A stretch of DNA of 64,000 bases. It comes from Gelidibacter mesophilus DSM 14095. Lineage in GTDB: Bacteria > Bacteroidota > Bacteroidia > Flavobacteriales > Flavobacteriaceae. The stretch covers positions 62,001 through 126,000 of the forward strand of contig NZ_AUHD01000006.1 in NCBI RefSeq assembly GCF_000423005.1. The letters run 5' to 3'. This document shows, piece after piece, positions 1-64,000 of the stretch. The notes beneath the pieces are model-generated. The model worked only from the letters and a program-made list of their open reading frames with translations. It was not told the origin of the DNA and searched no databases. Within the stretch, counting starts at the first letter, position 1. Each line of letters starts with the position of its first letter. The translations under genes were made by a program, and so were the position numbers.

Positions 1-3000
1 ATCTACTGCTCCTATGGCTATCACATAGGTTTCCGGTAGACTGACTTTGTATCCGAGGGGAATGACATCAGTATCATCAAAAGGCAATGGTCGTCCTTGA
101 ATGATATAAGCCTTGTTGTTTATGAGGGAATAAATGCCTTCTGATGCGCTCTCAAAACTTAATCGGGCGTCAAACATGCGGTCTTTATCGATGGTTGCTC
201 CGGTAATATATCCCACGAGCATTCGGTTGGTAGGTGATGCGGGTGATAACAGATCCAACCATATTCTGTGTTTTTCTACAAGAGATGGCAGTTTTTGAGG
301 AGTTCTAAAAAATTGATTATTGGCAAAGGCTTTTCTCATGCTATTTTTGAAGGTCACTGTAGCTGATGCTGGCTCTTCGCCATCCACCATATTCGTCATA
401 AAACCTTGTCCCGCCGCAATGTTTCCAGAAAAATCAGAAGGGCCGTCCGAATTTCCTAAACTGTTATAGTAGAAATAATCGACCTGATGGTAGTTTAAAG
501 CAAAATTTTGATAAAATGGACTAATATTGCTTGTGGGCGGTAAACCATGTTTCCATAAACTCACATAACCATCAACAGCAGTGTTTTCGCTTAAAAAATC
601 TAGGATAGAAATAGCCGAAGGATAGGGGTTGCCCAAAAAATTCCAATTGTCATCAGTGTTGTGGTCGCTTATGGCATTGCTGCCTCTGCTTACTGTAATT
701 TTTATTTCTCCATTATTTGCAACGCCTAAACCGGAATCATCACTGTAGAAAGTGGTGGTAAAATTCAATTCGCCGGGTGTTGTAGGATCTGGATAGCCAT
801 TCGGAGCTCTTACAATATAGCCTTTACCAATCTCCATGATTTCGTTTGTGGCTTGAATCCAATTGCCTTGCGTGTTGTTGGCATTTGTAGCTGTAGCTTC
901 CCATTTATAGATATGATTGGTGGCGGTAATATTGCTTACATTATAGCCAGTAATAGGGGACGACCAATAAACATAATCTCGATTTCTAATAGATGCCTTC
1001 CTGATCATTGAGATTTTGCCAGTATTCATTTTAGTGTCATCAATTTGTATCAAGCTCCCGGAGTTTTCTATATTAAATTGAGCCGAAGGATCAACATGAA
1101 CACCTTCTTTTACATTAATAACTTCATCAGTTTTAATGAGTAGTGAACTCGCATTGACATTCAACCTTTCATCAATCATTACATCAGTAGGGTGACCTAA
1201 GCTTTTTGTCCCGGTTCCAGAAAGCGTCAAATTTTTATATCCGGGCGCAAATGGAGAAATAGTTTGGGTGCTACCGTGGTATTCTACTGTAGAACCGTTA
1301 AATAAAGTGATGGAAGGATTGTTGATATTGCTAATAGAAGAATTTGGGAGGCCAGAAAAGCCATTGATATTGGCGTGTTTAAATGTCCCCGTTTCAGTAA
1401 CTTTCAACGAGCCTCCAGCTTGAAATTGGATAAATGAATTTTGGCCAGGTCCCGAACCAGTTGCAGTGGTCCCAACATGAGAACCAGAAACGACAATATT
1501 AGCATATAATGGAATTGGGTTGATCAATCTTATGGATTCAAAACCGGAATTGTTGTTGAATTCAATGGTCGTGTGCGGACCAAATACGTAGTTTCCAAGA
1601 TAGGCGTCAGGTTTAATTCCAGAGCCAGCCGTGACATACCATGCATTATCTTGCATGACTAAATTGGTAAATTCGCCACCAAAGGTCTTGTTTTCAACGT
1701 CAACGATGGCATTTTCAGATATAGCAATAGTGTTCCTAACGTTTACAGCTTTACTAATGCCTTTATAATTATAGGGAAGGGAAGAGTTTCGGAGGTCGTT
1801 TGTTCCGCTAAATGATAAATTATAATAGGTCGGCACACCAGATAATATTTGAATGGCGTTATTGCCATTTAAATGAATTGCTCCACCCGTGATGACGTAA
1901 TTGCCATAACCTCCAAGAGAAGAGTTTCCTGGAAGGCTTCCCAATTGCGGTAAATAACTCGACATTGGAGCAGCCGTGATGGTGCTAATGCGATATTCAC
2001 CATCAGTCATGACCAATCTTCCGCTGCCATAAAAATCACCAATATTACTTCCTATTACCGTACCTTGGTTAATTTCAAGCTTACCTCCATCAGCATCTAA
2101 AGCAGTGCCTTCGGAAATTCCGATATTACGTGTGAGCGTTAATGTTTTTGAATTATCAATAAGGTTGACATACACTATTTTTCCTGTTGAGCCTGTAAGT
2201 ATGGCATTCCCTGTGGCTTGATTTTCCATGCCAATATAATGAAATGTTGCTGTTTGACTAAAGCTTCTATTTGAAGGGACTGTTTTTACATTTCCTAAAT
2301 TGGTTGTGGTTGTTATACCGTTTGGCGAGGTTATCTTTAAAGTGCTTCCTTGTTGAGAAATGAAAGTGGTTCCAGATTGTGATCCGGAAATAGTCACATC
2401 CAATGCGGTGGTGCCATTGAAGCCAAAATCAAGAACACCCCCCGTTTGAACTACGAGACTACTGTTTCTCCCTAGTTCAAAATCTCTGTTTATAAGTTTA
2501 ACAAAGGCGTTGTTTTTAATATTAAATGCGATATATCTATTCTCGTTAGAATTTGTTGATGCAACATCAATAGTTTGGATGGTTTCTGGCGTTAGACCAT
2601 CTCCAATTCGAGCAAAATTAAAAACACCATGATTATTCGAGTTAGTGTTTTGTAATAGCGCATTGCTTCCCACAAAAAGATGACCATGCAAATTTATAGT
2701 GGCAGATGCCCCAGATGCTACGGTGGGATTGAATTGTAGTTCTGCATTTTGTGTAATGTCCAAGTTTCCTTCAATCGTAATTGATGAATTCACAGTTGCG
2801 CCTGCTGCAATTGCGGTTGTAGCGGCTTCCAGCGTCAAATTGCCTTTAATGGTAAAGTTTAAGTCATCCGAAGTTTTAAAATTAATTTTTTGACTTTCTG
2901 GATACGTGCCCGCCACAATGAAATCGCCTCCAATACCTGAAGTCACAGTTCCAGTTGTGGAGATTTGCATATCAGAATTTGCAGCGGTATTGCTTCTAAA

Positions 3001-4737
3001 AATTAAATCACCATGGGCTAAATTGATATTAATTCCAGACGCTAGAAATTCAATGGCGTCATTGGAATCTAAATTTTCTCCAAAATCACAAATAATATTC
3101 CCGAATGCTGCAGAGTATAATCTATAGGTGTTGGTGTTGATTGTTGTGTTGTCCTGTAATAATATGTCTGATTCATCCCAGTTTTTCAATATGAGATTTG
3201 AATCGGGATGAAAGTTTTCAGTTCCTGCCCATAAAGAAGTTGTTGGGTTTCCATACCTATAATTTACGGTTAAGTTTCCTCGGTCTTCTACTACGAGATT
3301 GCCCGTTGGATGGATAGAGAGGTTGGCGTTAATATTTACATTACCACCACTATTAATGGTTAAGTCACCAAATGTGCCAGGATGATTTACATTAAATGTA
3401 CCATTACCTAAAACGGTTAAAGCTATAGTATTGCCAAAAGAACCATTGGATGTTATTACATGACCGCTTCTGATAAAAACTTTCTCAGAAGTGTTATAGC
3501 CTGGAGCATTTGAAGTTTGCCATAAAATTCCGTCAAAACGTTCCCATATGGCAGGAGTGGCACTATAGTCCTGCCAATTCCCGGTGCCTGTTGTACGGTA
3601 ACTTCCATTAGGGATGTTATTGATGTTGAAGTCACTACTGATAGTACTCCATCCGGTATAACTAGCAGTGAGGACAAATGGTCCGCCTACAGTGTTGTGA
3701 ATAAGGTTATCGAAAATGGCTTGCCCATTGGAAATTATTGCAGAAGGTTGGGTGTTTGGTATTCCTGTTGAGGTCATTGTTATGGCGCCTGAAGTCACGT
3801 CCAAATCAATATGACCGTACAAATCTGTAAGATGGACTACTGGTGATGGCGAAATGTTAATACCTACAAATGCATCGGAAGGTTGGGTTTCAAAATACAA
3901 CCGATCTGCAGTAACATTGAGTCGGTTTCTGTTGTTGTTACCTGCATCCGTTTGTGCGCCACCCGGATCTATTGTAGCGAATGACGAGCCACTGGGGTCC
4001 GCCGTTGCAGAAGTGATTTTGAAAACCAATTTTGTTCTATCTATAACTTGTGTCTCGTCAAACGATACACGGAGATGCACTATTTTTCCAGTTGCATCAT
4101 CATCAGCTGCGGTAACGAGGGGTCCGCTCATTCCGGAAAACACCAATTCATTTCCAATTTTAGTTGCTGTGGCTATTACTGTTCCGCCAGTTCCAGTAAG
4201 AACGGCGGTTTTAATCATTGTCAATTGATTGGTATTGGATAAATCTGCAACGGTTAGTCTTAAATCCGTGAGTGTGGTTGCTAAATCGTCAGCATCTGGG
4301 CCATCTATAATTTTTAGTTTCATTGGAATAAATTTCCCAACAGAACTCGAAGAGGCATCAGTGAAATTTATATATTCTGGACGGCTATTAAATTCTGGCG
4401 CTGTTGTGCTATAATTAGTGTTGTCTACAATCGTGGAAAGATTGCTAAATAAAATTTGTCCCGATTTTGTCCTAGGATAAAGCGCGTTATCTGAACGCTG
4501 AGTATTTAGTTTTCTTTTTGTCAGTTCTTTAGTTTCATGACGGGAAGTGAGAGACGCTGTATGCTTTGTAGAATACGAAGCATTAATAATTTCAGAGGGG
4601 GAAACATTTGCCCAATTTCTGCCGATGAAATCCTGAGAGGAATCTGCATAATGCCTAAAGCTTTCTTCTGTTTGTCCAATTCCAGACCATCCAAATCCTA
4701 GAAAGCTTATCAATACGAGGGAGTACTTCTTCTTCAT
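1..4737 (-). CDS. Giant secreted surface protein, 3' end beyond the window
   Basis: An open frame of 1579 codons runs from ATG at 4737 to the first base of the window with no stop, so the C-terminus is missing. Residues 1-22 form a signal peptide (MKKK, hydrophobic core, ending GIGQ). The rest is rich in Gly, Asn, Ser and Thr, with many short beta-strand and turn units such as 'LTLSGTGTKSLG' and 'VNVKEG', as in beta-helix surface proteins. Near residue 1360 it has 'NFLGNPYPSA', a motif I know from large flavobacterial secreted proteins that usually end in a type IX secretion sorting domain; that domain is not visible here. Cell-surface adhesion or a structural role is inference. It diverges from recX and has its own upstream promoter. 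The reading frame is certain, the function is not. Confidence 0.8.
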   Translation of the reverse strand, partial: MKKKYSLVLISFLGFGWSGIGQTEESFRHYADSSQDFIGRNWANVSPSEIINASYSTKHTASLTSRHETKELTKRKLNTQRSDNALYPRTKSGQILFSNLSTIVDNTNYSTTAPEFNSRPEYINFTDASSSSVGKFIPMKLKIIDGPDADDLATTLTDLRLTVADLSNTNQLTMIKTAVLTGTGGTVIATATKIGNELVFSGMSGPLVTAADDDATGKIVHLRVSFDETQVIDRTKLVFKITSATADPSGSSFATIDPGGAQTDAGNNNRNRLNVTADRLYFETQPSDAFVGINISPSPVVHLTDLYGHIDLDVTSGAITMTSTGIPNTQPSAIISNGQAIFDNLIHNTVGGPFVLTASYTGWSTISSDFNINNIPNGSYRTTGTGNWQDYSATPAIWERFDGILWQTSNAPGYNTSEKVFIRSGHVITSNGSFGNTIALTVLGNGTFNVNHPGTFGDLTINSGGNVNINANLSIHPTGNLVVEDRGNLTVNYRYGNPTTSLWAGTENFHPDSNLILKNWDESDILLQDNTTINTNTYRLYSAAFGNIICDFGENLDSNDAIEFLASGININLAHGDLIFRSNTAANSDMQISTTGTVTSGIGGDFIVAGTYPESQKINFKTSDDLNFTIKGNLTLEAATTAIAAGATVNSSITIEGNLDITQNAELQFNPTVASGASATINLHGHLFVGSNALLQNTNSNNHGVFNFARIGDGLTPETIQTIDVASTNSNENRYIAFNIKNNAFVKLINRDFELGRNSSLVVQTGGVLDFGFNGTTALDVTISGSQSGTTFISQQGSTLKITSPNGITTTTNLGNVKTVPSNRSFSQTATFHYIGMENQATGNAILTGSTGKIVYVNLIDNSKTLTLTRNIGISEGTALDADGGKLEINQGTVIGSNIGDFYGSGRLVMTDGEYRISTITAAPMSSYLPQLGSLPGNSSLGGYGNYVITGGAIHLNGNNAIQILSGVPTYYNLSFSGTNDLRNSSLPYNYKGISKAVNVRNTIAISENAIVDVENKTFGGEFTNLVMQDNAWYVTAGSGIKPDAYLGNYVFGPHTTIEFNNNSGFESIRLINPIPLYANIVVSGSHVGTTATGSGPGQNSFIQFQAGGSLKVTETGTFKHANINGFSGLPNSSISNINNPSITLFNGSTVEYHGSTQTISPFAPGYKNLTLSGTGTKSLGHPTDVMIDERLNVNASSLLIKTDEVINVKEGVHVDPSAQFNIENSGSLIQIDDTKMNTGKISMIRKASIRNRDYVYWSSPITGYNVSNITATNHIYKWEATATNANNTQGNWIQATNEIMEIGKGYIVRAPNGYPDPTTPGELNFTTTFYSDDSGLGVANNGEIKITVSRGSNAISDHNTDDNWNFLGNPYPSAISILDFLSENTAVDGYVSLWKHGLPPTSNISPFYQNFALNYHQVDYFYYNSLGNSDGPSDFSGNIAAGQGFMTNMVDGEEPASATVTFKNSMRKAFANNQFFRTPQKLPSLVEKHRIWLDLLSPASPTNRMLVGYITGATIDKDRMFDARLSFESASEGIYSLINNKAYIIQGRPLPFDDTDVIPLGYKVSLPETYVIAIGAVD

Positions 4738-4775
4738 AGGGAAAATTATTTAAAATTAACACTAAGATCCAATAT

Positions 4776-4804
4776 CAAATATAGACTAAATAACTTAATT
4801 TCAA
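4776..4804 (-). promoter_or_regulatory. Promoter of the giant surface protein gene
   Basis: On the minus strand TATATTTG (4783-4776) matches the Bacteroidetes -7 element TAnnTTTG. A TTG lies 18 bases upstream (4804-4802), close to the consensus spacing of about 19. The predicted leader is about 35 bases. Confidence 0.6.
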
Positions 4805-4864
4805 AACTTTGAGTTCTAAATTTGCTTTCTGGGTTTTATTGATAAATTGTTGTTATTTTTGTAT

Positions 4865-5335
4865 ATGGAATCACAAAAAACCTATACGGTAGATGCTGCT
4901 TTGAAGAAAATGGAGCGGTATTGTAGCTATCAAGAACGTTGTCATAAAGAAGTCACGCAAAAACTATACACCATGCGCATGATTCCTGAAGCAATTGACC
5001 ATATTGTGGTAAAACTTATGCAGGACAATTTTTTGAACGAAGAACGTTATGCCAAAGCTTTTGTAAGCGGAAAATTTAGAATTAAAAAATGGGGAAAACA
5101 GCGCTTAACACGGGAACTGAGGCAAAAGGACATTGGTAAAACACTTATTACCATGGCACTTCAAACGATAAGTGATGCCGAGTATTTACAAGCGTTTCAT
5201 GCGCTCGCCGAAAAAAAAGCAGAAAGTATCAAGGAAACCAGTACTCTAAAGAAAAAGAAAAAACTAGCAGATTATCTTTCTTACAGAGGATGGGAGAGTC
5301 ATTTAGTCTATGATAAAGTGAATGAGGTTTTTTGA
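4865..5335 (+). CDS. recX: Regulatory protein RecX
   Basis: A 156-residue protein of the RecX family, which binds RecA filaments and modulates recombination and the SOS response. The three-helix repeat features are visible: 'CSYQERCHKEV', 'MQDNFLNEERYAKAFV' and 'KFRIKKWGKQRLTRELRQK', the last matching the 'W(G)kxRIrxEL' part of the family. I chose ATG 4865 over an in-frame ATG at 4847: the family starts at about this point, and a TAnnTTTG box (4854-4861) sits between the two, 3 bases before ATG 4865. That spacing suggests a leaderless transcript. The gene stands alone, divergent from the surface protein gene. Confidence 0.88.
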   Translation: MESQKTYTVDAALKKMERYCSYQERCHKEVTQKLYTMRMIPEAIDHIVVKLMQDNFLNEERYAKAFVSGKFRIKKWGKQRLTRELRQKDIGKTLITMALQTISDAEYLQAFHALAEKKAESIKETSTLKKKKKLADYLSYRGWESHLVYDKVNEVF

Positions 5336-5531
5336 GATGGGCGGTGAGAAGAAGAGTGTTCTCAAGGGTTGCATCTAGGGCTTTATGCAGCTTTACCCCT
5401 CCTTTGTGGAGCTTTGTGTCAAAGTTCAACTGCTCAGGGAGTATATGGCATTAATCCATCAAATTAAAACATTAATTCTAAACCAAACGTATAGTTAGAG
5501 AATAACCTACAATATACTGCCAATAACAAAA

Positions 5532-5565
5532 AAAACTGTACCATTACGAAGAACACTACAGTTTT
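5532..5565 (-). terminator. Intrinsic terminator of the 5587-6078 gene
   Basis: A perfect 9-bp stem AAAACTGTA (5532-5540) and TACAGTTTT (5557-5565) is followed on the minus strand by a T run, just past the stop of the barrel gene. Confidence 0.7.
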
Positions 5566-5586
5566 AAATATCAAGTAAACTGTATT

Positions 5587-6078
5587 TTATAAGTCAAATG
5601 ATGCGCCAATATTGAACACAAATTGGTTGTAGAGATAATTTGCAGGATTGGTGATGTTAGTTTTATATTTCGCAATCGGGAAAACGGCTTCAGCAAATAC
5701 CCCAAAACCATCAGAGAAAAAATAACGTGCCCCAACATGGCCACCAAAATTCTTTAAACTCAAGTTCAAACCAGGATAAAGATCAAAATTTTCATCAAAA
5801 TTAAGAACACTTCCTAAATGCGCATTAAAACGTCCTTTAATATCAAAACGGTCACCAAAACTAGCGTCCAATTCTTCTCGTACTCCTAAAGCGTAAGCAC
5901 CTACAATTCCTAAAGAGATGTTTTCTCCAAGCCCATAGTCAAAACTTACATTGATTCCCGTTGCAGCGTCTTGAAAGTTGGCTCCAATTTGAAATTTATT
6001 ATCTGCGTTGCCTTTAAAAGCCTGTGCGTTTGCAAAAGAAACGCTTAGAACACATAAGATTACAATCAGTTTTTTCAT
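5587..6078 (-). CDS. Small outer membrane beta-barrel protein, DUF6646-like
   Basis: A 163-residue protein with a signal peptide ending ...SFANAQ (residues 1-19). The mature part alternates polar and hydrophobic residues in short strands with Gly turns ('FKGNADNKFQIGANFQ', 'GINVSFDYGLGENISLGI', 'GGHVGARYFFSDGFGVFAEA') and ends in 'NIGASFDL', with a C-terminal aromatic-containing strand as expected for BAM-assembled barrels. The pattern matches my memory of the DUF6646 family of Flavobacteriia. Function is unknown. It ends at its own terminator, and a TAnnTTTG box lies 28 bases upstream of the start. Confidence 0.75.
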   Translation of the reverse strand: MKKLIVILCVLSVSFANAQAFKGNADNKFQIGANFQDAATGINVSFDYGLGENISLGIVGAYALGVREELDASFGDRFDIKGRFNAHLGSVLNFDENFDLYPGLNLSLKNFGGHVGARYFFSDGFGVFAEAVFPIAKYKTNITNPANYLYNQFVFNIGASFDL

Positions 6079-6106
6079 TCTAAAGATAGTATTTTTAATT
6101 TTTGCG

Positions 6107-6114
6107 CAAATATA
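6107..6114 (-). promoter_or_regulatory. -7 promoter element for the barrel gene
   Basis: TATATTTG on the minus strand, 28 bases upstream of ATG 6078. No clear TTG is seen at the -33 position. Confidence 0.4.
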
Positions 6115-6142
6115 GTTATGTTTTTAATACTGCGCTAAGTAT

Positions 6143-7039
6143 TTAGTCTAAACTCTTTTGGGTTCTGCTGATGGCTTTTTCGTTCTTCCAGTCAATCCAT
6201 TTCTGACCTTGAATTTTGCGCATTAAATTGTCAAAATACCGCATGATCACAATATTGTAGACGGCTTTCCCAAAGTTTTTAGGAATTCTAGCAATGGCTC
6301 TTAAACTCATTGAGAATCCTGGAGTGAGGTATTTCATATAGTGCCAATATCCTTCAGGCATATAAAGTACTTCACCATGGTTCAATTCTGTTTTATAACC
6401 TTTTGCTTTTTTAAGTGCTGGCCATTTTTCCAAATCTGGATTCGAGAAGTCGATATCCTCACGGGTAATTAAGGAATGCGGAATTTTATAAAGATACTCG
6501 TTCTGTTTCTGATCGAAGAGAATACAGAGTTTTTTGCCCTCAAAATGAAAGTGGAAAATATTGGCCAGATCAATATCATAATGCATAAAAGTATGCGAAT
6601 TTTTACCTCCAAAAAACAGCATGGGTAAGCCTTTCATCAGTTTTAAGCCAAAATCGGGATAGGAATAATCGTTTTGCAACTGCGGAATTTCCTTGAGGGC
6701 ATTCCATAAAAAGATCCTGAATTTGGTCGGTTCCCGTTTTAAGAGGTCAATATAATCTGCCATTTTCATTTTGGCATGGGGCTCATTGAATCCGTCTTTA
6801 TGACTGACCGGACGGTCATCGTACAAGGGCACGATCTTATCGCCCGCAATGTCCTTAATATAATCCAAATGCCACTTGTCATAAGCGGGCCAATCTTCAA
6901 TAAAACGCTCAATAACCACCGGTTTTTGTGGCTTGAAATAATGCTTTATAAAATCCTCCTTGGTAATAGTTTTTACGCGAGGGATATCTTGTAGATCTAG
7001 TGCCAATTTATTAAGGTTTAAGCTTGCAAAGTTAAACAA
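6143..7039 (-). CDS. Cupin-like (JmjC-related) protein
   Basis: A 298-residue cytoplasmic protein of the cupin_8/JmjC-like fold. 'PQKPVVIERFIEDWPAYDKW' near the N-terminus is the usual opening of these proteins. The metal site is visible as HxD in 'FMHYDIDLANIFHFHFEGKK' and a distal His in 'VLYMPEGYWHYM', a 2-His-1-carboxylate set expected to bind Fe(II) with 2-oxoglutarate. Known members hydroxylate proteins, but no substrate can be named here. The start is uncertain: a TAnnTTTG-like box (TAACTTTG, 7034-7027) lies inside the first codons, so translation may begin later, for example at TTG 7006. It is a single-gene unit between the barrel gene and a dispersed repeat. Confidence 0.75.
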   Translation of the reverse strand: MFNFASLNLNKLALDLQDIPRVKTITKEDFIKHYFKPQKPVVIERFIEDWPAYDKWHLDYIKDIAGDKIVPLYDDRPVSHKDGFNEPHAKMKMADYIDLLKREPTKFRIFLWNALKEIPQLQNDYSYPDFGLKLMKGLPMLFFGGKNSHTFMHYDIDLANIFHFHFEGKKLCILFDQKQNEYLYKIPHSLITREDIDFSNPDLEKWPALKKAKGYKTELNHGEVLYMPEGYWHYMKYLTPGFSMSLRAIARIPKNFGKAVYNIVIMRYFDNLMRKIQGQKWIDWKNEKAISRTQKSLD

Positions 7040-7076
7040 TCGGTCTGAAATGGGTTAAAAGGAATGTTAAATATTT

Positions 7077-7187
7077 GGGTGTTCCCACGCAAGGGCGTGG
7101 TCGGGCTGTCCGCTGTATCTTTTTGCTTTTTCTTTAAAAAGCAAAAAGGATGCCGCTGCCATCCCTAACACAGCCTCGGCCTATTTA
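7077..7187. repeat. 111-bp dispersed palindromic repeat, copy 1
   Basis: An intergenic element beginning GGGTGTTCCC and ending TCGGCCTATTT, with internal ATCCCTAACACAG. Its centre is a hairpin (TTTTTGC ... GCAAAAA, 7120-7147). The same ends recur at 59951-60061 around a different centre. This type of repeat is familiar from Flavobacteriaceae intergenic regions. It lies between two minus-strand genes. Confidence 0.7.
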
Positions 7188-7252
7188 GAATAATCGGCTT
7201 TATGAAGATCATTTTTTAAAATTCAGGCTTTTGGACCTTACTCCAAATTCCG

Positions 7253-8353
7253 TTATTCAAGCACCAATTTCCTCCCCAAAGCAGCCAAAAATGGAATACC
7301 AATCATATCATATTCATACCTGTTATCATTATAGATCTGGTTCTTATTAACGTGGAGGGTGGCAGTAATCAGATACTCTTTATTGGTTTTCTTGTTTTTG
7401 ATATAGGCACAATCCGTTAAATAGCCATAGGCGGAGCCAATCTTATTTTTGATGGTCAAATAGTCGGGAAACGCACCTTTATCATCTCCAATCACCAAAT
7501 ATTTCACATAACTGTCATGGAACTCTGGGGAGGTAAAGCCTGCTTCCTTGGGAAGCGTACCCATAGCATCAATTAAAAATAGTCGGTCATCTTCCGTCAG
7601 GTGAAATTGCTGAGCCTTTGAAAACAGCTCCGGAAACATCAGCCGTTTTAAGATGCCGTGCAGGGAACTTATCGGCAAATAATTTTTTGTTGAGAAATCC
7701 ATGGGCTGGTTTACCAAACTATCGCCCACCATATAGCCTATGCCTTTTGCGGTCTTATGTAATTGTAAGGGTGAAATGGCGCTATTTTTCACGGGTCCGG
7801 TCTTGTAAATAATTTCTTCTCCCTTATAAAAAGTAAGCGGCCTGGTCGTTAAAGCATCAGAATTGGGTGTTGACAATCGATGGGAGATGCGTGCCGTGAT
7901 CCCTTTATCATTAAGCCGGCTATTGATCTCATCCTGGCCCATAAACTCAAAGAGCCTATTGTTGGCAGTATTACTGCTTACCGCAAAAATGTCGATGATG
8001 TCTTTGGCGAAGGTTGAAGTGACAGTATCGTTTTCGACCATAAATGGCGTGTTTCTATCGAGTAATTTGTTTTCGTTGAGTTTCTCCAACGCCAATATGG
8101 CAATGGGTAATTTTACGGTACTGGCCGGATAAAAATAGGTGTTGGCATCCACTTGGAATTGGTCTTCCTTAAAACGGACCGTTCCGTCTTTATCACGGAT
8201 AATTTCAGAATAAAAAACCTGCACCTCGTGAGAAGGCAGGTCGTTCATGACATTTTGTATTTTAACATCATCGGTTGACAATGCACTTTTGACAGGGTGG
8301 ACGGTAGCACATCCCATAAAGACCAATAGTCCAAGAAAAGGATAATATTTCAT
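7253..8353 (-). CDS. Class A beta-lactamase-like serine hydrolase lipoprotein
   Basis: A 366-residue protein with a lipoprotein signal (lipobox Cys at residue 15, 'VFMGC'). Residues from about 40 on show the penicillin-recognising serine hydrolase fold: SxxK as S78-T-V-K81 in 'FYPASTVKLPIAI', SxN as S126-S-N128, and KTG-like K304-I-G306 before 'SAYGY'. The class A Glu of the omega loop (ExxLN) is not seen, so efficient beta-lactam hydrolysis is doubtful. A DD-peptidase-like or other acyl-transfer role at the inner face of the outer membrane is as likely. It stands alone on its strand. The family call is firm and the substrate unknown. Confidence 0.8.
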   Translation of the reverse strand: MKYYPFLGLLVFMGCATVHPVKSALSTDDVKIQNVMNDLPSHEVQVFYSEIIRDKDGTVRFKEDQFQVDANTYFYPASTVKLPIAILALEKLNENKLLDRNTPFMVENDTVTSTFAKDIIDIFAVSSNTANNRLFEFMGQDEINSRLNDKGITARISHRLSTPNSDALTTRPLTFYKGEEIIYKTGPVKNSAISPLQLHKTAKGIGYMVGDSLVNQPMDFSTKNYLPISSLHGILKRLMFPELFSKAQQFHLTEDDRLFLIDAMGTLPKEAGFTSPEFHDSYVKYLVIGDDKGAFPDYLTIKNKIGSAYGYLTDCAYIKNKKTNKEYLITATLHVNKNQIYNDNRYEYDMIGIPFLAALGRKLVLE

Positions 8354-8425
8354 TCCTTAAAAATAGGAAAAAAGTTATTGAAATCCCGAGTTATTTGGAA
8401 AGACCAGGCTCTAATAACTATTTAT

Positions 8426-8464
8426 GTTACCATTCAGCCTCTTGGTAGTATGACACGGATTTCA
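8426..8464. repeat. 39-bp direct repeat, copy 1
   Basis: It starts GTTACCATTCAGCC and ends GACACGGATTTCA, and matches 8711-8749 with two mismatches. Here the second half of the palindrome is missing and replaced by CGGATTTCGC, so this looks like a truncated copy of the element at 8711. Confidence 0.7.
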
Positions 8465-8507
8465 CGGATTTCGCTAATTCTGTTTGGAATAATTCCAAAA
8501 ATTCAAA

Positions 8508-8532
8508 ATTCAAGATTCAAGATTCAAGATTC
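8508..8532. repeat. ATTCAAG short tandem repeat
   Basis: Three and a half perfect copies of the 7-mer ATTCAAG in a non-coding stretch. Another low-complexity AATTCAG-type patch follows at about 8565-8600. Confidence 0.75.
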
Positions 8533-8710
8533 GTGGTTAAATAATGCCCGTCTCCACTTCAGTATTCAGAATTCAGAATTCATTATTCGATATTCGAAGG
8601 CTCGGAAGTATAAAAGGTTTCGAAGAATAATTAAACAGAATCCAGAAAGTTTGAAGAAAGCAATTTCAGGATAGCCTTATTTGAACTTCATCATTCAGGA
8701 ATAAAATCTC

Positions 8711-8802
8711 GTTACCATTCAGCCTCTAGGTAGTTTGACACGGATTTCAACGTGAAATCCGTGTCTAAATTTATTTACTTTAGCATTGGCTGAATAGTTA
8801 CC
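8711..8802. repeat. Nested palindromic element, copy 2
   Basis: The outer ends GTTACCATTCAGCC (8711-8724) and GGCTGAATAGTTAC (8788-8801) are inverted repeats with two mismatches. Inside is a perfect 13-bp hairpin, GACACGGATTTCA (8737-8749) and TGAAATCCGTGTC (8753-8765), with a 3-base loop. The right end abuts the stop codon of the flotillin remnant. It resembles a small non-autonomous element, but I see no target duplication. Confidence 0.65.
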
Positions 8803-9200
8803 TATTTATTGGTTTTAGGCTCAGATGTTTCCTTTTGGGCGTTTGCCACATCTTTCCCTTTTAAGTATTCAGGCAACTCCATTCCGGCCATATTGAACAT
8901 ATCCTGTAATGTCGATACCGATTTATACATTCCAGAAAGAAAATTGGCGGTTGACGATTTGCCATCGCCATTGCCACCATTCTCCCAAACGGTCACTTTA
9001 TCTATTTTGATGTTTTTAATAGCTTCAGCCTGGATTTTTACCAATTCCGGGAGTTTATCTACTATCAAGAGCAACACGGCATCTTTGGAGTTGTTACCGG
9101 CAGCTTTCACGAGTTGGTCCAAACCGGCGGCTTGTTGGGTCAACACTTCATAGAGATCTTGCGCCTCCGCCTGGGCCTTGCTTTTTCAATTTTGAGGGTA
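8802..9200 (-). pseudogene. Flotillin remnant, C-terminal stub
   Basis: The frame ending at TAG 8802 is open back to a TGA at 9186-9188, giving about 127 residues. They match the C-terminal end of bacterial flotillins: 'AQAEAQDLYEVLTQQAAGL', 'KLPELVKIQAEAIKNIKID', 'KVTVWENGGNGDGKSS' and 'LQDMFNMAGMELPEYL'. Just upstream 'TLKIEK' continues in another frame, which suggests a frameshift. The N-terminal membrane hairpin, SPFH domain and most of the Glu-Ala coiled coil (about 350-400 residues in an intact flotillin) are absent; the next 30 bases lead into another gene. There is no convincing start codon other than GTG 9146, so I call it a pseudogene. An intact copy may exist elsewhere in the genome. 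Confidence 0.75.
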
Positions 9201-9215
9201 GAGCAATTCCAGTCT

Positions 9216-9632
9216 TTATTTTAAATCAAATTCAGTATCGCACATCTCACACCTAAATTTATGTTTGGTATAAAATGGAAGTGAAGAGAATAAGAATCCA
9301 AAAAGAAACCAAAAAAATGATTTGAAATCTTTAATAGTTGAGAATAATTCCACATGTGTACTTTTACAATTTGGACAATGGATGGGTTGTCCTTTATCAT
9401 CCATAGAATATTGTTGAATGGCATTTAAAATTTATTTGGCTTCCTCTGCCTGATGCGAGAGGACCTTCAATTTAATACCACCAATAGCGTTGCTTACCAA
9501 AGGGTCTGTGTCGATGGTAAGGTTATCAGACAGAAAGACTTCAATGCCATCAGATTCCAATCTGCCCTTTATTATTTGCGCTTCGGTGGAATATTGAAAT
9601 ACCGCAACCGTGGTAAATGTTTCGTTGTTCAT
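9216..9632 (-). pseudogene. DUF2007-zinc ribbon protein, split by an in-frame stop
   Basis: From ATG 9632 a DUF2007 domain ('TVAVFQYSTEAQIIKGRLES', 'VSNAIGGIKLKVLSHQAEEAK') is read to TAA at 9432-9434. The same frame continues without another stop as 'ILNAIQQYSMDDKGQPIHC' into a membrane-hydrophobic zinc ribbon (CPNC ... CEMC, residues 'FFWFLFGFLFSSLPFYTK' between) ending at 9216. I know the family as one chain of about 135-140 residues with this exact order, so one sense codon (CAA or AAA to TAA) was probably mutated after 'AEEAK'. The ATG at 9404 could allow separate translation of the ribbon half. DUF2007 proteins are annotated as putative signal transducers, with role unproven. Sequencing error or stop read-through are alternatives. 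Confidence 0.75.
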
Positions 9633-9749
9633 AGGACAATCGTTTTTTTATGTCTAAAACAACCCACTAAATAAGTCCTAAATGCCTGATTTGTCAATTG
9701 AAGAAACGTGTGATTATCTCTGCGGGATTTTAAGCTTATGGGCGACCTT

Positions 9750-10298
9750 TTAGCGAATTTCTCCATCAATTTTCTGTTTGATAAGTGATTTATCTATAAA
9801 TCGAAAGTCATTGGGAACAGTAGCATCCAATAGGTCGATCTGTAAATACTCTGAAATTTCGTAGCCAATTTCAAAAGCTTCTTTGGCGTTATTTTTTTCG
9901 TATAATTCCCAATGTTTATTAGTGTCATACCATAGATTTACTTCAAAAATTTTATCTCCATTTTTTAATGGCTGATGGAAAACAGAAACGTATTCATAAC
10001 TATGGATGGTTTTCCATTGTCCCAGTTTTAAAGGTCCAATTTCAAATGTTGATCGGAATCTTGACTGACTGAGATCAATATATACACTCTTTCTAAAACA
10101 AAATAAAGTACCTATAGCAATAAGATAAATTACAACTCTTGATGAGATAATGGAGGTTAAATATATTTCTGGTCTAAGAAAAGTGTTATAAATAATCCAA
10201 AATAAAAGTGCAGCGGCTAAGGTGAAAATTAATGATGCAATAAAAATTTGCAAAAACGGACGTTTACTACCTGATACAATAATATGAGCATTAGCCAT
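9750..10298 (-). CDS. Two-helix membrane protein of unknown function
   Basis: A 182-residue protein. Two hydrophobic segments lie near residues 15-37 ('LQIFIASLIFTLAAALLFWI') and 48-68 ('IISSRVVIYLIAIGTLFCF'). They are followed by a soluble beta-rich domain ('YIDLSQSRFRSTFEIGPLKL', 'YEYVSVFHQP', 'FEVNLWYDTNKHWELYE') that resembles small PH-like membrane-attached domains. I do not recognise a named family. TATATTTG lies 4 bases before the ATG, so the mRNA may be leaderless. It is divergent from the DUF2975 operon across 240 bases. Confidence 0.7.
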   Translation of the reverse strand: MANAHIIVSGSKRPFLQIFIASLIFTLAAALLFWIIYNTFLRPEIYLTSIISSRVVIYLIAIGTLFCFRKSVYIDLSQSRFRSTFEIGPLKLGQWKTIHSYEYVSVFHQPLKNGDKIFEVNLWYDTNKHWELYEKNNAKEAFEIGYEISEYLQIDLLDATVPNDFRFIDKSLIKQKIDGEIR

Positions 10299-10302
10299 AA
10301 AA

Positions 10303-10310
10303 CAAATATA
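10303..10310 (-). promoter_or_regulatory. -7 element directly before the 10298 start
   Basis: TATATTTG on the minus strand, separated from the ATG by only TTTT. A start site at the usual distance would fall on the ATG itself. Confidence 0.5.
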
Positions 10311-10488
10311 GGAAATCGGATTATAAAATTATCTAAATTAAACGCCTTGCAAAAAGAAGAATAGAAAATATTTTAGGCTCTTTGAAATCCCCATCAACTC
10401 TTAATTCTTTGAGTGTGATTTTATAAAGAAACGAAGTTTTTACATGTTTCTAAAATCTATGCAACTATTAAATAATTCTTGCAAGTTA

Positions 10489-10541
10489 TTGTTTATCGAT
10501 AATTTTATTTATATTTGTTATTGTTAAACGATAATTTTATG
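10489..10541 (+). promoter_or_regulatory. Promoter and probable operators of the DUF2975-HTH operon
   Basis: TTG (10489-10491) and TATATTTG (10510-10517), 18 bases apart, form a good Bacteroidetes promoter. The perfect palindrome TTATCGATAA (10493-10502) sits between the two boxes, and a related site with CGATAATTTTAT (from 10530) overlaps the start region; the 12-mer CGATAATTTTAT also occurs at 10497-10508. This placement fits repression by the HTH protein encoded at the end of the operon. Confidence 0.6.
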
Positions 10542-11063
10542 AAAGATCATACCAAAATTCTGAGTATCGTCACCTATGTTATTATTCTGGCATCGGTGTC
10601 CATTTTATTGAATGAACTGCGAGAATTCAATTTTGAGCAATTCAAGGAGTTTCAAAGTTGGGCACTAACAGCGGATAAGAATGCGCCATGGTGGACTTCA
10701 GAAAACGCTTTGCAATGGAGTTTCTATGCTATAAGTGCGGGACTCTTTTTCTGGAGAGGTTATTTGATTTATGGATTTACTTATTTCCTTTCGATTTTAA
10801 ATGAAATAGAAAAAGGCAATTACTTCAGTGATAAAAATATAAGCTCATTTAAGAAAGTGGGGAATATATTTATTGGGTATGCCATTAATGTTTTCATTCT
10901 GAAGATGATTTTGGCCGCTGTGGAGGGAAGCAGGTTTGTAGCGATGGAGCAATTGAAGGAAGGATTTTCATTATTGATTCCTGCAGGATTGGCGTTTTAT
11001 ATCCTTTCGGAAATGTTTAAACAAGCACAGGCAAATCAAGAAGACAGCGAATTAACTATATAA
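10539..11063 (+). CDS. DUF2975 family membrane protein
   Basis: A 174-residue integral membrane protein. Four hydrophobic segments are visible ('ILSIVTYVIILASVSILL', 'WSFYAISAGLFFWRGYLI', 'IFIGYAINVFILKMILAA', 'LLIPAGLAFYILSEMFKQA'), with the typical DUF2975 pieces 'IEKGNYFSDKNISSFKKVG' and a C-terminal 'FKQAQANQEDSELTI'. Start ATG 10539 is chosen because the frame extension to 10515 lies inside the promoter box. It is the first gene of a three-gene operon ending in a YozG-like HTH gene, the usual partner of this family. The molecular function is unknown. Confidence 0.85.
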   Translation: MKDHTKILSIVTYVIILASVSILLNELREFNFEQFKEFQSWALTADKNAPWWTSENALQWSFYAISAGLFFWRGYLIYGFTYFLSILNEIEKGNYFSDKNISSFKKVGNIFIGYAINVFILKMILAAVEGSRFVAMEQLKEGFSLLIPAGLAFYILSEMFKQAQANQEDSELTI

Positions 11064-11065
11064 TT

Positions 11066-11620
11066 ATGACAAAAAATAATCTTTTAAACTTAGCAATTGT
11101 AATTTGTAAAATATTGCAATCATTCCACATAGTTGCCTTAATCGTATTAACGGTACTTTTTGTCCATATTCAGATTGATGGCAATTTTTATAGTGATAAA
11201 GTTATCACCGTTGAAAACCAAAACCTTACTTATAATGCTTCCATGGCAATGAATTCAGAAAATAAGGGCCAAACTTTGGATCAGATGAGTACAGTTACAT
11301 TATATCTTACTTATATCAAGTATGCTGGCATATTGGCCTTTTTGTTTTTCTCCATCCGCGAATTCCAAAAAATTATTAAGTCAGTAAAAAACCTTGCAAC
11401 ATTTCAAAATATGAACTTCAAATCTTTTCGTCGCATTGGTCAATATGTTTTTATATACTTTTTACTTTCGTCATTTTATTCCTATGAATTTGGATTTAAT
11501 AGTTATATAGGGTTTATACCATCATTGACACCATTGACTGTGACGCTTGTTGCATTCATAATGGCAGAAATTTTTAAAGAGGGGAACTTGTTGATGGAAG
11601 ATAAAGAATTAACAATCTAG
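11066..11620 (+). CDS. DUF2975 family membrane protein, second paralogue
   Basis: A 184-residue paralogue of the gene before it, starting 2 bases after that stop. It shares the four-helix layout, the 'FKSFRRIGQYVFIYFLLS' segment and the tail 'MAEIFKEGNLLMEDKELTI', which matches the first copy's 'SEMFKQAQANQEDSELTI'. An extra polar stretch at residues 43-75 ('YSDKVITVENQNLTYNASM') probably faces outside. Two DUF2975 genes in tandem imply a duplication, and the two may work as a heteromer (inference). Confidence 0.82.
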   Translation: MTKNNLLNLAIVICKILQSFHIVALIVLTVLFVHIQIDGNFYSDKVITVENQNLTYNASMAMNSENKGQTLDQMSTVTLYLTYIKYAGILAFLFFSIREFQKIIKSVKNLATFQNMNFKSFRRIGQYVFIYFLLSSFYSYEFGFNSYIGFIPSLTPLTVTLVAFIMAEIFKEGNLLMEDKELTI

Positions 11621-11623
11621 AGG

Positions 11624-11830
11624 ATGTCCATAATAATCAATCTAGATATAATGCTTGAGAAAAGAGGTATGAAAAGTAATGAACTTGCGGATATTGTAGG
11701 AATCACCACCGCCAATCTGTCTATCCTGAAAACAGGGAAAGCACGAGCTATCCGTTTTTCAACTTTAGAAGCTATCTGTGAAGCTTTAGACTGTCAGCCT
11801 GGTGATATTTTGGAGTTCGTTAAAGATTAA
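11624..11830 (+). CDS. XRE/Cro-type HTH regulator, YozG-like
   Basis: A 68-residue protein that is a single helix-turn-helix domain: 'MLEKRGMKSNELADIVGI', recognition helix 'TTANLSILKTGKARAIRFS', then 'LEAICEALDCQPGDILEF', the usual YozG-type ending. It starts 3 bases after the second DUF2975 stop and is the last gene of the operon. The likely role is control of this operon through the TATCGATA-type sites upstream of 10539 (inference from position). Confidence 0.85.
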   Translation: MSIIINLDIMLEKRGMKSNELADIVGITTANLSILKTGKARAIRFSTLEAICEALDCQPGDILEFVKD

Positions 11831-11839
11831 TTTTAATTT

Positions 11840-11870
11840 GACCTCACAGGTTTTCAAAACCTGTGAGGTC
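11840..11870. repeat. Perfect 15-bp palindrome (dispersed repeat or terminator)
   Basis: GACCTCACAGGTTTT (11840-11854) and its exact complement AAAACCTGTGAGGTC (11856-11870) around one central base. It sits 9 bases after the HTH stop. The GACCTCACAGG...CCTGTGAGGTC palindrome is one I recall as frequent in Bacteroidetes intergenic regions. It may serve as the operon terminator, although the T run is short. Confidence 0.75.
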
Positions 11871-11909
11871 TTGATCCTTCTTGTAGGTCAGATACATTTT
11901 AAAAAAATG

Positions 11910-11917
11910 TATCTTTG
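11910..11917 (+). promoter_or_regulatory. -7 element for the M61 peptidase gene
   Basis: TATCTTTG, 19 bases before ATG 11937. It overlaps the end of an AT-rich hairpin (GATACATTTT ... AATGTATC, 11891-11912). No clear TTG is seen at -33. Confidence 0.4.
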
Positions 11918-11936
11918 AGAATCAAAATTTCAAATT

Positions 11937-13724
11937 ATGATGCGTACTATTTTTTGTCTGACTATTTTTCTTTCTTCATTTCTTTTTCAAGCCCAAATTT
12001 CATCAAAATACACCATGTCCTTTGAGAATGCCGTCCATCACGAAGCGACTGTCAAAGCCACGTTTACCAATTTGAAATCGGAGATCGCCGAATTTGCCAT
12101 GAGCCGTTCTTCACCAGGGCGATACGCCTTGCACGAATTTGCCAAAAATGTTTATGACGTCAAAGTCACCGACAGTAAAGGAACGAAACTTGAAGCTACG
12201 CGGCCCGATCCCTACACCTGGCAGGTTAAGGGCCATGACGGTACAATCAACGTAAGCTATACTCTATTTGGCAACCATGGCGATGGCACTTATGCCCAGT
12301 TTGACGAAACCCACGCCCATTTTAATGCACCAGCTGCCTTTATATATGTTCCGGAACTTAAAGACCAAGAAGTAGAAGTTACTTTTGAGGTGCGCAAAGA
12401 CTTGGACTGGAAGGTTGCCACACAATTGAAACATGTAAAAAACAATACTTATTACGCTAAAGATTTTCAATATTTAATGGACAGCCCTGTTGAAATTGCC
12501 AATTTTAGGGAACGATCCTTTAAAGTTAAAGATCAATCCATTGTTTTGGTGATGCATGATGATGCCGCTACTGATGAACAGATTGATATGTATTTTGAAA
12601 AGGTAAAGAAAGTAGTTTTAGAACAAATGCAGGTGTTTGGCGAATTGCCAATATTTGATTACGGTACCTATACTTTTTTAGCGTGTTATATGCCTAATGC
12701 CACTGGTGATGGGATGGAACATAGAAATTCAACCACAATTCCAAGTTCAAGAAGTTTATTTAAAGGAGGACTTGAGAGTAATATTGGAACGGTTGCCCAC
12801 GAGTTTTTCCATATTTGGAATGTAGAACGTCTGCGCCCGAAGGCCTTAGAGCCTTATGATTTTTCGAGGGCAAATATGAGTGGCGATTTATGGTTTGCTG
12901 AAGGATTCACGAGTTACTATGACGATTTATCCTTGGTGAGATCTGGGATTATCAGCCAAGAAGATTATATAAATGGCATTGTTAGAACGTTCAATTATGT
13001 TTGGACTTCTCCAGGCAGACAGTTTTTTAACCCTATTGAAATGAGCTATCAAGCGCCTTTTGTGGATGCGGCAAGATCAGTTGATGAAACCAATAGAGAA
13101 AATACTTTTATCTCCTATTATTCTTACGGAAGTATGTTGGGTCTAGGCTTGGATTTATCCTTAAGAGAAAAAGGCTTGAATCTTGATGCTTTTATGACCT
13201 TAGTTTGGAATGCCTATGGTAAAACTGAAATTCCTTACACGGCCGAAGATGTGCACAAAAGCTTGAACACTTATGCTGGAAAGGAATTTGGTGATCATTT
13301 CTTCAATAGCTATATCTACAAAAGTGGAATGCCAGATTATGAGCGTCTTTTAAAACAGGTTGGGGTCACTTTGGAAACAAAAAATGAGATCGATTTTGGT
13401 GCGATGGTTAGGAATCAAAAACTGATAAGTAATCCTAAGATTGGATCTTCGGCTTACAATGCAGGCTTTCAAAAGGGCGATAAGCTTCTTCACATCGGTA
13501 CTGTAGCACTTGATGGAGATGTTAGCCTCAATTCGGTTTTAAGCACGTTTAAGGCTGGAGAGAAAATTTCCGTAAGCTTTGAGCGCTTTGGTACTGAAAA
13601 GAAAGTAGAACTCCTTATTGCTACAGATGTGTCGTACGGATTGAAACTCATTGATGAGAAGTCTAAAGAGCTGACAAAGGAAGCGAAACAAAAACGCGAC
13701 AGTTGGCTGAATTCGAAAGTATAG
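11937..13724 (+). CDS. M61 family (glycyl aminopeptidase-like) metallopeptidase
   Basis: A 595-residue secreted or periplasmic peptidase with signal peptide MMRTIFCLTIFLSSFLFQAQ. The N-terminal beta domain covers about residues 20-190. The gluzincin core follows, with 'TVAHEFFHIWNVERLRP' (HExxH near residues 288-292) and the downstream Glu in 'WFAEGFTSYYDDL'. A C-terminal PDZ domain follows ('SSAYNAGFQKGDKLLHIG'). This is the complete M61 layout at the usual length. The gene is monocistronic, with a bidirectional terminator behind it. The physiological substrate is unknown. Confidence 0.9.
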   Translation: MMRTIFCLTIFLSSFLFQAQISSKYTMSFENAVHHEATVKATFTNLKSEIAEFAMSRSSPGRYALHEFAKNVYDVKVTDSKGTKLEATRPDPYTWQVKGHDGTINVSYTLFGNHGDGTYAQFDETHAHFNAPAAFIYVPELKDQEVEVTFEVRKDLDWKVATQLKHVKNNTYYAKDFQYLMDSPVEIANFRERSFKVKDQSIVLVMHDDAATDEQIDMYFEKVKKVVLEQMQVFGELPIFDYGTYTFLACYMPNATGDGMEHRNSTTIPSSRSLFKGGLESNIGTVAHEFFHIWNVERLRPKALEPYDFSRANMSGDLWFAEGFTSYYDDLSLVRSGIISQEDYINGIVRTFNYVWTSPGRQFFNPIEMSYQAPFVDAARSVDETNRENTFISYYSYGSMLGLGLDLSLREKGLNLDAFMTLVWNAYGKTEIPYTAEDVHKSLNTYAGKEFGDHFFNSYIYKSGMPDYERLLKQVGVTLETKNEIDFGAMVRNQKLISNPKIGSSAYNAGFQKGDKLLHIGTVALDGDVSLNSVLSTFKAGEKISVSFERFGTEKKVELLIATDVSYGLKLIDEKSKELTKEAKQKRDSWLNSKV

Positions 13725-13731
13725 ATAAAAA

Positions 13732-13755
13732 AAATCACGCTGAAAGGCGTGATTT
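13732..13755. terminator. Bidirectional terminator between the M61 gene and atpC
   Basis: AAATCACGC (13732-13740) pairs with GCGTGATTT (13747-13755), with an A run before and a T run after. It can end both the plus-strand M61 gene and the converging atpC transcript. Confidence 0.8.
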
Positions 13756-13784
13756 TTTTATATCAGTTAGAGGGTTTCGATGGA

Positions 13785-14060
13785 TTAGTCCACTAAAACA
13801 ATCACTTTATTGTCGTTCATTTCTACAGTACCACTGTTGATGTAAAGTACCCATTGACCATCTTCCTGGGTAAAATTCTTTTTGTGTGCTTCTGCAATAG
13901 TCGCATCACCTTTAAATTTTACTTTTCCTTTTTCAAGAATAGAAACAATAGCTGCGTGATTATTCAACATTTGGAACTCACCTTCAACACCAGGCACAGT
14001 AACACTCTCTACGTTGCCTTTTACTAAGGATGCTTCTGGGGATATAATTTCTAAATACAT
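13785..14060 (-). CDS. atpC: F1 ATP synthase epsilon subunit, short form
   Basis: A 91-residue epsilon subunit consisting only of the N-terminal beta-sandwich ('MYLEIISPEASLVKGNVESV', 'PGVEGEFQMLNNHAAIVSIL'). The C-terminal two-helix domain of the about 135-residue E. coli protein, which brakes ATP hydrolysis, is absent; short forms are usual in Bacteroidetes. It lies 76 bases downstream of atpD and is probably co-transcribed with it. Confidence 0.93.
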   Translation of the reverse strand: MYLEIISPEASLVKGNVESVTVPGVEGEFQMLNNHAAIVSILEKGKVKFKGDATIAEAHKKNFTQEDGQWVLYINSGTVEMNDNKVIVLVD

Positions 14061-14136
14061 TTTTTCGAGTTATCTGTTATCAGTTATGATTTATAAGTCA
14101 ACTTTAAACTCATAACTCATAATTCTGAACTTATTA

Positions 14137-15648
<1,512 letters not shown>

Positions 15649-15727
15649 TTATCTGTTTAATGTTGAATTAAATATAATATGAAAACATTGTTACCCAATC
15701 GGGTTGAGTACTTCTTTTTTCGCGCTG

Positions 15728-15735
15728 CAAATATA
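15728..15735 (-). promoter_or_regulatory. -7 promoter element of atpD-atpC
   Basis: TATATTTG on the minus strand, giving a leader of roughly 75 bases. A -33 TTG is not evident. Confidence 0.5.
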
Positions 15736-15786
15736 GAGATTTTTAACTAATTATAAAGTGCTTTATGGGTGTTTTTTAACCAAAAA

Positions 15787-15813
15787 AAAACACCTTCTTT
15801 ATAAAGGTGTTTT
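15787..15813 (-). terminator. Terminator of the TonB receptor-SGNH operon
   Basis: AAAACACCTT (15787-15796) pairs with AAGGTGTTTT (15804-15813). On the minus strand it is followed by a T run and lies just after the SGNH gene stop at 15836. Confidence 0.8.
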
Positions 15814-15835
15814 AATTGGAGAATTATATGTTAGT

Positions 15836-17440
15836 TTATCTAAAATCTTTACTGTAGTTTGTAGGATAATCTCCTGGGTCTACTTTATAGCCTGCGGCAA
15901 CAAAATTTGAGCCATACTTGGCGTCAATGGCTTTTAAAAACTCATTGGCCATTACTGCGTATCCTCTTGATGTTAAATGTACTCCATCTAAGCTGATGAG
16001 GCCACCTTGTACTAATGCCGTTGTGAATATATAATTACCATCAGAGAATCCAGTGGTTGATGCCGTTTGTAATATAGATTTGAAATCTACAGTGGCGAGA
16101 TCGAATTCAGTTGCAATAGCGTCGATAGACTGATTGTATGCATCCGTAGCAGATTTAATATCGGCTTGCTCACTTGGGATAAGCACCCATTTATCAGCCA
16201 AAGGTAGTGTAACACCTTCTACAGAAAATTGGCCTGCCAAAGCTTGAGATAAGCCTTGCGCCATTAAGGCGGCTACAGAATCTGTATTTACGGTACCAAT
16301 TATAGTACTACTTGGTAGAACTAATAAATCATCTGCCGTTGCTTGTCTTGCCTGTCCGTACGTAACCGCTAATAAGTTAGCAACTAATGGGGCGGCTTCT
16401 GCCGGTAAACCAAACTGTGCAATAAATGCGGGAAATGTTGGGCTTGCCATTAATGCACCTCTAATTATTGGAGCGATATCATTAAGGCTTTCGTCTTTAA
16501 TGACCACGGCACTTGCAGCTGTTTCAGAAAATACAATGACTCTACTTGCATCAACTTGAGCAAAGATTTGGTTTAACGCTCCGAAAATTGAGTTCAACAA
16601 CGGAATTTGTGGACCAAATGATGGGTTTGTTGGGTTTAGTGGGTTATGTGGTACTGTTGTAAAATGGGCCAGGTTTGTAATGTACGGCACATTTGCAACA
16701 GCGCCTTTAGCACCATTACTTGTGAGTGCTGTTACAGCAGATTTAAAAGAAGCAGCGAATACATTGGGATCAGTAATATCGTTCGAACCGTAAGTTGCAG
16801 GATTGAAATTTCCCAATTGATACACACCAGTGCCTCCAGAAGTAGCATAGGCTAAAACATCATTCCCACCAATTTCTGAAAGTGTGAAAAACGTCGCGTT
16901 TTGTGCTACTGCATCACCAAGAACTGTCGCTGTTGCACTAGAGGCCATACGTCCGAAATAAGGATTTAAAGAGCCGTATCCTGGGATTCCTAAATGAAAA
17001 CTTTTTGCTCCCGGAATTCCGTAGTTGTTAAACGGACCTGATAAATGGGAATTGATCTCGGTTGTCGGGGTTGCTGGAAGCACTTGCGGTCTAGAACCAT
17101 TGAAAAACAATCTTGGTGCAGAAGCAACATTTCCGTTCACCAAGAATCCGCCAATATTGTCACTCATAAGGGGTTGTGAAAATTCACTGCCACCAACATT
17201 CATGAACGTTTCAGCTAAGATATTAGGGAACGAATATTCTTGAGCCGTAGCAAAAAGAGCGTTGTCAGTAAACCCCGCAGAGAATGATGCGCCCACGGCA
17301 ACATAGTTTGAAAAGTCAACCGAACCAGCGGTTAGTTCCGGTAAAGGTTCGGGTGCTGGGTTATAATCATTGTCATCATCACTACACGCTGTAAAAGCAA
17401 CTAGGATAGCGGACAGTAGTAAATATTTTATATTTTTCAT
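15836..17440 (-). CDS. SGNH/GDSL-type hydrolase lipoprotein
   Basis: A 534-residue lipoprotein: signal 'MKNIKYLLLSAILVAFTAC' with the lipobox Cys, then an Asp/Asn-rich linker. SGNH blocks are visible: block I as 'YVAVGASFSAGFTDN' (Ser nucleophile), block III 'EIGGNDVLAY', block V 'LDGVHLTSRGYAVMANEFL' (Asp-x-x-His). I use ATG 17440; the longer frame to 17551 would overlap the upstream receptor gene and lacks a signal peptide. It starts 13 bases after the stop of a TonB-dependent receptor and ends at its own terminator, so the two form an operon. A likely role is hydrolysis of an ester-bearing substrate imported by that receptor; the substrate is unknown. Confidence 0.85.
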   Translation of the reverse strand: MKNIKYLLLSAILVAFTACSDDDNDYNPAPEPLPELTAGSVDFSNYVAVGASFSAGFTDNALFATAQEYSFPNILAETFMNVGGSEFSQPLMSDNIGGFLVNGNVASAPRLFFNGSRPQVLPATPTTEINSHLSGPFNNYGIPGAKSFHLGIPGYGSLNPYFGRMASSATATVLGDAVAQNATFFTLSEIGGNDVLAYATSGGTGVYQLGNFNPATYGSNDITDPNVFAASFKSAVTALTSNGAKGAVANVPYITNLAHFTTVPHNPLNPTNPSFGPQIPLLNSIFGALNQIFAQVDASRVIVFSETAASAVVIKDESLNDIAPIIRGALMASPTFPAFIAQFGLPAEAAPLVANLLAVTYGQARQATADDLLVLPSSTIIGTVNTDSVAALMAQGLSQALAGQFSVEGVTLPLADKWVLIPSEQADIKSATDAYNQSIDAIATEFDLATVDFKSILQTASTTGFSDGNYIFTTALVQGGLISLDGVHLTSRGYAVMANEFLKAIDAKYGSNFVAAGYKVDPGDYPTNYSKDFR

Positions 17441-17453
17441 TGTATTGTTTATT

Positions 17454-20204
17454 TTATAGGTTGTTGATAGTCCAAGATATATAATACATAGATCCGATAG
17501 AACCTGTACCAATTGCCGTAAAGTACTCCTTACCAATAACATTGGTTGCACCAGCCTTAAATATAGATTTCAATGAAGGAATGGCATAGTTTATCTGTGC
17601 GTCAAGTGAATGGTAGGCAGGGATGGCACCATCACCAAAAGTCGCTTGCCAGTAGTAATCGTCACTCCATCTCCAGGCCGTATTGAAGCCAAAGTTTTTA
17701 AACAACTCCGTATTTCCAAAATTGATTTTTGCTTTATGTTCCGGAGTGTTAAAGCTAGTTTTGAAATCAGGAAATGCAGCCTGGTCAAAATCCTGTTTTG
17801 TATAGGTATAACTTCCTCCCAAATCAAAATTTCCAAAAACCTTTGTTGACAGTCCAATGGAACCGCCATAAGAGTTCACATCTGCTTTTGAATTGGTATA
17901 GGTTTGATAGGCCTTGTAATCGCCATTGGCAATAGCAGCAATGGACAACCCATTGTCGCCTACAGTTCCGTAAAAAGGTGCTACTACAACTTCACCAGAA
18001 ATAAAATCTTGGTATTTATTGTAATAAACACTCATATCCACAATAACCCTATCGAGTTTTCCTCTATAGCCAACTTCTGCCGTTGTAATCTTTTCAGGCG
18101 TTACAAGAGCTGAATTTCCTATTTTTAAATCGGCTGGATTTTCAGATTGCGCAAAAGCGGTCACTGAAGACGCCAGATAGGAATTGGTATAGGCAGCACC
18201 ACCTGTTTGTGTAATAGTTGCCGGTTGTCCAAAGGCCATTTGACCGGCAGCACTGATGTCATAATCTCTAACGTAACGGTCTAAATTGCTTGGAGCAGAA
18301 CCTACTAAGACGGCGCGCCCTGCGTCAAGACCGATAAATAAATCTTGAGTCGTTGGATTTCTGAAACCTGTTTGTACAGAAGCTCTAACGTTATGATTTT
18401 GATTTACCGTAAGACCTGCAGAAATTCGAGGCGATAAAAACCCGTCAAAAAATTCTGACTTGTCATAGCGTGCAGAACCTGTCAATTTTAGTTTCATTTC
18501 TGCGCCTAAGTCAAACTCTTTTTGCAATTGGGTGTATACACCAAATTCTGAGTAAGGAATAGATCCATCATAATCCGTGTAAATTGTTCCAGAAGAATTC
18601 AAGTCATATTTTCTGTAAGATCCACCTACTTGAATGTCAATGACGTTCCATAAATGACTGAAGTTGTAATTACCATCAGCATGCGTGTATTTTGATTCAT
18701 CTTTAAATTGAGAGCCTTGAGAAAAATCAGGATCGGCAATAATTCTGTTAAATGCATTTTCGAATTCAGGAGTTCCTGGTTGTAATCGACCTGTTTCTGC
18801 CACTGCTCTTGCAGTAGTGTGTGCTTGCGCTTCTGTTGCACCACCTAAAGTTGCACCCGCAAAGGTTTGAATGTAATCTCCAAACCATTGTGTGTCTGAT
18901 TTCCAAGCACGATTGATATTGATTCCTGTAAAAACCATATCGTAAGAATCTCCAGCGTTGTCTGATACGACATAGCCTCTGACGAAGAAATTATCATTTC
19001 TTACCTCAATCTTATGTTGTTGTTGTGTAAAATTATCAATGGCATATCGGTTGGTTCCTTGGTAAAGTGTAGAACCTGTACCTACTTTACCTACGTACTG
19101 AATTTCAAAATCGTTGGCCCAAGGTCTGAAATATAGTCCCCAGTCAGCTTTGATGCTTTCTGCGTTGTAATCGGTTAGATCGCGCTCTTCATATCCTGTT
19201 CTGCTCACCATAACATCTGGAATTATTCCTAAACCTCCAGAAGCGGCTCTAATATTGGTAGATACTTCATCACCATAAATATTGTAGCCATCATAATCAA
19301 CACTTGCTCTTGTAGCGCCACCACTAGGTTTCCCATCATAGTTGTTAGCAGTCCAATCGGTTCCTTTTAACCAACCGAAATTTACTTTTGCAGCAAAATA
19401 ATCACTGAACTTGTAAGCCATTCTGATACCAGAATCTCTATAAGTGTTATCGCCACTGGCGTCCTGCGAGGTAATACCTTGTTTGTGGTAGCCACTAATT
19501 CCTTGAAAATCAAAAGGGTTTTTACTACGCATAAAGAGAATACCGTTAAATGCATTCGCACCGTATAAAGCAGATGCAGCACCAGGAAGTAACTCAACAC
19601 TCAATACGTCAGTCTCATTCATACCTACTAAATTTCCTATTGGGAAGTTCAGGGCAGGAGAGGAGTTATCCATCCCGTCAACCAATTGCATGAACCGCGT
19701 ATTGGCGAAGGTTGCGAATCCTCTGGTGTTGATTGATTTAAAGGTTAAACTGTTGGTGTTGACATCAACACCTTTTAAGTTTTCCAGTCCGTCATAAAAC
19801 CCAGCAGATGCCGTATTTTTAATCTCTTTAAGACCAAATCTTTCAACGGTTACGGGCGATTCAAAAACGCGCTCCGGTGTTCTAGAAGCTGAAATGATCA
19901 CTTCATCCAGAGAAGTGCCTTCCTTAAGTTGGAAGTCGATGGTTTGAGTTGCTGAGGTGACTTGTTTGGTTACCGATTCAAATCCAACACTACTCACTTG
20001 AATAGAAAATGGAGGTATTTGAGGGGTTGTCAATACGTAATTTCCATCAAAGTCTGAAATAGTCCCAGTGGATGTGCCTACAATAATAACATTGGCACCT
20101 GGTAAGGGTTGTCCAGTTGCGTCGGTTACTTTTCCGGATACTGTAGTTTGCGAATACGTAAGCGCAACACTTAGCAGCATCATAATCTTAAGAATTGTTT
20201 TCAT
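17454..20204 (-). CDS. TonB-dependent receptor with carboxypeptidase-like N-domain
   Basis: A 916-residue outer membrane protein. Signal peptide ends near residue 18 (...ALTYS). A carboxypeptidase-like regulatory domain follows (residues about 22-95: 'VSGKVTDATGQPLPGANVII', 'GTSTGTISDFDGNYVLTT'). Next come the TonB-box-like 'LDEVIISASRTPERVF', the plug ('TRGFATFANTRFMQLVDGMD', 'VELLPGAASALYGANAFNGI') and a long beta-barrel ending 'YYISWTINNL'. It is not followed by a SusD gene, so it is not a classic SusCD pair; an SGNH lipoprotein takes that place. The ligand is unknown. Confidence 0.93.
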   Translation of the reverse strand: MKTILKIMMLLSVALTYSQTTVSGKVTDATGQPLPGANVIIVGTSTGTISDFDGNYVLTTPQIPPFSIQVSSVGFESVTKQVTSATQTIDFQLKEGTSLDEVIISASRTPERVFESPVTVERFGLKEIKNTASAGFYDGLENLKGVDVNTNSLTFKSINTRGFATFANTRFMQLVDGMDNSSPALNFPIGNLVGMNETDVLSVELLPGAASALYGANAFNGILFMRSKNPFDFQGISGYHKQGITSQDASGDNTYRDSGIRMAYKFSDYFAAKVNFGWLKGTDWTANNYDGKPSGGATRASVDYDGYNIYGDEVSTNIRAASGGLGIIPDVMVSRTGYEERDLTDYNAESIKADWGLYFRPWANDFEIQYVGKVGTGSTLYQGTNRYAIDNFTQQQHKIEVRNDNFFVRGYVVSDNAGDSYDMVFTGININRAWKSDTQWFGDYIQTFAGATLGGATEAQAHTTARAVAETGRLQPGTPEFENAFNRIIADPDFSQGSQFKDESKYTHADGNYNFSHLWNVIDIQVGGSYRKYDLNSSGTIYTDYDGSIPYSEFGVYTQLQKEFDLGAEMKLKLTGSARYDKSEFFDGFLSPRISAGLTVNQNHNVRASVQTGFRNPTTQDLFIGLDAGRAVLVGSAPSNLDRYVRDYDISAAGQMAFGQPATITQTGGAAYTNSYLASSVTAFAQSENPADLKIGNSALVTPEKITTAEVGYRGKLDRVIVDMSVYYNKYQDFISGEVVVAPFYGTVGDNGLSIAAIANGDYKAYQTYTNSKADVNSYGGSIGLSTKVFGNFDLGGSYTYTKQDFDQAAFPDFKTSFNTPEHKAKINFGNTELFKNFGFNTAWRWSDDYYWQATFGDGAIPAYHSLDAQINYAIPSLKSIFKAGATNVIGKEYFTAIGTGSIGSMYYISWTINNL

Positions 20205-20340
20205 TTTAGGGAATTAGTTGATTTTGGATACCAATATAAATAATTTAATGAGACTTTGAATTGTTTTTCATAAAAACTTATGCATGCATAGTATAATTTG
20301 ATAAATAAAGGGTCGATATTCAGTTGATTCCATAAAAAAA

Positions 20341-20372
20341 GGCTAAAAACCTTAGAAATATGGTTTTTAGCC
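20341..20372 (-). terminator. Terminator of the glmS operon
   Basis: A perfect 11-bp stem GGCTAAAAACC (20341-20351) and GGTTTTTAGCC (20362-20372), followed on the minus strand by a T7 run. Confidence 0.85.
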
Positions 20373-20414
20373 TAATGATATTTAGTAAAATGTATTGGTA
20401 GTCTTCTTAGAATA

Positions 20415-22262
20415 CTATTCTACGGTTACGGATTTAGCGAGGTTTCGCGGTTGGTCCACGTTTTTACCAAGCATTACTGCAATATGATAAGATAGCAGTT
20501 GCAAGGGAATGGTGGTTAATAAAGGGGATAGGTTTTCTAAGGTTTCTGGAACTTCAATCACATAATCTGCTAATTCTCTAACACTCACATCACCTTCAGT
20601 AACAATCCCGATAATTTTACCTTTACGTGCTTTAATTTCCTGAATATTGCTTACTACCTTTTCGTAATGTCCTTTTTTGGTAGCGATAACAATCACTGGC
20701 ATGTTTTCGTCAATCAGGGCAATAGGGCCATGTTTCATCTCGGCCGCAGGATAGCCTTCAGCGTGAATATAAGAGATTTCCTTAAGTTTCAAAGCGCCTT
20801 CCAAAGCTACTGGGAAGTTATAACCTCTACCCAAATAGAGCATATTGCGTGAATCTTTATAGGTTTTTGCAATCGCTTGGATATGTTTATCTGCTTTTAA
20901 AGCTTCTTTTACCTTTTCTGGGATAAGCTCCAATTCTTGCAGCTGTCGTCGGTAATCTGAGCTTGACATCGTGCCTTTGGCTCTTGCTAATCGCAATGCT
21001 ATCAAGGTTAAAATTGTAATTTGAGTGGTAAACGCTTTTGTGGAGGCAACACCAATTTCAGGACCTGCATGGGTGTATGCGCCAGCATCCGTTTCTCTTG
21101 CAATCGAAGAGCCTACAACATTACATACTCCAAATACAAATGCGCCTTTAGATTTAGCCAATTTAATAGCGGCTAATGTATCTGCAGTTTCACCCGATTG
21201 TGAAATTGAAATGACAACATCTTTTTCAGTGATAACAGGGTTTCGATATCTGAATTCTGATGCATACTCAACCTCTACTGGAATTCTTGCCAAATCCTCA
21301 AAAATGTATTCAGCTACCAATCCTGCATGCCAGGAGGTGCCACAGGCTACAATAATAATACGATCAGCATTTAAAAAGCGCTTCATATTATCTTCAATCC
21401 CCGCCATTTTTATGATGCCTTCTTCTACTAATAACCGGCCCCTATAGGTGTCTTTTATAGCTAAAGGTTGTTCGTAAATTTCCTTAAGCATAAAATGCTC
21501 ATAACCGCCTTTTTCAATTTGTTCTAAATTGATTTGTAGTTTTTGGATATAAGGATTGACTAAAGAGTCATCTTTAATTTTTCTTATTTTGATGTCTTTA
21601 TCCAATCTAATGATGGCCATTTCTTCATCCTCAAGATAGATGGCATTGTCAGTATATTCAATAAAAGGAGAGGCGTCACTGGCAATAAAAAATTCATCAT
21701 CGCCAATACCAATCGCCAAAGGACTTCCTAATTTTGCTACAACAATCTCATTGGGCTTTCTTTTGTCAAACACAGCAATTGCATAAGCGCCAACAGCCTG
21801 GTTAAGTGCAATTTGAACTGCTTTCCCTAATTTGATGTCTTCATTGATCATCACATCTTCAATCAAATTGATCAATACTTCTGTATCTGTATCTGACTGA
21901 AAGGTATAACCACGTTGGGTAAGCTCTTGTTTTAGCGACTCATAATTTTCAATGATACCATTATGAATAATGATCAAGTTGCCTGAATTTGAATAATGTG
22001 GATGTGAATTTACATCATTTGGAACTCCATGAGTAGCCCATCGTGTATGTCCTATACCCAAGTTTCCACTTGTTGACATTTCTTTTTCCAAAAGTTCCTG
22101 CAAGTCAGCGACCTTACCTTTCGTTTTGCACAAATTAAGATCCTTGCCGTCATACAATGCAATACCTGCACTGTCATAGCCTCTGTATTCTAAGCGTTTT
22201 AATCCTTTTAAAACAACGGGATAAGCCTCTCTATGGCCTATATATCCAACAATTCCACACAT
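20415..22262 (-). CDS. glmS: Glutamine-fructose-6-phosphate aminotransferase
   Basis: A 615-residue enzyme making glucosamine 6-phosphate from fructose 6-phosphate and glutamine, the first step to UDP-GlcNAc. The N-terminal class II glutaminase starts with the catalytic Cys right after the initiator Met ('MCGIVGYIGHREAYPVVLKG') and has 'HTRWATHG'. Two SIS domains follow ('ACGTSWHAG', 'SISQSGETADTLAA') and the end is 'PRNLAKSVTVE'. It begins 3 bases after the DUF4270 stop, so it is the last gene of a three-gene operon. No glmS ribozyme is expected or seen. Confidence 0.97.
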   Translation of the reverse strand: MCGIVGYIGHREAYPVVLKGLKRLEYRGYDSAGIALYDGKDLNLCKTKGKVADLQELLEKEMSTSGNLGIGHTRWATHGVPNDVNSHPHYSNSGNLIIIHNGIIENYESLKQELTQRGYTFQSDTDTEVLINLIEDVMINEDIKLGKAVQIALNQAVGAYAIAVFDKRKPNEIVVAKLGSPLAIGIGDDEFFIASDASPFIEYTDNAIYLEDEEMAIIRLDKDIKIRKIKDDSLVNPYIQKLQINLEQIEKGGYEHFMLKEIYEQPLAIKDTYRGRLLVEEGIIKMAGIEDNMKRFLNADRIIIVACGTSWHAGLVAEYIFEDLARIPVEVEYASEFRYRNPVITEKDVVISISQSGETADTLAAIKLAKSKGAFVFGVCNVVGSSIARETDAGAYTHAGPEIGVASTKAFTTQITILTLIALRLARAKGTMSSSDYRRQLQELELIPEKVKEALKADKHIQAIAKTYKDSRNMLYLGRGYNFPVALEGALKLKEISYIHAEGYPAAEMKHGPIALIDENMPVIVIATKKGHYEKVVSNIQEIKARKGKIIGIVTEGDVSVRELADYVIEVPETLENLSPLLTTIPLQLLSYHIAVMLGKNVDQPRNLAKSVTVE

Positions 22263-22265
22263 ATT

Positions 22266-23882
22266 TTATTCGTTATTTGGTTCAGTATATAATATCTCCA
22301 AATGTAGCCTTTTGCCCGGTACAGTTGTATTGTTTCCATATAGAACGGTCCCTTTTGGAGATAAAACTGAGCTTCCAGGTATTGATTCAACGGTATTGAT
22401 ACCAGGGGTTAAAATTGAATTTTGCAGTCTTTCTTCTTCCATGTTTACGTTTGTGGAAACAGATACTCCTAAACGCACATTTGTTGAATCTTTTAATAAA
22501 AGATTCTTAATATGTTCGGTGATTTTAATTTTATATCGGACGCCTTTTGAATTCTCATCATCACCTTCACGCTCGAGTTTTCCGAGATGACTGATCCTAG
22601 AATTATTTGGCACGTTTTTATCCGCAGCATCAAATCTGAAGTCTATTAACGGGATTTGATTTTTTGTATCGTAAATATAGATTCTATCTGGTTCCTGACC
22701 ATTTGTTAAGGATTGATCGACGTAAAATATCAAATTCGCCTCATTGATCAATCGTTTGGCTTTCACAAACTTTCCATCGGCATCAGTTTCTACGAAATCA
22801 TTTTTAAACTCCTCAAAGGCAGTCATGGTTGCATCATTATCGTCAACGTCAGTGCCATCAAATAAATCTACGATGGCCATAGAGCCTTCTCCACCTTTGA
22901 GATACAGTTTCTCATCACCCATCATTGGGTCACCATTAGGAATAGCCAAGCTAAAGTCATTCTCAAAAAAATTGACTTTATTATTTGGGAAATTCATTTG
23001 ATACGTGCCACTAACACGCTCAGTCCCAGAAGCCGTTGGAGGTGAACTATAATGAATGGTGATATTGGCATTGGCAACTCCAAAATTTAGGAGCATCATC
23101 ACACCGTTAGTGGTATTAGCTTCGGTTTCAAAGTAAATACCTCTAAAATAGTTTTGAAAGTTATTGGCGTTGCTCAGTTCTGGTTGTCCTTCTTTAAGAA
23201 GGATTTTATTTTTCCAAAAAGTAGTGTCCATCTTAACACGGATGGCAGGAGCTAAACGTGTCACCTCTTCACCTTGCTTTAGTTTTATTTCGCTATTATT
23301 AGGTTTAAAACCTTGAAATTCGTGTAACACCTCTCCTTGTAAGGAAGACAATGGAATTTGGTTTGAAGCCGATAAAGAGCGATCTGAATAATACTTTTGT
23401 GGTGCGTTGAACTCTGAATTAGGGTCAAAACTTCTTAAAAAGTAGTTGTTCTCATATAGTTTGAGGTTAATGTCACCATCACCATAAATGGAATCTAATT
23501 TATACTTGGTTTCCTCGTTTTCAATTCCCAATGATTTACTGAAGTATGGAATGGTTAAGACTACAGAGTCCATGCGTGTACTGTCAGGAAACGTTGGGTC
23601 AAAAATGGTTGGTGTCAATTGAGTGACCATGCTAGCCTTTGAACTTCCATAAACCAAATCTTTATAAACACCAAGTAAGTTTGAAGGCAAACCATTGGTT
23701 TGAACAGGGTTGAGTTTATTGTTAAATGCGATGACCTCATACTCCTTGTCAAAAACATCAAAGTTGTTTTGACCAGAGATATCTGAGCCAAGAGAGATAT
23801 AATCTCTGTCACAGGCAATAAACGTTGTGACCAGTATGGCAAGAATAAATAGGTTTTTCAATGGGAATTTTATGTTTTTCAT
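22266..23882 (-). CDS. DUF4270 family lipoprotein
   Basis: A 538-residue lipoprotein with signal ending 'LVTTFIAC' (lipobox Cys about residue 24) followed by 'DRDYISLGSDI'. It shows the family's features 'STRMDSVVLTIPYFSK', 'YENNYFLRSFDP', 'FRGIYFETEANT' and a C-terminal jelly-roll-like section ending 'LHLEILYTEPNNE'. DUF4270 is widespread in Bacteroidetes with no proven function. It lies between the glycogen-synthase-like gene and glmS, a neighbourhood I recall as conserved in Flavobacteriia, which hints at a link to cell-surface sugar metabolism (inference). Confidence 0.85.
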   Translation of the reverse strand: MKNIKFPLKNLFILAILVTTFIACDRDYISLGSDISGQNNFDVFDKEYEVIAFNNKLNPVQTNGLPSNLLGVYKDLVYGSSKASMVTQLTPTIFDPTFPDSTRMDSVVLTIPYFSKSLGIENEETKYKLDSIYGDGDINLKLYENNYFLRSFDPNSEFNAPQKYYSDRSLSASNQIPLSSLQGEVLHEFQGFKPNNSEIKLKQGEEVTRLAPAIRVKMDTTFWKNKILLKEGQPELSNANNFQNYFRGIYFETEANTTNGVMMLLNFGVANANITIHYSSPPTASGTERVSGTYQMNFPNNKVNFFENDFSLAIPNGDPMMGDEKLYLKGGEGSMAIVDLFDGTDVDDNDATMTAFEEFKNDFVETDADGKFVKAKRLINEANLIFYVDQSLTNGQEPDRIYIYDTKNQIPLIDFRFDAADKNVPNNSRISHLGKLEREGDDENSKGVRYKIKITEHIKNLLLKDSTNVRLGVSVSTNVNMEEERLQNSILTPGINTVESIPGSSVLSPKGTVLYGNNTTVPGKRLHLEILYTEPNNE

Positions 23883-23920
23883 TACTGTTTTTAAATGGAT
23901 TTGAAAGCGAATTGGACAGC

Positions 23921-24736
23921 TTAACTTAATTTCAGTACTTGATTGTTGTAGAATTCGGTTAGTGGCTCGGCAAAGTCTTCTTGAGAATAGTAGTCCAAAA
24001 CAGGTTTATTAGAAGCTTTTAGGTAGTCTTCCAATTCCTCGGGGAGGTCAGAAGAACCCTTTATTAAAGCATCGGAATAATCAATTGCAACCTTCATTAG
24101 ATTATTGAAACTTGGTGTTTCTAAAACCTTAATGGCCGCTTCATCAATATTATCAAACTTCACTTTGTTTATCATGCCCTTATCTAACGTGCCTTCAAAG
24201 CTTTGATTGTATATTGAAGTCACTATTTTACTTTCAGAGAATAGGGGTTCATTTTTATAATACTCTTTAAGATAAATTGGAAGTAGTGAAGCCAACCATC
24301 CATTAACATGAATAATATCTGGAGCCCAATTGAGTTTTTTTACGGTTTCAATCACACCTTTGGCAAAAAATATGGCGCGTTCATCATTGTCAGGATAAAG
24401 GCTTCCATGTTCATCCGTTAAGGTTGCCTTTCTCTTAAAATATTCTTCGTTGTCAATGAAATAAACCTGAATCCTTTCTTTAGGAATTGAGGCCACTTTA
24501 ATGATCAAAGGCATGTCCAAGTCATTAATGACAAGATTTATTCCTGAAAGTCTTATTACTTCATGCAATTGGTGTCTACGTTCATTTATGTTTCCATACC
24601 TAGGCATGAATATTCGTATTTGTCCACCTTGTTTATTTACCATACGAGGTGCTTCAAATGACATTGAAGAAATCTCTGTTTCAGGCAAATAGGGTACAAC
24701 CTCGGAAGACACGTACAATATCCTCTTGTCTTTCAT
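23921..24736 (-). CDS. Glycogen/starch synthase N-domain protein (GT5-like)
   Basis: A 271-residue protein matching only the N-terminal Rossmann half of GT5 glycogen synthases: 'RILYVSSEVVPYLPETEISS', 'RIFMPRYGNINERRHQLHEV', 'DNDERAIFFAKGVIETVKKL', 'PDIIHVNGWLASLLPIYLKE'. The usual K-x-G-G-L substrate loop near the start is replaced by 'ETEIS'. The whole C-terminal nucleotide-sugar domain (about 200 residues) is absent, so ADP-glucose transfer as in true GlgA is unlikely. The gene is intact with its own promoter box and starts the operon with DUF4270 and glmS. A regulatory or sugar-sensing role is inference. Confidence 0.8.
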   Translation of the reverse strand: MKDKRILYVSSEVVPYLPETEISSMSFEAPRMVNKQGGQIRIFMPRYGNINERRHQLHEVIRLSGINLVINDLDMPLIIKVASIPKERIQVYFIDNEEYFKRKATLTDEHGSLYPDNDERAIFFAKGVIETVKKLNWAPDIIHVNGWLASLLPIYLKEYYKNEPLFSESKIVTSIYNQSFEGTLDKGMINKVKFDNIDEAAIKVLETPSFNNLMKVAIDYSDALIKGSSDLPEELEDYLKASNKPVLDYYSQEDFAEPLTEFYNNQVLKLS

Positions 24737-24775
24737 AAATCACGTAGTTTAAAAAAAGTTAAAAATTAAAACACG

Positions 24776-24783
24776 CAAAATTA
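24776..24783 (-). promoter_or_regulatory. -7 element of the GT5-like/DUF4270/glmS operon
   Basis: TAATTTTG on the minus strand, about 39 bases upstream of ATG 24736, back to back with the panC promoter box. No clear -33 TTG. Confidence 0.4.
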
Positions 24784-24814
24784 CAAAAATTTATGCAGAT
24801 TGCTAGTAAAATCT

Positions 24815-24822
24815 TAAGTTTG
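24815..24822 (+). promoter_or_regulatory. -7 element of the panC operon
   Basis: TAAGTTTG, 25 bases before panC ATG 24848. No convincing -33 TTG at the usual spacing. Confidence 0.4.
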
Positions 24823-24847
24823 CACGCTGTTAATTATTTGTTATACA

Positions 24848-25696
24848 ATGATAATCCACCATAAAAAAGAAGATTTAAGACAGACTCTAAATGGGCTGAG
24901 GCACAAAAACCAAACTATTGGTTTCGTGCCTACTATGGGTGCCTTGCACGACGGACATTTGTCTTTAATTGATCAAGGGCTTCAAGAAAACGACAAGATG
25001 GTGGTCAGCATTTTTGTCAATCCAACACAATTTGACAATACCAACGATCTCGAAAAATATCCTAGAACCTTAGATCGTGATTTGAAATTTTTGAAAAGGT
25101 TGTCAGATGAGATCATTGTTTACGCTCCTATGGCAGATGATATATATGGAAGTAGTGTAACCTCTGAATATTTTGACTTTGATGGTTTGGAACATCAAAT
25201 GGAAGGTAAATTTCGCAAAGGTCATTTTGACGGAGTAGGAACCGTTGTAAAACGCTTATTCGAAATTGTAGCCCCTGATGCTGCTTACTTTGGAAACAAA
25301 GATTTTCAGCAACTCCGCATCATTCAGAAACTGGTACAAAAGCATGATCTGCCAGTAAACGTGGTAGGCTGTGAGATTTTTAGAGCTGAAGATGGGTTGG
25401 CCATGAGTTCCAGAAATGAGCGCTTAACAACAGCGCACCGTGATGCAGCGCCATTTATTTATAAGATACTAAAATCTGTCAAAATACGTTTTGGCACGGA
25501 AAGTGCAAATCAAGTAACGGAATGGGTTGTAAATCAGTTTGCAAAACATGATTTGTTGGAATTGGAATATTTCACCATTGCTGATGAAGCCACACTAGAA
25601 GCCGTTAAAAGAAAATCAAAATCAAAATCGTACAGAGCTTTTATTGCTGTATTTGCTGGAGATATCCGACTTATAGACAATATAGCACTTAATTAA
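24848..25696 (+). CDS. panC: Pantothenate synthetase
   Basis: A 282-residue enzyme joining pantoate and beta-alanine with ATP to make pantothenate. The nucleotidyltransferase signature is '[17 protein letters not shown]' (HDGH as the HIGH motif). Substrate-site segments include '[10 protein letters not shown]', '[20 protein letters not shown]', '[18 protein letters not shown]' and the KMSKS-equivalent '[11 protein letters not shown]'. It is followed 13 bases later by panD, which supplies its beta-alanine. Confidence 0.97.
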
Positions 25697-25697
25697 T

Positions 25698-25705
25698 TAC
25701 CTTTG
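25698..25705 (+). promoter_or_regulatory. Possible internal promoter box directly before panD
   Basis: TACCTTTG lies 4 bases before panD ATG 25710. If used, transcription would start at or next to the ATG. Confidence 0.35.
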
Positions 25706-25709
25706 CCAA

Positions 25710-26060
25710 ATGCAAATACAAGTTGTAAAATCGAAAATTCACCGCGTTAAATGTACAGGTGCCGAACTAAATTATATTGGAAGCATTACCATTGATGAAG
25801 ATTTAATGGATGCCGCCAATATTATTCAAGGCGAGAAGGTACAGATTGTCAATAACGATAATGGAGAGCGTTTGGATACTTACGTCATTCCTGGTCCTAG
25901 AAAATCTGGTGAAATAACCCTAAATGGTGCAGCAGCCCGAAAAGTAGCTGTTGGGGACACGCTCATTTTAATCACTTATGCGTTTATGGATTTGGAAGAA
26001 GCGCGAACCTTTAAACCTTCTTTGGTTTTTCCTGATGAAGCTACCAATCTACTTAAATAG
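25710..26060 (+). CDS. panD: Aspartate 1-decarboxylase
   Basis: A 116-residue pyruvoyl-dependent enzyme converting aspartate to beta-alanine. The self-cleavage site Gly-Ser is in '[20 protein letters not shown]', where Ser becomes the pyruvoyl group. '[20 protein letters not shown]' and '[20 protein letters not shown]' are also typical of the family. Length is normal. It is the middle gene of panC-panD-flippase. A TAnnTTTG box sits 4 bases before the ATG. Confidence 0.97.
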
Positions 26061-26062
26061 CT

Positions 26063-27034
26063 TTGAGCCCAAAGACTAAAAAAACATTAAGGATTGCCTT
26101 GCCTGTTGTATTGGCTGTGTTTTTTGGTTGGTATACGTTTTCAAAATTACCCATTGATCAAATCATTCCATATTTCAAAACAGCTCACTATGGCTGGATT
26201 TTTTTAGGAATGTCACTTGGTTTGTTCAGTAACTTGTCTCGCGCTTACAGGTGGAAGTATCTGCTGGCGCCTATGGGATACCGTTTGAAATATCCCAACA
26301 GCATCATGGCGGTTTTTATCACTTATCTAGCCAATTATGGAATTCCTAGATCAGGAGAGGTGCTGCGGGCGGCGGTATTGACCAACTATGAAGGGGTGCC
26401 ATTTCAAAAGGCCTTTGGAACAATCATTGCTGAGCGCATGGCTGATTTAATTGTGCTGTTGAGTATTGTTGCAATCACGCTTTTAATCCAATTTGATTTT
26501 ATCTTCCAGCTGTTGGAAAAATCCTTTCAACCAAAAAAGCTCATTCTCTTTGCTGTGATTGGGATTGTGTTTTGCACTATGATCTTTTTGTATCTAAAAA
26601 AAAGCCAGTCTAAAATAGCATTAAAAGTGCGCAATTTTGTGAAAGGTCTATTGGAAGGTATTTTAAGTATCTTTAAGATGGAGCATAAATGGGCGTTCAT
26701 TTTTCATACCCTCTTTATTTGGGTAATGTATGTCATGATGTTTTATGTTACCACTTTAGCTGTAGACGATTTAAGAGGTGTGTCCATTGGTGCGCTTTTA
26801 ATCGCTTTTATTGCGGGTAGTTTTACAATTGCTGCTACCAATGGAGGAATCTTTGTATACCCCTTGGCTATAGGTGCCGCCTTTTCACTTTTTGATATTC
26901 CAGAAAATCCAAGTATCGCCTTTGGATGGATCATATGGGCTTCCCAAACCCTAATGATTATTGTATTAGGGAGTCTTTCATTCTTGTTTTTGCCTATCTA
27001 TAATCGGAAAAATAAGATCATCAAGAAAGGCTGA
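26063..27034 (+). CDS. Flippase-like membrane protein (LPG synthase TM/UPF0104)
   Basis: A 323-residue polytopic membrane protein with about eight hydrophobic segments. Family marks are 'LSRAYRWKYLLAPMGYRLKY', 'NYGIPRSGEVLRAAVLTNYE', 'GTIIAERMADLIVLLSIVAI' and 'ATNGGIFVYPLAIGAAFSLF'. This is the YbhN/AglD-like family, related to the membrane part of lysylphosphatidylglycerol synthase; members are thought to move lipids or lipid-linked sugars. It lacks the aminoacyl-transferase domain. The start appears to be TTG at 26063, only 2 bases after the panD stop, giving tight coupling to pantothenate synthesis; no nearby ATG fits. Confidence 0.82.
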   Translation: MSPKTKKTLRIALPVVLAVFFGWYTFSKLPIDQIIPYFKTAHYGWIFLGMSLGLFSNLSRAYRWKYLLAPMGYRLKYPNSIMAVFITYLANYGIPRSGEVLRAAVLTNYEGVPFQKAFGTIIAERMADLIVLLSIVAITLLIQFDFIFQLLEKSFQPKKLILFAVIGIVFCTMIFLYLKKSQSKIALKVRNFVKGLLEGILSIFKMEHKWAFIFHTLFIWVMYVMMFYVTTLAVDDLRGVSIGALLIAFIAGSFTIAATNGGIFVYPLAIGAAFSLFDIPENPSIAFGWIIWASQTLMIIVLGSLSFLFLPIYNRKNKIIKKG

Positions 27035-27061
27035 TGCTTTGTTAAACATTTAGAAACGCAT

Positions 27062-27088
27062 GGTAAAAAAACCGAATAATTTTTTACC
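27062..27088 (+). terminator. AT-rich hairpin after the pan operon
   Basis: GGTAAAAAA (27062-27070) and TTTTTTACC (27080-27088) form a stem 28 bases after the flippase stop. The T run is inside the stem, so termination is possible but not certain. Confidence 0.4.
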
Positions 27089-27118
27089 TTGCCATAGCTA
27101 ATATTAATCGCAAACGGG

Positions 27119-28258
27119 ATGCACAAATTTACCCTACTCTTATTATTTCTTACCAGCATTTTTATGGATGCGCAGGTAATCTACGAGCCATTTCATTCGT
27201 CAAAATTAGGAGAAACCAGAGAAATTAAGATTCAGTTGCCGCGAAACTACAATCCTGAGGATAAGACGGAGTACCCGTTGGTGATCGTTTTGGATGGCGA
27301 TTATTTATTTGAACCTTTTGCAGGAAATATTGATTACCAATCCTATTGGGGTGAAATGCCAAAATGTGTGGTGGTTGGTATCAACCAAAGTAAAAGTCGT
27401 GAAAAAGACCTTTTTTATGATAAGGAAATTTATTTTCCGGCCCATGAAGGCGCCTCTTTTTTTGAATTTATTGGGATGGAGTTGATTCCTTATATTGAAA
27501 GTAAATATAATGTCTCAAAATTCCGAATTGTGGCCGGACATGATTTGAGTGCCAATTTTATCAATTATTACTTATTTAAGGACAACCCAATTTTTAGGGC
27601 ATTCATTTTATTCAGTCCAGACTTGGCTCCAGAAATGACCTTGAGAGTTCAGGAGCGACTATCCACGCTAACCACAGATACTTTTTATTATTTAGCCACT
27701 GCTGATAATGACATCTCTAGTTTAAAAGCGCCTATTGTTAGTCACAATAGTCAATTGGGTGCTTTGAGCAATCCGAAATTACATTACCGGTTTGACGATT
27801 TTAAGGATGCAGACCACTATTCGTTGGTAGGTTTGGGAATTCCGAAAGCGCTAAATGACATATTTTCCTTGTATAAACCCATCAATAAACAAGAATACAC
27901 AGATAAGGTGTTGACCTATGAGGAAGGTCCTTATAAATATCTTGAGAAAAAATATGATGATATTAAGTTCTTCTACGGATTTGAGAAAAAAGTGGTTGAA
28001 AATGATATGAAGGCCGTAGCGGCTGCTGCAGAAAAGAAAGACGATTTGGAGTCTTTTAAAAGTTTATCCAAACTGGCAAGGAAGGAATTTCCTGAATCTA
28101 TGATCAGTGCCTATTATATGGGCTTATATTATGAAAAGGATAATAACCTTAAAAAAGCTTTGCAATATTACCAATCTGGTCTACTATTAACCGCTTCTGA
28201 TTATATCAGTAAAGATGATCTGTTGGATAAGATATATGCTATAAAAGAGCAAAAATAA
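27119..28258 (+). CDS. Esterase-like alpha/beta-hydrolase, copy A, Asp at nucleophile site
   Basis: A 379-residue secreted protein (signal 'MHKFTLLLLFLTSIFMDAQ'). Residues about 20-270 follow the enterochelin-esterase/esterase D fold: 'REIKIQLPRNYNPEDKTEYP', 'LVIVLDGDYLFEP', 'MPKCVVVGINQ' and the elbow 'FRIVAGHDLSANF'. The elbow Ser of GxSxG is Asp142 here. A His is kept in 'DADHYSLVGLG'. The C-terminal 100 residues form helical, TPR-like repeats ('ISAYYMGLYYEKDNNLKKAL'). The next gene is a close paralogue with the same Asp. Either the pair uses an Asp nucleophile or both are non-catalytic binding proteins. Confidence 0.8.
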   Translation: MHKFTLLLLFLTSIFMDAQVIYEPFHSSKLGETREIKIQLPRNYNPEDKTEYPLVIVLDGDYLFEPFAGNIDYQSYWGEMPKCVVVGINQSKSREKDLFYDKEIYFPAHEGASFFEFIGMELIPYIESKYNVSKFRIVAGHDLSANFINYYLFKDNPIFRAFILFSPDLAPEMTLRVQERLSTLTTDTFYYLATADNDISSLKAPIVSHNSQLGALSNPKLHYRFDDFKDADHYSLVGLGIPKALNDIFSLYKPINKQEYTDKVLTYEEGPYKYLEKKYDDIKFFYGFEKKVVENDMKAVAAAAEKKDDLESFKSLSKLARKEFPESMISAYYMGLYYEKDNNLKKALQYYQSGLLLTASDYISKDDLLDKIYAIKEQK

Positions 28259-28342
28259 ATATATTACGCATTTCATCGAATATTTTATACAGATCAACCG
28301 AATTTGTATATATTTACCATCCCAAACCCTAAACCTACTACG

Positions 28343-29509
28343 ATGAAAAAAGCCCTACTTTTTCTCTTCATCTTGCTGTGTACTGTTTCCATAGAAGCAC
28401 AAACGATTTATGAAACTTTCCAATCCAGAAGGTTAAACGCGACCAGAGAACTAAAGATCCAACTTCCTAAGAATTACGATCCGGATTCTGATTTGAAATA
28501 TCCCGTTATTGTTGTTTTTGATGGCGATTATCTTTTTGAGCCAGTGGTTGGGCAAGTGGCTTTTCAAACGTACTTTGATAAAATGCCTGAATCAATTGTG
28601 GTTGGTTTAGTGCAATCAAATGATCGGTTTTATGACAGCTACCATGATGAGGTTACAGGCTTGCCTATTGAATTTGGAGCACGTTTTTATGAATTCATCA
28701 GCACGGAATTGATCCCTTATATTGATCAAAAATATAAAACCAGTAAATTCAAAGTAGCGGTTGGGCACGATTTAATGGGGAATTTTATGAATGCCTTCTT
28801 ATTAAAGGACTCTCCAATATTCAAAGCCTATGTCAACTTAAGCCCCGATTTTAAAGGGCATATGGATGACAACGTCAGTAATAGATTGAAATGGTTGAAA
28901 GAAGATGTCTTTTATTACATGGTGACCAGTGATAATGACATTGCGCCACTTCGGGCAGGTATTCTTGAAGCCAACCAAAAATTGGAACAGGTGGATAATA
29001 GGGCCTTAAAGTACTATTTTGATGATTTTACTGGAGATTCTCATTATACTTTGGTGACAGGCGCTTTATCGCAAGCTTTGGATAAAATATTTGAACTCTA
29101 TAAGCCAATTAGCGATCGGGAGTTTAAGGAAGATATCCTAACCTATGAGGGTACCCTAGATACTTATATCAGCAAGCGTTACAAAAAGATTGAAGATCTA
29201 TTTGGGATCCATAAACCGATTTCTGAAGGCGAATTTGAAAAAATCATCATGGCAGCAGAGCAACGTAATGATGTAGCATCTTTAGAGAAGATTGGGAAAT
29301 TAGCCAATAAACAAGATCCAACAACCTCTTATGGCACTTACTATATGGCGCTCCATGCGGAGCGTATAGGAAAAACCAAACGCGCTAAAAAGTTGTATGA
29401 GTCTGCTTTAAATTTAGAATCTACCCATATTGACAAAGATTTGATCCTCTTAAAAGTAGAAAGTCTCACCGTGGCTACAGATGATAATGAAAGTGATATT
29501 GACGATTAA
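28343..29509 (+). CDS. Esterase-like alpha/beta-hydrolase, copy B, Asp at nucleophile site
   Basis: A 388-residue paralogue of the gene before it with the same layout: signal 'MKKALLFLFILLCTVSIEAQ', hydrolase fold with 'VIVVFDGDYLFEP', elbow 'FKVAVGHDLMGNF' (Asp143 where Ser is expected), His in 'GDSHYTLVTGAL', and C-terminal TPR-like helices ('YGTYYMALHAERIGKTKRAK') with an acidic tail. I start at ATG 28343, which begins the signal peptide; the longer frame from 28304 puts non-signal residues before it. The 84-base gap and similar sequence point to a tandem duplication. Confidence 0.8.
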   Translation: MKKALLFLFILLCTVSIEAQTIYETFQSRRLNATRELKIQLPKNYDPDSDLKYPVIVVFDGDYLFEPVVGQVAFQTYFDKMPESIVVGLVQSNDRFYDSYHDEVTGLPIEFGARFYEFISTELIPYIDQKYKTSKFKVAVGHDLMGNFMNAFLLKDSPIFKAYVNLSPDFKGHMDDNVSNRLKWLKEDVFYYMVTSDNDIAPLRAGILEANQKLEQVDNRALKYYFDDFTGDSHYTLVTGALSQALDKIFELYKPISDREFKEDILTYEGTLDTYISKRYKKIEDLFGIHKPISEGEFEKIIMAAEQRNDVASLEKIGKLANKQDPTTSYGTYYMALHAERIGKTKRAKKLYESALNLESTHIDKDLILLKVESLTVATDDNESDIDD

Positions 29510-29800
29510 TTAAATTTCATAATTAGAATAATAATTGTCCGATTTTTAAAAAAAACTGGAAGATAGACATCTTTTAAATTAGGGGATGTATGGAATTTTA
29601 AAATTAATACCGTCCTATTTTGAAACTTTTTATAGTAGGTGTCTGGGCAATTTAAATTGAAACAACCACTGCTTGTCAGCTTTTTACAATTAATTCTATC
29701 CTTCTTGATCTATAAGTGGAGCGGTTTTGATCCTTTGTTGGTTAACAACGATTAAGAATTAATAGCGCAAATAGTTTTACTTTAGCTTAAACTTTTAAGG

Positions 29801-31159
29801 ATGGCTAAATTAAAAACAACCTTTTTTTGTCAAAACTGTGGCAGTCAGTATTCTAAATGGCAAGGACAGTGTACGGCTTGTAAAGAATGGAATACCATTG
29901 TTGAAGAAGTACTTCAGAAAGAGGAAAAATCCAATTGGAAAACTCCAACTTCAACCCCAAAACGGGCTTCAAAACCTTTAAGGATCAATGAAATTGATGT
30001 CTCTCAGGAAGCTCGAATGCATACCGAAGATGAAGAATTCAACCGTGTTCTGGGCGGCGGTATTGTTCCGGGATCTTTGATTTTGTTGGGTGGAGAACCC
30101 GGTATTGGTAAGAGTACGCTCTTACTTCAAATCTCACTCAAATTGCCCTATAAAACACTCTACGTCTCAGGAGAGGAAAGTCAGCAGCAAATTAAGATGC
30201 GAGCCGATAGGATCAATCCCAATAGTGCGAATTGCTATATTTTAACCGAGACGAAAACGCAGAATATCTTTAAGCAGATTGAAGCTTTGGAACCTGATAT
30301 TGTGGTAATCGATTCTATTCAAACCTTGCATAGTGATTATATTGAATCGTCTTCGGGAAGTATTTCCCAAATTAAGGAATGCACTACGGAACTTATCAAA
30401 TTTGCAAAGGAAACGGCTACTCCCGTGATTTTAATTGGACATATCACAAAAGACGGGAATATTGCCGGACCCAAAATTTTGGAACATATGGTGGATACCG
30501 TCTTGCAGTTTGAAGGCGATAGGAATCATGTTTTTAGAATTTTGAGAGCGCATAAAAACCGCTTCGGATCTACTAATGAACTCGGGATATATGAAATGCA
30601 AGGCTCTGGTCTGCGTGAAGTTTCCAATCCCTCAGAGATCTTAATTTCAAAAAAGGACGAGGAACTTTCGGGCAACGCCGTAGCTTCCACATTGGAAGGG
30701 ATGCGGCCGTTGATGATTGAGGTGCAAGCGTTGGTGAGCACTGCAGTTTACGGCACCCCACAACGATCGGCGACCGGGTTTAATGCCAAACGTTTAAATA
30801 TGCTTTTGGCGGTTTTGGAAAAACGTGCCGGATTTAGATTAGGCGCTAAAGACGTTTTCCTAAATATCACTGGAGGCATCTCAGTAGATGATCCCGCCAT
30901 TGATTTGGCGGTCGTTGCAGCGGTTTTATCTTCAAATGAAGATGTTGCCATTCCTAAAGATTATTGCTTTTCAGCGGAGGTTGGCTTATCAGGAGAAATC
31001 AGGCCTGTACAACGGGTTGAACAACGAATTTTAGAGGCTGAAAAATTAGGGTTTTCAACCATTTTCGTATCCAAATACAATAAAATAGCGCTTAAAAACA
31101 CAGGCATCAAAATTCAGTTGATTTCTAAAATTGAGGATTTGGTGAGTTTTCTGGTGTAG
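29801..31159 (+). CDS. radA: DNA repair protein RadA
   Basis: A 452-residue branch-migration helicase. It has an N-terminal zinc finger 'CQNCGSQYSKWQGQCTAC', Walker A 'GGEPGIGKSTLLLQI', the RadA-specific KNRFG motif in 'AHKNRFGSTNELGIYEM', and a C-terminal Lon-protease-like domain ('GFNAKRLNMLLAVLEKRAGF', 'ITGGISVDDPAIDLAVVAAV'). Full length. It stands alone, with 290 AT-rich bases upstream where I see no clear promoter. Confidence 0.97.
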   Translation: MAKLKTTFFCQNCGSQYSKWQGQCTACKEWNTIVEEVLQKEEKSNWKTPTSTPKRASKPLRINEIDVSQEARMHTEDEEFNRVLGGGIVPGSLILLGGEPGIGKSTLLLQISLKLPYKTLYVSGEESQQQIKMRADRINPNSANCYILTETKTQNIFKQIEALEPDIVVIDSIQTLHSDYIESSSGSISQIKECTTELIKFAKETATPVILIGHITKDGNIAGPKILEHMVDTVLQFEGDRNHVFRILRAHKNRFGSTNELGIYEMQGSGLREVSNPSEILISKKDEELSGNAVASTLEGMRPLMIEVQALVSTAVYGTPQRSATGFNAKRLNMLLAVLEKRAGFRLGAKDVFLNITGGISVDDPAIDLAVVAAVLSSNEDVAIPKDYCFSAEVGLSGEIRPVQRVEQRILEAEKLGFSTIFVSKYNKIALKNTGIKIQLISKIEDLVSFLV

Positions 31160-31220
31160 CGCTCACGTTGTTACAATAAGGGAATTAAATAAAAACATAT
31201 AGTAATAAACAACCATTGCA

Positions 31221-31685
31221 ATGAGAAAAGCCGTTCAAATCGTAATTATTTTAGTCTTGTTCGCATCCTGCGGACCCAAACCAAGTAAATCTATTGCTCA
31301 TGTCACGAAAGAGATAGATACCTATATTTTAAAAGTTGATGCTAAAACCAATCTCAAAGAAGAGCGGACTGAAGGCGCTTTAACAGATGCTGAAGGGTTT
31401 AAAGATATCGGAAAGTTTAAATACACCGTATATTTTGATGAGAAAACCAATGAACTGTATAAAATTAGAAATATTGAAATGACGGATAAAACCATTTCGG
31501 AAACTTATTATTTTAAGGATGATGATTTGGTGCGCATCGATACCGATATTAAAGGGGTTTCCGGTCAAATGTATGTTCAAAAGTATAAATTTATTTCTGA
31601 ACATAAGACGGATGCCAAAACACAAAAATTATTGTTGGAAAAGGCAAGGCGCTTTCAGAAAAATTTTAATAAAGAGCATGAGTAA
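31221..31685 (+). CDS. Small lipoprotein of unknown function
   Basis: A 154-residue protein with a lipoprotein signal ('MRKAVQIVIILVLFASC', Cys 17). The mature part is rich in charged residues and beta-strands ('DIGKFKYTVYFDEKTNELYK', 'ISETYYFKDDDLVRIDTDIK') and ends in a basic helix ('LLLEKARRFQKNFNKEHE'). I recognise no named family. It lies between radA and ileS. Confidence 0.72.
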   Translation: MRKAVQIVIILVLFASCGPKPSKSIAHVTKEIDTYILKVDAKTNLKEERTEGALTDAEGFKDIGKFKYTVYFDEKTNELYKIRNIEMTDKTISETYYFKDDDLVRIDTDIKGVSGQMYVQKYKFISEHKTDAKTQKLLLEKARRFQKNFNKEHE

Positions 31686-31770
31686 ACCGGATTTTTTGTT
31701 GGATTTGTCCAATGCACAATTAGGTTTTGAAGATGTTTTTCATCCACAAATTCTCGAGTCCTCATTTTAG
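31678..31770 (+). CDS. Possible 30-residue coupled ORF
   Basis: ATG 31678 overlaps the stop of the lipoprotein gene (ATGAGTAA) and opens a frame of 30 codons starting MSKPDFLLDLSNAQLGFED. Overlap of this kind allows translational coupling. No homology is recognised and chance is quite possible. Confidence 0.25.
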   Translation: MSKPDFLLDLSNAQLGFEDVFHPQILESSF

Positions 31771-31836
31771 TTAATTTTGGTCTTCTAATTTATCAAAAAT
31801 CATTAATTTCGCACTTCGATAAGAATTAAGGAAATA

Positions 31837-34800
31837 ATGAGCAGTAAATTCACTGAATATAAAGGACTTGACTTGCCAAAAGTTGCACAGGAAATCGGCA
31901 ATTATTGGAAAGAAAATGACATTTTTGATAAAAGCGTTACCACGAGAGAAGGCCACCCACCATTTGTGTTTTTTGAGGGGCCACCTTCTGCAAACGGATT
32001 GCCGGGGGTGCATCACGTATTGGCACGTGCCATAAAGGATATTTTTCCACGTTATAAAACTATGAAAGGGTTTCAGGTAAAGCGTAAAGCAGGTTGGGAT
32101 ACCCATGGTTTACCTATTGAACTTGGTGTAGAAAAGGAGCTTGGGATTACTAAGGAAGATATCGGAAAAACCATTTCTGTGGAGGATTATAACGCTGCCT
32201 GTCGTAAAGCAGTCATGCGTTATACAGATGTTTGGAATGATCTTACGGAGAAAATGGGCTATTGGGTAGATATGGACAATCCATACATTACCTATGAGCC
32301 AAAATATATGGAAAGCGTTTGGTGGTTGCTAAAGCAAATCTATGACAAGCAACTTATTTACAAAGGTTACACCATTCAGCCGTATTCCCCTAAAGCAGGA
32401 ACTGGTTTAAGTTCTCATGAGCTCAATCAGCCGGGTACGTATCAGGATGTGACAGATACAACTGCGGTGGCACAGTTTAAGGCCAATGCAGATTCGCTTC
32501 CAGATTTCTTACAAAATGAAGGTGATATTTACTTTTTAGCATGGACGACCACACCATGGACGTTGCCGAGTAATACGGCCTTGACGGTGGGGCCAAAAAT
32601 TGATTATGTATTGGTGGAAACTTATAACCAATACACTTTTGAGCCGCTTAATGTTATTCTTGCAAAACCTTTGGTCAACAATCAATTTGATGGCAAGTTC
32701 AAAAGGGTTGAGGCTAAGTCAGAATTATTGGAATATAAATCTGGCGATAACCTGTCTGCCGGCAAGGCAGGAAAGATTCCGTATTTCATCGTTAAAGAAT
32801 TTAAAGGAAAAGATTTAGTGGGCATTACCTACGAACAATTATTGCCCTATGCCCTTCCAAACGATCATCCTGAAAATGCATTTAGAGTTATTTCAGGTGA
32901 TTTTGTGACAACAGTGGATGGTACCGGAATTGTCCATACAGCGCCAACGTTTGGTGCGGATGATGCCTTGGTGGCCAAACAAGCAGTTCCTGAAATCCCG
33001 CCAATGTTGGTGAAGGATGAGCATGGTAACTTGGTGCCGCTTGTGGATTTACAAGGCCGATTTAGAAAAGAGGTAAAGGATGAGCTTTACGGTTTTGCTG
33101 GAGAGTATGTCAAATCAGAATATCTTGACGATGTCGAATTGGTTTCTGAATACGAAAAGCAGAAAGAGCGTTTGACATCTGTAATTTCTAATCTTAAAGA
33201 GTATTTGAGTGTTGATGAACGTTTGGCGCTCAAATTAAAAAATGAAAACAAGGCCTTTAAGGTCGAAAAATATAAACACAGTTACCCAAATTGCTGGCGT
33301 ACGGACAAACCAATTCTGTATTATCCATTAGATTCTTGGTTCATAAAAGTTACGGATGTCAAGGACAGAATGTTTGAACTGAATGAAACCATCAATTGGA
33401 AACCAAAATCTACCGGAACAGGTCGTTTTGGGAATTGGTTGGCCAATGCTAACGATTGGAATTTATCACGTTCACGTTATTGGGGTATTCCATTGCCAAT
33501 TTGGAGATCCGAAGATGGCAAGGAGGAAATCTGCATAGGATCTGTTGAAGAGTTGAAAACTGAGATGCAAAAGGCTGTACAAGCGGGTGTTTTGGCGAAG
33601 GATATTTTTGAAGACTTCGAAGTTGGCAACCAATCCGAAGAGAATTACGCCAAAATTGATCTGCACAAAAATATTGTTGATGAGATTGTGTTGGTATCGC
33701 CTACAGGTCAACCCATGATGCGTGAGGCAGATTTGATTGATGTGTGGTTTGATTCTGGTTCTATGCCTTATGCACAATGGCATTATCCGTTTGAGAATAC
33801 CAATCTCATAGATAAGAAACAGGCTTTTCCTGCCGATTTCATCGCCGAAGGTGTTGACCAGACCCGTGGATGGTTTTACACGTTGCACGCTATTGCGACC
33901 ATGGTCTTTGATTCGGTAGCGTATAAAAATGTGGTTTCTAACGGCTTAGTATTGGACAAGAACGGACAAAAAATGTCTAAACGTTTAGGAAATGCCGTTG
34001 ATCCATTTACAACATTAGATGTTTATGGCGCAGATGCCACACGTTGGTATATGATTGCGAACGCCAATCCGTGGGATAACTTAAAATTTGATTTAGAGGG
34101 TATTGAAGAAGTGAAACGAAAATTCTTCGGTACCTTATATAATACCTATTCCTTCTTTACATTATACACCAATTTAGATAATTTTAAGTATTCTGAAGCA
34201 GAAATGCCTTTGGAAAATCGTCCGGAGATTGACCGATGGATCTTATCAGAATTGCATACTTTGATTCAAAAAGTGGATGATTATTATGCCGATTACGAGC
34301 CTACGAGGGCCGCGCGTGCTATTTCTGATTTTACACAGGACCATTTAAGTAATTGGTATGTGCGATTAAGCAGAAGGCGTTTTTGGAAAGGCGATTATCA
34401 GCAAGATAAAATCTCCGCCTATCAAACCCTGTACACTTGTATGTTGACCATTGCGAAATTGGGAGCGCCAATTGCACCGTTTTACATGGACCGATTGTAT
34501 CTCGATTTAAATGCAGTAACTAAAAAGGAAAATTTTGAAAGTGTGCATTTGTCTGATTTTCCTGTGTATGATGAGGCTTATGTTGATAAGGAGTTAGAAC
34601 GTAAAATGGAAGCAGCACAAAGCATCTCTTCCTTAGTATTATCGCTAAGAGCTAAAGAAAAAATTAAGGTGCGCCAACCTCTTCAAAAAATAATGATTCC
34701 AATTTCGTCTGAAACTCAGAAAAACGAGATTTTAGCTGTGGCCGATTTAATAAAGTCTGAGGTAAATGTTAAGGAAATAGAAGTGATGGAAGATGCTTCT

Positions 34801-35331
34801 GATATTTTAATAAAACAGATAAAACCCAACTTTAAGGTGCTCGGACCGCGTTTTGGTCAAGATATGAAAGCTGTAGCCCAAGTAATTGGAGGCTTAATCG
34901 CTACCGATATTAATGCAATAGAACAAAACGGCACATTAGACGTGGAAGTTAATGGAAAAAGTATTACTTTGGAACTCTCAGATGTAGAGATTACCTCACA
35001 AGACATTGAGGGTTGGCTCGTGGCAAGTTCCGGAGCATTAACGGTTGCTTTAGATGTCACCATTACTGAAGAATTAAAAAAGGAAGGTATAGCAAGAGAA
35101 TTGGTAAACCGCATCCAAAATTTAAGAAAGGATTCGGGTTATGAGCTTACTGATCGCATTGAAGTACACTTTCAAAGGGATGAACATATTATTAACGCAA
35201 TAAACAAAAACCTAGATTACATAAAAACCGAAACCTTAACCGAAAAGTTGGAAATTTTGGAACACTTAAATGAAGGTATAGAAGTAGCTTTTGATGATGT
35301 AAATACCAAATTGTTTATTAAAAAATTTTAA
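31837..35331 (+). CDS. ileS: Isoleucyl-tRNA synthetase, type 2 with GXHH signature
   Basis: A 1164-residue class Ia synthetase that charges tRNA-Ile. Features in order: active-site signature 'GPPSANGLPGVHHVLARAIK', where the usual HxGH is G57-V-H-H60; a CP1 editing domain with 'AWTTTPWTLPSNTAL' and 'GDFVTTVDGTGIVHTAPTFG'; 'SRSRYWGIPLPIW'; KMSKR in 'NGQKMSKRLGNAVDPF' (about residue 711); a tRNA-binding C-terminal part. The length and long C-terminus place it in the eukaryote-like IleRS2 class, tolerant of mupirocin. The swapped GXHH signature has been reported in hyper-resistant IleRS2. It is followed 4 bases later by the DksA-like gene. Confidence 0.97.
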   Translation: MSSKFTEYKGLDLPKVAQEIGNYWKENDIFDKSVTTREGHPPFVFFEGPPSANGLPGVHHVLARAIKDIFPRYKTMKGFQVKRKAGWDTHGLPIELGVEKELGITKEDIGKTISVEDYNAACRKAVMRYTDVWNDLTEKMGYWVDMDNPYITYEPKYMESVWWLLKQIYDKQLIYKGYTIQPYSPKAGTGLSSHELNQPGTYQDVTDTTAVAQFKANADSLPDFLQNEGDIYFLAWTTTPWTLPSNTALTVGPKIDYVLVETYNQYTFEPLNVILAKPLVNNQFDGKFKRVEAKSELLEYKSGDNLSAGKAGKIPYFIVKEFKGKDLVGITYEQLLPYALPNDHPENAFRVISGDFVTTVDGTGIVHTAPTFGADDALVAKQAVPEIPPMLVKDEHGNLVPLVDLQGRFRKEVKDELYGFAGEYVKSEYLDDVELVSEYEKQKERLTSVISNLKEYLSVDERLALKLKNENKAFKVEKYKHSYPNCWRTDKPILYYPLDSWFIKVTDVKDRMFELNETINWKPKSTGTGRFGNWLANANDWNLSRSRYWGIPLPIWRSEDGKEEICIGSVEELKTEMQKAVQAGVLAKDIFEDFEVGNQSEENYAKIDLHKNIVDEIVLVSPTGQPMMREADLIDVWFDSGSMPYAQWHYPFENTNLIDKKQAFPADFIAEGVDQTRGWFYTLHAIATMVFDSVAYKNVVSNGLVLDKNGQKMSKRLGNAVDPFTTLDVYGADATRWYMIANANPWDNLKFDLEGIEEVKRKFFGTLYNTYSFFTLYTNLDNFKYSEAEMPLENRPEIDRWILSELHTLIQKVDDYYADYEPTRAARAISDFTQDHLSNWYVRLSRRRFWKGDYQQDKISAYQTLYTCMLTIAKLGAPIAPFYMDRLYLDLNAVTKKENFESVHLSDFPVYDEAYVDKELERKMEAAQSISSLVLSLRAKEKIKVRQPLQKIMIPISSETQKNEILAVADLIKSEVNVKEIEVMEDASDILIKQIKPNFKVLGPRFGQDMKAVAQVIGGLIATDINAIEQNGTLDVEVNGKSITLELSDVEITSQDIEGWLVASSGALTVALDVTITEELKKEGIARELVNRIQNLRKDSGYELTDRIEVHFQRDEHIINAINKNLDYIKTETLTEKLEILEHLNEGIEVAFDDVNTKLFIKKF

Positions 35332-35335
35332 AATT

Positions 35336-35719
35336 ATGGCTGAAGATACAAACATTAGATATTCTGATAAAGACTTAGCAGAATTCAAGGAATTGATTCA
35401 AGATAAAATACAAAAAGCAATACGTGATTTAGATCTTATCAAAAGTGCTTATATGAACGACCTTAATAATGGTACAGACGATACGTCTCCTACGTTTAAG
35501 GCTTTTGAAGAGGGCAGTGAAACGATGAGTAAGGAAGCAAATTCCCAATTGGCAATCCGTCAAGAAAAATTCATTCGTGACCTCAAGAATGCCTTGATCC
35601 GAATTGAAAATAAGACTTACGGCGTATGTAGGGTAACGGGGGAATTAATTGGTAAGGAACGTTTGAAACTTGTCCCTCATGCTACCTTGAGTATTGAAGC
35701 TAAAAACATGCAACAGTAA
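35336..35719 (+). CDS. DksA/TraR-like protein with degenerate zinc finger
   Basis: A 127-residue protein with an N-terminal coiled coil ('LAEFKELIQDKIQKAIRDLD') and the C-terminal DksA module 'RIENKTYGVCRVTGELIGKE', 'RLKLVPHATLSIEAK'. Only one Cys of the four zinc ligands remains, so the finger is zinc-free or differently built, a form common in Flavobacteriia. DksA proteins act in the RNA polymerase secondary channel. It follows ileS directly and precedes lspA after a terminator. Confidence 0.88.
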   Translation: MAEDTNIRYSDKDLAEFKELIQDKIQKAIRDLDLIKSAYMNDLNNGTDDTSPTFKAFEEGSETMSKEANSQLAIRQEKFIRDLKNALIRIENKTYGVCRVTGELIGKERLKLVPHATLSIEAKNMQQ

Positions 35720-35797
35720 CCTTCCCATTAACGGGAAATCGAAGATTGAGCCAAGCGCATCTCTATAACATTGGTTGAGATTGCTATGCAATAATAG

Positions 35798-35821
35798 AAA
35801 CACTTCCAGTTGGAAGTGTTT
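35798..35821 (+). terminator. Terminator of ileS-dksA-like operon
   Basis: AAACACTTCC (35798-35807), loop AGTT, GGAAGTGTTT (35812-35821), then a T run. Confidence 0.88.
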
Positions 35822-35970
35822 TTTTGTTGAAACCAATGTCTCATAAACCTAAGAATTTCAATAATAATATTATTTTTACACGTTTTGTAGAATTTGAATA
35901 TCACATTTCAAATTACAAGAATATCAATAAAGACCATCATTAAAAATGTTCCACTTTCGTGGAAACTATT

Positions 35971-36612
35971 ATGTCCCTAAAAAATGCTACCCTTTTAATC
36001 ATCGTAATTTTATTGATTGACCAAGTCAGTAAATTTTACATAAAAACCCAATTTGCATTACATGACAGAATTGAGGTTTTTGAATGGTTCCAAATTTTAT
36101 TTGTAGAAAATGACGGGATGGCCTGGGGCACAAAGTTGAGCGATTTTATTACTGGAATATCGGATCGGACTGCAAAATTGGCCTTAACAATTTTTCGTAT
36201 TGTCGCAGTGATGGGCATTGGATATTGGTTAGTAAGTTCAGTAAAGAAAAATGGACCTAAAATTCTTATAGTGGCTATTGCCTTGATCTTTTCGGGAGCC
36301 TTGGGTAACATTATTGATTCCGTATTTTATGGTGTTGTCTTTAGTGATAGCCATAGCCAGGTGGCTACCTTTTTACCAGAAGTAGGTTATGATACCCTGT
36401 TTCATGGAAAGGTTGTAGATATGCTCCATTTTCCAATCTGGCAAGGCGTTTTGCCTAGTTGGATCCCGTTTTTTGGGGGTGATTATTTTACCTTTTTTGA
36501 GCCTGTATTTAATGTGGCAGACATGGCCATCAGTACAGGTATTGGTATGTTGATTGTTTTCAATAAAAAGGCATTCCATCAAGATGAAGAAGTTGTTGAA
36601 GAAACTGTTTAG
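35971..36612 (+). CDS. lspA: Signal peptidase II
   Basis: A 213-residue inner membrane aspartyl protease that removes lipoprotein signal peptides. Four TM helices are visible. The catalytic aspartates are Asp17 in 'ILLIDQVSKFYIKTQF' and Asp in 'FEPVFNVADMAISTGIG'. It is longer than the about 165 residues of E. coli because of an insertion 'FSDSHSQVATFLPEVGYDTL' before 'GKVVDMLHFPI', as in other Bacteroidetes. I use ATG 35971 rather than GTG 35959 because it gives the family start. Its 3' end overlaps the converging cyclo-ligase gene by 4 bases. Confidence 0.93.
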   Translation: MSLKNATLLIIVILLIDQVSKFYIKTQFALHDRIEVFEWFQILFVENDGMAWGTKLSDFITGISDRTAKLALTIFRIVAVMGIGYWLVSSVKKNGPKILIVAIALIFSGALGNIIDSVFYGVVFSDSHSQVATFLPEVGYDTLFHGKVVDMLHFPIWQGVLPSWIPFFGGDYFTFFEPVFNVADMAISTGIGMLIVFNKKAFHQDEEVVEETV

Positions 36613-37178
36613 GTTGAAAAACTATAAATCTTATTAGGCGTTACACAATAGTTGAGCAACACATCACTTTCATGAACGTCTTCAATTGTGTCTTCCGCTT
36701 CAAATAAAGAGAGCCCTATTTTTAAGGTTTCAGGCTTGCATTCTGATAGGAATTTATCATAAAAACCCTTGCCGTAACCCACACGATGCCCGCGTTTATC
36801 AAAGGCCAAAAGCGGCACAAAAACCACATCTATTTTTTGTGCATTGATTTCTATACCGTCAACGGGTTCAGGAATATTCCAAGCATTCTTTTTAATAACC
36901 GTATTATCCAGTAAAAGGTAGTGGATCATGCTTAAGTTTTTAAAATCAGTTTTTGAAATGACGGTATTTTTGTCCTTCCCCGATAAAATATTGAGAATAT
37001 AATCTGTGTTGATTTCTTTGTGTTCAGTGATGCTCAGGAAGATATGATAAAACGAATGCTTCCAAATAGGAAGTTGTAACAATTGATTGGAAATGGCCAA
37101 GCTTTCATTTTCAATTGTTTCTGACGATAGTTCCTGTCGTTTTTGTTTGTAAAGACGTCTAAGTTCTGTTTTATTCAT
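36609..37178 (-). CDS. 5-formyltetrahydrofolate cyclo-ligase
   Basis: A 189-residue enzyme converting 5-formyl-THF to 5,10-methenyl-THF with ATP. It has the N-terminal 'MNKTELRRLYKQKRQELS', 'VFVPLLAFDKRGHRVGYGKG' with the ATP-binding 'GYGKGFYDKFL', and the terminal 'HESDVLLNYCVTPNKIYSFS'. It starts 18 bases after the aspartoacylase-like gene and appears to be the last gene of the rimB-like/rimK cluster. Confidence 0.93.
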   Translation of the reverse strand: MNKTELRRLYKQKRQELSSETIENESLAISNQLLQLPIWKHSFYHIFLSITEHKEINTDYILNILSGKDKNTVISKTDFKNLSMIHYLLLDNTVIKKNAWNIPEPVDGIEINAQKIDVVFVPLLAFDKRGHRVGYGKGFYDKFLSECKPETLKIGLSLFEAEDTIEDVHESDVLLNYCVTPNKIYSFST

Positions 37179-37196
37179 GGCGACTATTCAGACCGT

Positions 37197-38171
37197 TTAA
37201 TTTGAAACCACTTTCGTTATATGAAAGAGCGCATCACCTTGATAAACTAATGAGGCTTCATTCACATTGATGACATAACCTTCCAAAGTCGATTTTACTT
37301 CATGGTACACTTTGCCATAAGGGTCCGTAATCTGTCCCAAGACATCATCAACATTGACCTTTGTATTTACAGTTACGGCCGCTTTGAACATTCCTGATTG
37401 TTTGGCTCTGATCCATTTGCTTTCCTCTACAAAAACAGTGGCCATTTTTGGTGGCGAAGCTTTGATACGATGATGTAGCATATCATAGTGTGCCAAAATC
37501 CGCTTCACACCTTCCACACCAACTTTTGAGATATTATTGTCAACATAAAAAGATTTTCCACCTTCATAAAGCAAAATGGGTTTCCCTAAATGAAAACAGG
37601 CATTTCTGAAAGATTTAGCAATATGGTTGGAGTAGAGGGCGAAGGGCGCTCCAAAAATCCGCGCCAATTCATCCAACTCCGGATGATTTTTGACGATTCT
37701 TATTTGGGCTGCATTAAATCTGCTAGCGCCACCTGTGTGAAAATCAATTATTAGATCCACATCAGGAATTATTTCATGCATGAGCCTGTGTGCCACCCTG
37801 CTTGCCAGAGAACCATTGGACGATCCTGGAAACACCCGGTTTAGGTCACGTCCATCGGGAAATGCCCGTTTGCTATTTAAAAATCCAAAAATGTTCAAAA
37901 TGGGCATGCATATTATGGTGCCCCGTTTTGGACGGTTAATGCGTCTGGCAATAAGTTGCCTAACAATATCAACACCGTTAATTTCATCCCCATGGATGCC
38001 TGCAGAAAATAAAATAGTTGGTCCCGGAATTTTGGACCGTTCAATGATAATGGGAATTTCTATTTTGGTAGCCGTATGGAGTTTTGCAATATTAAAATTG
38101 ATTTCCCGCGATGCGCCCAATGGAATTTCTTCCCCTAAAATGGTGATCCTATTTTTGTTTTCTTTCAGCAT
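37197..38171 (-). CDS. Succinylglutamate desuccinylase/aspartoacylase-family zinc hydrolase
   Basis: A 324-residue M14-type zinc hydrolase. Zinc ligands are His and Glu in 'FSAGIHGDEINGVDIVRQL' and His in 'IIDFHTGGASRFNAAQIR'. The catalytic Glu is likely in 'ILLYEGGKSFYV'. The C-terminal sandwich domain ends 'GDALFHITKVVSN'. It starts 8 bases after the rimK stop. The same fold includes enzymes that remove glutamate chains, so removal of glutamates added by RimK is a reasonable hypothesis from context, not shown. Confidence 0.88.
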   Translation of the reverse strand: MLKENKNRITILGEEIPLGASREINFNIAKLHTATKIEIPIIIERSKIPGPTILFSAGIHGDEINGVDIVRQLIARRINRPKRGTIICMPILNIFGFLNSKRAFPDGRDLNRVFPGSSNGSLASRVAHRLMHEIIPDVDLIIDFHTGGASRFNAAQIRIVKNHPELDELARIFGAPFALYSNHIAKSFRNACFHLGKPILLYEGGKSFYVDNNISKVGVEGVKRILAHYDMLHHRIKASPPKMATVFVEESKWIRAKQSGMFKAAVTVNTKVNVDDVLGQITDPYGKVYHEVKSTLEGYVINVNEASLVYQGDALFHITKVVSN

Positions 38172-38179
38172 AAATACCC

Positions 38180-39052
38180 TTAAACGTTTCTTTCGATATA
38201 TCTTATGATGCTTTTCGCAATGTCTTTTTTTGTGGCTGCTTCAATACCTTCAAGCCCAGGCGAGGAGTTAACCTCTAGAATCAATGGACCTCGTGAAGAC
38301 TGTAACATATCCACCCCACAAACTCCTAATCCGAGTGCTTTTGCGGCTTTTAATGCGGCGTTTTCTTCTTCGTCAGTAAGCTGAATAATCTCTGCACTAC
38401 CGCCTCTATGTAAATTAGATCTGAACTCTCCTTCTTTACCTTGGCGTTTCATGGCACCTACAATATTTCCGTCCACGATAAAGGCTCTAATATCTGCACC
38501 TTTGGCTTCCTTAATAAATTCTTGTATAATAACTCGGGCTTGCAAGCCATGAAAAGCTTCAATTACAGATTCTGCTGCATTGTTGGTTTCTGCTAAAACA
38601 ACCCCCAAACCTTGAGTGCCTTCCAATAGTTTAATGACCAATGGTGCACCACCCACAGAGGCAATAACTTCAGCGGCATCTTTAGTATAATTGGAAAATA
38701 CTGTTTTTGGCATACCTAATCCTGCACGAGATAGCACCTGAAGGCTTCTCAATTTGTCCCTTGATCTTACCAAAGCTTGGGATTCCACTACAGAAAACAC
38801 TTTCATCATTTCAAATTGTCTAACTACCGCAGTACCATAAAAGGTAACTGATGCTCCAATACGAGGAATGATGGCATCTACATTTTCTAAAATACGGCCT
38901 TTATATAAAATGGCCGGATTTTTCTTTTCAATAATAATATCACATTTTAAAGGGTCAATGACTTCACAAGTGTGTTTGCGCTGTTTTGCCGCTTCTACTA
39001 GACGTTGCGTAGAATATAAATGAGGGTTTCTGGATAGAATAATAATGTTCAT
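38180..39052 (-). CDS. rimK: RimK-type ATP-grasp glutamate ligase
   Basis: A 290-residue ATP-grasp ligase. The N-domain '[20 protein letters not shown]' and '[20 protein letters not shown]' are RimK-specific. ATP-grasp parts: '[20 protein letters not shown]', '[20 protein letters not shown]', '[20 protein letters not shown]', Mg site '[18 protein letters not shown]'. RimK adds glutamates to ribosomal protein S6 in E. coli. Here it lies between a RimB-like protease gene and an aspartoacylase-like gene on one strand. Confidence 0.95.
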
Positions 39053-39115
39053 TGAGCTCGTTTTGCTTAGATTTTTAGTGGATAAGATTTAATGTGATAG
39101 TGTAAAAGTACTTAA

Positions 39116-39547
39116 TTAAGACTTATTTGATTTGTTGTTATAAGATACGTTTTTATGGGAGACATCCACAATAAATTTTTTAGTTAGGAATTTCCGGCCT
39201 ATCAAAACGGGAAACTTCATGTCTTCTCGAGTGCTTAAGGTAAGTGAAATGCGATACGTTTTGTCAAATAAAACAATTGTGGTTTTAACTTTATATCGTA
39301 ATTGTACAATGCCATTGCTACTTTTGACTTTGGCAATGGTATAGTCTTTAAATCGAAATTCCTTTCCGTTGTAATGCGGATGGCCTTTGTCATAAAACAA
39401 ACACACCAATTCGTCATTGTCAACCATAACCTTATGGCAATGGATGGATGAGGTATAAGCACCAGTGTCTATTTTAATATCAATATCAAATAAATCAAGC
39501 GCTGGGAAATCGGCTTTATCAATTCGGCCAATAATTTTCTTAGACAT
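39116..39547 (-). CDS. RimB-like retropepsin-type protease (RimK-associated)
   Basis: A 143-residue protein of the family annotated as ATP-dependent zinc protease or RimB (retropepsin-like fold). The catalytic motif is 'IDIKIDTGAYTSSIHCHKVM' (D-T-G-A). Also present are 'GKEFRFKDYTIAKVKSSNG' and 'FPVLIGRKFLTKKFIVDVSH'. I use ATG 39547; the frame could extend to TTG 39556. It lies 63 bases upstream of rimK. RimB partners RimK in Pseudomonas. Confidence 0.88.
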   Translation of the reverse strand: MSKKIIGRIDKADFPALDLFDIDIKIDTGAYTSSIHCHKVMVDNDELVCLFYDKGHPHYNGKEFRFKDYTIAKVKSSNGIVQLRYKVKTTIVLFDKTYRISLTLSTREDMKFPVLIGRKFLTKKFIVDVSHKNVSYNNKSNKS

Positions 39548-39761
39548 GTGTGTCAATTACAATTGGGTCGCAAGGTAATAAAAAAACATTCTTTTTATTA
39601 TAGTTTCTAAATGGCACGCTTTAAATTTCAGAAGTTAAACAGAGCATTGGAATTATCATGGTTTGTGAGAATTTTTAGGATGGTGCTGGTCAAGTTTGAT
39701 CTTTAAACAAATTGATAAAAATTCTTAAATTTCGTAGGATAGAATTGTTTTCAAGTTGTAG

Positions 39762-39769
39762 TATCTTTG
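39762..39769 (+). promoter_or_regulatory. -7 element directly before uvrC
   Basis: TATCTTTG, 4 bases before ATG 39774. It implies a start site at or beside the ATG. Confidence 0.45.
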
Positions 39770-39773
39770 AACC

Positions 39774-41564
39774 ATGAGTAAGCCTACTTTAGAAATACAA
39801 TTGCAAACATTGCCCAATCAACCTGGCGTGTATCAATATTTTGATGCAAATGATAAGATATTGTATGTGGGCAAAGCCAAAGATTTAAAAAAACGGGTCA
39901 GCTCCTATTTTACCAAAAATCATGATTATGGCAAGACCAAGGTATTGGTCAAAAAAATTGCCTCCATCAAGCATATTGTTGTTGAAACGGAGACTGATGC
40001 CTTACTTCTTGAGAACAATCTGATCAAGAAATACCAACCGCGCTATAACGTTTTATTAAAAGATGATAAATCCTACCCATGGATTTGCATTAAAAAAGAA
40101 CGTTTCCCGCGGGTGTTTTCTACGCGTCGGGTGATTAAGGATGGATCTGAGTATTTTGGACCTTATACTAGTATGAAAACGGTAAAAACACTCTTAGATT
40201 TGGTGAAAGGGGTTTATATGCTAAGGACCTGCAATTATGATTTAGCGGAAGACAAAATACATACCGGAAAATTTAAAGTGTGTTTGGAATATCATTTGGG
40301 AAATTGTAAAGGACCTTGTGAAGGGTATCAATCTGAAGAAGATTACCAAAAGGACATCACGGCAATTAGGGAAATTTTAAAAGGTAATTTTAGAGAATCT
40401 TTAGTGCAATTCAAACAGCAAATGAAAGCGCATGCGGAGATAATGGAGTTTGAAGAGGCACAACGCATCAAGGAGAAAATTGATATTCTTGAAAATTACC
40501 AGGCCAAATCTACGGTTGTCAATCCTAAAATTAGCAACGTTGACGTGTTTTCAATAGTTTCTGATGAGGGTTACGGGTATGTGAATTTTTTACAACTGTC
40601 ATACGGCTCTATCATTCGTTCCCATACTTTAGAAATCAAAAAGAAACTGGACGAAACCGATCATACGTTGTTATCGCTGGCAATTATTGAAATAAGACAG
40701 CGTTTCCATTCTATGAGCAAAGAAGTCTACGTGCCTTTTGAAGTGGATTTGGGTGAGGATATTAAAGTAAGCATTCCTAAATTGGGCGACAAGAAACGCA
40801 TTCTTGACCTGTCAGAACGCAACGCAAAATATTACCGCATGGAACGTTTTAAACAAGTCAAAATTATAGATCCTGACCGCCACGTCAATAGAGTTATGGC
40901 TCAAATGAAGACTGATTTGCGACTTAGCGAAGAACCACGCCATATTGAATGTTTTGATAATTCCAACATTCAAGGGACCAATCCGGTGGCAGCTTGTGTC
41001 GTGTTTAAAAATGGAAAACCGAGTAAAAAGGATTACCGTCATTTCAACATTAAAACGGTGGACGGCCCTGATGATTTTGCTTCAATGGAAGAAGTGGTAT
41101 ATAGGCGTTACAAACGTTTGGTGGAGGAAGAGCAACCCTTACCGCAACTTATTATTATTGATGGTGGAAAAGGGCAATTGTCATCTGCCTTAAAAAGTTT
41201 AGATCTTTTAAATTTAAGAGGGAAAATTGCGATTATCGGAATTGCGAAGCGTTTGGAAGAATTATTCTATCCGGATGATCCAATTCCATTATATTTAGAT
41301 AAAAAAAGTGAAACTTTAAAAATCATCCAACAACTGCGTAATGAAGCGCATCGTTTTGGAATAGAACATCATCGTAATAGACGTAGCAAAGGCGCCTTAA
41401 CTACTGAGTTGGAGCTGATTCCGGGAATTGGGGAGCAATCCATAATCGATTTGATGACCCATTTTAAAACGGTAAACCGAATTAGTAAGGCCAGTAAAGA
41501 GGATTTAGAATCTGTTATTGGTGCTTCAAGAGCTCAAAAGATCATTGATTTTTATAAAAAGTAG
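39774..41564 (+). CDS. uvrC: Excinuclease ABC subunit C
   Basis: A 596-residue nucleotide-excision repair nuclease making both incisions with UvrAB. It has an N-terminal GIY-YIG domain ('QPGVYQYFDANDKILYVGKA'), a UVR motif ('EIMEFEEAQRIKEKIDILEN'), an RNase H-like C-terminal nuclease ('IECFDNSNIQGTNPVAACVV', 'IIIDGGKGQLSSALKSL') and a HhH end ('LIPGIGEQSIIDLMTHFKTV'). Full length. Confidence 0.97.
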   Translation: MSKPTLEIQLQTLPNQPGVYQYFDANDKILYVGKAKDLKKRVSSYFTKNHDYGKTKVLVKKIASIKHIVVETETDALLLENNLIKKYQPRYNVLLKDDKSYPWICIKKERFPRVFSTRRVIKDGSEYFGPYTSMKTVKTLLDLVKGVYMLRTCNYDLAEDKIHTGKFKVCLEYHLGNCKGPCEGYQSEEDYQKDITAIREILKGNFRESLVQFKQQMKAHAEIMEFEEAQRIKEKIDILENYQAKSTVVNPKISNVDVFSIVSDEGYGYVNFLQLSYGSIIRSHTLEIKKKLDETDHTLLSLAIIEIRQRFHSMSKEVYVPFEVDLGEDIKVSIPKLGDKKRILDLSERNAKYYRMERFKQVKIIDPDRHVNRVMAQMKTDLRLSEEPRHIECFDNSNIQGTNPVAACVVFKNGKPSKKDYRHFNIKTVDGPDDFASMEEVVYRRYKRLVEEEQPLPQLIIIDGGKGQLSSALKSLDLLNLRGKIAIIGIAKRLEELFYPDDPIPLYLDKKSETLKIIQQLRNEAHRFGIEHHRNRRSKGALTTELELIPGIGEQSIIDLMTHFKTVNRISKASKEDLESVIGASRAQKIIDFYKK

Positions 41565-41691
41565 ATTTCAAATTCCATAAGATCCTTACCAAAATTTATT
41601 TAAAACAGTTTATTAAAACCAAGCTGAAAAACTTTAATTCCACATGGATTCCGCACGGGACTTAAAGCATTTACGAAAGAAAAAACACTTA

Positions 41692-43938
41692 ATGAAAAAA
41701 AACATTTCCATAGTTGTACTTACCCTGTTCATCTCTTTAGCCATGAACGGCCAGGATACCATTCCTAGAAAGTACGAAAGTCCAGTCAAAGTAGGATTGG
41801 TGTTGAGTGGCGGTGGCGCTAAGGGTTTTGCTCATATTGGTGTGTTAAAAGTTATTGACAGCCTCAATATAAAGATTGACTATATTGCAGGCACGAGCAT
41901 GGGCGCGATTGTAGGTTCCTTGTATGCTTCTGGATATTCTGGAAAACAGCTCGATTCCATTTTTAGAGCTCTCAATTTTGACGATGTCATAAGCGACAAT
42001 CTGCCAAGGGCGGCAAAAACCTTTTATGAGCGTGACAATTCAGAGAAATATGCCGTGACTTTGCCTTTTACCAATTTTAAGGTGAATCTGCCGTCGGCCT
42101 TGTCGAGAGGACAAAATGTATTTAACTTACTATCAAAACTCACCCTACATGTGACTGATGTGCCTGATTTTGCCAAGTTGCCCATTCCATTTTTTTGCGT
42201 GGCGACCAACGTAGAAACAGGGAAGGCTATTCTTTTGGATAAGGGAAATTTAGCCCAGGCAGTGACGGCCAGTGGTGCGTTTCCTTCATTATTTCAGCCT
42301 GTTATCATCAATGATCAAGTGCTTATTGATGGCGGTGTTATCAATAATTATCCCATCGATGAGCTTAAGGCTAAAGGAATGAACGTAATTATTGGAGTGG
42401 ACGTCCAAGATGGATTGGCCACAAGAAAAGACCTAAATTCTGCGCCATCAATTTTGCTTCAGATCAACAATTATAAGACTATTAGTGATATGATCGAGAA
42501 AGCAGAAAACACTGATATTTACATTAAGCCCGATATTACAGATTATACGGTGGTATCATTTAGTGAGGGTAAAAAGATTATTGAAAGTGGTGAAAAAGCG
42601 GCGCTTGTTGAAGTTGCCGAGCTAAATCAACTTCCAAAATATAAGACCTCAAGAGAAGTAGCGTTAGATCTCGTTTCCAAAGACAGCATTACCATTAATG
42701 AAGTTATTATTCATGGAAATGACCGATACACCCGTGCTTATATATTGGGAAAGTTGAAACTTATTGAAAATGCCAAAGTGAGTTATGCCGATTTTAACCG
42801 TGGAGTCAATAATTTAGTGGCCACCAATAATTTTACCACGTTTTATTATGAATTTGAAAAGACCAATCGGCCGGATACGTTTGATTTAGTGGCCACAGTC
42901 AAAGAAAGTAATATCACGAGTTTTTTAAAATTTGGCCTGCATTACGACGATCTGTATAAAAGCGCTGCGTTGGTAAATTTCACTAAAAAACGCGCCTTGT
43001 TAGATGATGACGTGGTGTCTTTAGACCTGATTTTGGGAGATCAAGTACGCTATAATTTTGAGTATTATATTGACAAGGGCTTTTATTGGAGTATAGGTTT
43101 GCGCTCACGATTTAACCAATTTAGTAGAAATGTCAACCCGAAATTATTCTTGAGTGACTATGAACAATCTTTAGAAGGATTGAACAAGATAGATATTGAA
43201 CTTCAAGACCAAACAAATCAGTTTTATCTGCAAACATTGTTTAGAAAAGACTTTGCCTTTAGTGTGGGGGGCGAGCATAAGCGTTTGAAAATAAAATCGG
43301 AAACGGTTATTTCCAATGCCCAAGATGAACAACGATTTTTTGAGAATACAGATTATTTAAGTGTTTTTGGGACACTGAGATTTGATACCTATGATAATAA
43401 ATACTATCCAAAAGATGGGGTTTATTTTAGCGGCGACTTTCATCTCTATTTTCATGCCTCACATTTCAATGAAGATTTTAATGAGTTCTCAATTGCTAAG
43501 GCCGATATAGGTTATGCATTTGGAATTACCAACAAATTATCAGCGAACATTTTTACCCAAGGCGGCTTTAAAATTGGCGATACCAATACGCAGTCGCTTG
43601 ATTTTGCTTTGGGTGGTTATGGAAATAACTTTATTAATAATTTCAGTTCCTTTTATGGGTATGACTACGTCTCCCTTACCGGAGACAGTTTCGTAAAAGG
43701 TGTTTTGAGTATGGATTATGAGCTGTTTAAAAAGCACCACGTCACCATTGCGGCCAATTACTCCAATATTGGCTACGGTATTTTCGAATCGGGGTCTTGG
43801 TTTTCATGGCCAGATTATTCTGGGTATGCCTTGGGCTATGGTCTTGAAACATTTTTGGGGCCTTTAGAAGTGAAATATACCTATTCTCCAGAACGAAAAA
43901 AGAGTATGTGGTTTTTTAATTTAGGGTTTTGGTTTTAA
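41692..43938 (+). CDS. Patatin-BamA/TamA-type outer membrane phospholipase
   Basis: A 748-residue protein. Signal peptide 'MKKNISIVVLTLFISLAMNG' (ATG 41692; the longer frame from 41644 adds a charged leader). The patatin domain follows with oxyanion loop 'LSGGGAKGFAHIGVLK', nucleophile elbow 'YIAGTSMGAIVGSL' and catalytic Asp in 'VLIDGGVINNYPIDEL'. A POTRA-like segment follows ('ITINEVIIHGNDRYTRAYIL') and then a C-terminal 16-strand-type barrel ('RFDTYDNKYYPKDGVYFSGD', 'YGLETFLGPLEVKYTYSP') ending with aromatic 'FFNLGFWF'. The layout is that of PlpD-like phospholipases (type Vd secretion). Whether the patatin part is released is unknown. Confidence 0.9.
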   Translation: MKKNISIVVLTLFISLAMNGQDTIPRKYESPVKVGLVLSGGGAKGFAHIGVLKVIDSLNIKIDYIAGTSMGAIVGSLYASGYSGKQLDSIFRALNFDDVISDNLPRAAKTFYERDNSEKYAVTLPFTNFKVNLPSALSRGQNVFNLLSKLTLHVTDVPDFAKLPIPFFCVATNVETGKAILLDKGNLAQAVTASGAFPSLFQPVIINDQVLIDGGVINNYPIDELKAKGMNVIIGVDVQDGLATRKDLNSAPSILLQINNYKTISDMIEKAENTDIYIKPDITDYTVVSFSEGKKIIESGEKAALVEVAELNQLPKYKTSREVALDLVSKDSITINEVIIHGNDRYTRAYILGKLKLIENAKVSYADFNRGVNNLVATNNFTTFYYEFEKTNRPDTFDLVATVKESNITSFLKFGLHYDDLYKSAALVNFTKKRALLDDDVVSLDLILGDQVRYNFEYYIDKGFYWSIGLRSRFNQFSRNVNPKLFLSDYEQSLEGLNKIDIELQDQTNQFYLQTLFRKDFAFSVGGEHKRLKIKSETVISNAQDEQRFFENTDYLSVFGTLRFDTYDNKYYPKDGVYFSGDFHLYFHASHFNEDFNEFSIAKADIGYAFGITNKLSANIFTQGGFKIGDTNTQSLDFALGGYGNNFINNFSSFYGYDYVSLTGDSFVKGVLSMDYELFKKHHVTIAANYSNIGYGIFESGSWFSWPDYSGYALGYGLETFLGPLEVKYTYSPERKKSMWFFNLGFWF

Positions 43939-44078
43939 CACATTCCTGCGCCTGGCACGTCGGCAGCCAGAGAGGCAGAAATCTTAGGTTTGAATTTATG
44001 CTATCCATAGATATCCCCAATGTCAGGGTGATTGCAGTCGACCAATTTTATAATCTTAAACCATGTTTTGGCCAATCC

Positions 44079-44107
44079 AGCCCTTCGACTGCGCTCAGAA
44101 GGACAGG
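44079..44107. repeat. Dispersed CCTTCGACTGCGCTCAG-type repeat
   Basis: CCCTTCGACTGCGCTCAGAA (44081-44100) followed by GGACAGG. I recognise this motif as a short dispersed repeat in many Bacteroidetes genomes. It lies in the decay zone between the patatin gene and the receptor remnant. Confidence 0.6.
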
Positions 44108-44121
44108 TGAATGTGATTTTT

Positions 44122-44872
44122 TTAGAGCTTATAAACTACTTTGAACATTATTATTCTCGGCATTATAAACGTTTTACTGTCACTGATCAAAAAACTATTG
44201 AATGAATTCTGTTGCTTAAATCGCATATCAAATAAATTTGTAGCGTTGATTTCAAAGCCCCACGGACTATCCTCCAATTGATAAAATAAGGAAGCATTTG
44301 CCGAGTCAAAATTATTTTTGGTGTTGTTGCTTTTGTTGTTATAGCTATCAAAGGCATAATCTGCCTTAAAGATGAAATCTCTTAAGAAATCATATTGTAG
44401 AATGGCAAAAAAGCCATCATTTTCAAAATTGCTGATGACGTTGGACGAGCGGTAAACATTGAAATCTTTTTTATAGCCAATTTCTATATTTGGCAATTTT
44501 TTAAAGAAGGTCTCCGCGCTGACTGTTGAGGAAACGGATTTTGAACTATTGAGAAACTATTGAGATGGGTCTCTTCGTTTAAAATTTGGTAAAAGTCATT
44601 ATAGTTAAAGTTGCTTCGCAATTTGTAACGAACCTTGTTGATTCTTTTTAAATCGCACCGTTAACGCTCCAACTATGTTCTGGCAAATCAAAGAAAACAG
44701 GTGTGCTGTATTGTTCACTGCCTTGTAATTGGGTGACATTCTTAAAATGTTCGACCTTTTTATTGAAATTGGTATTGAGGTGAAGGTTCAGGTTTTTAAA
44801 TAGACTGAACTTGTGATAGTTCAAACTCACCGTATGATATAATTGATTTTCTAATGAATAACTTGTTTTTTA
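44122..44872 (-). pseudogene. Frameshifted C-terminal remnant of a TonB-dependent receptor
   Basis: Three frames on the minus strand join into one barrel C-terminus. Frame C (44872-44660): 'TSYSLENQLYHTVSLNYHKF' to 'PVFFDLPEHSWSVNGAI', ending at a TAA; a single base lost in an AT run explains the switch. Frame B (about 44655-44560): 'KRINKVRYKLRSNFNYNDFY' to 'ILNEETHLNS'. Frame A (to 44122): 'SSTVSAETFFKKLPNIEIGY' to 'WGFEINATNLFDMRFKQQNS' and 'IIMFKVVYKL'. B and A are separated by an 11-bp tandem duplication (44544-44565). The N-terminal signal, plug and most of the barrel are missing, and the 5' side ends at a TACAAAGT repeat patch. A dead gene. Confidence 0.85.
44544..44565. repeat. 11-bp tandem duplication that causes a frameshift
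   Basis: AACTATTGAGA occurs twice back to back (44544-44554 and 44555-44565). Removing one copy restores the receptor frame on the minus strand from 'EETHLNS' into 'SKSVSSTVSAETFF'. Confidence 0.85.
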
Positions 44873-44927
44873 CAAAGTTTTAAAAATTACAAAGTCGTGT
44901 TCTACAAAGTCAATAATCTACAAAGTC
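44871..44927. repeat. Four spaced TACAAAGT repeats
   Basis: TACAAAGT starts at 44871, 44888, 44903 and 44919, spaced 15-17 bases apart with AT-rich spacers. It borders the receptor remnant. Too short and irregular for CRISPR. Confidence 0.6.
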
Positions 44928-45248
44928 TTAAAAAATAAACCAGCTGGTTTTTGGATCAATCCAGTTTGTCTTTAATGGCTAAGAAGTGACTTTGTAATTA
45001 CGTCAAAAACCATCATCAACATATCAAACACGTATATAAAAAAAACGATAAATCCAAAATTTTCTTACATTTTTTTCAATTAACCCATTGTTAATAAGTT
45101 TCTTATGGTTTTGTGTCATGCAATGCTTTGTAAAGATTGAAAGTACGGTTTATCCGTAATTCAAAGTGATTTTTGTGGTTGGTATTTAACATTTTGTTGT
45201 GAGTGTCTCCAAAGAAAATAATTAAATATATTATCAAATTGTTTTCTC
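44928..45248. other. AT-rich non-coding stretch
   Basis: No open frame, RNA gene or clear repeat is recognised here. It lies between the TACAAAGT repeats and the small ORF promoter at 45249. Confidence 0.5.
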
Positions 45249-45329
45249 TATATTTGTAACATGACCACACATTTCTGGATCGGTTTACTTCTTCATCTTC
45301 AATTCCTTATTAAAAGGAATCCAGAATAG
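45249..45329 (+). CDS. Possible leaderless 22-residue peptide ORF
   Basis: TATATTTG (45249-45256) is followed after 4 bases by ATG 45261 and a 22-codon frame, MTTHFWIGLLLHLQFLIKRN then PE and TAG at 45327. The peptide is hydrophobic. A hairpin (ATTCCTT ... AAAGGAAT) overlaps its end. It could be a small leader peptide or the decayed 5' end of a lost gene. No homology is recognised. Confidence 0.3.
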   Translation, partial: YICNMTTHFWIGLLLHLQFLIKRNPE

Positions 45330-45342
45330 GCACGCTTTATTT

Positions 45343-45366
45343 CATTCCGGCAAAGGCAGGAATCTC
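45343..45366. repeat. Dispersed ATTCCGGC...GCAGGAAT imperfect palindrome
   Basis: CATTCCGGCAAAGGCAGGAA (45343-45362) can fold on itself and resembles the 'ATTCCTGC...GCAGGAAT' repeats common between flavobacterial genes. A decayed relative may lie at 43941-43988 (ATTCCTGCG ... GGCAGAAATC). Confidence 0.5.
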
Positions 45367-45461
45367 AACAATTTCGTATCTTTATAACTGTAGTTGGTTT
45401 GCGCAATAAATCATCATTGTTTATATAATATTGTCTGGCCATCCGATTGTTGGAAGCAGAA

Positions 45462-45479
45462 TCCCGATAGTTATCGGGA
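45462..45479. repeat. TCCCGATAGTTATCGGGA palindrome
   Basis: An 18-base near-perfect palindrome, a form seen repeatedly in Flavobacteriaceae intergenic DNA. It lies 80 bases before hmgA and may act on its transcript. Confidence 0.6.
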
Positions 45480-45559
45480 GAAATCGAAGTATAATCTTGA
45501 ATTCTAAACATTGAACTTTGAATGTTAAAATGATTAACTTATAACTCAAAACTTGAAAA

Positions 45560-46714
45560 ATGCCATTCTATCATAACCTCGGGAAAATCCCTCCTAAAAA
45601 GCATACCCAGTTCCGCAAACCGGATGGAACGCTGTATTCTGAACAATTGTTTGGTACCATAGGTTTTGATGGGATGTACACCAACTCCTATCACGAGCAG
45701 CGTCCAACACAGGTTAAAGCCATTCAAAAGCAATATAATGTGGCGCCAAAGATTGCCAAGGCCAACCATATTCAGTCGTACCGACTGCGCGGATTTGAGG
45801 TGAAGCCAGAAAATGATTATTTGGATAGCCGAAAAACGATACTTACAAACGCAGACTGTAGCATTATTTTAGCAGCGCCAAAGCAATCCACTAAAGATTA
45901 TTTTTATAAAAATACCGATGCGGATGAATTGATTTTCATCCATAAGGGCACAGGAAAATTAAGGACCCATTTAGGAAATCTCGATTTTAAGTACGGTGAT
46001 TATTTAGTAGTGCCTAGAGGAATCATTTACAAAATAGAGTTTGACACGGAAGATAACCGTTTGTTTATCGTCGAGTCTCGCCGACCAATTTACACCCCAA
46101 AACGTTACAGAAACTGGTTTGGACAATTATTGGAACATTCGCCGTATTGCGAACGCGATATAAGAAAGCCAGAAGAATTGGAAACCTATAATGAAACTGG
46201 CGACTTTCTAATCAAAGTCAAAAAGCAGGACGATATTTTTGAAATGATTTACGCCTCACATCCCTTTGATGTGGTAGGTTATGATGGGTATAATTATCCA
46301 TATGCGCTTTCAATCCATGATTTTGAACCGATAACTGGACGCATTCACCAACCGCCTCCTGTGCATCAAACTTTTGAAACGGATGCATTTGTGGTGTGCA
46401 GTTTTGTGCCGCGATTGTATGATTATCATCCATTAAGTATTCCGGCGCCCTACAATCACAGTAATATTGACAGTGATGAGGTGCTGTATTATGTGGATGG
46501 CGATTTTATGAGCCGGAATGATGTTGCAGCTGGACATATTTCATTGCATCCTGCGGGAATTCCGCACGGGCCACATCCTGGGGCAGCCGAACGCAGTATC
46601 GGAAAAACAAAAACCGATGAATTGGCCGTAATGGTGGATACTTTTAAGCCTTTAAAAATTACGGAAGAAGCGCTAAAAATAGCGGATGAAGATTATTTCA
46701 AGTCGTGGCTTTAA
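45560..46714 (+). CDS. hmgA: Homogentisate 1,2-dioxygenase
   Basis: A 384-residue Fe(II) ring-cleaving enzyme of tyrosine catabolism. It opens 'MPFYHNLGKIPPKKHTQFRK', has 'YSEQLFGTIGFDGMYTNSYH' and a cupin core ('ADELIFIHKGTGKLRTHLG', 'YGDYLVVPRGIIYKIEF'). The metal-site region is 'HSNIDSDEVLYYVDGDFMSR' and 'HISLHPAGIPHGPHPGA'. The bacterial short form is normal for Bacteroidetes. It precedes hppD by 178 bases; HppD makes its substrate homogentisate. Confidence 0.95.
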   Translation: MPFYHNLGKIPPKKHTQFRKPDGTLYSEQLFGTIGFDGMYTNSYHEQRPTQVKAIQKQYNVAPKIAKANHIQSYRLRGFEVKPENDYLDSRKTILTNADCSIILAAPKQSTKDYFYKNTDADELIFIHKGTGKLRTHLGNLDFKYGDYLVVPRGIIYKIEFDTEDNRLFIVESRRPIYTPKRYRNWFGQLLEHSPYCERDIRKPEELETYNETGDFLIKVKKQDDIFEMIYASHPFDVVGYDGYNYPYALSIHDFEPITGRIHQPPPVHQTFETDAFVVCSFVPRLYDYHPLSIPAPYNHSNIDSDEVLYYVDGDFMSRNDVAAGHISLHPAGIPHGPHPGAAERSIGKTKTDELAVMVDTFKPLKITEEALKIADEDYFKSWL

Positions 46715-46892
46715 ATAAACAGTTAGGTACAAAGAATTAGGAGTTTAGAAAACGGAGAAGAGTGCTTTTTCTTAGAATCAGAATTCTATTTTTAAAATAT
46801 ATAAATAATAAATTGAAAGAATGCATATGATATGGAGGCAGGCTACTTTAAAAGTCTAATTTCTTCTATTTCATTCGTCTAAAACATAAATC

Positions 46893-48053
46893 ATGAGTAA
46901 AGACATACAAACCGTTGAATACGGATTAGAAAAAATATTTGAAGGCGCAGAAGACTTTTTGCCGCTTTTAGGAACAGATTACGTAGAGTTTTACGTAGGC
47001 AATGCTAAACAAGCTGCACATTTTTATAAAACAGCCTTTGGTTTTCAATCTTATGCCTACAAAGGATTGGAAACAGGGTCCAGAGACTCGGTGAGCTATG
47101 TGCTCAAGCAGGACAAAATCCGTTTGGTTTTGACCACGCCATTAAACAGTAAATCACCCATCAATGATCATCTTGTCAAACATGGTGATGGGGTCAAGGT
47201 AGTTGCCCTTTGGGTTGACGATGCCCGAAGCGCCTACGAAGAAACCACTAAACGCGGTGCCAAATCTTATATGGAACCAAAAGTAGAAACCGATGAGCAT
47301 GGAGAAGTCGTTAAAGCTGGAATTTACACCTATGGAGAAACCGTTCACATGTTTGTGGAACGTAAAAATTACAAAGGCAAGTTCATGCCAGGATTTAAGG
47401 AATGGAACTCGGATTACAATCCAGAGCCAGTAGGTTTAAAATTCATAGACCATATGGTCGGTAATGTAGGTTGGGGCGAAATGAACACTTGGGTGAAATG
47501 GTATGAAGACGTGATGGGTTTTGTAAACTTTTTGTCCTTTGATGACAAACAGATCCATACCGAATATTCAGCCTTGATGAGTAAAGTGATGAGCAATGGC
47601 AACGGGCGAATCAAATTTCCTATTAACGAGCCTGCTGAAGGTAAAAAACGTTCGCAAATTGAAGAATACCTCGATTTTTATGAAAGTCCGGGTGTTCAAC
47701 ATATTGCCGTCGCTACGGATGACATCATCACCACCGTTTCACAATTGAAATCGAGAGGTGTGGAATTTCTGTCCACCCCACCAGAAGAATATTATGCCGC
47801 GGTTCCTGGGCGTTTGGAGACGTATAGCCATGAGTTAAGAGAAGACATTGAAAAGTTGAAAAACCTGGGCATCATGATAGATGCTGATGAGGAGGGTTAT
47901 CTGTTACAAATTTTCACAAAACCTGTGGAGGATAGGCCCACCCTATTTTTTGAAATCATCCAACGGATGGGTGCCAAAGGTTTTGGTGCCGGTAATTTTA
48001 AGGCACTTTTTGAGTCTATTGAAAGAGAGCAGGAGTTAAGAGGAACCTTGTAA
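46893..48053 (+). CDS. hppD: 4-hydroxyphenylpyruvate dioxygenase
   Basis: A 386-residue Fe(II) enzyme converting 4-hydroxyphenylpyruvate to homogentisate. Two vicinal-oxygen-chelate halves are present. Iron ligands are His in 'LKFIDHMVGNVGWGEM', His in 'SPGVQHIAVATDDIITTV' and Glu in 'PTLFFEIIQRMGAKGFGAGN'. The C-terminal lid 'FKALFESIEREQELRGTL' is complete. It is followed by a terminator. Confidence 0.97.
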   Translation: MSKDIQTVEYGLEKIFEGAEDFLPLLGTDYVEFYVGNAKQAAHFYKTAFGFQSYAYKGLETGSRDSVSYVLKQDKIRLVLTTPLNSKSPINDHLVKHGDGVKVVALWVDDARSAYEETTKRGAKSYMEPKVETDEHGEVVKAGIYTYGETVHMFVERKNYKGKFMPGFKEWNSDYNPEPVGLKFIDHMVGNVGWGEMNTWVKWYEDVMGFVNFLSFDDKQIHTEYSALMSKVMSNGNGRIKFPINEPAEGKKRSQIEEYLDFYESPGVQHIAVATDDIITTVSQLKSRGVEFLSTPPEEYYAAVPGRLETYSHELREDIEKLKNLGIMIDADEEGYLLQIFTKPVEDRPTLFFEIIQRMGAKGFGAGNFKALFESIEREQELRGTL

Positions 48054-48147
48054 TTGAGATGATTTAACTGTTTCGAGCTGTTTTAGGCGAAAGACAGGCC
48101 TGCCATTGGCTTTAAAAGGTTGGTCCTGTAAGTTCGAACGGCTTAAA

Positions 48148-48366
48148 TTAATATCTTAAAACGCTATCCAAAATTTGGGTGGCGTTTTTTATGTTGTCGC
48201 AAAAAAAATAGTATTGATTGGAGCCTTCCTTGCGGGAAGCACGGAAATGGATGTGGCAACTTAGGTCAACCTCGAAAACCTTCGGCAAGTAGATTTGTGG
48301 TAGGTTAATAAAAACAAAGCGACTCTTGATGAAAGCGCTGTGAAAATTCTTGAAAATAATTAATAG
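48148..48366 (-). other. Orphan open frame without start, possible gene remnant
   Basis: A minus-strand frame of 72 residues between TGA (48369-48367) and TAA (48150-48148). It contains coding-looking text 'PQIYLPKVFEVDLSCHIHFR', 'ASRKEGSNQYYFFCDNIK' and 'NATQILDSVLRY'. There is no ATG or GTG at its beginning. It runs antisense to the hppD terminator. I do not recognise the family and chance is possible. Confidence 0.25.
48158..48190 (+). terminator. Terminator after hppD
   Basis: AAAACGC (48158-48164) pairs with GCGTTTT (48182-48188), with inner pairing ATCC/GGGT, then T residues. Confidence 0.75.
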
Positions 48367-48467
48367 TCAAGAGAATAATTTTTGAATTTTAAGAAAACAT
48401 CCCAAACTTTAGACTTTATTTAACACCAATACGCACCCCTATTTATAGGCTATTGCAAGTTTTTTTC

Positions 48468-48475
48468 TATTTTTG
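48468..48475 (+). promoter_or_regulatory. -7 element of the DUF3108-TDO-M23-pgi operon
   Basis: TATTTTTG, about 73 bases before the DUF3108 start, directly upstream of the inverted-repeat leader. No TTG at the right -33 spacing. Confidence 0.4.
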
Positions 48476-48483
48476 GAACACTA

Positions 48484-48540
48484 ATTGCAAATCTACCCAT
48501 ACAACAACAAAATGTATGTGCGATACCGTACATTTGCAAT
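48484..48540 (+). promoter_or_regulatory. Inverted-repeat leader before the DUF3108 gene
   Basis: ATTGCAAAT (48484-48492) and ATTTGCAAT (48532-48540) are perfect inverted repeats. Within them AATGTA (48511-48516) pairs with TACATT (48529-48534), overlapping the second arm, so two alternative folds are possible. The structure ends 8 bases before the start codon and could hide the ribosome site or bind a regulator. Confidence 0.4.
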
Positions 48541-48548
48541 GATATGAT

Positions 48549-49328
48549 ATGATGAAAAAAATCCTACTTGTGCTTTTCTTGGTTGCGGCTGTGCAGGTCT
48601 CTTTTGCTCAAGAAAGGCATGCCTTTCAAGAGGGCGAATGGTTTAAATTCAAAATGAGTTATAGCGGATTTCTGAAGGCCGGAAATGCGACTTTAGAAGT
48701 TAAGGAATTCAAACTGAATGGAAAAGAAGTTTTTCATGTGGTTGGAAAAGGTTGGACCACCGGAGCGATAAGATGGTTCTTTAGAGTAAAGGACCGCTAT
48801 GAATCTTATTTTGACAAACAAACGGGAATGCCTTATAAATTTATTAGACAGATTGATGAGGGCGGCCACACGAAGGATATTGAAATAGATTTTGACCATG
48901 AAGCTTCAATAGCTCACGTTAACGATAAAAAGGAAAAAAATAAAGCCTCATTTTCTATTGAAGAGAATGTGCAAGACATGGTCTCGGCGTTTTATTATTT
49001 GAGAAACAATTACAAAACCAGCAGTATTCAAGAAGGTGAAGTGGTGAGTTTAAATATGTTTTTCGATGAAGAAAATTATAATTTCAAGCTCAAATTTTTG
49101 GGAAGGGAAGATCTTGATACGCCTTTTGGGGTTATAAAAACACTTAAATTCAGACCTTATGTTATGGCCGGACGTGTTTTTAAGGAAAAAGAAAGCTTGA
49201 CCTTATGGGTAAGTGCTGATGATAATAAAATTCCGTTAAGAATTCAAGCCGATTTGGCTGTAGGCTCCCTGAGAGCAGATTTAGAAGCTTTTAAAGGCTT
49301 AAAACATTCATTTAAAGTACAATTTTAG
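48549..49328 (+). CDS. DUF3108 family periplasmic protein
   Basis: A 259-residue protein with signal 'MMKKILLVLFLVAAVQVSFA'. The mature part is beta-rich: 'EGEWFKFKMSYSGFLKAGNA', 'RVKDRYESYFDKQTGMPYKF', 'FDEENYNFKLKFLGREDLDT', 'LTLWVSADDNKIPLRIQADL'. This matches DUF3108, function unknown, with a lipocalin- or LolA-like shape suggested by the strands. It begins an operon with tryptophan 2,3-dioxygenase, an M23 peptidase and pgi (gaps of 5, 14 and 3 bases). Confidence 0.85.
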   Translation: MMKKILLVLFLVAAVQVSFAQERHAFQEGEWFKFKMSYSGFLKAGNATLEVKEFKLNGKEVFHVVGKGWTTGAIRWFFRVKDRYESYFDKQTGMPYKFIRQIDEGGHTKDIEIDFDHEASIAHVNDKKEKNKASFSIEENVQDMVSAFYYLRNNYKTSSIQEGEVVSLNMFFDEENYNFKLKFLGREDLDTPFGVIKTLKFRPYVMAGRVFKEKESLTLWVSADDNKIPLRIQADLAVGSLRADLEAFKGLKHSFKVQF

Positions 49329-49333
49329 AACGC

Positions 49334-50275
49334 ATGTCCCATCTGGAAAATTTGGATCCTATCCTCAATGAACTGCAGCAAAAATATACTGCAATAGATC
49401 AAGATACCCAAACGTATTTAACAGGCTTACTTTATAGTAAGCCTATTACTTATTGGGACTATATACAAACCGATGCCCTGTTAAACCTCCAAGTGCAACG
49501 TACAACACTTCCTGATGAAATGGTGTTTATTGGGTATCATCAAATCAATGAACTCATATTTAAAATGATTCTTTGGGAGATTGAGCAAGTTGCTGAAAAC
49601 AATGCCCTGACGGCTGAATTTTTTGAATCAAAGTTGATGCGGATCAGTAGGTATTTTGATATGTTGAGCACGTCGTTCAACATCATGAGAGAAGGCATGG
49701 ATGTTGAGCAATACATGAAATTCAGAAACACCTTAACGCCGGCAAGCGGTTTTCAAAGTGCGCAATATCGCTTGATTGAATTTGCTTCTACTGAATTGAT
49801 TAATCTTATTGATTACCGTTTCCGTAAGGACATTGATCGCGACACACCCTATACACATGCCTTTGAGCATTTGTATTGGCAAGCTGCAGGAAAGGATTAC
49901 CATACCGGTAAAAAGTCGATTTTGTTGATCAATTTTGAAAAGCGTTACAAAGAGGAGTTTTTAAGGTTTATGGAGGCCCATAATACTAAAAATCTATGGA
50001 CGAGATTTAAAGAGTTGCCAAAAGCTGATCAAGCCGATGAAGATTTGGTAAAAGCCATGCGACATTATGATTATACGGTAAACATCAGTTGGGTCAAAGC
50101 CCATTATAACGCCGCCAAACACTATATAGAAAGTGGCTCTGGAGGTGCTGTAGAAACTGAAGGTACGGGCGGGAGTGATTGGAAGAAATACATGCATCCA
50201 AAATATCAAAGACGAATATTTTTTCCTGAACTTTGGACTGAGGAAGAATTGAATAACTGGGGAGAGGACATATAA
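49334..50275 (+). CDS. Tryptophan 2,3-dioxygenase family protein
   Basis: A 313-residue heme dioxygenase that opens the indole ring of tryptophan to N-formylkynurenine. Substrate-site helix 'EMVFIGYHQINELIFKMILW' with the conserved His, 'LTPASGFQSAQYRLIEFAST', and the proximal heme His likely in 'HYNAAKHYIESGSGGAVETE' before 'GTGGSDWKKYMHP'. It is encoded in an operon with non-catabolic genes; no kynurenine genes are adjacent. Confidence 0.93.
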   Translation: MSHLENLDPILNELQQKYTAIDQDTQTYLTGLLYSKPITYWDYIQTDALLNLQVQRTTLPDEMVFIGYHQINELIFKMILWEIEQVAENNALTAEFFESKLMRISRYFDMLSTSFNIMREGMDVEQYMKFRNTLTPASGFQSAQYRLIEFASTELINLIDYRFRKDIDRDTPYTHAFEHLYWQAAGKDYHTGKKSILLINFEKRYKEEFLRFMEAHNTKNLWTRFKELPKADQADEDLVKAMRHYDYTVNISWVKAHYNAAKHYIESGSGGAVETEGTGGSDWKKYMHPKYQRRIFFPELWTEEELNNWGEDI

Positions 50276-50289
50276 AATTGAAGGAGTTA

Positions 50290-51573
50290 ATGTATCAAAA
50301 AAGTATAGTAGTAGCCGTTTTATTAGGATTGGTGATGTGGTCGTGTAAAGACGATGTTGAAAAAATTGAGCCAGAGGCTTTTGAAACTTACATAGCACCC
50401 ATTGAGCTAAGAGAATTTGGGTTTAATCTGAATGATTATGTTGTCAAACGGGACACCATAAGGTCAGGAGATAGTTTTGGTACAATTTTGCAGCGTAATA
50501 ACATGGGTTATCCTAAAATCTATCAGATTGCAGAAAGTGCCAAAGATTCCTATGACATCCGAAAACTTCAAATAGGAAAGCCTTATACCTTGCTATTGTC
50601 TAAGGATAGTTTGCAAACGCCGCAATGCTTTATTTATCAAGAGAACAATATAGATTACGTGGTGATTCATTTTGCAGATTCCATTGTGACCTATAAAGAG
50701 AAAAAACCAGTCACCATTGTTACTAAAGAGGCGTCAGGTGAAATAAACAATAGCTTATCAGTGACGATGGACGCTCAGGGGCTGCCGCAATCGTTAATTG
50801 GGGAAATGTCCGACATCTACGCTTGGACCATCAACTTTTGGAAACTTCAAAAAGGCGACAAATTCAAGATTATTTATAGACAGCGCTTTATTGAAGATTC
50901 AATTTATGCGGGATTGGAAGGGATAGACGCTGCCTATTTCCAACATAAGGGCGAGGATTTTTATGCTTTTAAATTTGAAACAGATTCCGTCACAAAAAGT
51001 GCCGATTTTTTCGATGAAAAAGCCAAAAGTTTAAAGCGCGCCTTCTTAAAAGCACCCGTTCAATTTAGCCGTATTTCATCGCGCTACAACCTCAATAGAC
51101 GAATAGCCTATTATGGATATGCACTGCGGCCTCACAAGGGCACCGATTTTGCCGCACCAATTGGAACGCCCATTTTAGCGACAGCCAACGGAACGGTTAC
51201 AGAATCTACACAAAGGGGCGGTAACGGAAAATATGTAAAAATTAAGCATAGTGATACTTATAGTACCCAATATTTACATATGCGCAATCAGGCTGTTAAG
51301 AAAGGTCAATACGTAAAACAAGGGGATGTGATAGGTTATGTGGGCATGACAGGAAATACTGGAGGTCCGCATGTGTGTTACCGTTTTTGGAAAAATGGAC
51401 AACAGGTCGATCCTTTTAAGGAAAAATTGCCAACGGCCGAATCTATCCCAAATCATCTTGTTGTAAAATACAAGGATTTTATCGTTCCGTTAAGAGCGCG
51501 TTTGGATAGTATTCCTTATGAATTTCAAAATGAAACTACTATCGAGCAAGGCTATTCCATCACTAAAAAATAA
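50290..51573 (+). CDS. M23 family peptidase lipoprotein
   Basis: A 427-residue lipoprotein (signal 'MYQKSIVVAVLLGLVMWSC'). I prefer ATG 50290 to TTG 50278, since GAAGGAG upstream would serve as ribosome site. It has an OapA-like N-part ('VVKRDTIRSGDSFGTILQRN') and a C-terminal LytM domain: 'GYALRPHKGTDFAAPIGTPI' with zinc ligands His and Asp (HxxxD about residue 283), 'YSTQYLHMRNQAVKKGQYV', and 'GNTGGPHVCYRFW'. The last motif is usually HxH; here the second His, a zinc ligand in LytM, is Cys. Probably a peptidoglycan endopeptidase. Confidence 0.88.
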   Translation: MYQKSIVVAVLLGLVMWSCKDDVEKIEPEAFETYIAPIELREFGFNLNDYVVKRDTIRSGDSFGTILQRNNMGYPKIYQIAESAKDSYDIRKLQIGKPYTLLLSKDSLQTPQCFIYQENNIDYVVIHFADSIVTYKEKKPVTIVTKEASGEINNSLSVTMDAQGLPQSLIGEMSDIYAWTINFWKLQKGDKFKIIYRQRFIEDSIYAGLEGIDAAYFQHKGEDFYAFKFETDSVTKSADFFDEKAKSLKRAFLKAPVQFSRISSRYNLNRRIAYYGYALRPHKGTDFAAPIGTPILATANGTVTESTQRGGNGKYVKIKHSDTYSTQYLHMRNQAVKKGQYVKQGDVIGYVGMTGNTGGPHVCYRFWKNGQQVDPFKEKLPTAESIPNHLVVKYKDFIVPLRARLDSIPYEFQNETTIEQGYSITKK

Positions 51574-51576
51574 CTC

Positions 51577-53223
51577 ATGACACTACCAAAAATCAACCCA
51601 ACTCATACTCAAGCTTGGTCAAATCTCCAAGAGCATTATACAAGTATTAAAGATGTTCACATGACCCAATGGTTTTCTGAAAATGAAAATCGGGCAAAGG
51701 ATATGACCATTAAATGGGAAGATTTTTATGTGGATTATTCTAAAAACAGAATAAATGCCAAAACCATGGAGCTGTTACTGAAACTTGCCAAAGAAACACA
51801 GTTGAAATCTGCTATTGAGAAGCAATTTCAAGGGGCGATTATCAATGAAACGGAAGGTCGAGAAGTCTTGCACACCGCATTAAGAAATCCTGAATCGGCC
51901 AAGATTGTGGTGGAAGGAGAAGATATCATGTCAGAGATCCATGAGGTAAAGACCAAAATCAAAGACTTTACTTCACAGGTGGTTGAAGGTAAAAGAAAAG
52001 GATTCACCAATAAAGCATTTACAGACATTGTAAATATTGGAATTGGTGGTTCTGATTTGGGTCCAGCCATGGTGGTGGATGCGCTCCAATATTACAAGAA
52101 CCGGTTGACCACACATTTTGTGAGCAATGTAGATGGTGACCATGTGAATGAAGTGTTAAAGAAACTCAATCCTGAAACGACACTGTTTGTCATCGTTTCC
52201 AAAACATTTACAACACAAGAAACCTTGTCCAACGCGAACACTATAAAAGAGTGGTTCCTAAAATCGGCAGCAAAGGAAGCAATTGCCAAACATTTTGTGG
52301 CGGTGTCTACCAACATTGAAAATGTAAAAGCTTTTGGAATAGATGAAAACAACATCTTCCCCATGTGGAATTGGGTAGGCGGACGATTTTCACTGTGGAG
52401 TGCCGTTGGGATTTCAATCAGTTTAGCGATAGGCTATGATAATTTTGACAAGCTATTGGCTGGTGCCCATGATATGGATACCCATTTCAAATCAGAAATT
52501 TTTGATAAGAATATTCCTGTAGTTTTGGCCTTAATCGGAATATGGTACACCAACTTTTTCGAATCAGAAAGTGAAGCGGTTATTGGCTATTCACAATATT
52601 TAAACCAATTTGCTACCTATTTGCAGCAGGCCAATATGGAGAGTAATGGGAAGAGCGTTGATAGAAACGGTCATAAAGTGACCTATCAGACGGGTAATAT
52701 CGTTTGGGGAGAGCCTGGCACTAATTCACAACATGCTTTTTTTCAATTGATCCATCAAGGTACAAAACTAATTCCTGCTGACTTTATCGGGTTTGCAAAA
52801 TCACTTCATGGCAATAAAGACCATCAAGATAAATTGATGTCTAACTTTATCGCTCAAACCGAGGCACTTCTTAATGGAAAATCAAAAGAAGAGGTTATCA
52901 CCGAATTTAAAAGTCAAGACACTTCTGAAGACCTTATTGTGCAACTTGCCAATTTCAAAGTTTTTGAAGGTAATAAGCCCACCAATACGCTTTTAATTGA
53001 CCAGTTAACACCTGAAAGTTTAGGCAAACTGATCGCGCTTTATGAGCACAAAATCTTCGTTCAAGGAGTGATTTGGAATGTTTTTAGTTACGATCAATTT
53101 GGAGTTGAATTAGGGAAACAGTTGGCCGCTAAAATTCTCAAAGAAATCTCAACATCTGCGATTATTACGAATCATGACAGTTCTACACGCAATTTATTAG
53201 AGTATTACAAGCAATTTAGTTAA
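51577..53223 (+). CDS. pgi: Glucose-6-phosphate isomerase
   Basis: A 548-residue glycolytic enzyme interconverting glucose 6-phosphate and fructose 6-phosphate. Signatures: 'IVNIGIGGSDLGPAMVVDAL', 'IVSKTFTTQETLSNA', 'WNWVGGRFSLWSAVGISISL', catalytic His region 'GEPGTNSQHAFFQLIHQGT' and 'GVELGKQLAAKIL'. Full length. It starts 3 bases after the M23 gene as the last gene of the operon. Confidence 0.97.
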   Translation: MTLPKINPTHTQAWSNLQEHYTSIKDVHMTQWFSENENRAKDMTIKWEDFYVDYSKNRINAKTMELLLKLAKETQLKSAIEKQFQGAIINETEGREVLHTALRNPESAKIVVEGEDIMSEIHEVKTKIKDFTSQVVEGKRKGFTNKAFTDIVNIGIGGSDLGPAMVVDALQYYKNRLTTHFVSNVDGDHVNEVLKKLNPETTLFVIVSKTFTTQETLSNANTIKEWFLKSAAKEAIAKHFVAVSTNIENVKAFGIDENNIFPMWNWVGGRFSLWSAVGISISLAIGYDNFDKLLAGAHDMDTHFKSEIFDKNIPVVLALIGIWYTNFFESESEAVIGYSQYLNQFATYLQQANMESNGKSVDRNGHKVTYQTGNIVWGEPGTNSQHAFFQLIHQGTKLIPADFIGFAKSLHGNKDHQDKLMSNFIAQTEALLNGKSKEEVITEFKSQDTSEDLIVQLANFKVFEGNKPTNTLLIDQLTPESLGKLIALYEHKIFVQGVIWNVFSYDQFGVELGKQLAAKILKEISTSAIITNHDSSTRNLLEYYKQFS

Positions 53224-53345
53224 AGTTTGTTTAAAACTTTTGTAAAACTTATTTTATTATGCACGCATCATATCGTGCAAAACTCCTAATTTCGTTTTGT
53301 TAAATTTTCTTAACGTTTTAGTAATATTAAATCATAATAATGGTT

Positions 53346-53353
53346 TAATTTTG
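53346..53353 (+). promoter_or_regulatory. -7 element of the 53388 TonB receptor
   Basis: TAATTTTG, 34 bases before ATG 53388, in a very AT-rich leader. Confidence 0.45.
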
Positions 53354-53387
53354 CGCAAAATTTAAAATCTAATTTTAAACATTAAAA

Positions 53388-56033
53388 ATGAAAAAATTTA
53401 CTCAATTCTTAATGATGTCTGTCGCGATGTTATTTGCGACGGCAGCTTTTTCGCAAAGCACTGTAACCGGAAAGATTCTTGATGCCGAAATGAACGCGGC
53501 ACTTCCTGGAGCTAACGTTGTTGAAAAAGGTACAACGAATGGAACCACAACTAACTTTGATGGAGAGTTTACGCTCACTACTCAAGCAAATTCTGGTAGT
53601 TTGGTAATTACTTATGTAGGTTTTGGTTCTAAGACCATTACATTTACAGGGTCGCAAGATTTAGGCACGATTAAGTTGCTTACAGACAATTCTCTTGATG
53701 AAGTGGTTATCATTGGATCAGGACTTATTGACTTAGCTGAAGATAGACAAACTCCAATTGCGGTGTCCACAATTAGAGCTTCTGAGATTCAGGCAAAAGT
53801 TGGAACGAGTGATGTTGTTGCAACCTTAGTTAACACGCCTTCAGTGTATGTTGCTGGTCAGGCCGGTGGATTTGGTGATTCAAGAATCGCAGTTCGTGGT
53901 TTTGAGCAAGATAACACGGCATTCTTATTGAATGGTCAACCAATCAACGGGATGGAAGATGGTAGAATGTACTGGTCAAACTGGTCTGGAATGGCTGATA
54001 TTGCAAATGCCATTCAAATTCAGCGTGGTTTAGGATCTTCTAAATTGGCTATTTCATCAGTTGGTGGAACGGTCAACTTTGTAACTAAAGCGACTGATAA
54101 AAGACAAGGTGGATTTATTTCTACAGGTGTAGCTAATGATAATTATTTCAAATCTACAATTGGTTATAACAGTGGTGTTACTGAATCAGGTTGGGGGGTA
54201 AGCGCTATGTTGACACACTGGCAAGGTGATGGGTATAACAAAGGAAGTTATGGTGAAGGCCAAAACTATTTTGTATCTGTTGGATTTAAAGCTAATGAAT
54301 CTCATAATTTCAACTTCTTGATCACTGGCGCACCACAAACGCATGATCAAAACTTTACAAAACCAATTTCTGACTATCTTCAATACGGTAGAAATTTCAA
54401 CAATAATATTGGGACTTACAAAGGTCAATATATGACTGAAAGAACAAATTTTTACCATAAACCAGTGTCTAACTTAAACTGGGATTGGAATATCTCTGAG
54501 AATTCAAGTTTATCTACTGTAATCTACGCTTCTTGGGGCCGTGGGGGTGGAACAGGTAACTATGGAAGAAGTGCCGCACGTATCAGAAATGATCAAGGCT
54601 TAATTGATTTTGATGCTATTGCTGCAAATAACAGAACTTTAGGTGATGGTACTTTTGGTAACAATGGTTATTTGATCCGTGGGTCAATGAACAACCATGA
54701 CTGGTATGGTTTAGTGACGAACTTCCAAACGAAATTGTCTGAGAACATCAGCTTAAATACAGGTTTGGATTTAAGAACTTATCAAGGGAAGCATTATAGA
54801 CAAGTAGTGGATTTTGTAGGCTTAAGCAGCTGGACTGAAAGCCGTGATTTAAGAGGTGCTAATCACCAACCAGATAAAAATGATCGCGTGTTCAATACCG
54901 TAGACCAAAGCTATTCTATTGAGCCATGGTACGCTACGTTTAACACTACCCCTTCAGATCAACGATTGGATTATGATTACGGTGAAACGATCTCTTACGG
55001 TGGTGTATTTGCTCAATTTGAATATGCTAATGATAATCTTTCTGGATTCTTCCAAGGAGCATTATCTACGCAATCTCATGAGAGAGAAGATTACTACGAT
55101 TACAAACCTGAATTCCAAAATGCTGAAAAAGTTAATAACGTAGGTTATAACTTAAAAGCGGGTGGTAGCTTTTTGATCAATGATGACAATTCGGTGTATG
55201 TCAATGCCGGTTATTACTCACGTCAACCATACCATGACAATATCTACTTAAACTATACCAACGAAATTAACCCTTTGACCTCTAATGAGAAAATTTTAGG
55301 ATTTGAAGCGGGTTATGCTTTTAAGAGTCAGTATGTTACTGCGAATTTAAACTTGTACAGAACATCTTGGAAAGATAGAGTTACGACCTCATCAAGACAG
55401 TTAGCAAAAGATACAGATTTTGGTGGAAAAATTATTCCTGCAGGCGATTTAATCTATGAAACCAATGAAGGCGTAGAGCAATTGCACCAAGGTGTGGAGT
55501 TGGATCTTGTTGCAAAACTTGGTGACCGTTTAAAACTTAAAGGATTTACATCTATTGGTGATTGGGGTTATGTAGATGATGTTGTGACTACCACAAGAGA
55601 CGAAAACCGTAATGTATTGGCTAGAGAATCTAAGGATGTTGATGGTGGTAAAGTTGGTGATGCTGCACAATTTACTGTTGGTTTAGGTATCGATTATGAG
55701 ATCCTTGAGCGTTTTTCAATTGACGCAGACTGGAGAAGCTATGATAATTTATATGCGAACATCAGCCCAGATAAAGATAATATTGAGTTGCCTACATATG
55801 ATTTGGTTGATATGGGAATCTCTTACAAAATGTTAATCGGTAAAGAAAAAACGAGCTCATTAAACATGAGATTGAACGTGAATAACGTTTTCAGCGAAGT
55901 TTATCTTTCAGAGTTGAGAAATGCATATGTAGCTGAACCTGGTGATGAAACTTATAAAGGTATCAACGTGAGAAACCAAGGGTATTTCGGTTTCGGAAGA
56001 ACTTGGAACTTTAGTTTACGTTACAACTTCTAA
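53388..56033 (+). CDS. TonB-dependent receptor with carboxypeptidase-like N-domain
   Basis: An 881-residue outer membrane receptor. Signal 'MKKFTQFLMMSVAMLFATAA' plus FSQ. The carboxypeptidase-like domain follows ('TVTGKILDAEMNAALPGANV', 'GTTTNFDGEFTLTTQANSGS'), then the TonB box 'NSLDEVVIIGSGLIDLAED', the plug ('SRIAVRGFEQDNTAFLLNGQ', 'IQRGLGSSKLAISSVGGTVN') and a full barrel ending 'RTWNFSLRYNF'. It is monocistronic with strong signals at both ends and no SusD-like partner. The ligand is unknown. Confidence 0.95.
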   Translation: MKKFTQFLMMSVAMLFATAAFSQSTVTGKILDAEMNAALPGANVVEKGTTNGTTTNFDGEFTLTTQANSGSLVITYVGFGSKTITFTGSQDLGTIKLLTDNSLDEVVIIGSGLIDLAEDRQTPIAVSTIRASEIQAKVGTSDVVATLVNTPSVYVAGQAGGFGDSRIAVRGFEQDNTAFLLNGQPINGMEDGRMYWSNWSGMADIANAIQIQRGLGSSKLAISSVGGTVNFVTKATDKRQGGFISTGVANDNYFKSTIGYNSGVTESGWGVSAMLTHWQGDGYNKGSYGEGQNYFVSVGFKANESHNFNFLITGAPQTHDQNFTKPISDYLQYGRNFNNNIGTYKGQYMTERTNFYHKPVSNLNWDWNISENSSLSTVIYASWGRGGGTGNYGRSAARIRNDQGLIDFDAIAANNRTLGDGTFGNNGYLIRGSMNNHDWYGLVTNFQTKLSENISLNTGLDLRTYQGKHYRQVVDFVGLSSWTESRDLRGANHQPDKNDRVFNTVDQSYSIEPWYATFNTTPSDQRLDYDYGETISYGGVFAQFEYANDNLSGFFQGALSTQSHEREDYYDYKPEFQNAEKVNNVGYNLKAGGSFLINDDNSVYVNAGYYSRQPYHDNIYLNYTNEINPLTSNEKILGFEAGYAFKSQYVTANLNLYRTSWKDRVTTSSRQLAKDTDFGGKIIPAGDLIYETNEGVEQLHQGVELDLVAKLGDRLKLKGFTSIGDWGYVDDVVTTTRDENRNVLARESKDVDGGKVGDAAQFTVGLGIDYEILERFSIDADWRSYDNLYANISPDKDNIELPTYDLVDMGISYKMLIGKEKTSSLNMRLNVNNVFSEVYLSELRNAYVAEPGDETYKGINVRNQGYFGFGRTWNFSLRYNF

Positions 56034-56082
56034 GCATTATTTTAGATATATAGAGCAACAATCACTGTTCTGAAAGTATATG

Positions 56083-56111
56083 AAAACGTCCATCAATTTG
56101 ATGGACGTTTT
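56083..56111 (+). terminator. Terminator after the TonB receptor
   Basis: AAAACGTCCATCAA (56083-56096) and TTGATGGACGTTTT (56098-56111) form a long perfect stem, followed by a T run. Confidence 0.9.
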
Positions 56112-56163
56112 TTTTGATTAGGTATTGAAATGTTTTAGATCCGAATGTATTTTTTCAAATGAC

Positions 56164-56269
56164 GCCTATCTTAATCCTGCTTCAGGATGCGTGGCCAAAT
56201 ATGATTTAAATGCTTTTTAAGCAGCATTTAGTAAAGGTCATGTAGTTGGCATGTTATGGCGAGATAGGC
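56164..56269. ncRNA. Candidate structured RNA element (multi-stem)
   Basis: The outer stem GCCTATCT (56164-56171) and AGATAGGC (56262-56269) encloses two perfect hairpins: ATCCTG-CTT-CAGGAT (56174-56188) and TAAATGCT (56207-56214) with AGCATTTA (56223-56230). There is no coding frame. The strand is undetermined and no promoter is clear. The rest of the 56112-56600 gap shows nothing I recognise. Confidence 0.3.
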
Positions 56270-56600
56270 TCTAAAAAGACATACATATGATCTTTACGTA
56301 TGGTGTCTGAGCTTATTAAACAAGTTTACTTTGATGCTTAGGAAGTGATGATAGCGCTTTGATAAGTTGGAGTGGCCATTCTTTTGTCCCGTTCAATAAT
56401 ATTGTATAAAAGTCAGTGTATCGCAGTACGAATAAAAAGATATCGCTGATAAGCTTGCACCGTATGGAGTTTTATATACAAAAGCTTTAGCTCGTAGTTG
56501 CAGCGCTGTGGCTTCAGGTGTTTTTGATGTTCTATAACTTGGCGTTCATTTCGGATAGATGCATTCCTATCAAAACCCGATCCGGTCAGTCATATAAAAA

Positions 56601-56636
56601 AAGCCCCTAGATCTTTTAAAAAGAAATTAGGGGCTT
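56601..56636 (-). terminator. Terminator of the rplM-rpsI-rpsB-tsf operon
   Basis: AAGCCCCTA (56601-56609) pairs with TAGGGGCTT (56628-56636); on the minus strand a T run follows. It lies 45 bases after the tsf stop. Confidence 0.85.
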
Positions 56637-56680
56637 CTAACTTTAATAATGGTTCCTGCATTTGCAGAAACACTGGATGA

Positions 56681-57646
56681 TTATCCTAAAGACACACGTT
56701 TAAAGTCGGTAACTTTAACATCGCCGTAAGACGCTACATACTTCTCAACATTCATTTTATCATCTTTGATAAACGTTTGGTCCAATAAACATTTTTCTTG
56801 ATCCAATGTGGTGTTGTCAGAAATGAAACGCTCCATTTTACCCGGAAGGATTCTGTCCCAAATTTGTTCTGGCTTTCCTTCAGCTTTCAATTCTGCTTTA
56901 GCATCTTCTTCAGCTTTTGCCAATACTTCTGGCGTCAATTGTGCCATAGAGATGTAGCTTGGTACGTTTTTAGGAGTTTTATCCATACGAACGCGCTCTT
57001 CGTTATCTTTTTCAATAACTGCGATTCTTGCGTCAGTTTCTGAAGCAATAAAAGCAGGATCAAAATCTTTGTAAGATAATGTTGTTGCACCCATTGAAGC
57101 CACTTGCATGGCCACATCTTTCGCTAACTCTTCGGCTTTCTCAACTTTGGCAGAAAAACCAACTAGAGCGGCAATTTTGTTAATATGGACGTAAGACCCC
57201 ACATAAGGTGCTTCCAATCTTTCAAAAGCATTTAAATCAATTTTCTCACCAATCACACCAGTTTGCTCAATCAATTTATCAGCAACGGTCATGCCGCCAA
57301 AATCTGAAGCCAATACTTCTTCTTTAGTAGAACATTTGAGAGCGATATCAGCAATCTCATTGGCTAAGGCTATAAACGAATCGTTTTTACCAACGAAATC
57401 TGTTTCACATCCTACAACAATAGCAATCCCAACAGTGCAGTCAGCATTTATTTTTGCAACAGCAGCACCTTCACTTGATTCTCTGTCTGCTCTTTGGTCT
57501 GCTACTTTTTGACCTTTTTTACGCAATACACTAATTGCTTTGTCAAAATCGCCTTCAGCTTCAACTAAAGCTTTTTTGCAATCCATCATTCCTGCGCCTG
57601 TACTTTGTCTTAGTTTGTTAACTTCTGCAGCTGTTATTTTTGTCAT
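56681..57646 (-). CDS. tsf: Translation elongation factor Ts
   Basis: A 321-residue nucleotide exchange factor for EF-Tu. The N-terminal UBA-like domain is 'VNKLRQSTGAGMMDCKKALV' and 'EGDFDKAISVLRKKG'; the core contact is 'VGCETDFVGKNDSFIALANE'; 'GSYVHINKIAALVGF' and the C-terminal 'LLDQTFIKDDKMNVEKYV' follow. Length is as usual in Bacteroidetes. It lies 92 bases after rpsB. Confidence 0.97.
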   Translation of the reverse strand: MTKITAAEVNKLRQSTGAGMMDCKKALVEAEGDFDKAISVLRKKGQKVADQRADRESSEGAAVAKINADCTVGIAIVVGCETDFVGKNDSFIALANEIADIALKCSTKEEVLASDFGGMTVADKLIEQTGVIGEKIDLNAFERLEAPYVGSYVHINKIAALVGFSAKVEKAEELAKDVAMQVASMGATTLSYKDFDPAFIASETDARIAVIEKDNEERVRMDKTPKNVPSYISMAQLTPEVLAKAEEDAKAELKAEGKPEQIWDRILPGKMERFISDNTTLDQEKCLLDQTFIKDDKMNVEKYVASYGDVKVTDFKRVSLG

Positions 57647-57738
57647 AATTTCTAGTATATTTTATTAAAAAAGTCGTTCAATTAATTTTCAGACAAGAAA
57701 AGAACCAAACGACTTTAAGATGTTATATAATTGTTATT

Positions 57739-58527
57739 TTATTCTTCTTCGTCAGCGGCCACTTTTTTGGTAGCTGCTTTCTTTTCAGTCTTCTTAGTTT
57801 TAGCTTCTTTTTGCTCACCATCCTTTTCAGTTTTGTCTGATTTACGTTCAGACAAACCATCAGCGATAGCCGAAGTTACGATAGATAAAACTTTGTCAAT
57901 AGATTTTGAAGCATCATCGTTTGCAGGAATAACGTAATCTACTTGGCGTGGATCAGAATTGGTGTCCACCATTGCAAAGATTGGAATGTTTAATTTCTGG
58001 GCCTCTTTGATAGCAATGCTTTCACGTTTAATATCCACTACAAATAAAGCACCTGGCAAACGGGTCATTTCTGAAATAGAACCTAAGTTTTTCTCCAACT
58101 TAGCTCTCAAACGGTCAACTTGTAAACGTTCTTTTTTAGATAATGTTAAGAAGGTGCCATCTTTTTTCATTCTATCAATAGACGCCATTTTTTTAACGGC
58201 TTTTCTGATAGTCACAAAGTTGGTCAACATTCCACCTGGCCATCTTTCAGTGATGTAAGGCATAGTTACAGCACCTGCTTTTTCAGCAACGATGTCTTTA
58301 GCTTGTTTTTTTGTAGCTACAAATAAGATTTTCTTTCCTGAAGCTGCAATTTTATGAAGAGCTTCCGAAGTCTCTTCAATTTTAGCAGCTGTTTTGTAAA
58401 GATTGATGATATGGATGCCATTACGCTCCATATAAATGTAAGGAGCCATGTTTGGATCCCATTTTCTTGTCAAGTGACCAAAGTGTACACCTGCTTCAAG
58501 TAATTCTTTTACTTCTACTTTTTCCAT
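57739..58527 (-). CDS. rpsB: 30S ribosomal protein S2
   Basis: A 262-residue S2 protein: 'VKELLEAGVHFGHLTRKWDP', 'ERWPGGMLTNFVTIRKAV', 'ALFVVDIKRESIAIKEAQKL', 'VDTNSDPRQVDYVIPANDDA'. It has a Lys/Glu-rich C-terminal extension of about 35 residues, typical of Bacteroidetes. I use ATG 58527, the family start; the frame extends to 58578 but those residues are not conserved. It is preceded by a hairpin-rich leader after rpsI. Confidence 0.97.
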   Translation of the reverse strand: MEKVEVKELLEAGVHFGHLTRKWDPNMAPYIYMERNGIHIINLYKTAAKIEETSEALHKIAASGKKILFVATKKQAKDIVAEKAGAVTMPYITERWPGGMLTNFVTIRKAVKKMASIDRMKKDGTFLTLSKKERLQVDRLRAKLEKNLGSISEMTRLPGALFVVDIKRESIAIKEAQKLNIPIFAMVDTNSDPRQVDYVIPANDDASKSIDKVLSIVTSAIADGLSERKSDKTEKDGEQKEAKTKKTEKKAATKKVAADEEE

Positions 58528-58567
58528 TTTGTAATAGTTTACGTTCTGTTGAATTAGCAATGTTAAA

Positions 58568-58592
58568 GTGGTTTCCACCGTGGCGGAGCGCC
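58568..58592 (-). promoter_or_regulatory. Twin-hairpin leader upstream of rpsB
   Basis: Two small adjacent GC hairpins, GGCG-CTC-CGCC and GTGG-AAA-CCAC on the minus strand, lie about 40 bases before rpsB in the rpsI-rpsB gap. The position fits an autoregulatory S2 leader; this is inference. Confidence 0.35.
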
Positions 58593-58733
58593 TTTACCAT
58601 TTAGATGCTAAACTAAACCCTCACGTCGTAACGTGATAGACAACATTAACTGGGTTAAATTTTGATGTTGGGTATGAACCAACGAATTTTTAAAGGTTTC
58701 AAAACACCAATTGATTGGGCTGATCTTCATGAG

Positions 58734-58754
58734 ATCCCCAATCAAGTTGGGGAT
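58734..58754. repeat. ATCCCCAA...TTGGGGAT palindrome after rpsI
   Basis: A perfect 8-bp stem with a 5-base loop, one base past the rpsI stop. It may partly terminate or stabilise the rplM-rpsI part of the transcript; similar palindromes are common in this group. Confidence 0.55.
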
Positions 58755-58755
58755 G

Positions 58756-59142
58756 TTAACGCTTAGAGAATTGAAATTTCTTACGAGCTTTCTTCTGACC
58801 GAATTTCTTACGTTCAACCATTCTTGGGTCTCTTGTCAACAATCCTTCTGGTTTCAAAATGCCTCTGTTTTCTGCATCAAGCTCACACATTGCGCGAGAT
58901 AATGCCAAACGGATTGCTTCTGCTTGACCAGTAATACCACCTCCATATACATTTACTGTAATATCAAAGTTGCCATCATTGTTAGTCATGACCAAAGGTT
59001 GGTTTACTTTGTACTGCAAGGTTGCAGTAGGAAAGTAGACCGCCATGTCTTTTTTATTAATTGTGATGTTCCCAGAACCTTGGGCAACATACGCACGAGC
59101 AACAGCCGTCTTTCTACGGCCAATTTTGTGAATTACTTCCAT
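58756..59142 (-). CDS. rpsI: 30S ribosomal protein S9
   Basis: A 128-residue S9: 'MEVIHKIGRRKTAVARAYVA', 'VYGGGITGQAEAIRLALSRA', 'LLTRDPRMVERKKFGQKKAR' and the basic tail ending KFQFSKR that reaches the P-site tRNA. It starts immediately after the rplM stop with no gap. Confidence 0.98.
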   Translation of the reverse strand: MEVIHKIGRRKTAVARAYVAQGSGNITINKKDMAVYFPTATLQYKVNQPLVMTNNDGNFDITVNVYGGGITGQAEAIRLALSRAMCELDAENRGILKPEGLLTRDPRMVERKKFGQKKARKKFQFSKR

Positions 59143-59598
59143 TTAATTGAATTCGTTTAAGTTAATTGTTTTTGGTTTTTGAGCAGCATGCGTGTGCTTG
59201 TCACCAACAACAACATTTAGGTTGCGGAATAAATCTGCACCTAATTTGTTTTTAGGGAGCATCCCTTTTACTGATTTTTCTACTACTCTAGCTGGATCCT
59301 TTCCAAATAGTTCTGTAGCAGTTAAAGTCCTTTGACCACCTGGATACCCTGTGTGACGAATGTACGTTTTGTCATTCCACTTGTTTCCTGTTAAGTTGAT
59401 TTTTTCAGAGTTGATAACAATAACGTTATCTCCGCAATCAACGTGTGGTGTGAAGTTAGGCTTATGTTTGCCTCTTAAAAGTTTTGCAACTTTAGAAGCT
59501 AAACGACCTAGTGTTTGCCCTTCAGCGTCAACCAAAACCCACTGCTTGTCCACAGTAGCCTTGTTAGCTGAAATCGTTTTGTAGCTTAATGTATTCAC
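59143..59598 (-). CDS. rplM: 50S ribosomal protein L13
   Basis: A 151-residue L13: 'VLVDAEGQTLGRLASKVAKL', 'NFTPHVDCGDNVIVINSEKI', 'YIRHTGYPGGQRTLTATELF', 'VKGMLPKNKLGADLFRNLNV'. The start appears to be GTG at 59598, reading MNTLSYKT as in relatives; no ATG fits. It is the first gene of rplM-rpsI-rpsB-tsf, with a well-formed promoter about 70 bases upstream. Confidence 0.96.
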   Translation of the reverse strand: MNTLSYKTISANKATVDKQWVLVDAEGQTLGRLASKVAKLLRGKHKPNFTPHVDCGDNVIVINSEKINLTGNKWNDKTYIRHTGYPGGQRTLTATELFGKDPARVVEKSVKGMLPKNKLGADLFRNLNVVVGDKHTHAAQKPKTINLNEFN

Positions 59599-59667
59599 AC
59601 TAATTAATTTTTATATATCGCATTGTTAGCGCGACAGGTTAAACATTCCTCTCTTAAAAAGAGTTTG

Positions 59668-59697
59668 CAAATTTACGATAATCTATGTGATTACCAA
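59668..59697 (-). promoter_or_regulatory. Promoter of the rplM operon
   Basis: On the minus strand TTG (59697-59695), 19 bases, then TAAATTTG (59675-59668): a full match to the Bacteroidetes consensus. The roughly 65-base leader contains a CTCTT-TTT-AAGAG hairpin and a TCGC...GCGA pairing that could serve L13-type control. Confidence 0.7.
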
Positions 59698-59950
59698 ATA
59701 GTATGATACGAAATTTGTTGATAAAATTAAGGAACCCAAGAATCTCTCGAATTTTGATTTGTCTGACCTGCTTTTTTAAGATCGTGGAGGGTTGTAGTCG
59801 CTCAAAATCAAATTTTTAGACTTTTGATATTTTTAGAGGATGTCATAAGATGCATTGGCTTCGTTTTTTGGTAAAATTTGAGGTTATTAACATTTTTGGA
59901 GGGGGTTGAACTCAATTTACGAGCGTAGTAAACGAGGTCTTATTTTAGAT

Positions 59951-60061
59951 GGGCGTTCCCCTGCGGGTCGGGCTAATCGTTGCAAGTCCGCGCTTTCCCG
60001 ATTTACATCGGGAAAGCTGTGGGCTTTTCACTGTTATCCCTAACGCAGTGTCGGCTTATTT
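59951..60061. repeat. 111-bp dispersed palindromic repeat, copy 2
   Basis: It begins GGGCGTTCCCCTGCGGGTCG, contains ATCCCTAACGCAG and ends TCGGCTTATTT, matching the ends of 7077-7187. The centre is a different hairpin, CTTTCCCGAT (59993-60002) and ATCGGGAAAG (60007-60016). Confidence 0.7.
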
Positions 60062-60442
60062 TAAAGATTTTTTAGATTTATTTTTGGGCATTCTCTTTGG
60101 GAAAGATTTGAAAATCTGATGAACTTGAAATTTGTTTTAGGCAGGATTTTGAAGATGCAATTTTCCGCAGCAATCTGTTTTTTGTCTCGCTGAAATACTT
60201 TCCAAAGCATCATTCAGCACGCACACAAAATGGAATTCGGCTTTAACTTAACAAAGCGGTATTAAGAAATGCTAATTCATAATTACGGGTATCCTTCTCT
60301 GATGCTGGCGTCGATTTTCCTTAATTGTTGGGATTTGATGCCTCGTCTGTTTGCCTCAAGCCAGTTCATTCCTAACCTATGAATTTGTGGTGCTCAAGCA
60401 TGGGCAATTCAGAAAGACTTTTGATAAAATAGGATTTTTTTC
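60062..60442. other. Non-coding stretch after the repeat
   Basis: No convincing open frame, RNA or further repeat is seen between the 111-bp repeat and the terminator at 60452. Bases 59700-59950 are likewise empty. Confidence 0.5.
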
Positions 60443-60451
60443 CATAAAAAA

Positions 60452-60468
60452 ACTGCCCTATAGGCGGT
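60452..60468 (-). terminator. Terminator of the ferritin-like operon
   Basis: On the minus strand ACCGCC-TATAG-GGCAGT (one G-T pair) is followed by T7, 20 bases after the stop at 60488. Confidence 0.75.
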
Positions 60469-60487
60469 CTGTAGCGTATAAAATCAA

Positions 60488-61315
60488 TTAGCTAACGATA
60501 AAAACGCCGCCAATGGCAAGGACTTCGTCCATAGTTAATGGCTCGTCAAACGCTTCTGTAAGCCCGTCATCGCCACCAAAGGCACCAAACATGCCTGATA
60601 AATCAACACCACCTTGCATTTTATTGGATTCTGGAGTAGCACCGCCATAAATACCTGCAAAGGCTTCCGGCAAGGTGTTTTGAGATTGGGTAATCCATCC
60701 TTTTTCATCGCGCATACGTCTCACTTTTGAGGCATGTCGTGCTTCAACGGAGTGGATTTGTAAAGCGTATTGCAATAAGTCATTGTCATTAGCCAAAGCG
60801 CCTGCCTGACCTTTATAAGCTCTTACACCTGTATCTTCAAAACCTTGTGCCAAAGCCAGGAAGGTAGGATAATCACCAAACGGATTTAAGTTCAGTCCTC
60901 CTGGAGCACCCGTAAAATCAAAGACAGGTTCTTCTATAGCGGCATCTCCCAATGCGGCCAATAGGAATTCGACGTGTGCATCTTCATGTTTGGAGATGGT
61001 CGCAAATACCGTCTGGTCCGCGGACGGAATTAATCCTGCAGCGTCAAGTCCTTGTTGGTAATAACTCCGTTCGAGGTATTCAAGGGTCAAGGCAAAATTC
61101 AGGACATCGGTATTGCTGTTCGTGCCCATTGGTCCGGCCATCGCTTTGGTGGCCGCTTTCGATTTTGAACTTGTGGCAGCCAATCCAAAAGGGATTGAAG
61201 CTAAGGCCACAGTGGAACCTAGTTTTTTAAATTGATTAAAAGAGTCTCTTCGAGTACCTGCTTTGCTTAAGAGGTCTTTATTTGAGAGCGCGTCTAAAAT
61301 TTTTATGAAATTCAT
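60488..61315 (-). CDS. Secreted ferritin-like domain protein (ferritin_2), gene 2
   Basis: A 275-residue protein. The N-terminus 'RRDSFNQFKKLGSTVALASI' looks like a Tat-type export signal (twin Arg, long hydrophobic part). The four-helix ferritin-like domain follows: 'DVLNFALTLEYLERSYYQQG', 'ISKHEDAHVEFLLAALGD', 'FEDTGVRAYKGQAGALANDN', 'ALQIHSVEARHASKVRRMRD'. The E...ExxH pairs could form a di-metal site. It starts 29 bases after a similar gene, and both end at one terminator. Oxidative or desiccation stress roles are known for relatives; none is shown here. Confidence 0.85.
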   Translation of the reverse strand: MNFIKILDALSNKDLLSKAGTRRDSFNQFKKLGSTVALASIPFGLAATSSKSKAATKAMAGPMGTNSNTDVLNFALTLEYLERSYYQQGLDAAGLIPSADQTVFATISKHEDAHVEFLLAALGDAAIEEPVFDFTGAPGGLNLNPFGDYPTFLALAQGFEDTGVRAYKGQAGALANDNDLLQYALQIHSVEARHASKVRRMRDEKGWITQSQNTLPEAFAGIYGGATPESNKMQGGVDLSGMFGAFGGDDGLTEAFDEPLTMDEVLAIGGVFIVS

Positions 61316-61344
61316 GATTTTGTGTTTTTAAATTAAAAAATAGA

Positions 61345-62094
61345 TTAAGCTGTCGGTAAGTTGTTTGCCGCAAATGGTGTGACCACAAATCCTGTGGCGC
61401 CCACTTCCGCTAAAACATCTGCGGGTTCCGCCGCCTTATCAAAAGCTTTGGCTGTACCGTTTAATCCTATTAAAATATCATCTCCAGCAAAATCCATTGA
61501 TCCTGGATTTATCAAATCTCTGATTGCCGAGGCGTGGCGTGCTTCAACCGACACAATTTTACCGGCTAAAGTCAAATAGACCTTCCCTGCGGCATCACTG
61601 ACATCAATCAATTTTCCAGCTCCATTATAGGCTTTTACACCGGTATCTTCGAGAATTTTGGAAGTGCCAAGAACAGAGTCCCTACTACTAAAGTCCACGC
61701 TTGAAAAGTTAAACTCTAGTGGAGGAACAATAGCATTAGGTGCCACCGAGGTGATGGCCGTTTTAAAAAACTCTCTATGGATGACCTCATGATTATAAAC
61801 GTCTTCCAAAATTTTCTTTTCCTTAGCTGCTGCTCCAGCCCAATAAGCGCCGTCCAATACCTTAGTATAGAACGCTGCTTCCAATTGTTCTAAAGCGTAA
61901 GCATAATTTAAAATTCCTAGATTTCCTGATCCAAGATCGAAGATTTCTGGTTGTGGCTCCATGCCATCATCATCACTACTGCAGGCCATCATTAATCCAG
62001 AGCCGATAACTACCATGCCGCTTAGTTTTAAAAATTGGCGACGTTTGTTAACACCTTCATTTACCTCTTGGGTTTTTAAAAGTTCGTTTTTCAT
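61345..62094 (-). CDS. Secreted ferritin-like domain lipoprotein (ferritin_2), gene 1
   Basis: A 249-residue paralogue with 'KRRQFLKLSGMVVIGSGLMM' followed by AC: twin-Arg (Tat) signal and lipobox Cys together. The ferritin-like helices are 'LGILNYAYALEQLEAAFYTK', 'VYNHEVIHREFFKTAIT', 'ILEDTGVKAYNGAGKLI' and 'KIVSVEARHASAIRDLINPG', with ExxH pairs as possible metal ligands. It is the first gene of the pair. Metal loading before Tat export would fit, by inference. Confidence 0.85.
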   Translation of the reverse strand: MKNELLKTQEVNEGVNKRRQFLKLSGMVVIGSGLMMACSSDDDGMEPQPEIFDLGSGNLGILNYAYALEQLEAAFYTKVLDGAYWAGAAAKEKKILEDVYNHEVIHREFFKTAITSVAPNAIVPPLEFNFSSVDFSSRDSVLGTSKILEDTGVKAYNGAGKLIDVSDAAGKVYLTLAGKIVSVEARHASAIRDLINPGSMDFAGDDILIGLNGTAKAFDKAAEPADVLAEVGATGFVVTPFAANNLPTA

Positions 62095-63111
62095 CTGTAT
62101 AAAATTTAAGTTAAATAAAATTATCCTTTGGATGTGTTTGGAAGTACTTACGTAAAAAAAGTGAAGAGGGTTTTAAAAAAAGTAAATTTTATTTAAAACT
62201 GTCGTCCCGAGATAAGTAGTTGAAAATCAATAGCTCAATTTAAGCTGCGAAAATGGCTATCGTTATTCGGTATACTTTTATTGTTGGCTCATATCCACTT
62301 GGTAGTTTAGAGCTAATCCATACGGATGACCTTAAAAGTTAAAATAAAAAACACGATGATTGTAGCCTTTTTTTATGCAATTATTAATAGTTGGGGATCG
62401 TGAGTGTAACCAAAGGCAACTTTCAGATCGCCACTTTTTGTTTGTGACGCACAAAATGGATTTTCTTTGCAATGATTAACGCGAATTTGCTTTTTTTTTT
62501 GAAAATTTGGAGGAGACCCATAGTAGAACTATCTTTTGATGAACCCCTTGGAAGCCAACGATTTTTTAAGAAGGTTAAAATAATGTTATAACATATGCTC
62601 TCTTCAGAATTTCACATCAAGAACTATCAAATAGAAAGCTTAGCAGCATCTTTCCATAAATAATGAGGCATTGGCTCTTGAAGCGCCCAATTTATATTCA
62701 TGGGTTTTGCGCCATTATAATCTTTGAGATTTCCTTCTAAAATTTAGTTATCATATTAGTGATTAGGAGATTTCTCTTCAGTACCTAATGATTTATAAAT
62801 GATCAGGTTACATTAGATGTGATTGAGATGAATTTCAGGAAGCGTGGCATGGGGTAATCTCCACATAAAAGTTGTTTTTTTATCTGACTTATTAACATGG
62901 TAATCTTGTCAAAAAGTGATGTTGTCAGACTAATACTTATAGGATTTACCACCATTCGAATTAATCAGAAACCGTTCTGCGCACTTTTTTTTAAAATTAA
63001 AATATAGACTTGATAAACCTTGAATAGCTACAATTAACTTCTTCACACAAAACACTTCCTAAAAAAAGTCTTCAAGCCCCTCCTTTGTAATTTATCAAGC
63101 CAAAAGTTCGA
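62095..63111. other. 1-kb AT-rich gap with nothing recognised
   Basis: Both strands are full of stops. I see no RNA gene, mobile element or repeat shared with the rest of the window. It may hold regulatory sequence for the ferritin-like pair or decayed DNA. Confidence 0.5.
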
Positions 63112-64000
63112 TTAGGTAGTGCTCCCCCGCTCTAGGGTCTTAATCTTTCGGGTGCCCCAATAGAGTATGATTACAGAAACACTAGCGCATAAAAACATAA
63201 TTCCTGTCATGGGCAACGGTGTTTCGTTACTAAGCGTAGAGACCAACGCCGTAATAATAGCACCTATTCCTAACTGTAGCGCGCCCATAAGCGCCGAAGC
63301 CGTGCCTGCACTCTTTTCAAAGGGCGCCAGCGACAGGGCTGAAGTGTTTGGGAAGGCAAAACCTTGGGTACTCAAAAAGAGAAACACCAAAACGATCATG
63401 GAATACATTTCAACAAGCTGAAATACAGTGCCTAAAAATAACAGTGCCCCCGCCACGACTTGGCATAACAGGGTGACTTTTACAATTTGTTGACTTGTGT
63501 ATTTTTTTAGCATATACGTATTGACCTGGCTGGCGGTTACCAAACCCATGGCAATAATCCCAAAAATCCATCCGTATTGTTTTTCGGAAACTCCGTAAAG
63601 TTCCATAAATACGTGAGGCGAACCCGCGATATAGGCATATAGACCACTGGCGGCAAAAGATCCCGTAAGCGTGTAGGTGTAAAATTGAGGGGTTTTAAAT
63701 ACGTTCCAAAACTTGGTAATGATCGGTTTTGGTTTTAAAGACATCGTTGTATCTGGCGGTGCTCCTAAAGGAAGCCAGAAATAAACGAGAAGAATATTAA
63801 GTGCCACGAGCACCGCCAAAATTATAAAAATGGAAGGCCAGCCCCAACGGGCTGTAGCGAAACCACCCAAAGTAGGGGCAATAATTGGCGAAACAGCAAT
63901 CACCAACATTAGCAGACTGAATATTTTTGCGGTTTCAGATACCGGAAAGAGGTCGCGGACCAAAGCTCGGGCAGCCACCATCCCGGCGCATCCCCCCAAG
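63112..64000 (-). CDS. Bcr/CflA-type MFS multidrug exporter, 5' end beyond the window
   Basis: 296 residues of the C-terminal three quarters of a 12-TM major facilitator transporter; the frame is open past base 64000. Family motifs: 'VAARALVRDLFPVSETAKIF' (motif region after TM4), 'SPIIAPTLGGFATARWGWPS' (TM5, the Bcr/CflA antiporter motif), 'FAASGLYAYIAGSPHVFMEL' and 'GFAFPNTSALSLAPFEKSAG'. The expected role is proton-coupled drug or metabolite export across the inner membrane. The start codon is outside. Confidence 0.88.
   Translation of the reverse strand, partial: LGGCAGMVAARALVRDLFPVSETAKIFSLLMLVIAVSPIIAPTLGGFATARWGWPSIFIILAVLVALNILLVYFWLPLGAPPDTTMSLKPKPIITKFWNVFKTPQFYTYTLTGSFAASGLYAYIAGSPHVFMELYGVSEKQYGWIFGIIAMGLVTASQVNTYMLKKYTSQQIVKVTLLCQVVAGALLFLGTVFQLVEMYSMIVLVFLFLSTQGFAFPNTSALSLAPFEKSAGTASALMGALQLGIGAIITALVSTLSNETPLPMTGIMFLCASVSVIILYWGTRKIKTLERGSTT

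Follow-up and report, generated by a model that had tools for sequence, protein, structure and literature searches.

The two adjacent genes analyzed here, both on the forward strand of the window (the whole stretch of 64,000 nucleotides that was studied), are best explained as a tandem pair from a pseudo-esterase family of the Flavobacteriaceae and as putative periplasmic binding or scaffold proteins, a reading to which we assign a probability of roughly 0.75. Members of this family combine an esterase-fold domain with a TPR-like domain, form one clade, have lost the nucleophilic serine, are under purifying selection and lie in a conserved gene neighbourhood. These data argue for a conserved pseudo-esterase, which would bind a ligand or a partner protein, over both catalysis by the aspartate at the nucleophile position and decay. 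A secreted binding protein had been the second option of the preliminary description of this DNA, and it is the option that fits best, with binding as the presumed role.

The two paralogues share 43% identity across 369 aligned columns (Table 1). For copy 2, the ATG start codon is preferred in view of a signal peptide (…IEA|Q) recognized by eye; the mechanically called TTG at 28304 is also possible. Glutamine occupies the column directly after the signal peptide in 204 or 212 of the 212 non-redundant family members, varying with the alignment used, in keeping with the Q-rule of Bacteroidetes (PMC5837995). Both window copies match the esterase profile PF00756 with 43 and 46.8 bits (cut-off 22), as do 70/71 aligned family members at E ≤ 0.01. 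Neither contains the serine of the GxSxG motif. As had been described, both read GHDL with an aspartate instead (residues 140–143 in copy 1 and 141–144 in copy 2) and keep a downstream histidine, which aligns with a histidine of BES (2qm0). An acid and a histidine stand at the triad positions of either protein (D198/H233 in copy 1, D199/H234 in copy 2).

Table 1 Features of the two tandem genes, their conserved neighbours and related third copies. Positions refer to the window, except for the third copies, which are given in their own fetched loci.
Feature	Position	Strand	Description	Basis
panC, panD, flippase-like LPG_synthase_TM protein	24848..27034	+	conserved upstream neighbours	
Copy 1 (E1)	27119..28258	+	379 aa; signal peptide, esterase-fold domain, TPR-like C-terminal domain	ORF, PF00756, AF2 model
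Signal peptide of copy 1	27119..27172	+	predicted mature N-terminus Gln19 (Bacteroidetes Q-rule)	by eye
GHDL at nucleophile-elbow position, copy 1	27536..27547	+	Asp142 = 27542-27544	
Asp198, copy 1	27710..27712	+	usual acid position, directly after core strand	
His233, copy 1	27815..27817	+	catalytic-His position	
TPR-like domain, copy 1 residues 256-379	27884..28255	+	mean pLDDT 97.3	separate model
Copy 2 (E2)	28343..29509	+	388 aa counted from ATG 28343	ORF, PF00756, identity to copy 1
Signal peptide of copy 2	28343..28399	+	Gln20 next	by eye
GHDL at elbow position, copy 2	28763..28774	+	Asp143 = 28769-28771; +2 position = Met	
His234, copy 2	29042..29044	+	aligned with copy 1 His233	
radA	29801..31159	+	conserved downstream neighbour	
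Third copy, locus L209	7553-8401			
Third copy, locus L210	6136-7050			
Third copy, locus L211	6178-7014			
Third copy, locus L222	6225-7049			
Third copy, locus L228	6267-7157			

The AF2 model of copy 1 (residues 17–379, based on 71 family sequences; copy 1 numbering equals the model number plus 16) reached a mean pLDDT of 96.8. At the elbow, the strand ends with H141, D142 forms the turn and the helix begins with L143. Structure prediction, proposed earlier as a way of placing the acid and the histidine, located D198 after the next-to-last core strand and H233 after the last one. Using Foldseek and VIA-align, the best structural match was 4W9R (Z 41.8, rmsd 2.8, 357 aligned), followed by BES 2QM0 (Z 28.2, rmsd 2.4, 230 aligned); the IroE-like 3GFF matched with Z 26.7 and rmsd 5.1 (286 aligned). 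The C-terminal part alone again found 4W9R (Z 19.7, rmsd 1.5, 123 aligned) and, after it, many TPR domains with Z of about 9.4–10.4, where values below about 13 can mean a mere common helical arrangement. TPR_2 was detected at E ≤ 0.01 in 12/71 family members, with the window proteins below the Pfam TPR cut-offs, and designed TPR proteins are hit by the family profile with whole-sequence E-values down to 2.8e-09, no single stretch passing by itself. In view of these matches, we call the C-terminal helices TPR-like, as the preliminary description did.

Next, we considered the family as a whole. Of 373 unique aligned homologues, 331 were assigned to the family (more than 140 bits, at least 300 residues covered); the 42 rows left out comprise 33 non-family proteins and 9 fragments or C-terminal-less copies. 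From the full-length members, a non-redundant set of 212 sequences below 80% identity was selected by score and coverage, ignoring the elbow residue. To be without serine is unusual for this fold: serine is present at the elbow column in 33/33 of the non-family homologues, and the remaining 10 PF00756 hits in the genome of the window (one below the Pfam cut-off, one with a stop inside the match) each contain an in-frame G-x-S motif, identified as a pattern only and unplaced in the fold. In a tree of 63 family rows and 19 serine esterases, from which columns 140–149 were excluded, the family forms a single clade with 99/99 support (the 19 were chosen from the 33 at less than 70% identity, omitting locus L329). 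The elbow residues represented inside this clade are Arg, Asn, Asp, Gln, Glu, Gly and Thr.

The Flavobacteriales esterases of the GHSYGG/GHSYAG type (alignment A4) share the architecture and a similar C-terminal part with the family, but form a separate clade and have kept the serine in 7/7 aligned sequences. The profile–profile match between the family and the serine-bearing GHSYGG-type proteins spans 351 columns including the TPR-like part (probability 99.9, E 8.2e-35). This match supports the view that the family probably descends from a serine esterase that was built in the same way and lost its serine.

Several further positions set the family apart from the serine esterases. Compared with 20 of these (from the 33 at less than 70% identity), Q90 is found in 205/212 versus 0/20 sequences, N146 in 197/212 versus 0/20, N149 in 207/212 versus 1/20 and Y190 in 204/212 versus 1/20. 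Within the family, P41, P81 and A347 are invariant and E121, D59, D97 and Y279 nearly so. At the former catalytic positions, D198 and H233 occur together in 161/212 members, 158 of which also have H141; histidine fills the H233 column in 176/212 members and is kept in all first (82/82) and all second copies (82/82) of the two-copy loci. Retention of H141, D198 and H233 exceeds the strict needs of a dead site; these residues may still serve in structure or binding, or some chemistry may be left.

Since this retention of the dyad is the main unexplained point, we give some weight to a chemistry without a nucleophile, in which D198 and H233 would act as a general base on water or substrate. There is a precedent in the cofactor-free dioxygenases of the alpha/beta-hydrolase fold, and the dyad is present in 43 of the 48 members with Gly at the elbow. 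However, it is broken in whole branches, namely in the GYDI members (Lys198 in one alignment, a gap in the other) and the GKN members (Leu198/Glu233), both of which occupy the same gene neighbourhood, and also in the GNTL branch, located elsewhere in the genome. We therefore regard such a chemistry as unlikely. Between branches, columns 141/198/233 switch as sets (H/D/H, Y/K/H, N/N/K), which suggests contact between these residues, though confounded by descent.

The elbow itself speaks to the idea, raised in the preliminary description, that both copies may use aspartate chemistry. Among the 212 non-redundant members, the elbow residue is Asp in 129, Gly in 48, Asn in 13, Thr in 11, Glu in 7, Arg in 2, Gln in 1 and Ser in 1 (all 331 members: D234 G53 N22 T11 E7 R2 Q1 S1), counts which refer to fetched loci and are no census, with 80 loci obtained from patterns built on the two window proteins and low scorers deliberately included. 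The nine fragments and short family copies show G4 D2 E1 K1 S1. Single-copy loci with the conserved neighbourhood (n = 93) have Asp in 45, Gly in 41, Glu in 4, Asn in 2 and Arg in 1 case and never Ser; in two-copy loci (n = 82) Asp prevails in the first (D78 N2 G1 E1) and in the second copies (D66 N16). Asp is thus not conserved as a clade, and it is not required family-wide, because Gly, Asn and other residues replace it in family members, including single-copy loci of the same neighbourhood. That two copies keep Asp had been taken as evidence against decay; this carries little weight given that the second copy has Asn in 16/82 two-copy loci. The opposite pattern, Ser in the same clade next to random residues as a sign of simple decay, was not found either, with Ser in 1/331 members and the substitutes drawn from a restricted set.

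On a FastTree tree built with columns 140–146 omitted, the elbow residue changed about 28 times, an approximate count in view of 76/209 weak (open) branches. With 28 versus 45 changes, the elbow column is slower than the median column (107th slowest of 356) and consequently under some constraint; the columns of D59, D97 and E121 are far slower still and rank within the slowest 17. Active elbows are expected to carry a small residue two positions after the nucleophile. In the family, this position holds Thr in 123, Ser in 40, Met in 32, Gly in 13 and Ala in 4 of the 212 members, so that Gly or Ala is found in 17/212 as against 29/33 of the non-family serine proteins; of the window copies, copy 2 breaks the rule with Met and copy 1 is borderline with Ser. 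We also considered whether an acid one residue further on (GHGE) makes up for the change, but this is not a rule: an acid at 142 or 143 is present in 168/212 members and absent in 44.

A hydrolase of the haloalkane dehalogenase or epoxide hydrolase kind, in which Asp142 would attack the substrate and H233 with D198 would activate water, appears very unlikely on these grounds. The GHD elbow with its intact predicted strand–turn–helix, the acid and histidine in place, the joint presence of the dyad in 103 of the 129 Asp members and the Asp of the first copies would suit it, but Gly in 41/93 single-copy loci of the same neighbourhood, Asn in second copies and Met at +2 in window copy 2 would not. 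Moreover, comparisons of sequence and of fold both point to 4W9R and to Fes/BES/CE1-type esterases as the nearest matches. Such chemistry could still hold if restricted to Asp branches. In the pseudo-esterase explanation, Asp142 would then be one among several residues tolerated at a retired nucleophile position. Some findings count against this preferred explanation: the combination of H141, D198 and H233 in most members, with H233 kept throughout the two-copy loci; Asp as the rule for first copies in the two-copy group to which the window belongs; and the slower-than-median elbow column.

As a next step, we looked at distribution and selection. A match at E ≤ 1e-3 was obtained in 214/249 Flavobacteriaceae genomes and a strong match (E about 1e-40 or better, counted by eye) in about 209/249; across 196 genomes of the order, other families never scored better than E 8.9e-25. 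The gene order panC-panD-flippase-[esterase-like gene(s)]-radA is conserved. Among 195 loci of at least 8 kb with a family member, the member directly follows the flippase-like gene in 175 and directly precedes radA in 171, at least one of the two being true of 178, and the remaining 17 have no marker neighbours; these numbers leave aside the window and one duplicate, with which they become 177/197 after the flippase and 173/197 before radA. The flippase-like protein was rejected as an obligate partner. When 20 of the 35/249 genomes without a match to the esterase-like gene were tested, 16 proved to have the flippase, and the flippase was not found in one genome that does carry the esterase-like gene (G134). 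Median dN/dS was 0.061 for copy 1 (23/45 pairs usable) and 0.063 for copy 2 (26/36), similar to the flippase (0.062), below panC (0.133) and above panD (0.017), radA (0.016) and the glgA-like gene (0.039). The family is under strong purifying selection.

That a redundant esterase copy has simply decayed is hardly credible: the variable elbow residue would agree with it, as would the third copy of some genera, which lacks the C-terminal part and has a scrambled elbow, but not dN/dS values of about 0.06, the presence of a strong match in most genomes of the Flavobacteriaceae, the conserved neighbourhood, the invariant residues and the newly fixed Gln90, Asn146, Asn149 and Tyr190, and the earlier view that the pair does not reflect random decay is upheld on this basis.

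For the pseudo-esterase family, we propose the following mode of action. The proteins would be exported to the periplasm and processed by signal peptidase I, would use no covalent nucleophile, and would bind a ligand or partner protein through the remodelled former active site, the TPR-like surface or both. Tandem duplication in the Gelidibacter/Psychroserpens/Winogradskyella group may then have given rise to two binding variants. By analogy with plant hormone receptors, which are built on a hydrolase fold, one could go further, although we consider this extension doubtful: an exported esterase carrying a helical tail might have become a ligand receptor when the Flavobacteriaceae were still young. 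Its former active site, with fixed Gln90, Asn146 and Asn149 and a freed nucleophile position, would hold a specific small molecule, and the TPR-like domain would relay binding to an envelope partner. If so, almost the entire family Flavobacteriaceae would share this sensor or carrier in the periplasm.

Esterase-fold enzymes are already known to have non-catalytic relatives. An example is the mycobacterial MPT51/FbpC1, which, unlike the present family, is not known to carry a TPR-like domain. This relative of antigen 85 is reportedly non-catalytic (Wilson et al. 2004, cited in PMC8875947). The siderophore-type esterases IroE, Fes and BES (PF00756; 3GFF, 2QM0) agree with the family in fold, in the position of the histidine and in the R94/D97 and D59 motifs, but the elbow reads GHS in both 3GFF and 2QM0, where the family has almost entirely lost the serine, and the family has added Q90, N146 and N149. 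The one solved member of the family, the uncharacterised Coch_1243 of Capnocytophaga ochracea (PDB 4W9R), is a full-length two-domain relative (profile E 1.9e-104) and likewise has an elbow without serine. It differs from the window copies in reading ASEEAG instead of GHDL and in having Val at the histidine column, so that both Ser and His are absent, and the one among the fetched loci that shares its elbow (L304) is, unlike the window, situated outside the panCD/radA neighbourhood.

In open PubMed Central papers, we found nothing on the function of the family, and 4W9R/Coch_1243 was met only in a docking paper, which lists it among homodimer docking targets and, following Pfam, describes it as a putative esterase (PMC5030136). 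Within the same collection, our search revealed no account of the family-wide serine loss and nothing relevant in the literature on pseudoenzymes with a hydrolase fold or among the papers listed for signature proteins and for transposon and essential-gene studies (panD, radA). The Pfam profile labels these proteins putative esterases, though the family as a whole is without the nucleophile. Because of its presence in most sampled Flavobacteriaceae, its solved yet unexplained structure and its mostly fixed gene neighbourhood, the family may have a role that is fundamental to the envelope of these bacteria and open to genetic testing in laboratory species.

Further observations concern the surroundings of the two genes. 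Divergently oriented beside panC, a gene of 271 aa (23921-24736, minus strand) matches only the starch synthase catalytic domain (PF08323); it keeps this place next to panC in almost every locus that has the conserved gene order and resembles half a glycogen synthase in a fixed position. On the other side, radA is adjoined by a lipoprotein-like ORF of 154 aa (31221-31685, plus strand) that matches nothing in Pfam at E ≤ 0.001 and for which phmmer gave only 13 hits in the window plus the entire set of fetched loci. Finally, some genera possess a third tandem copy that lacks the TPR-like domain and measures 275–305 aa between stop codons. The aligned third copies (Table 1) display the scrambled elbows GHSE, GYEK, GYKH, GDDN and GHGK, as if they were evolving fast.
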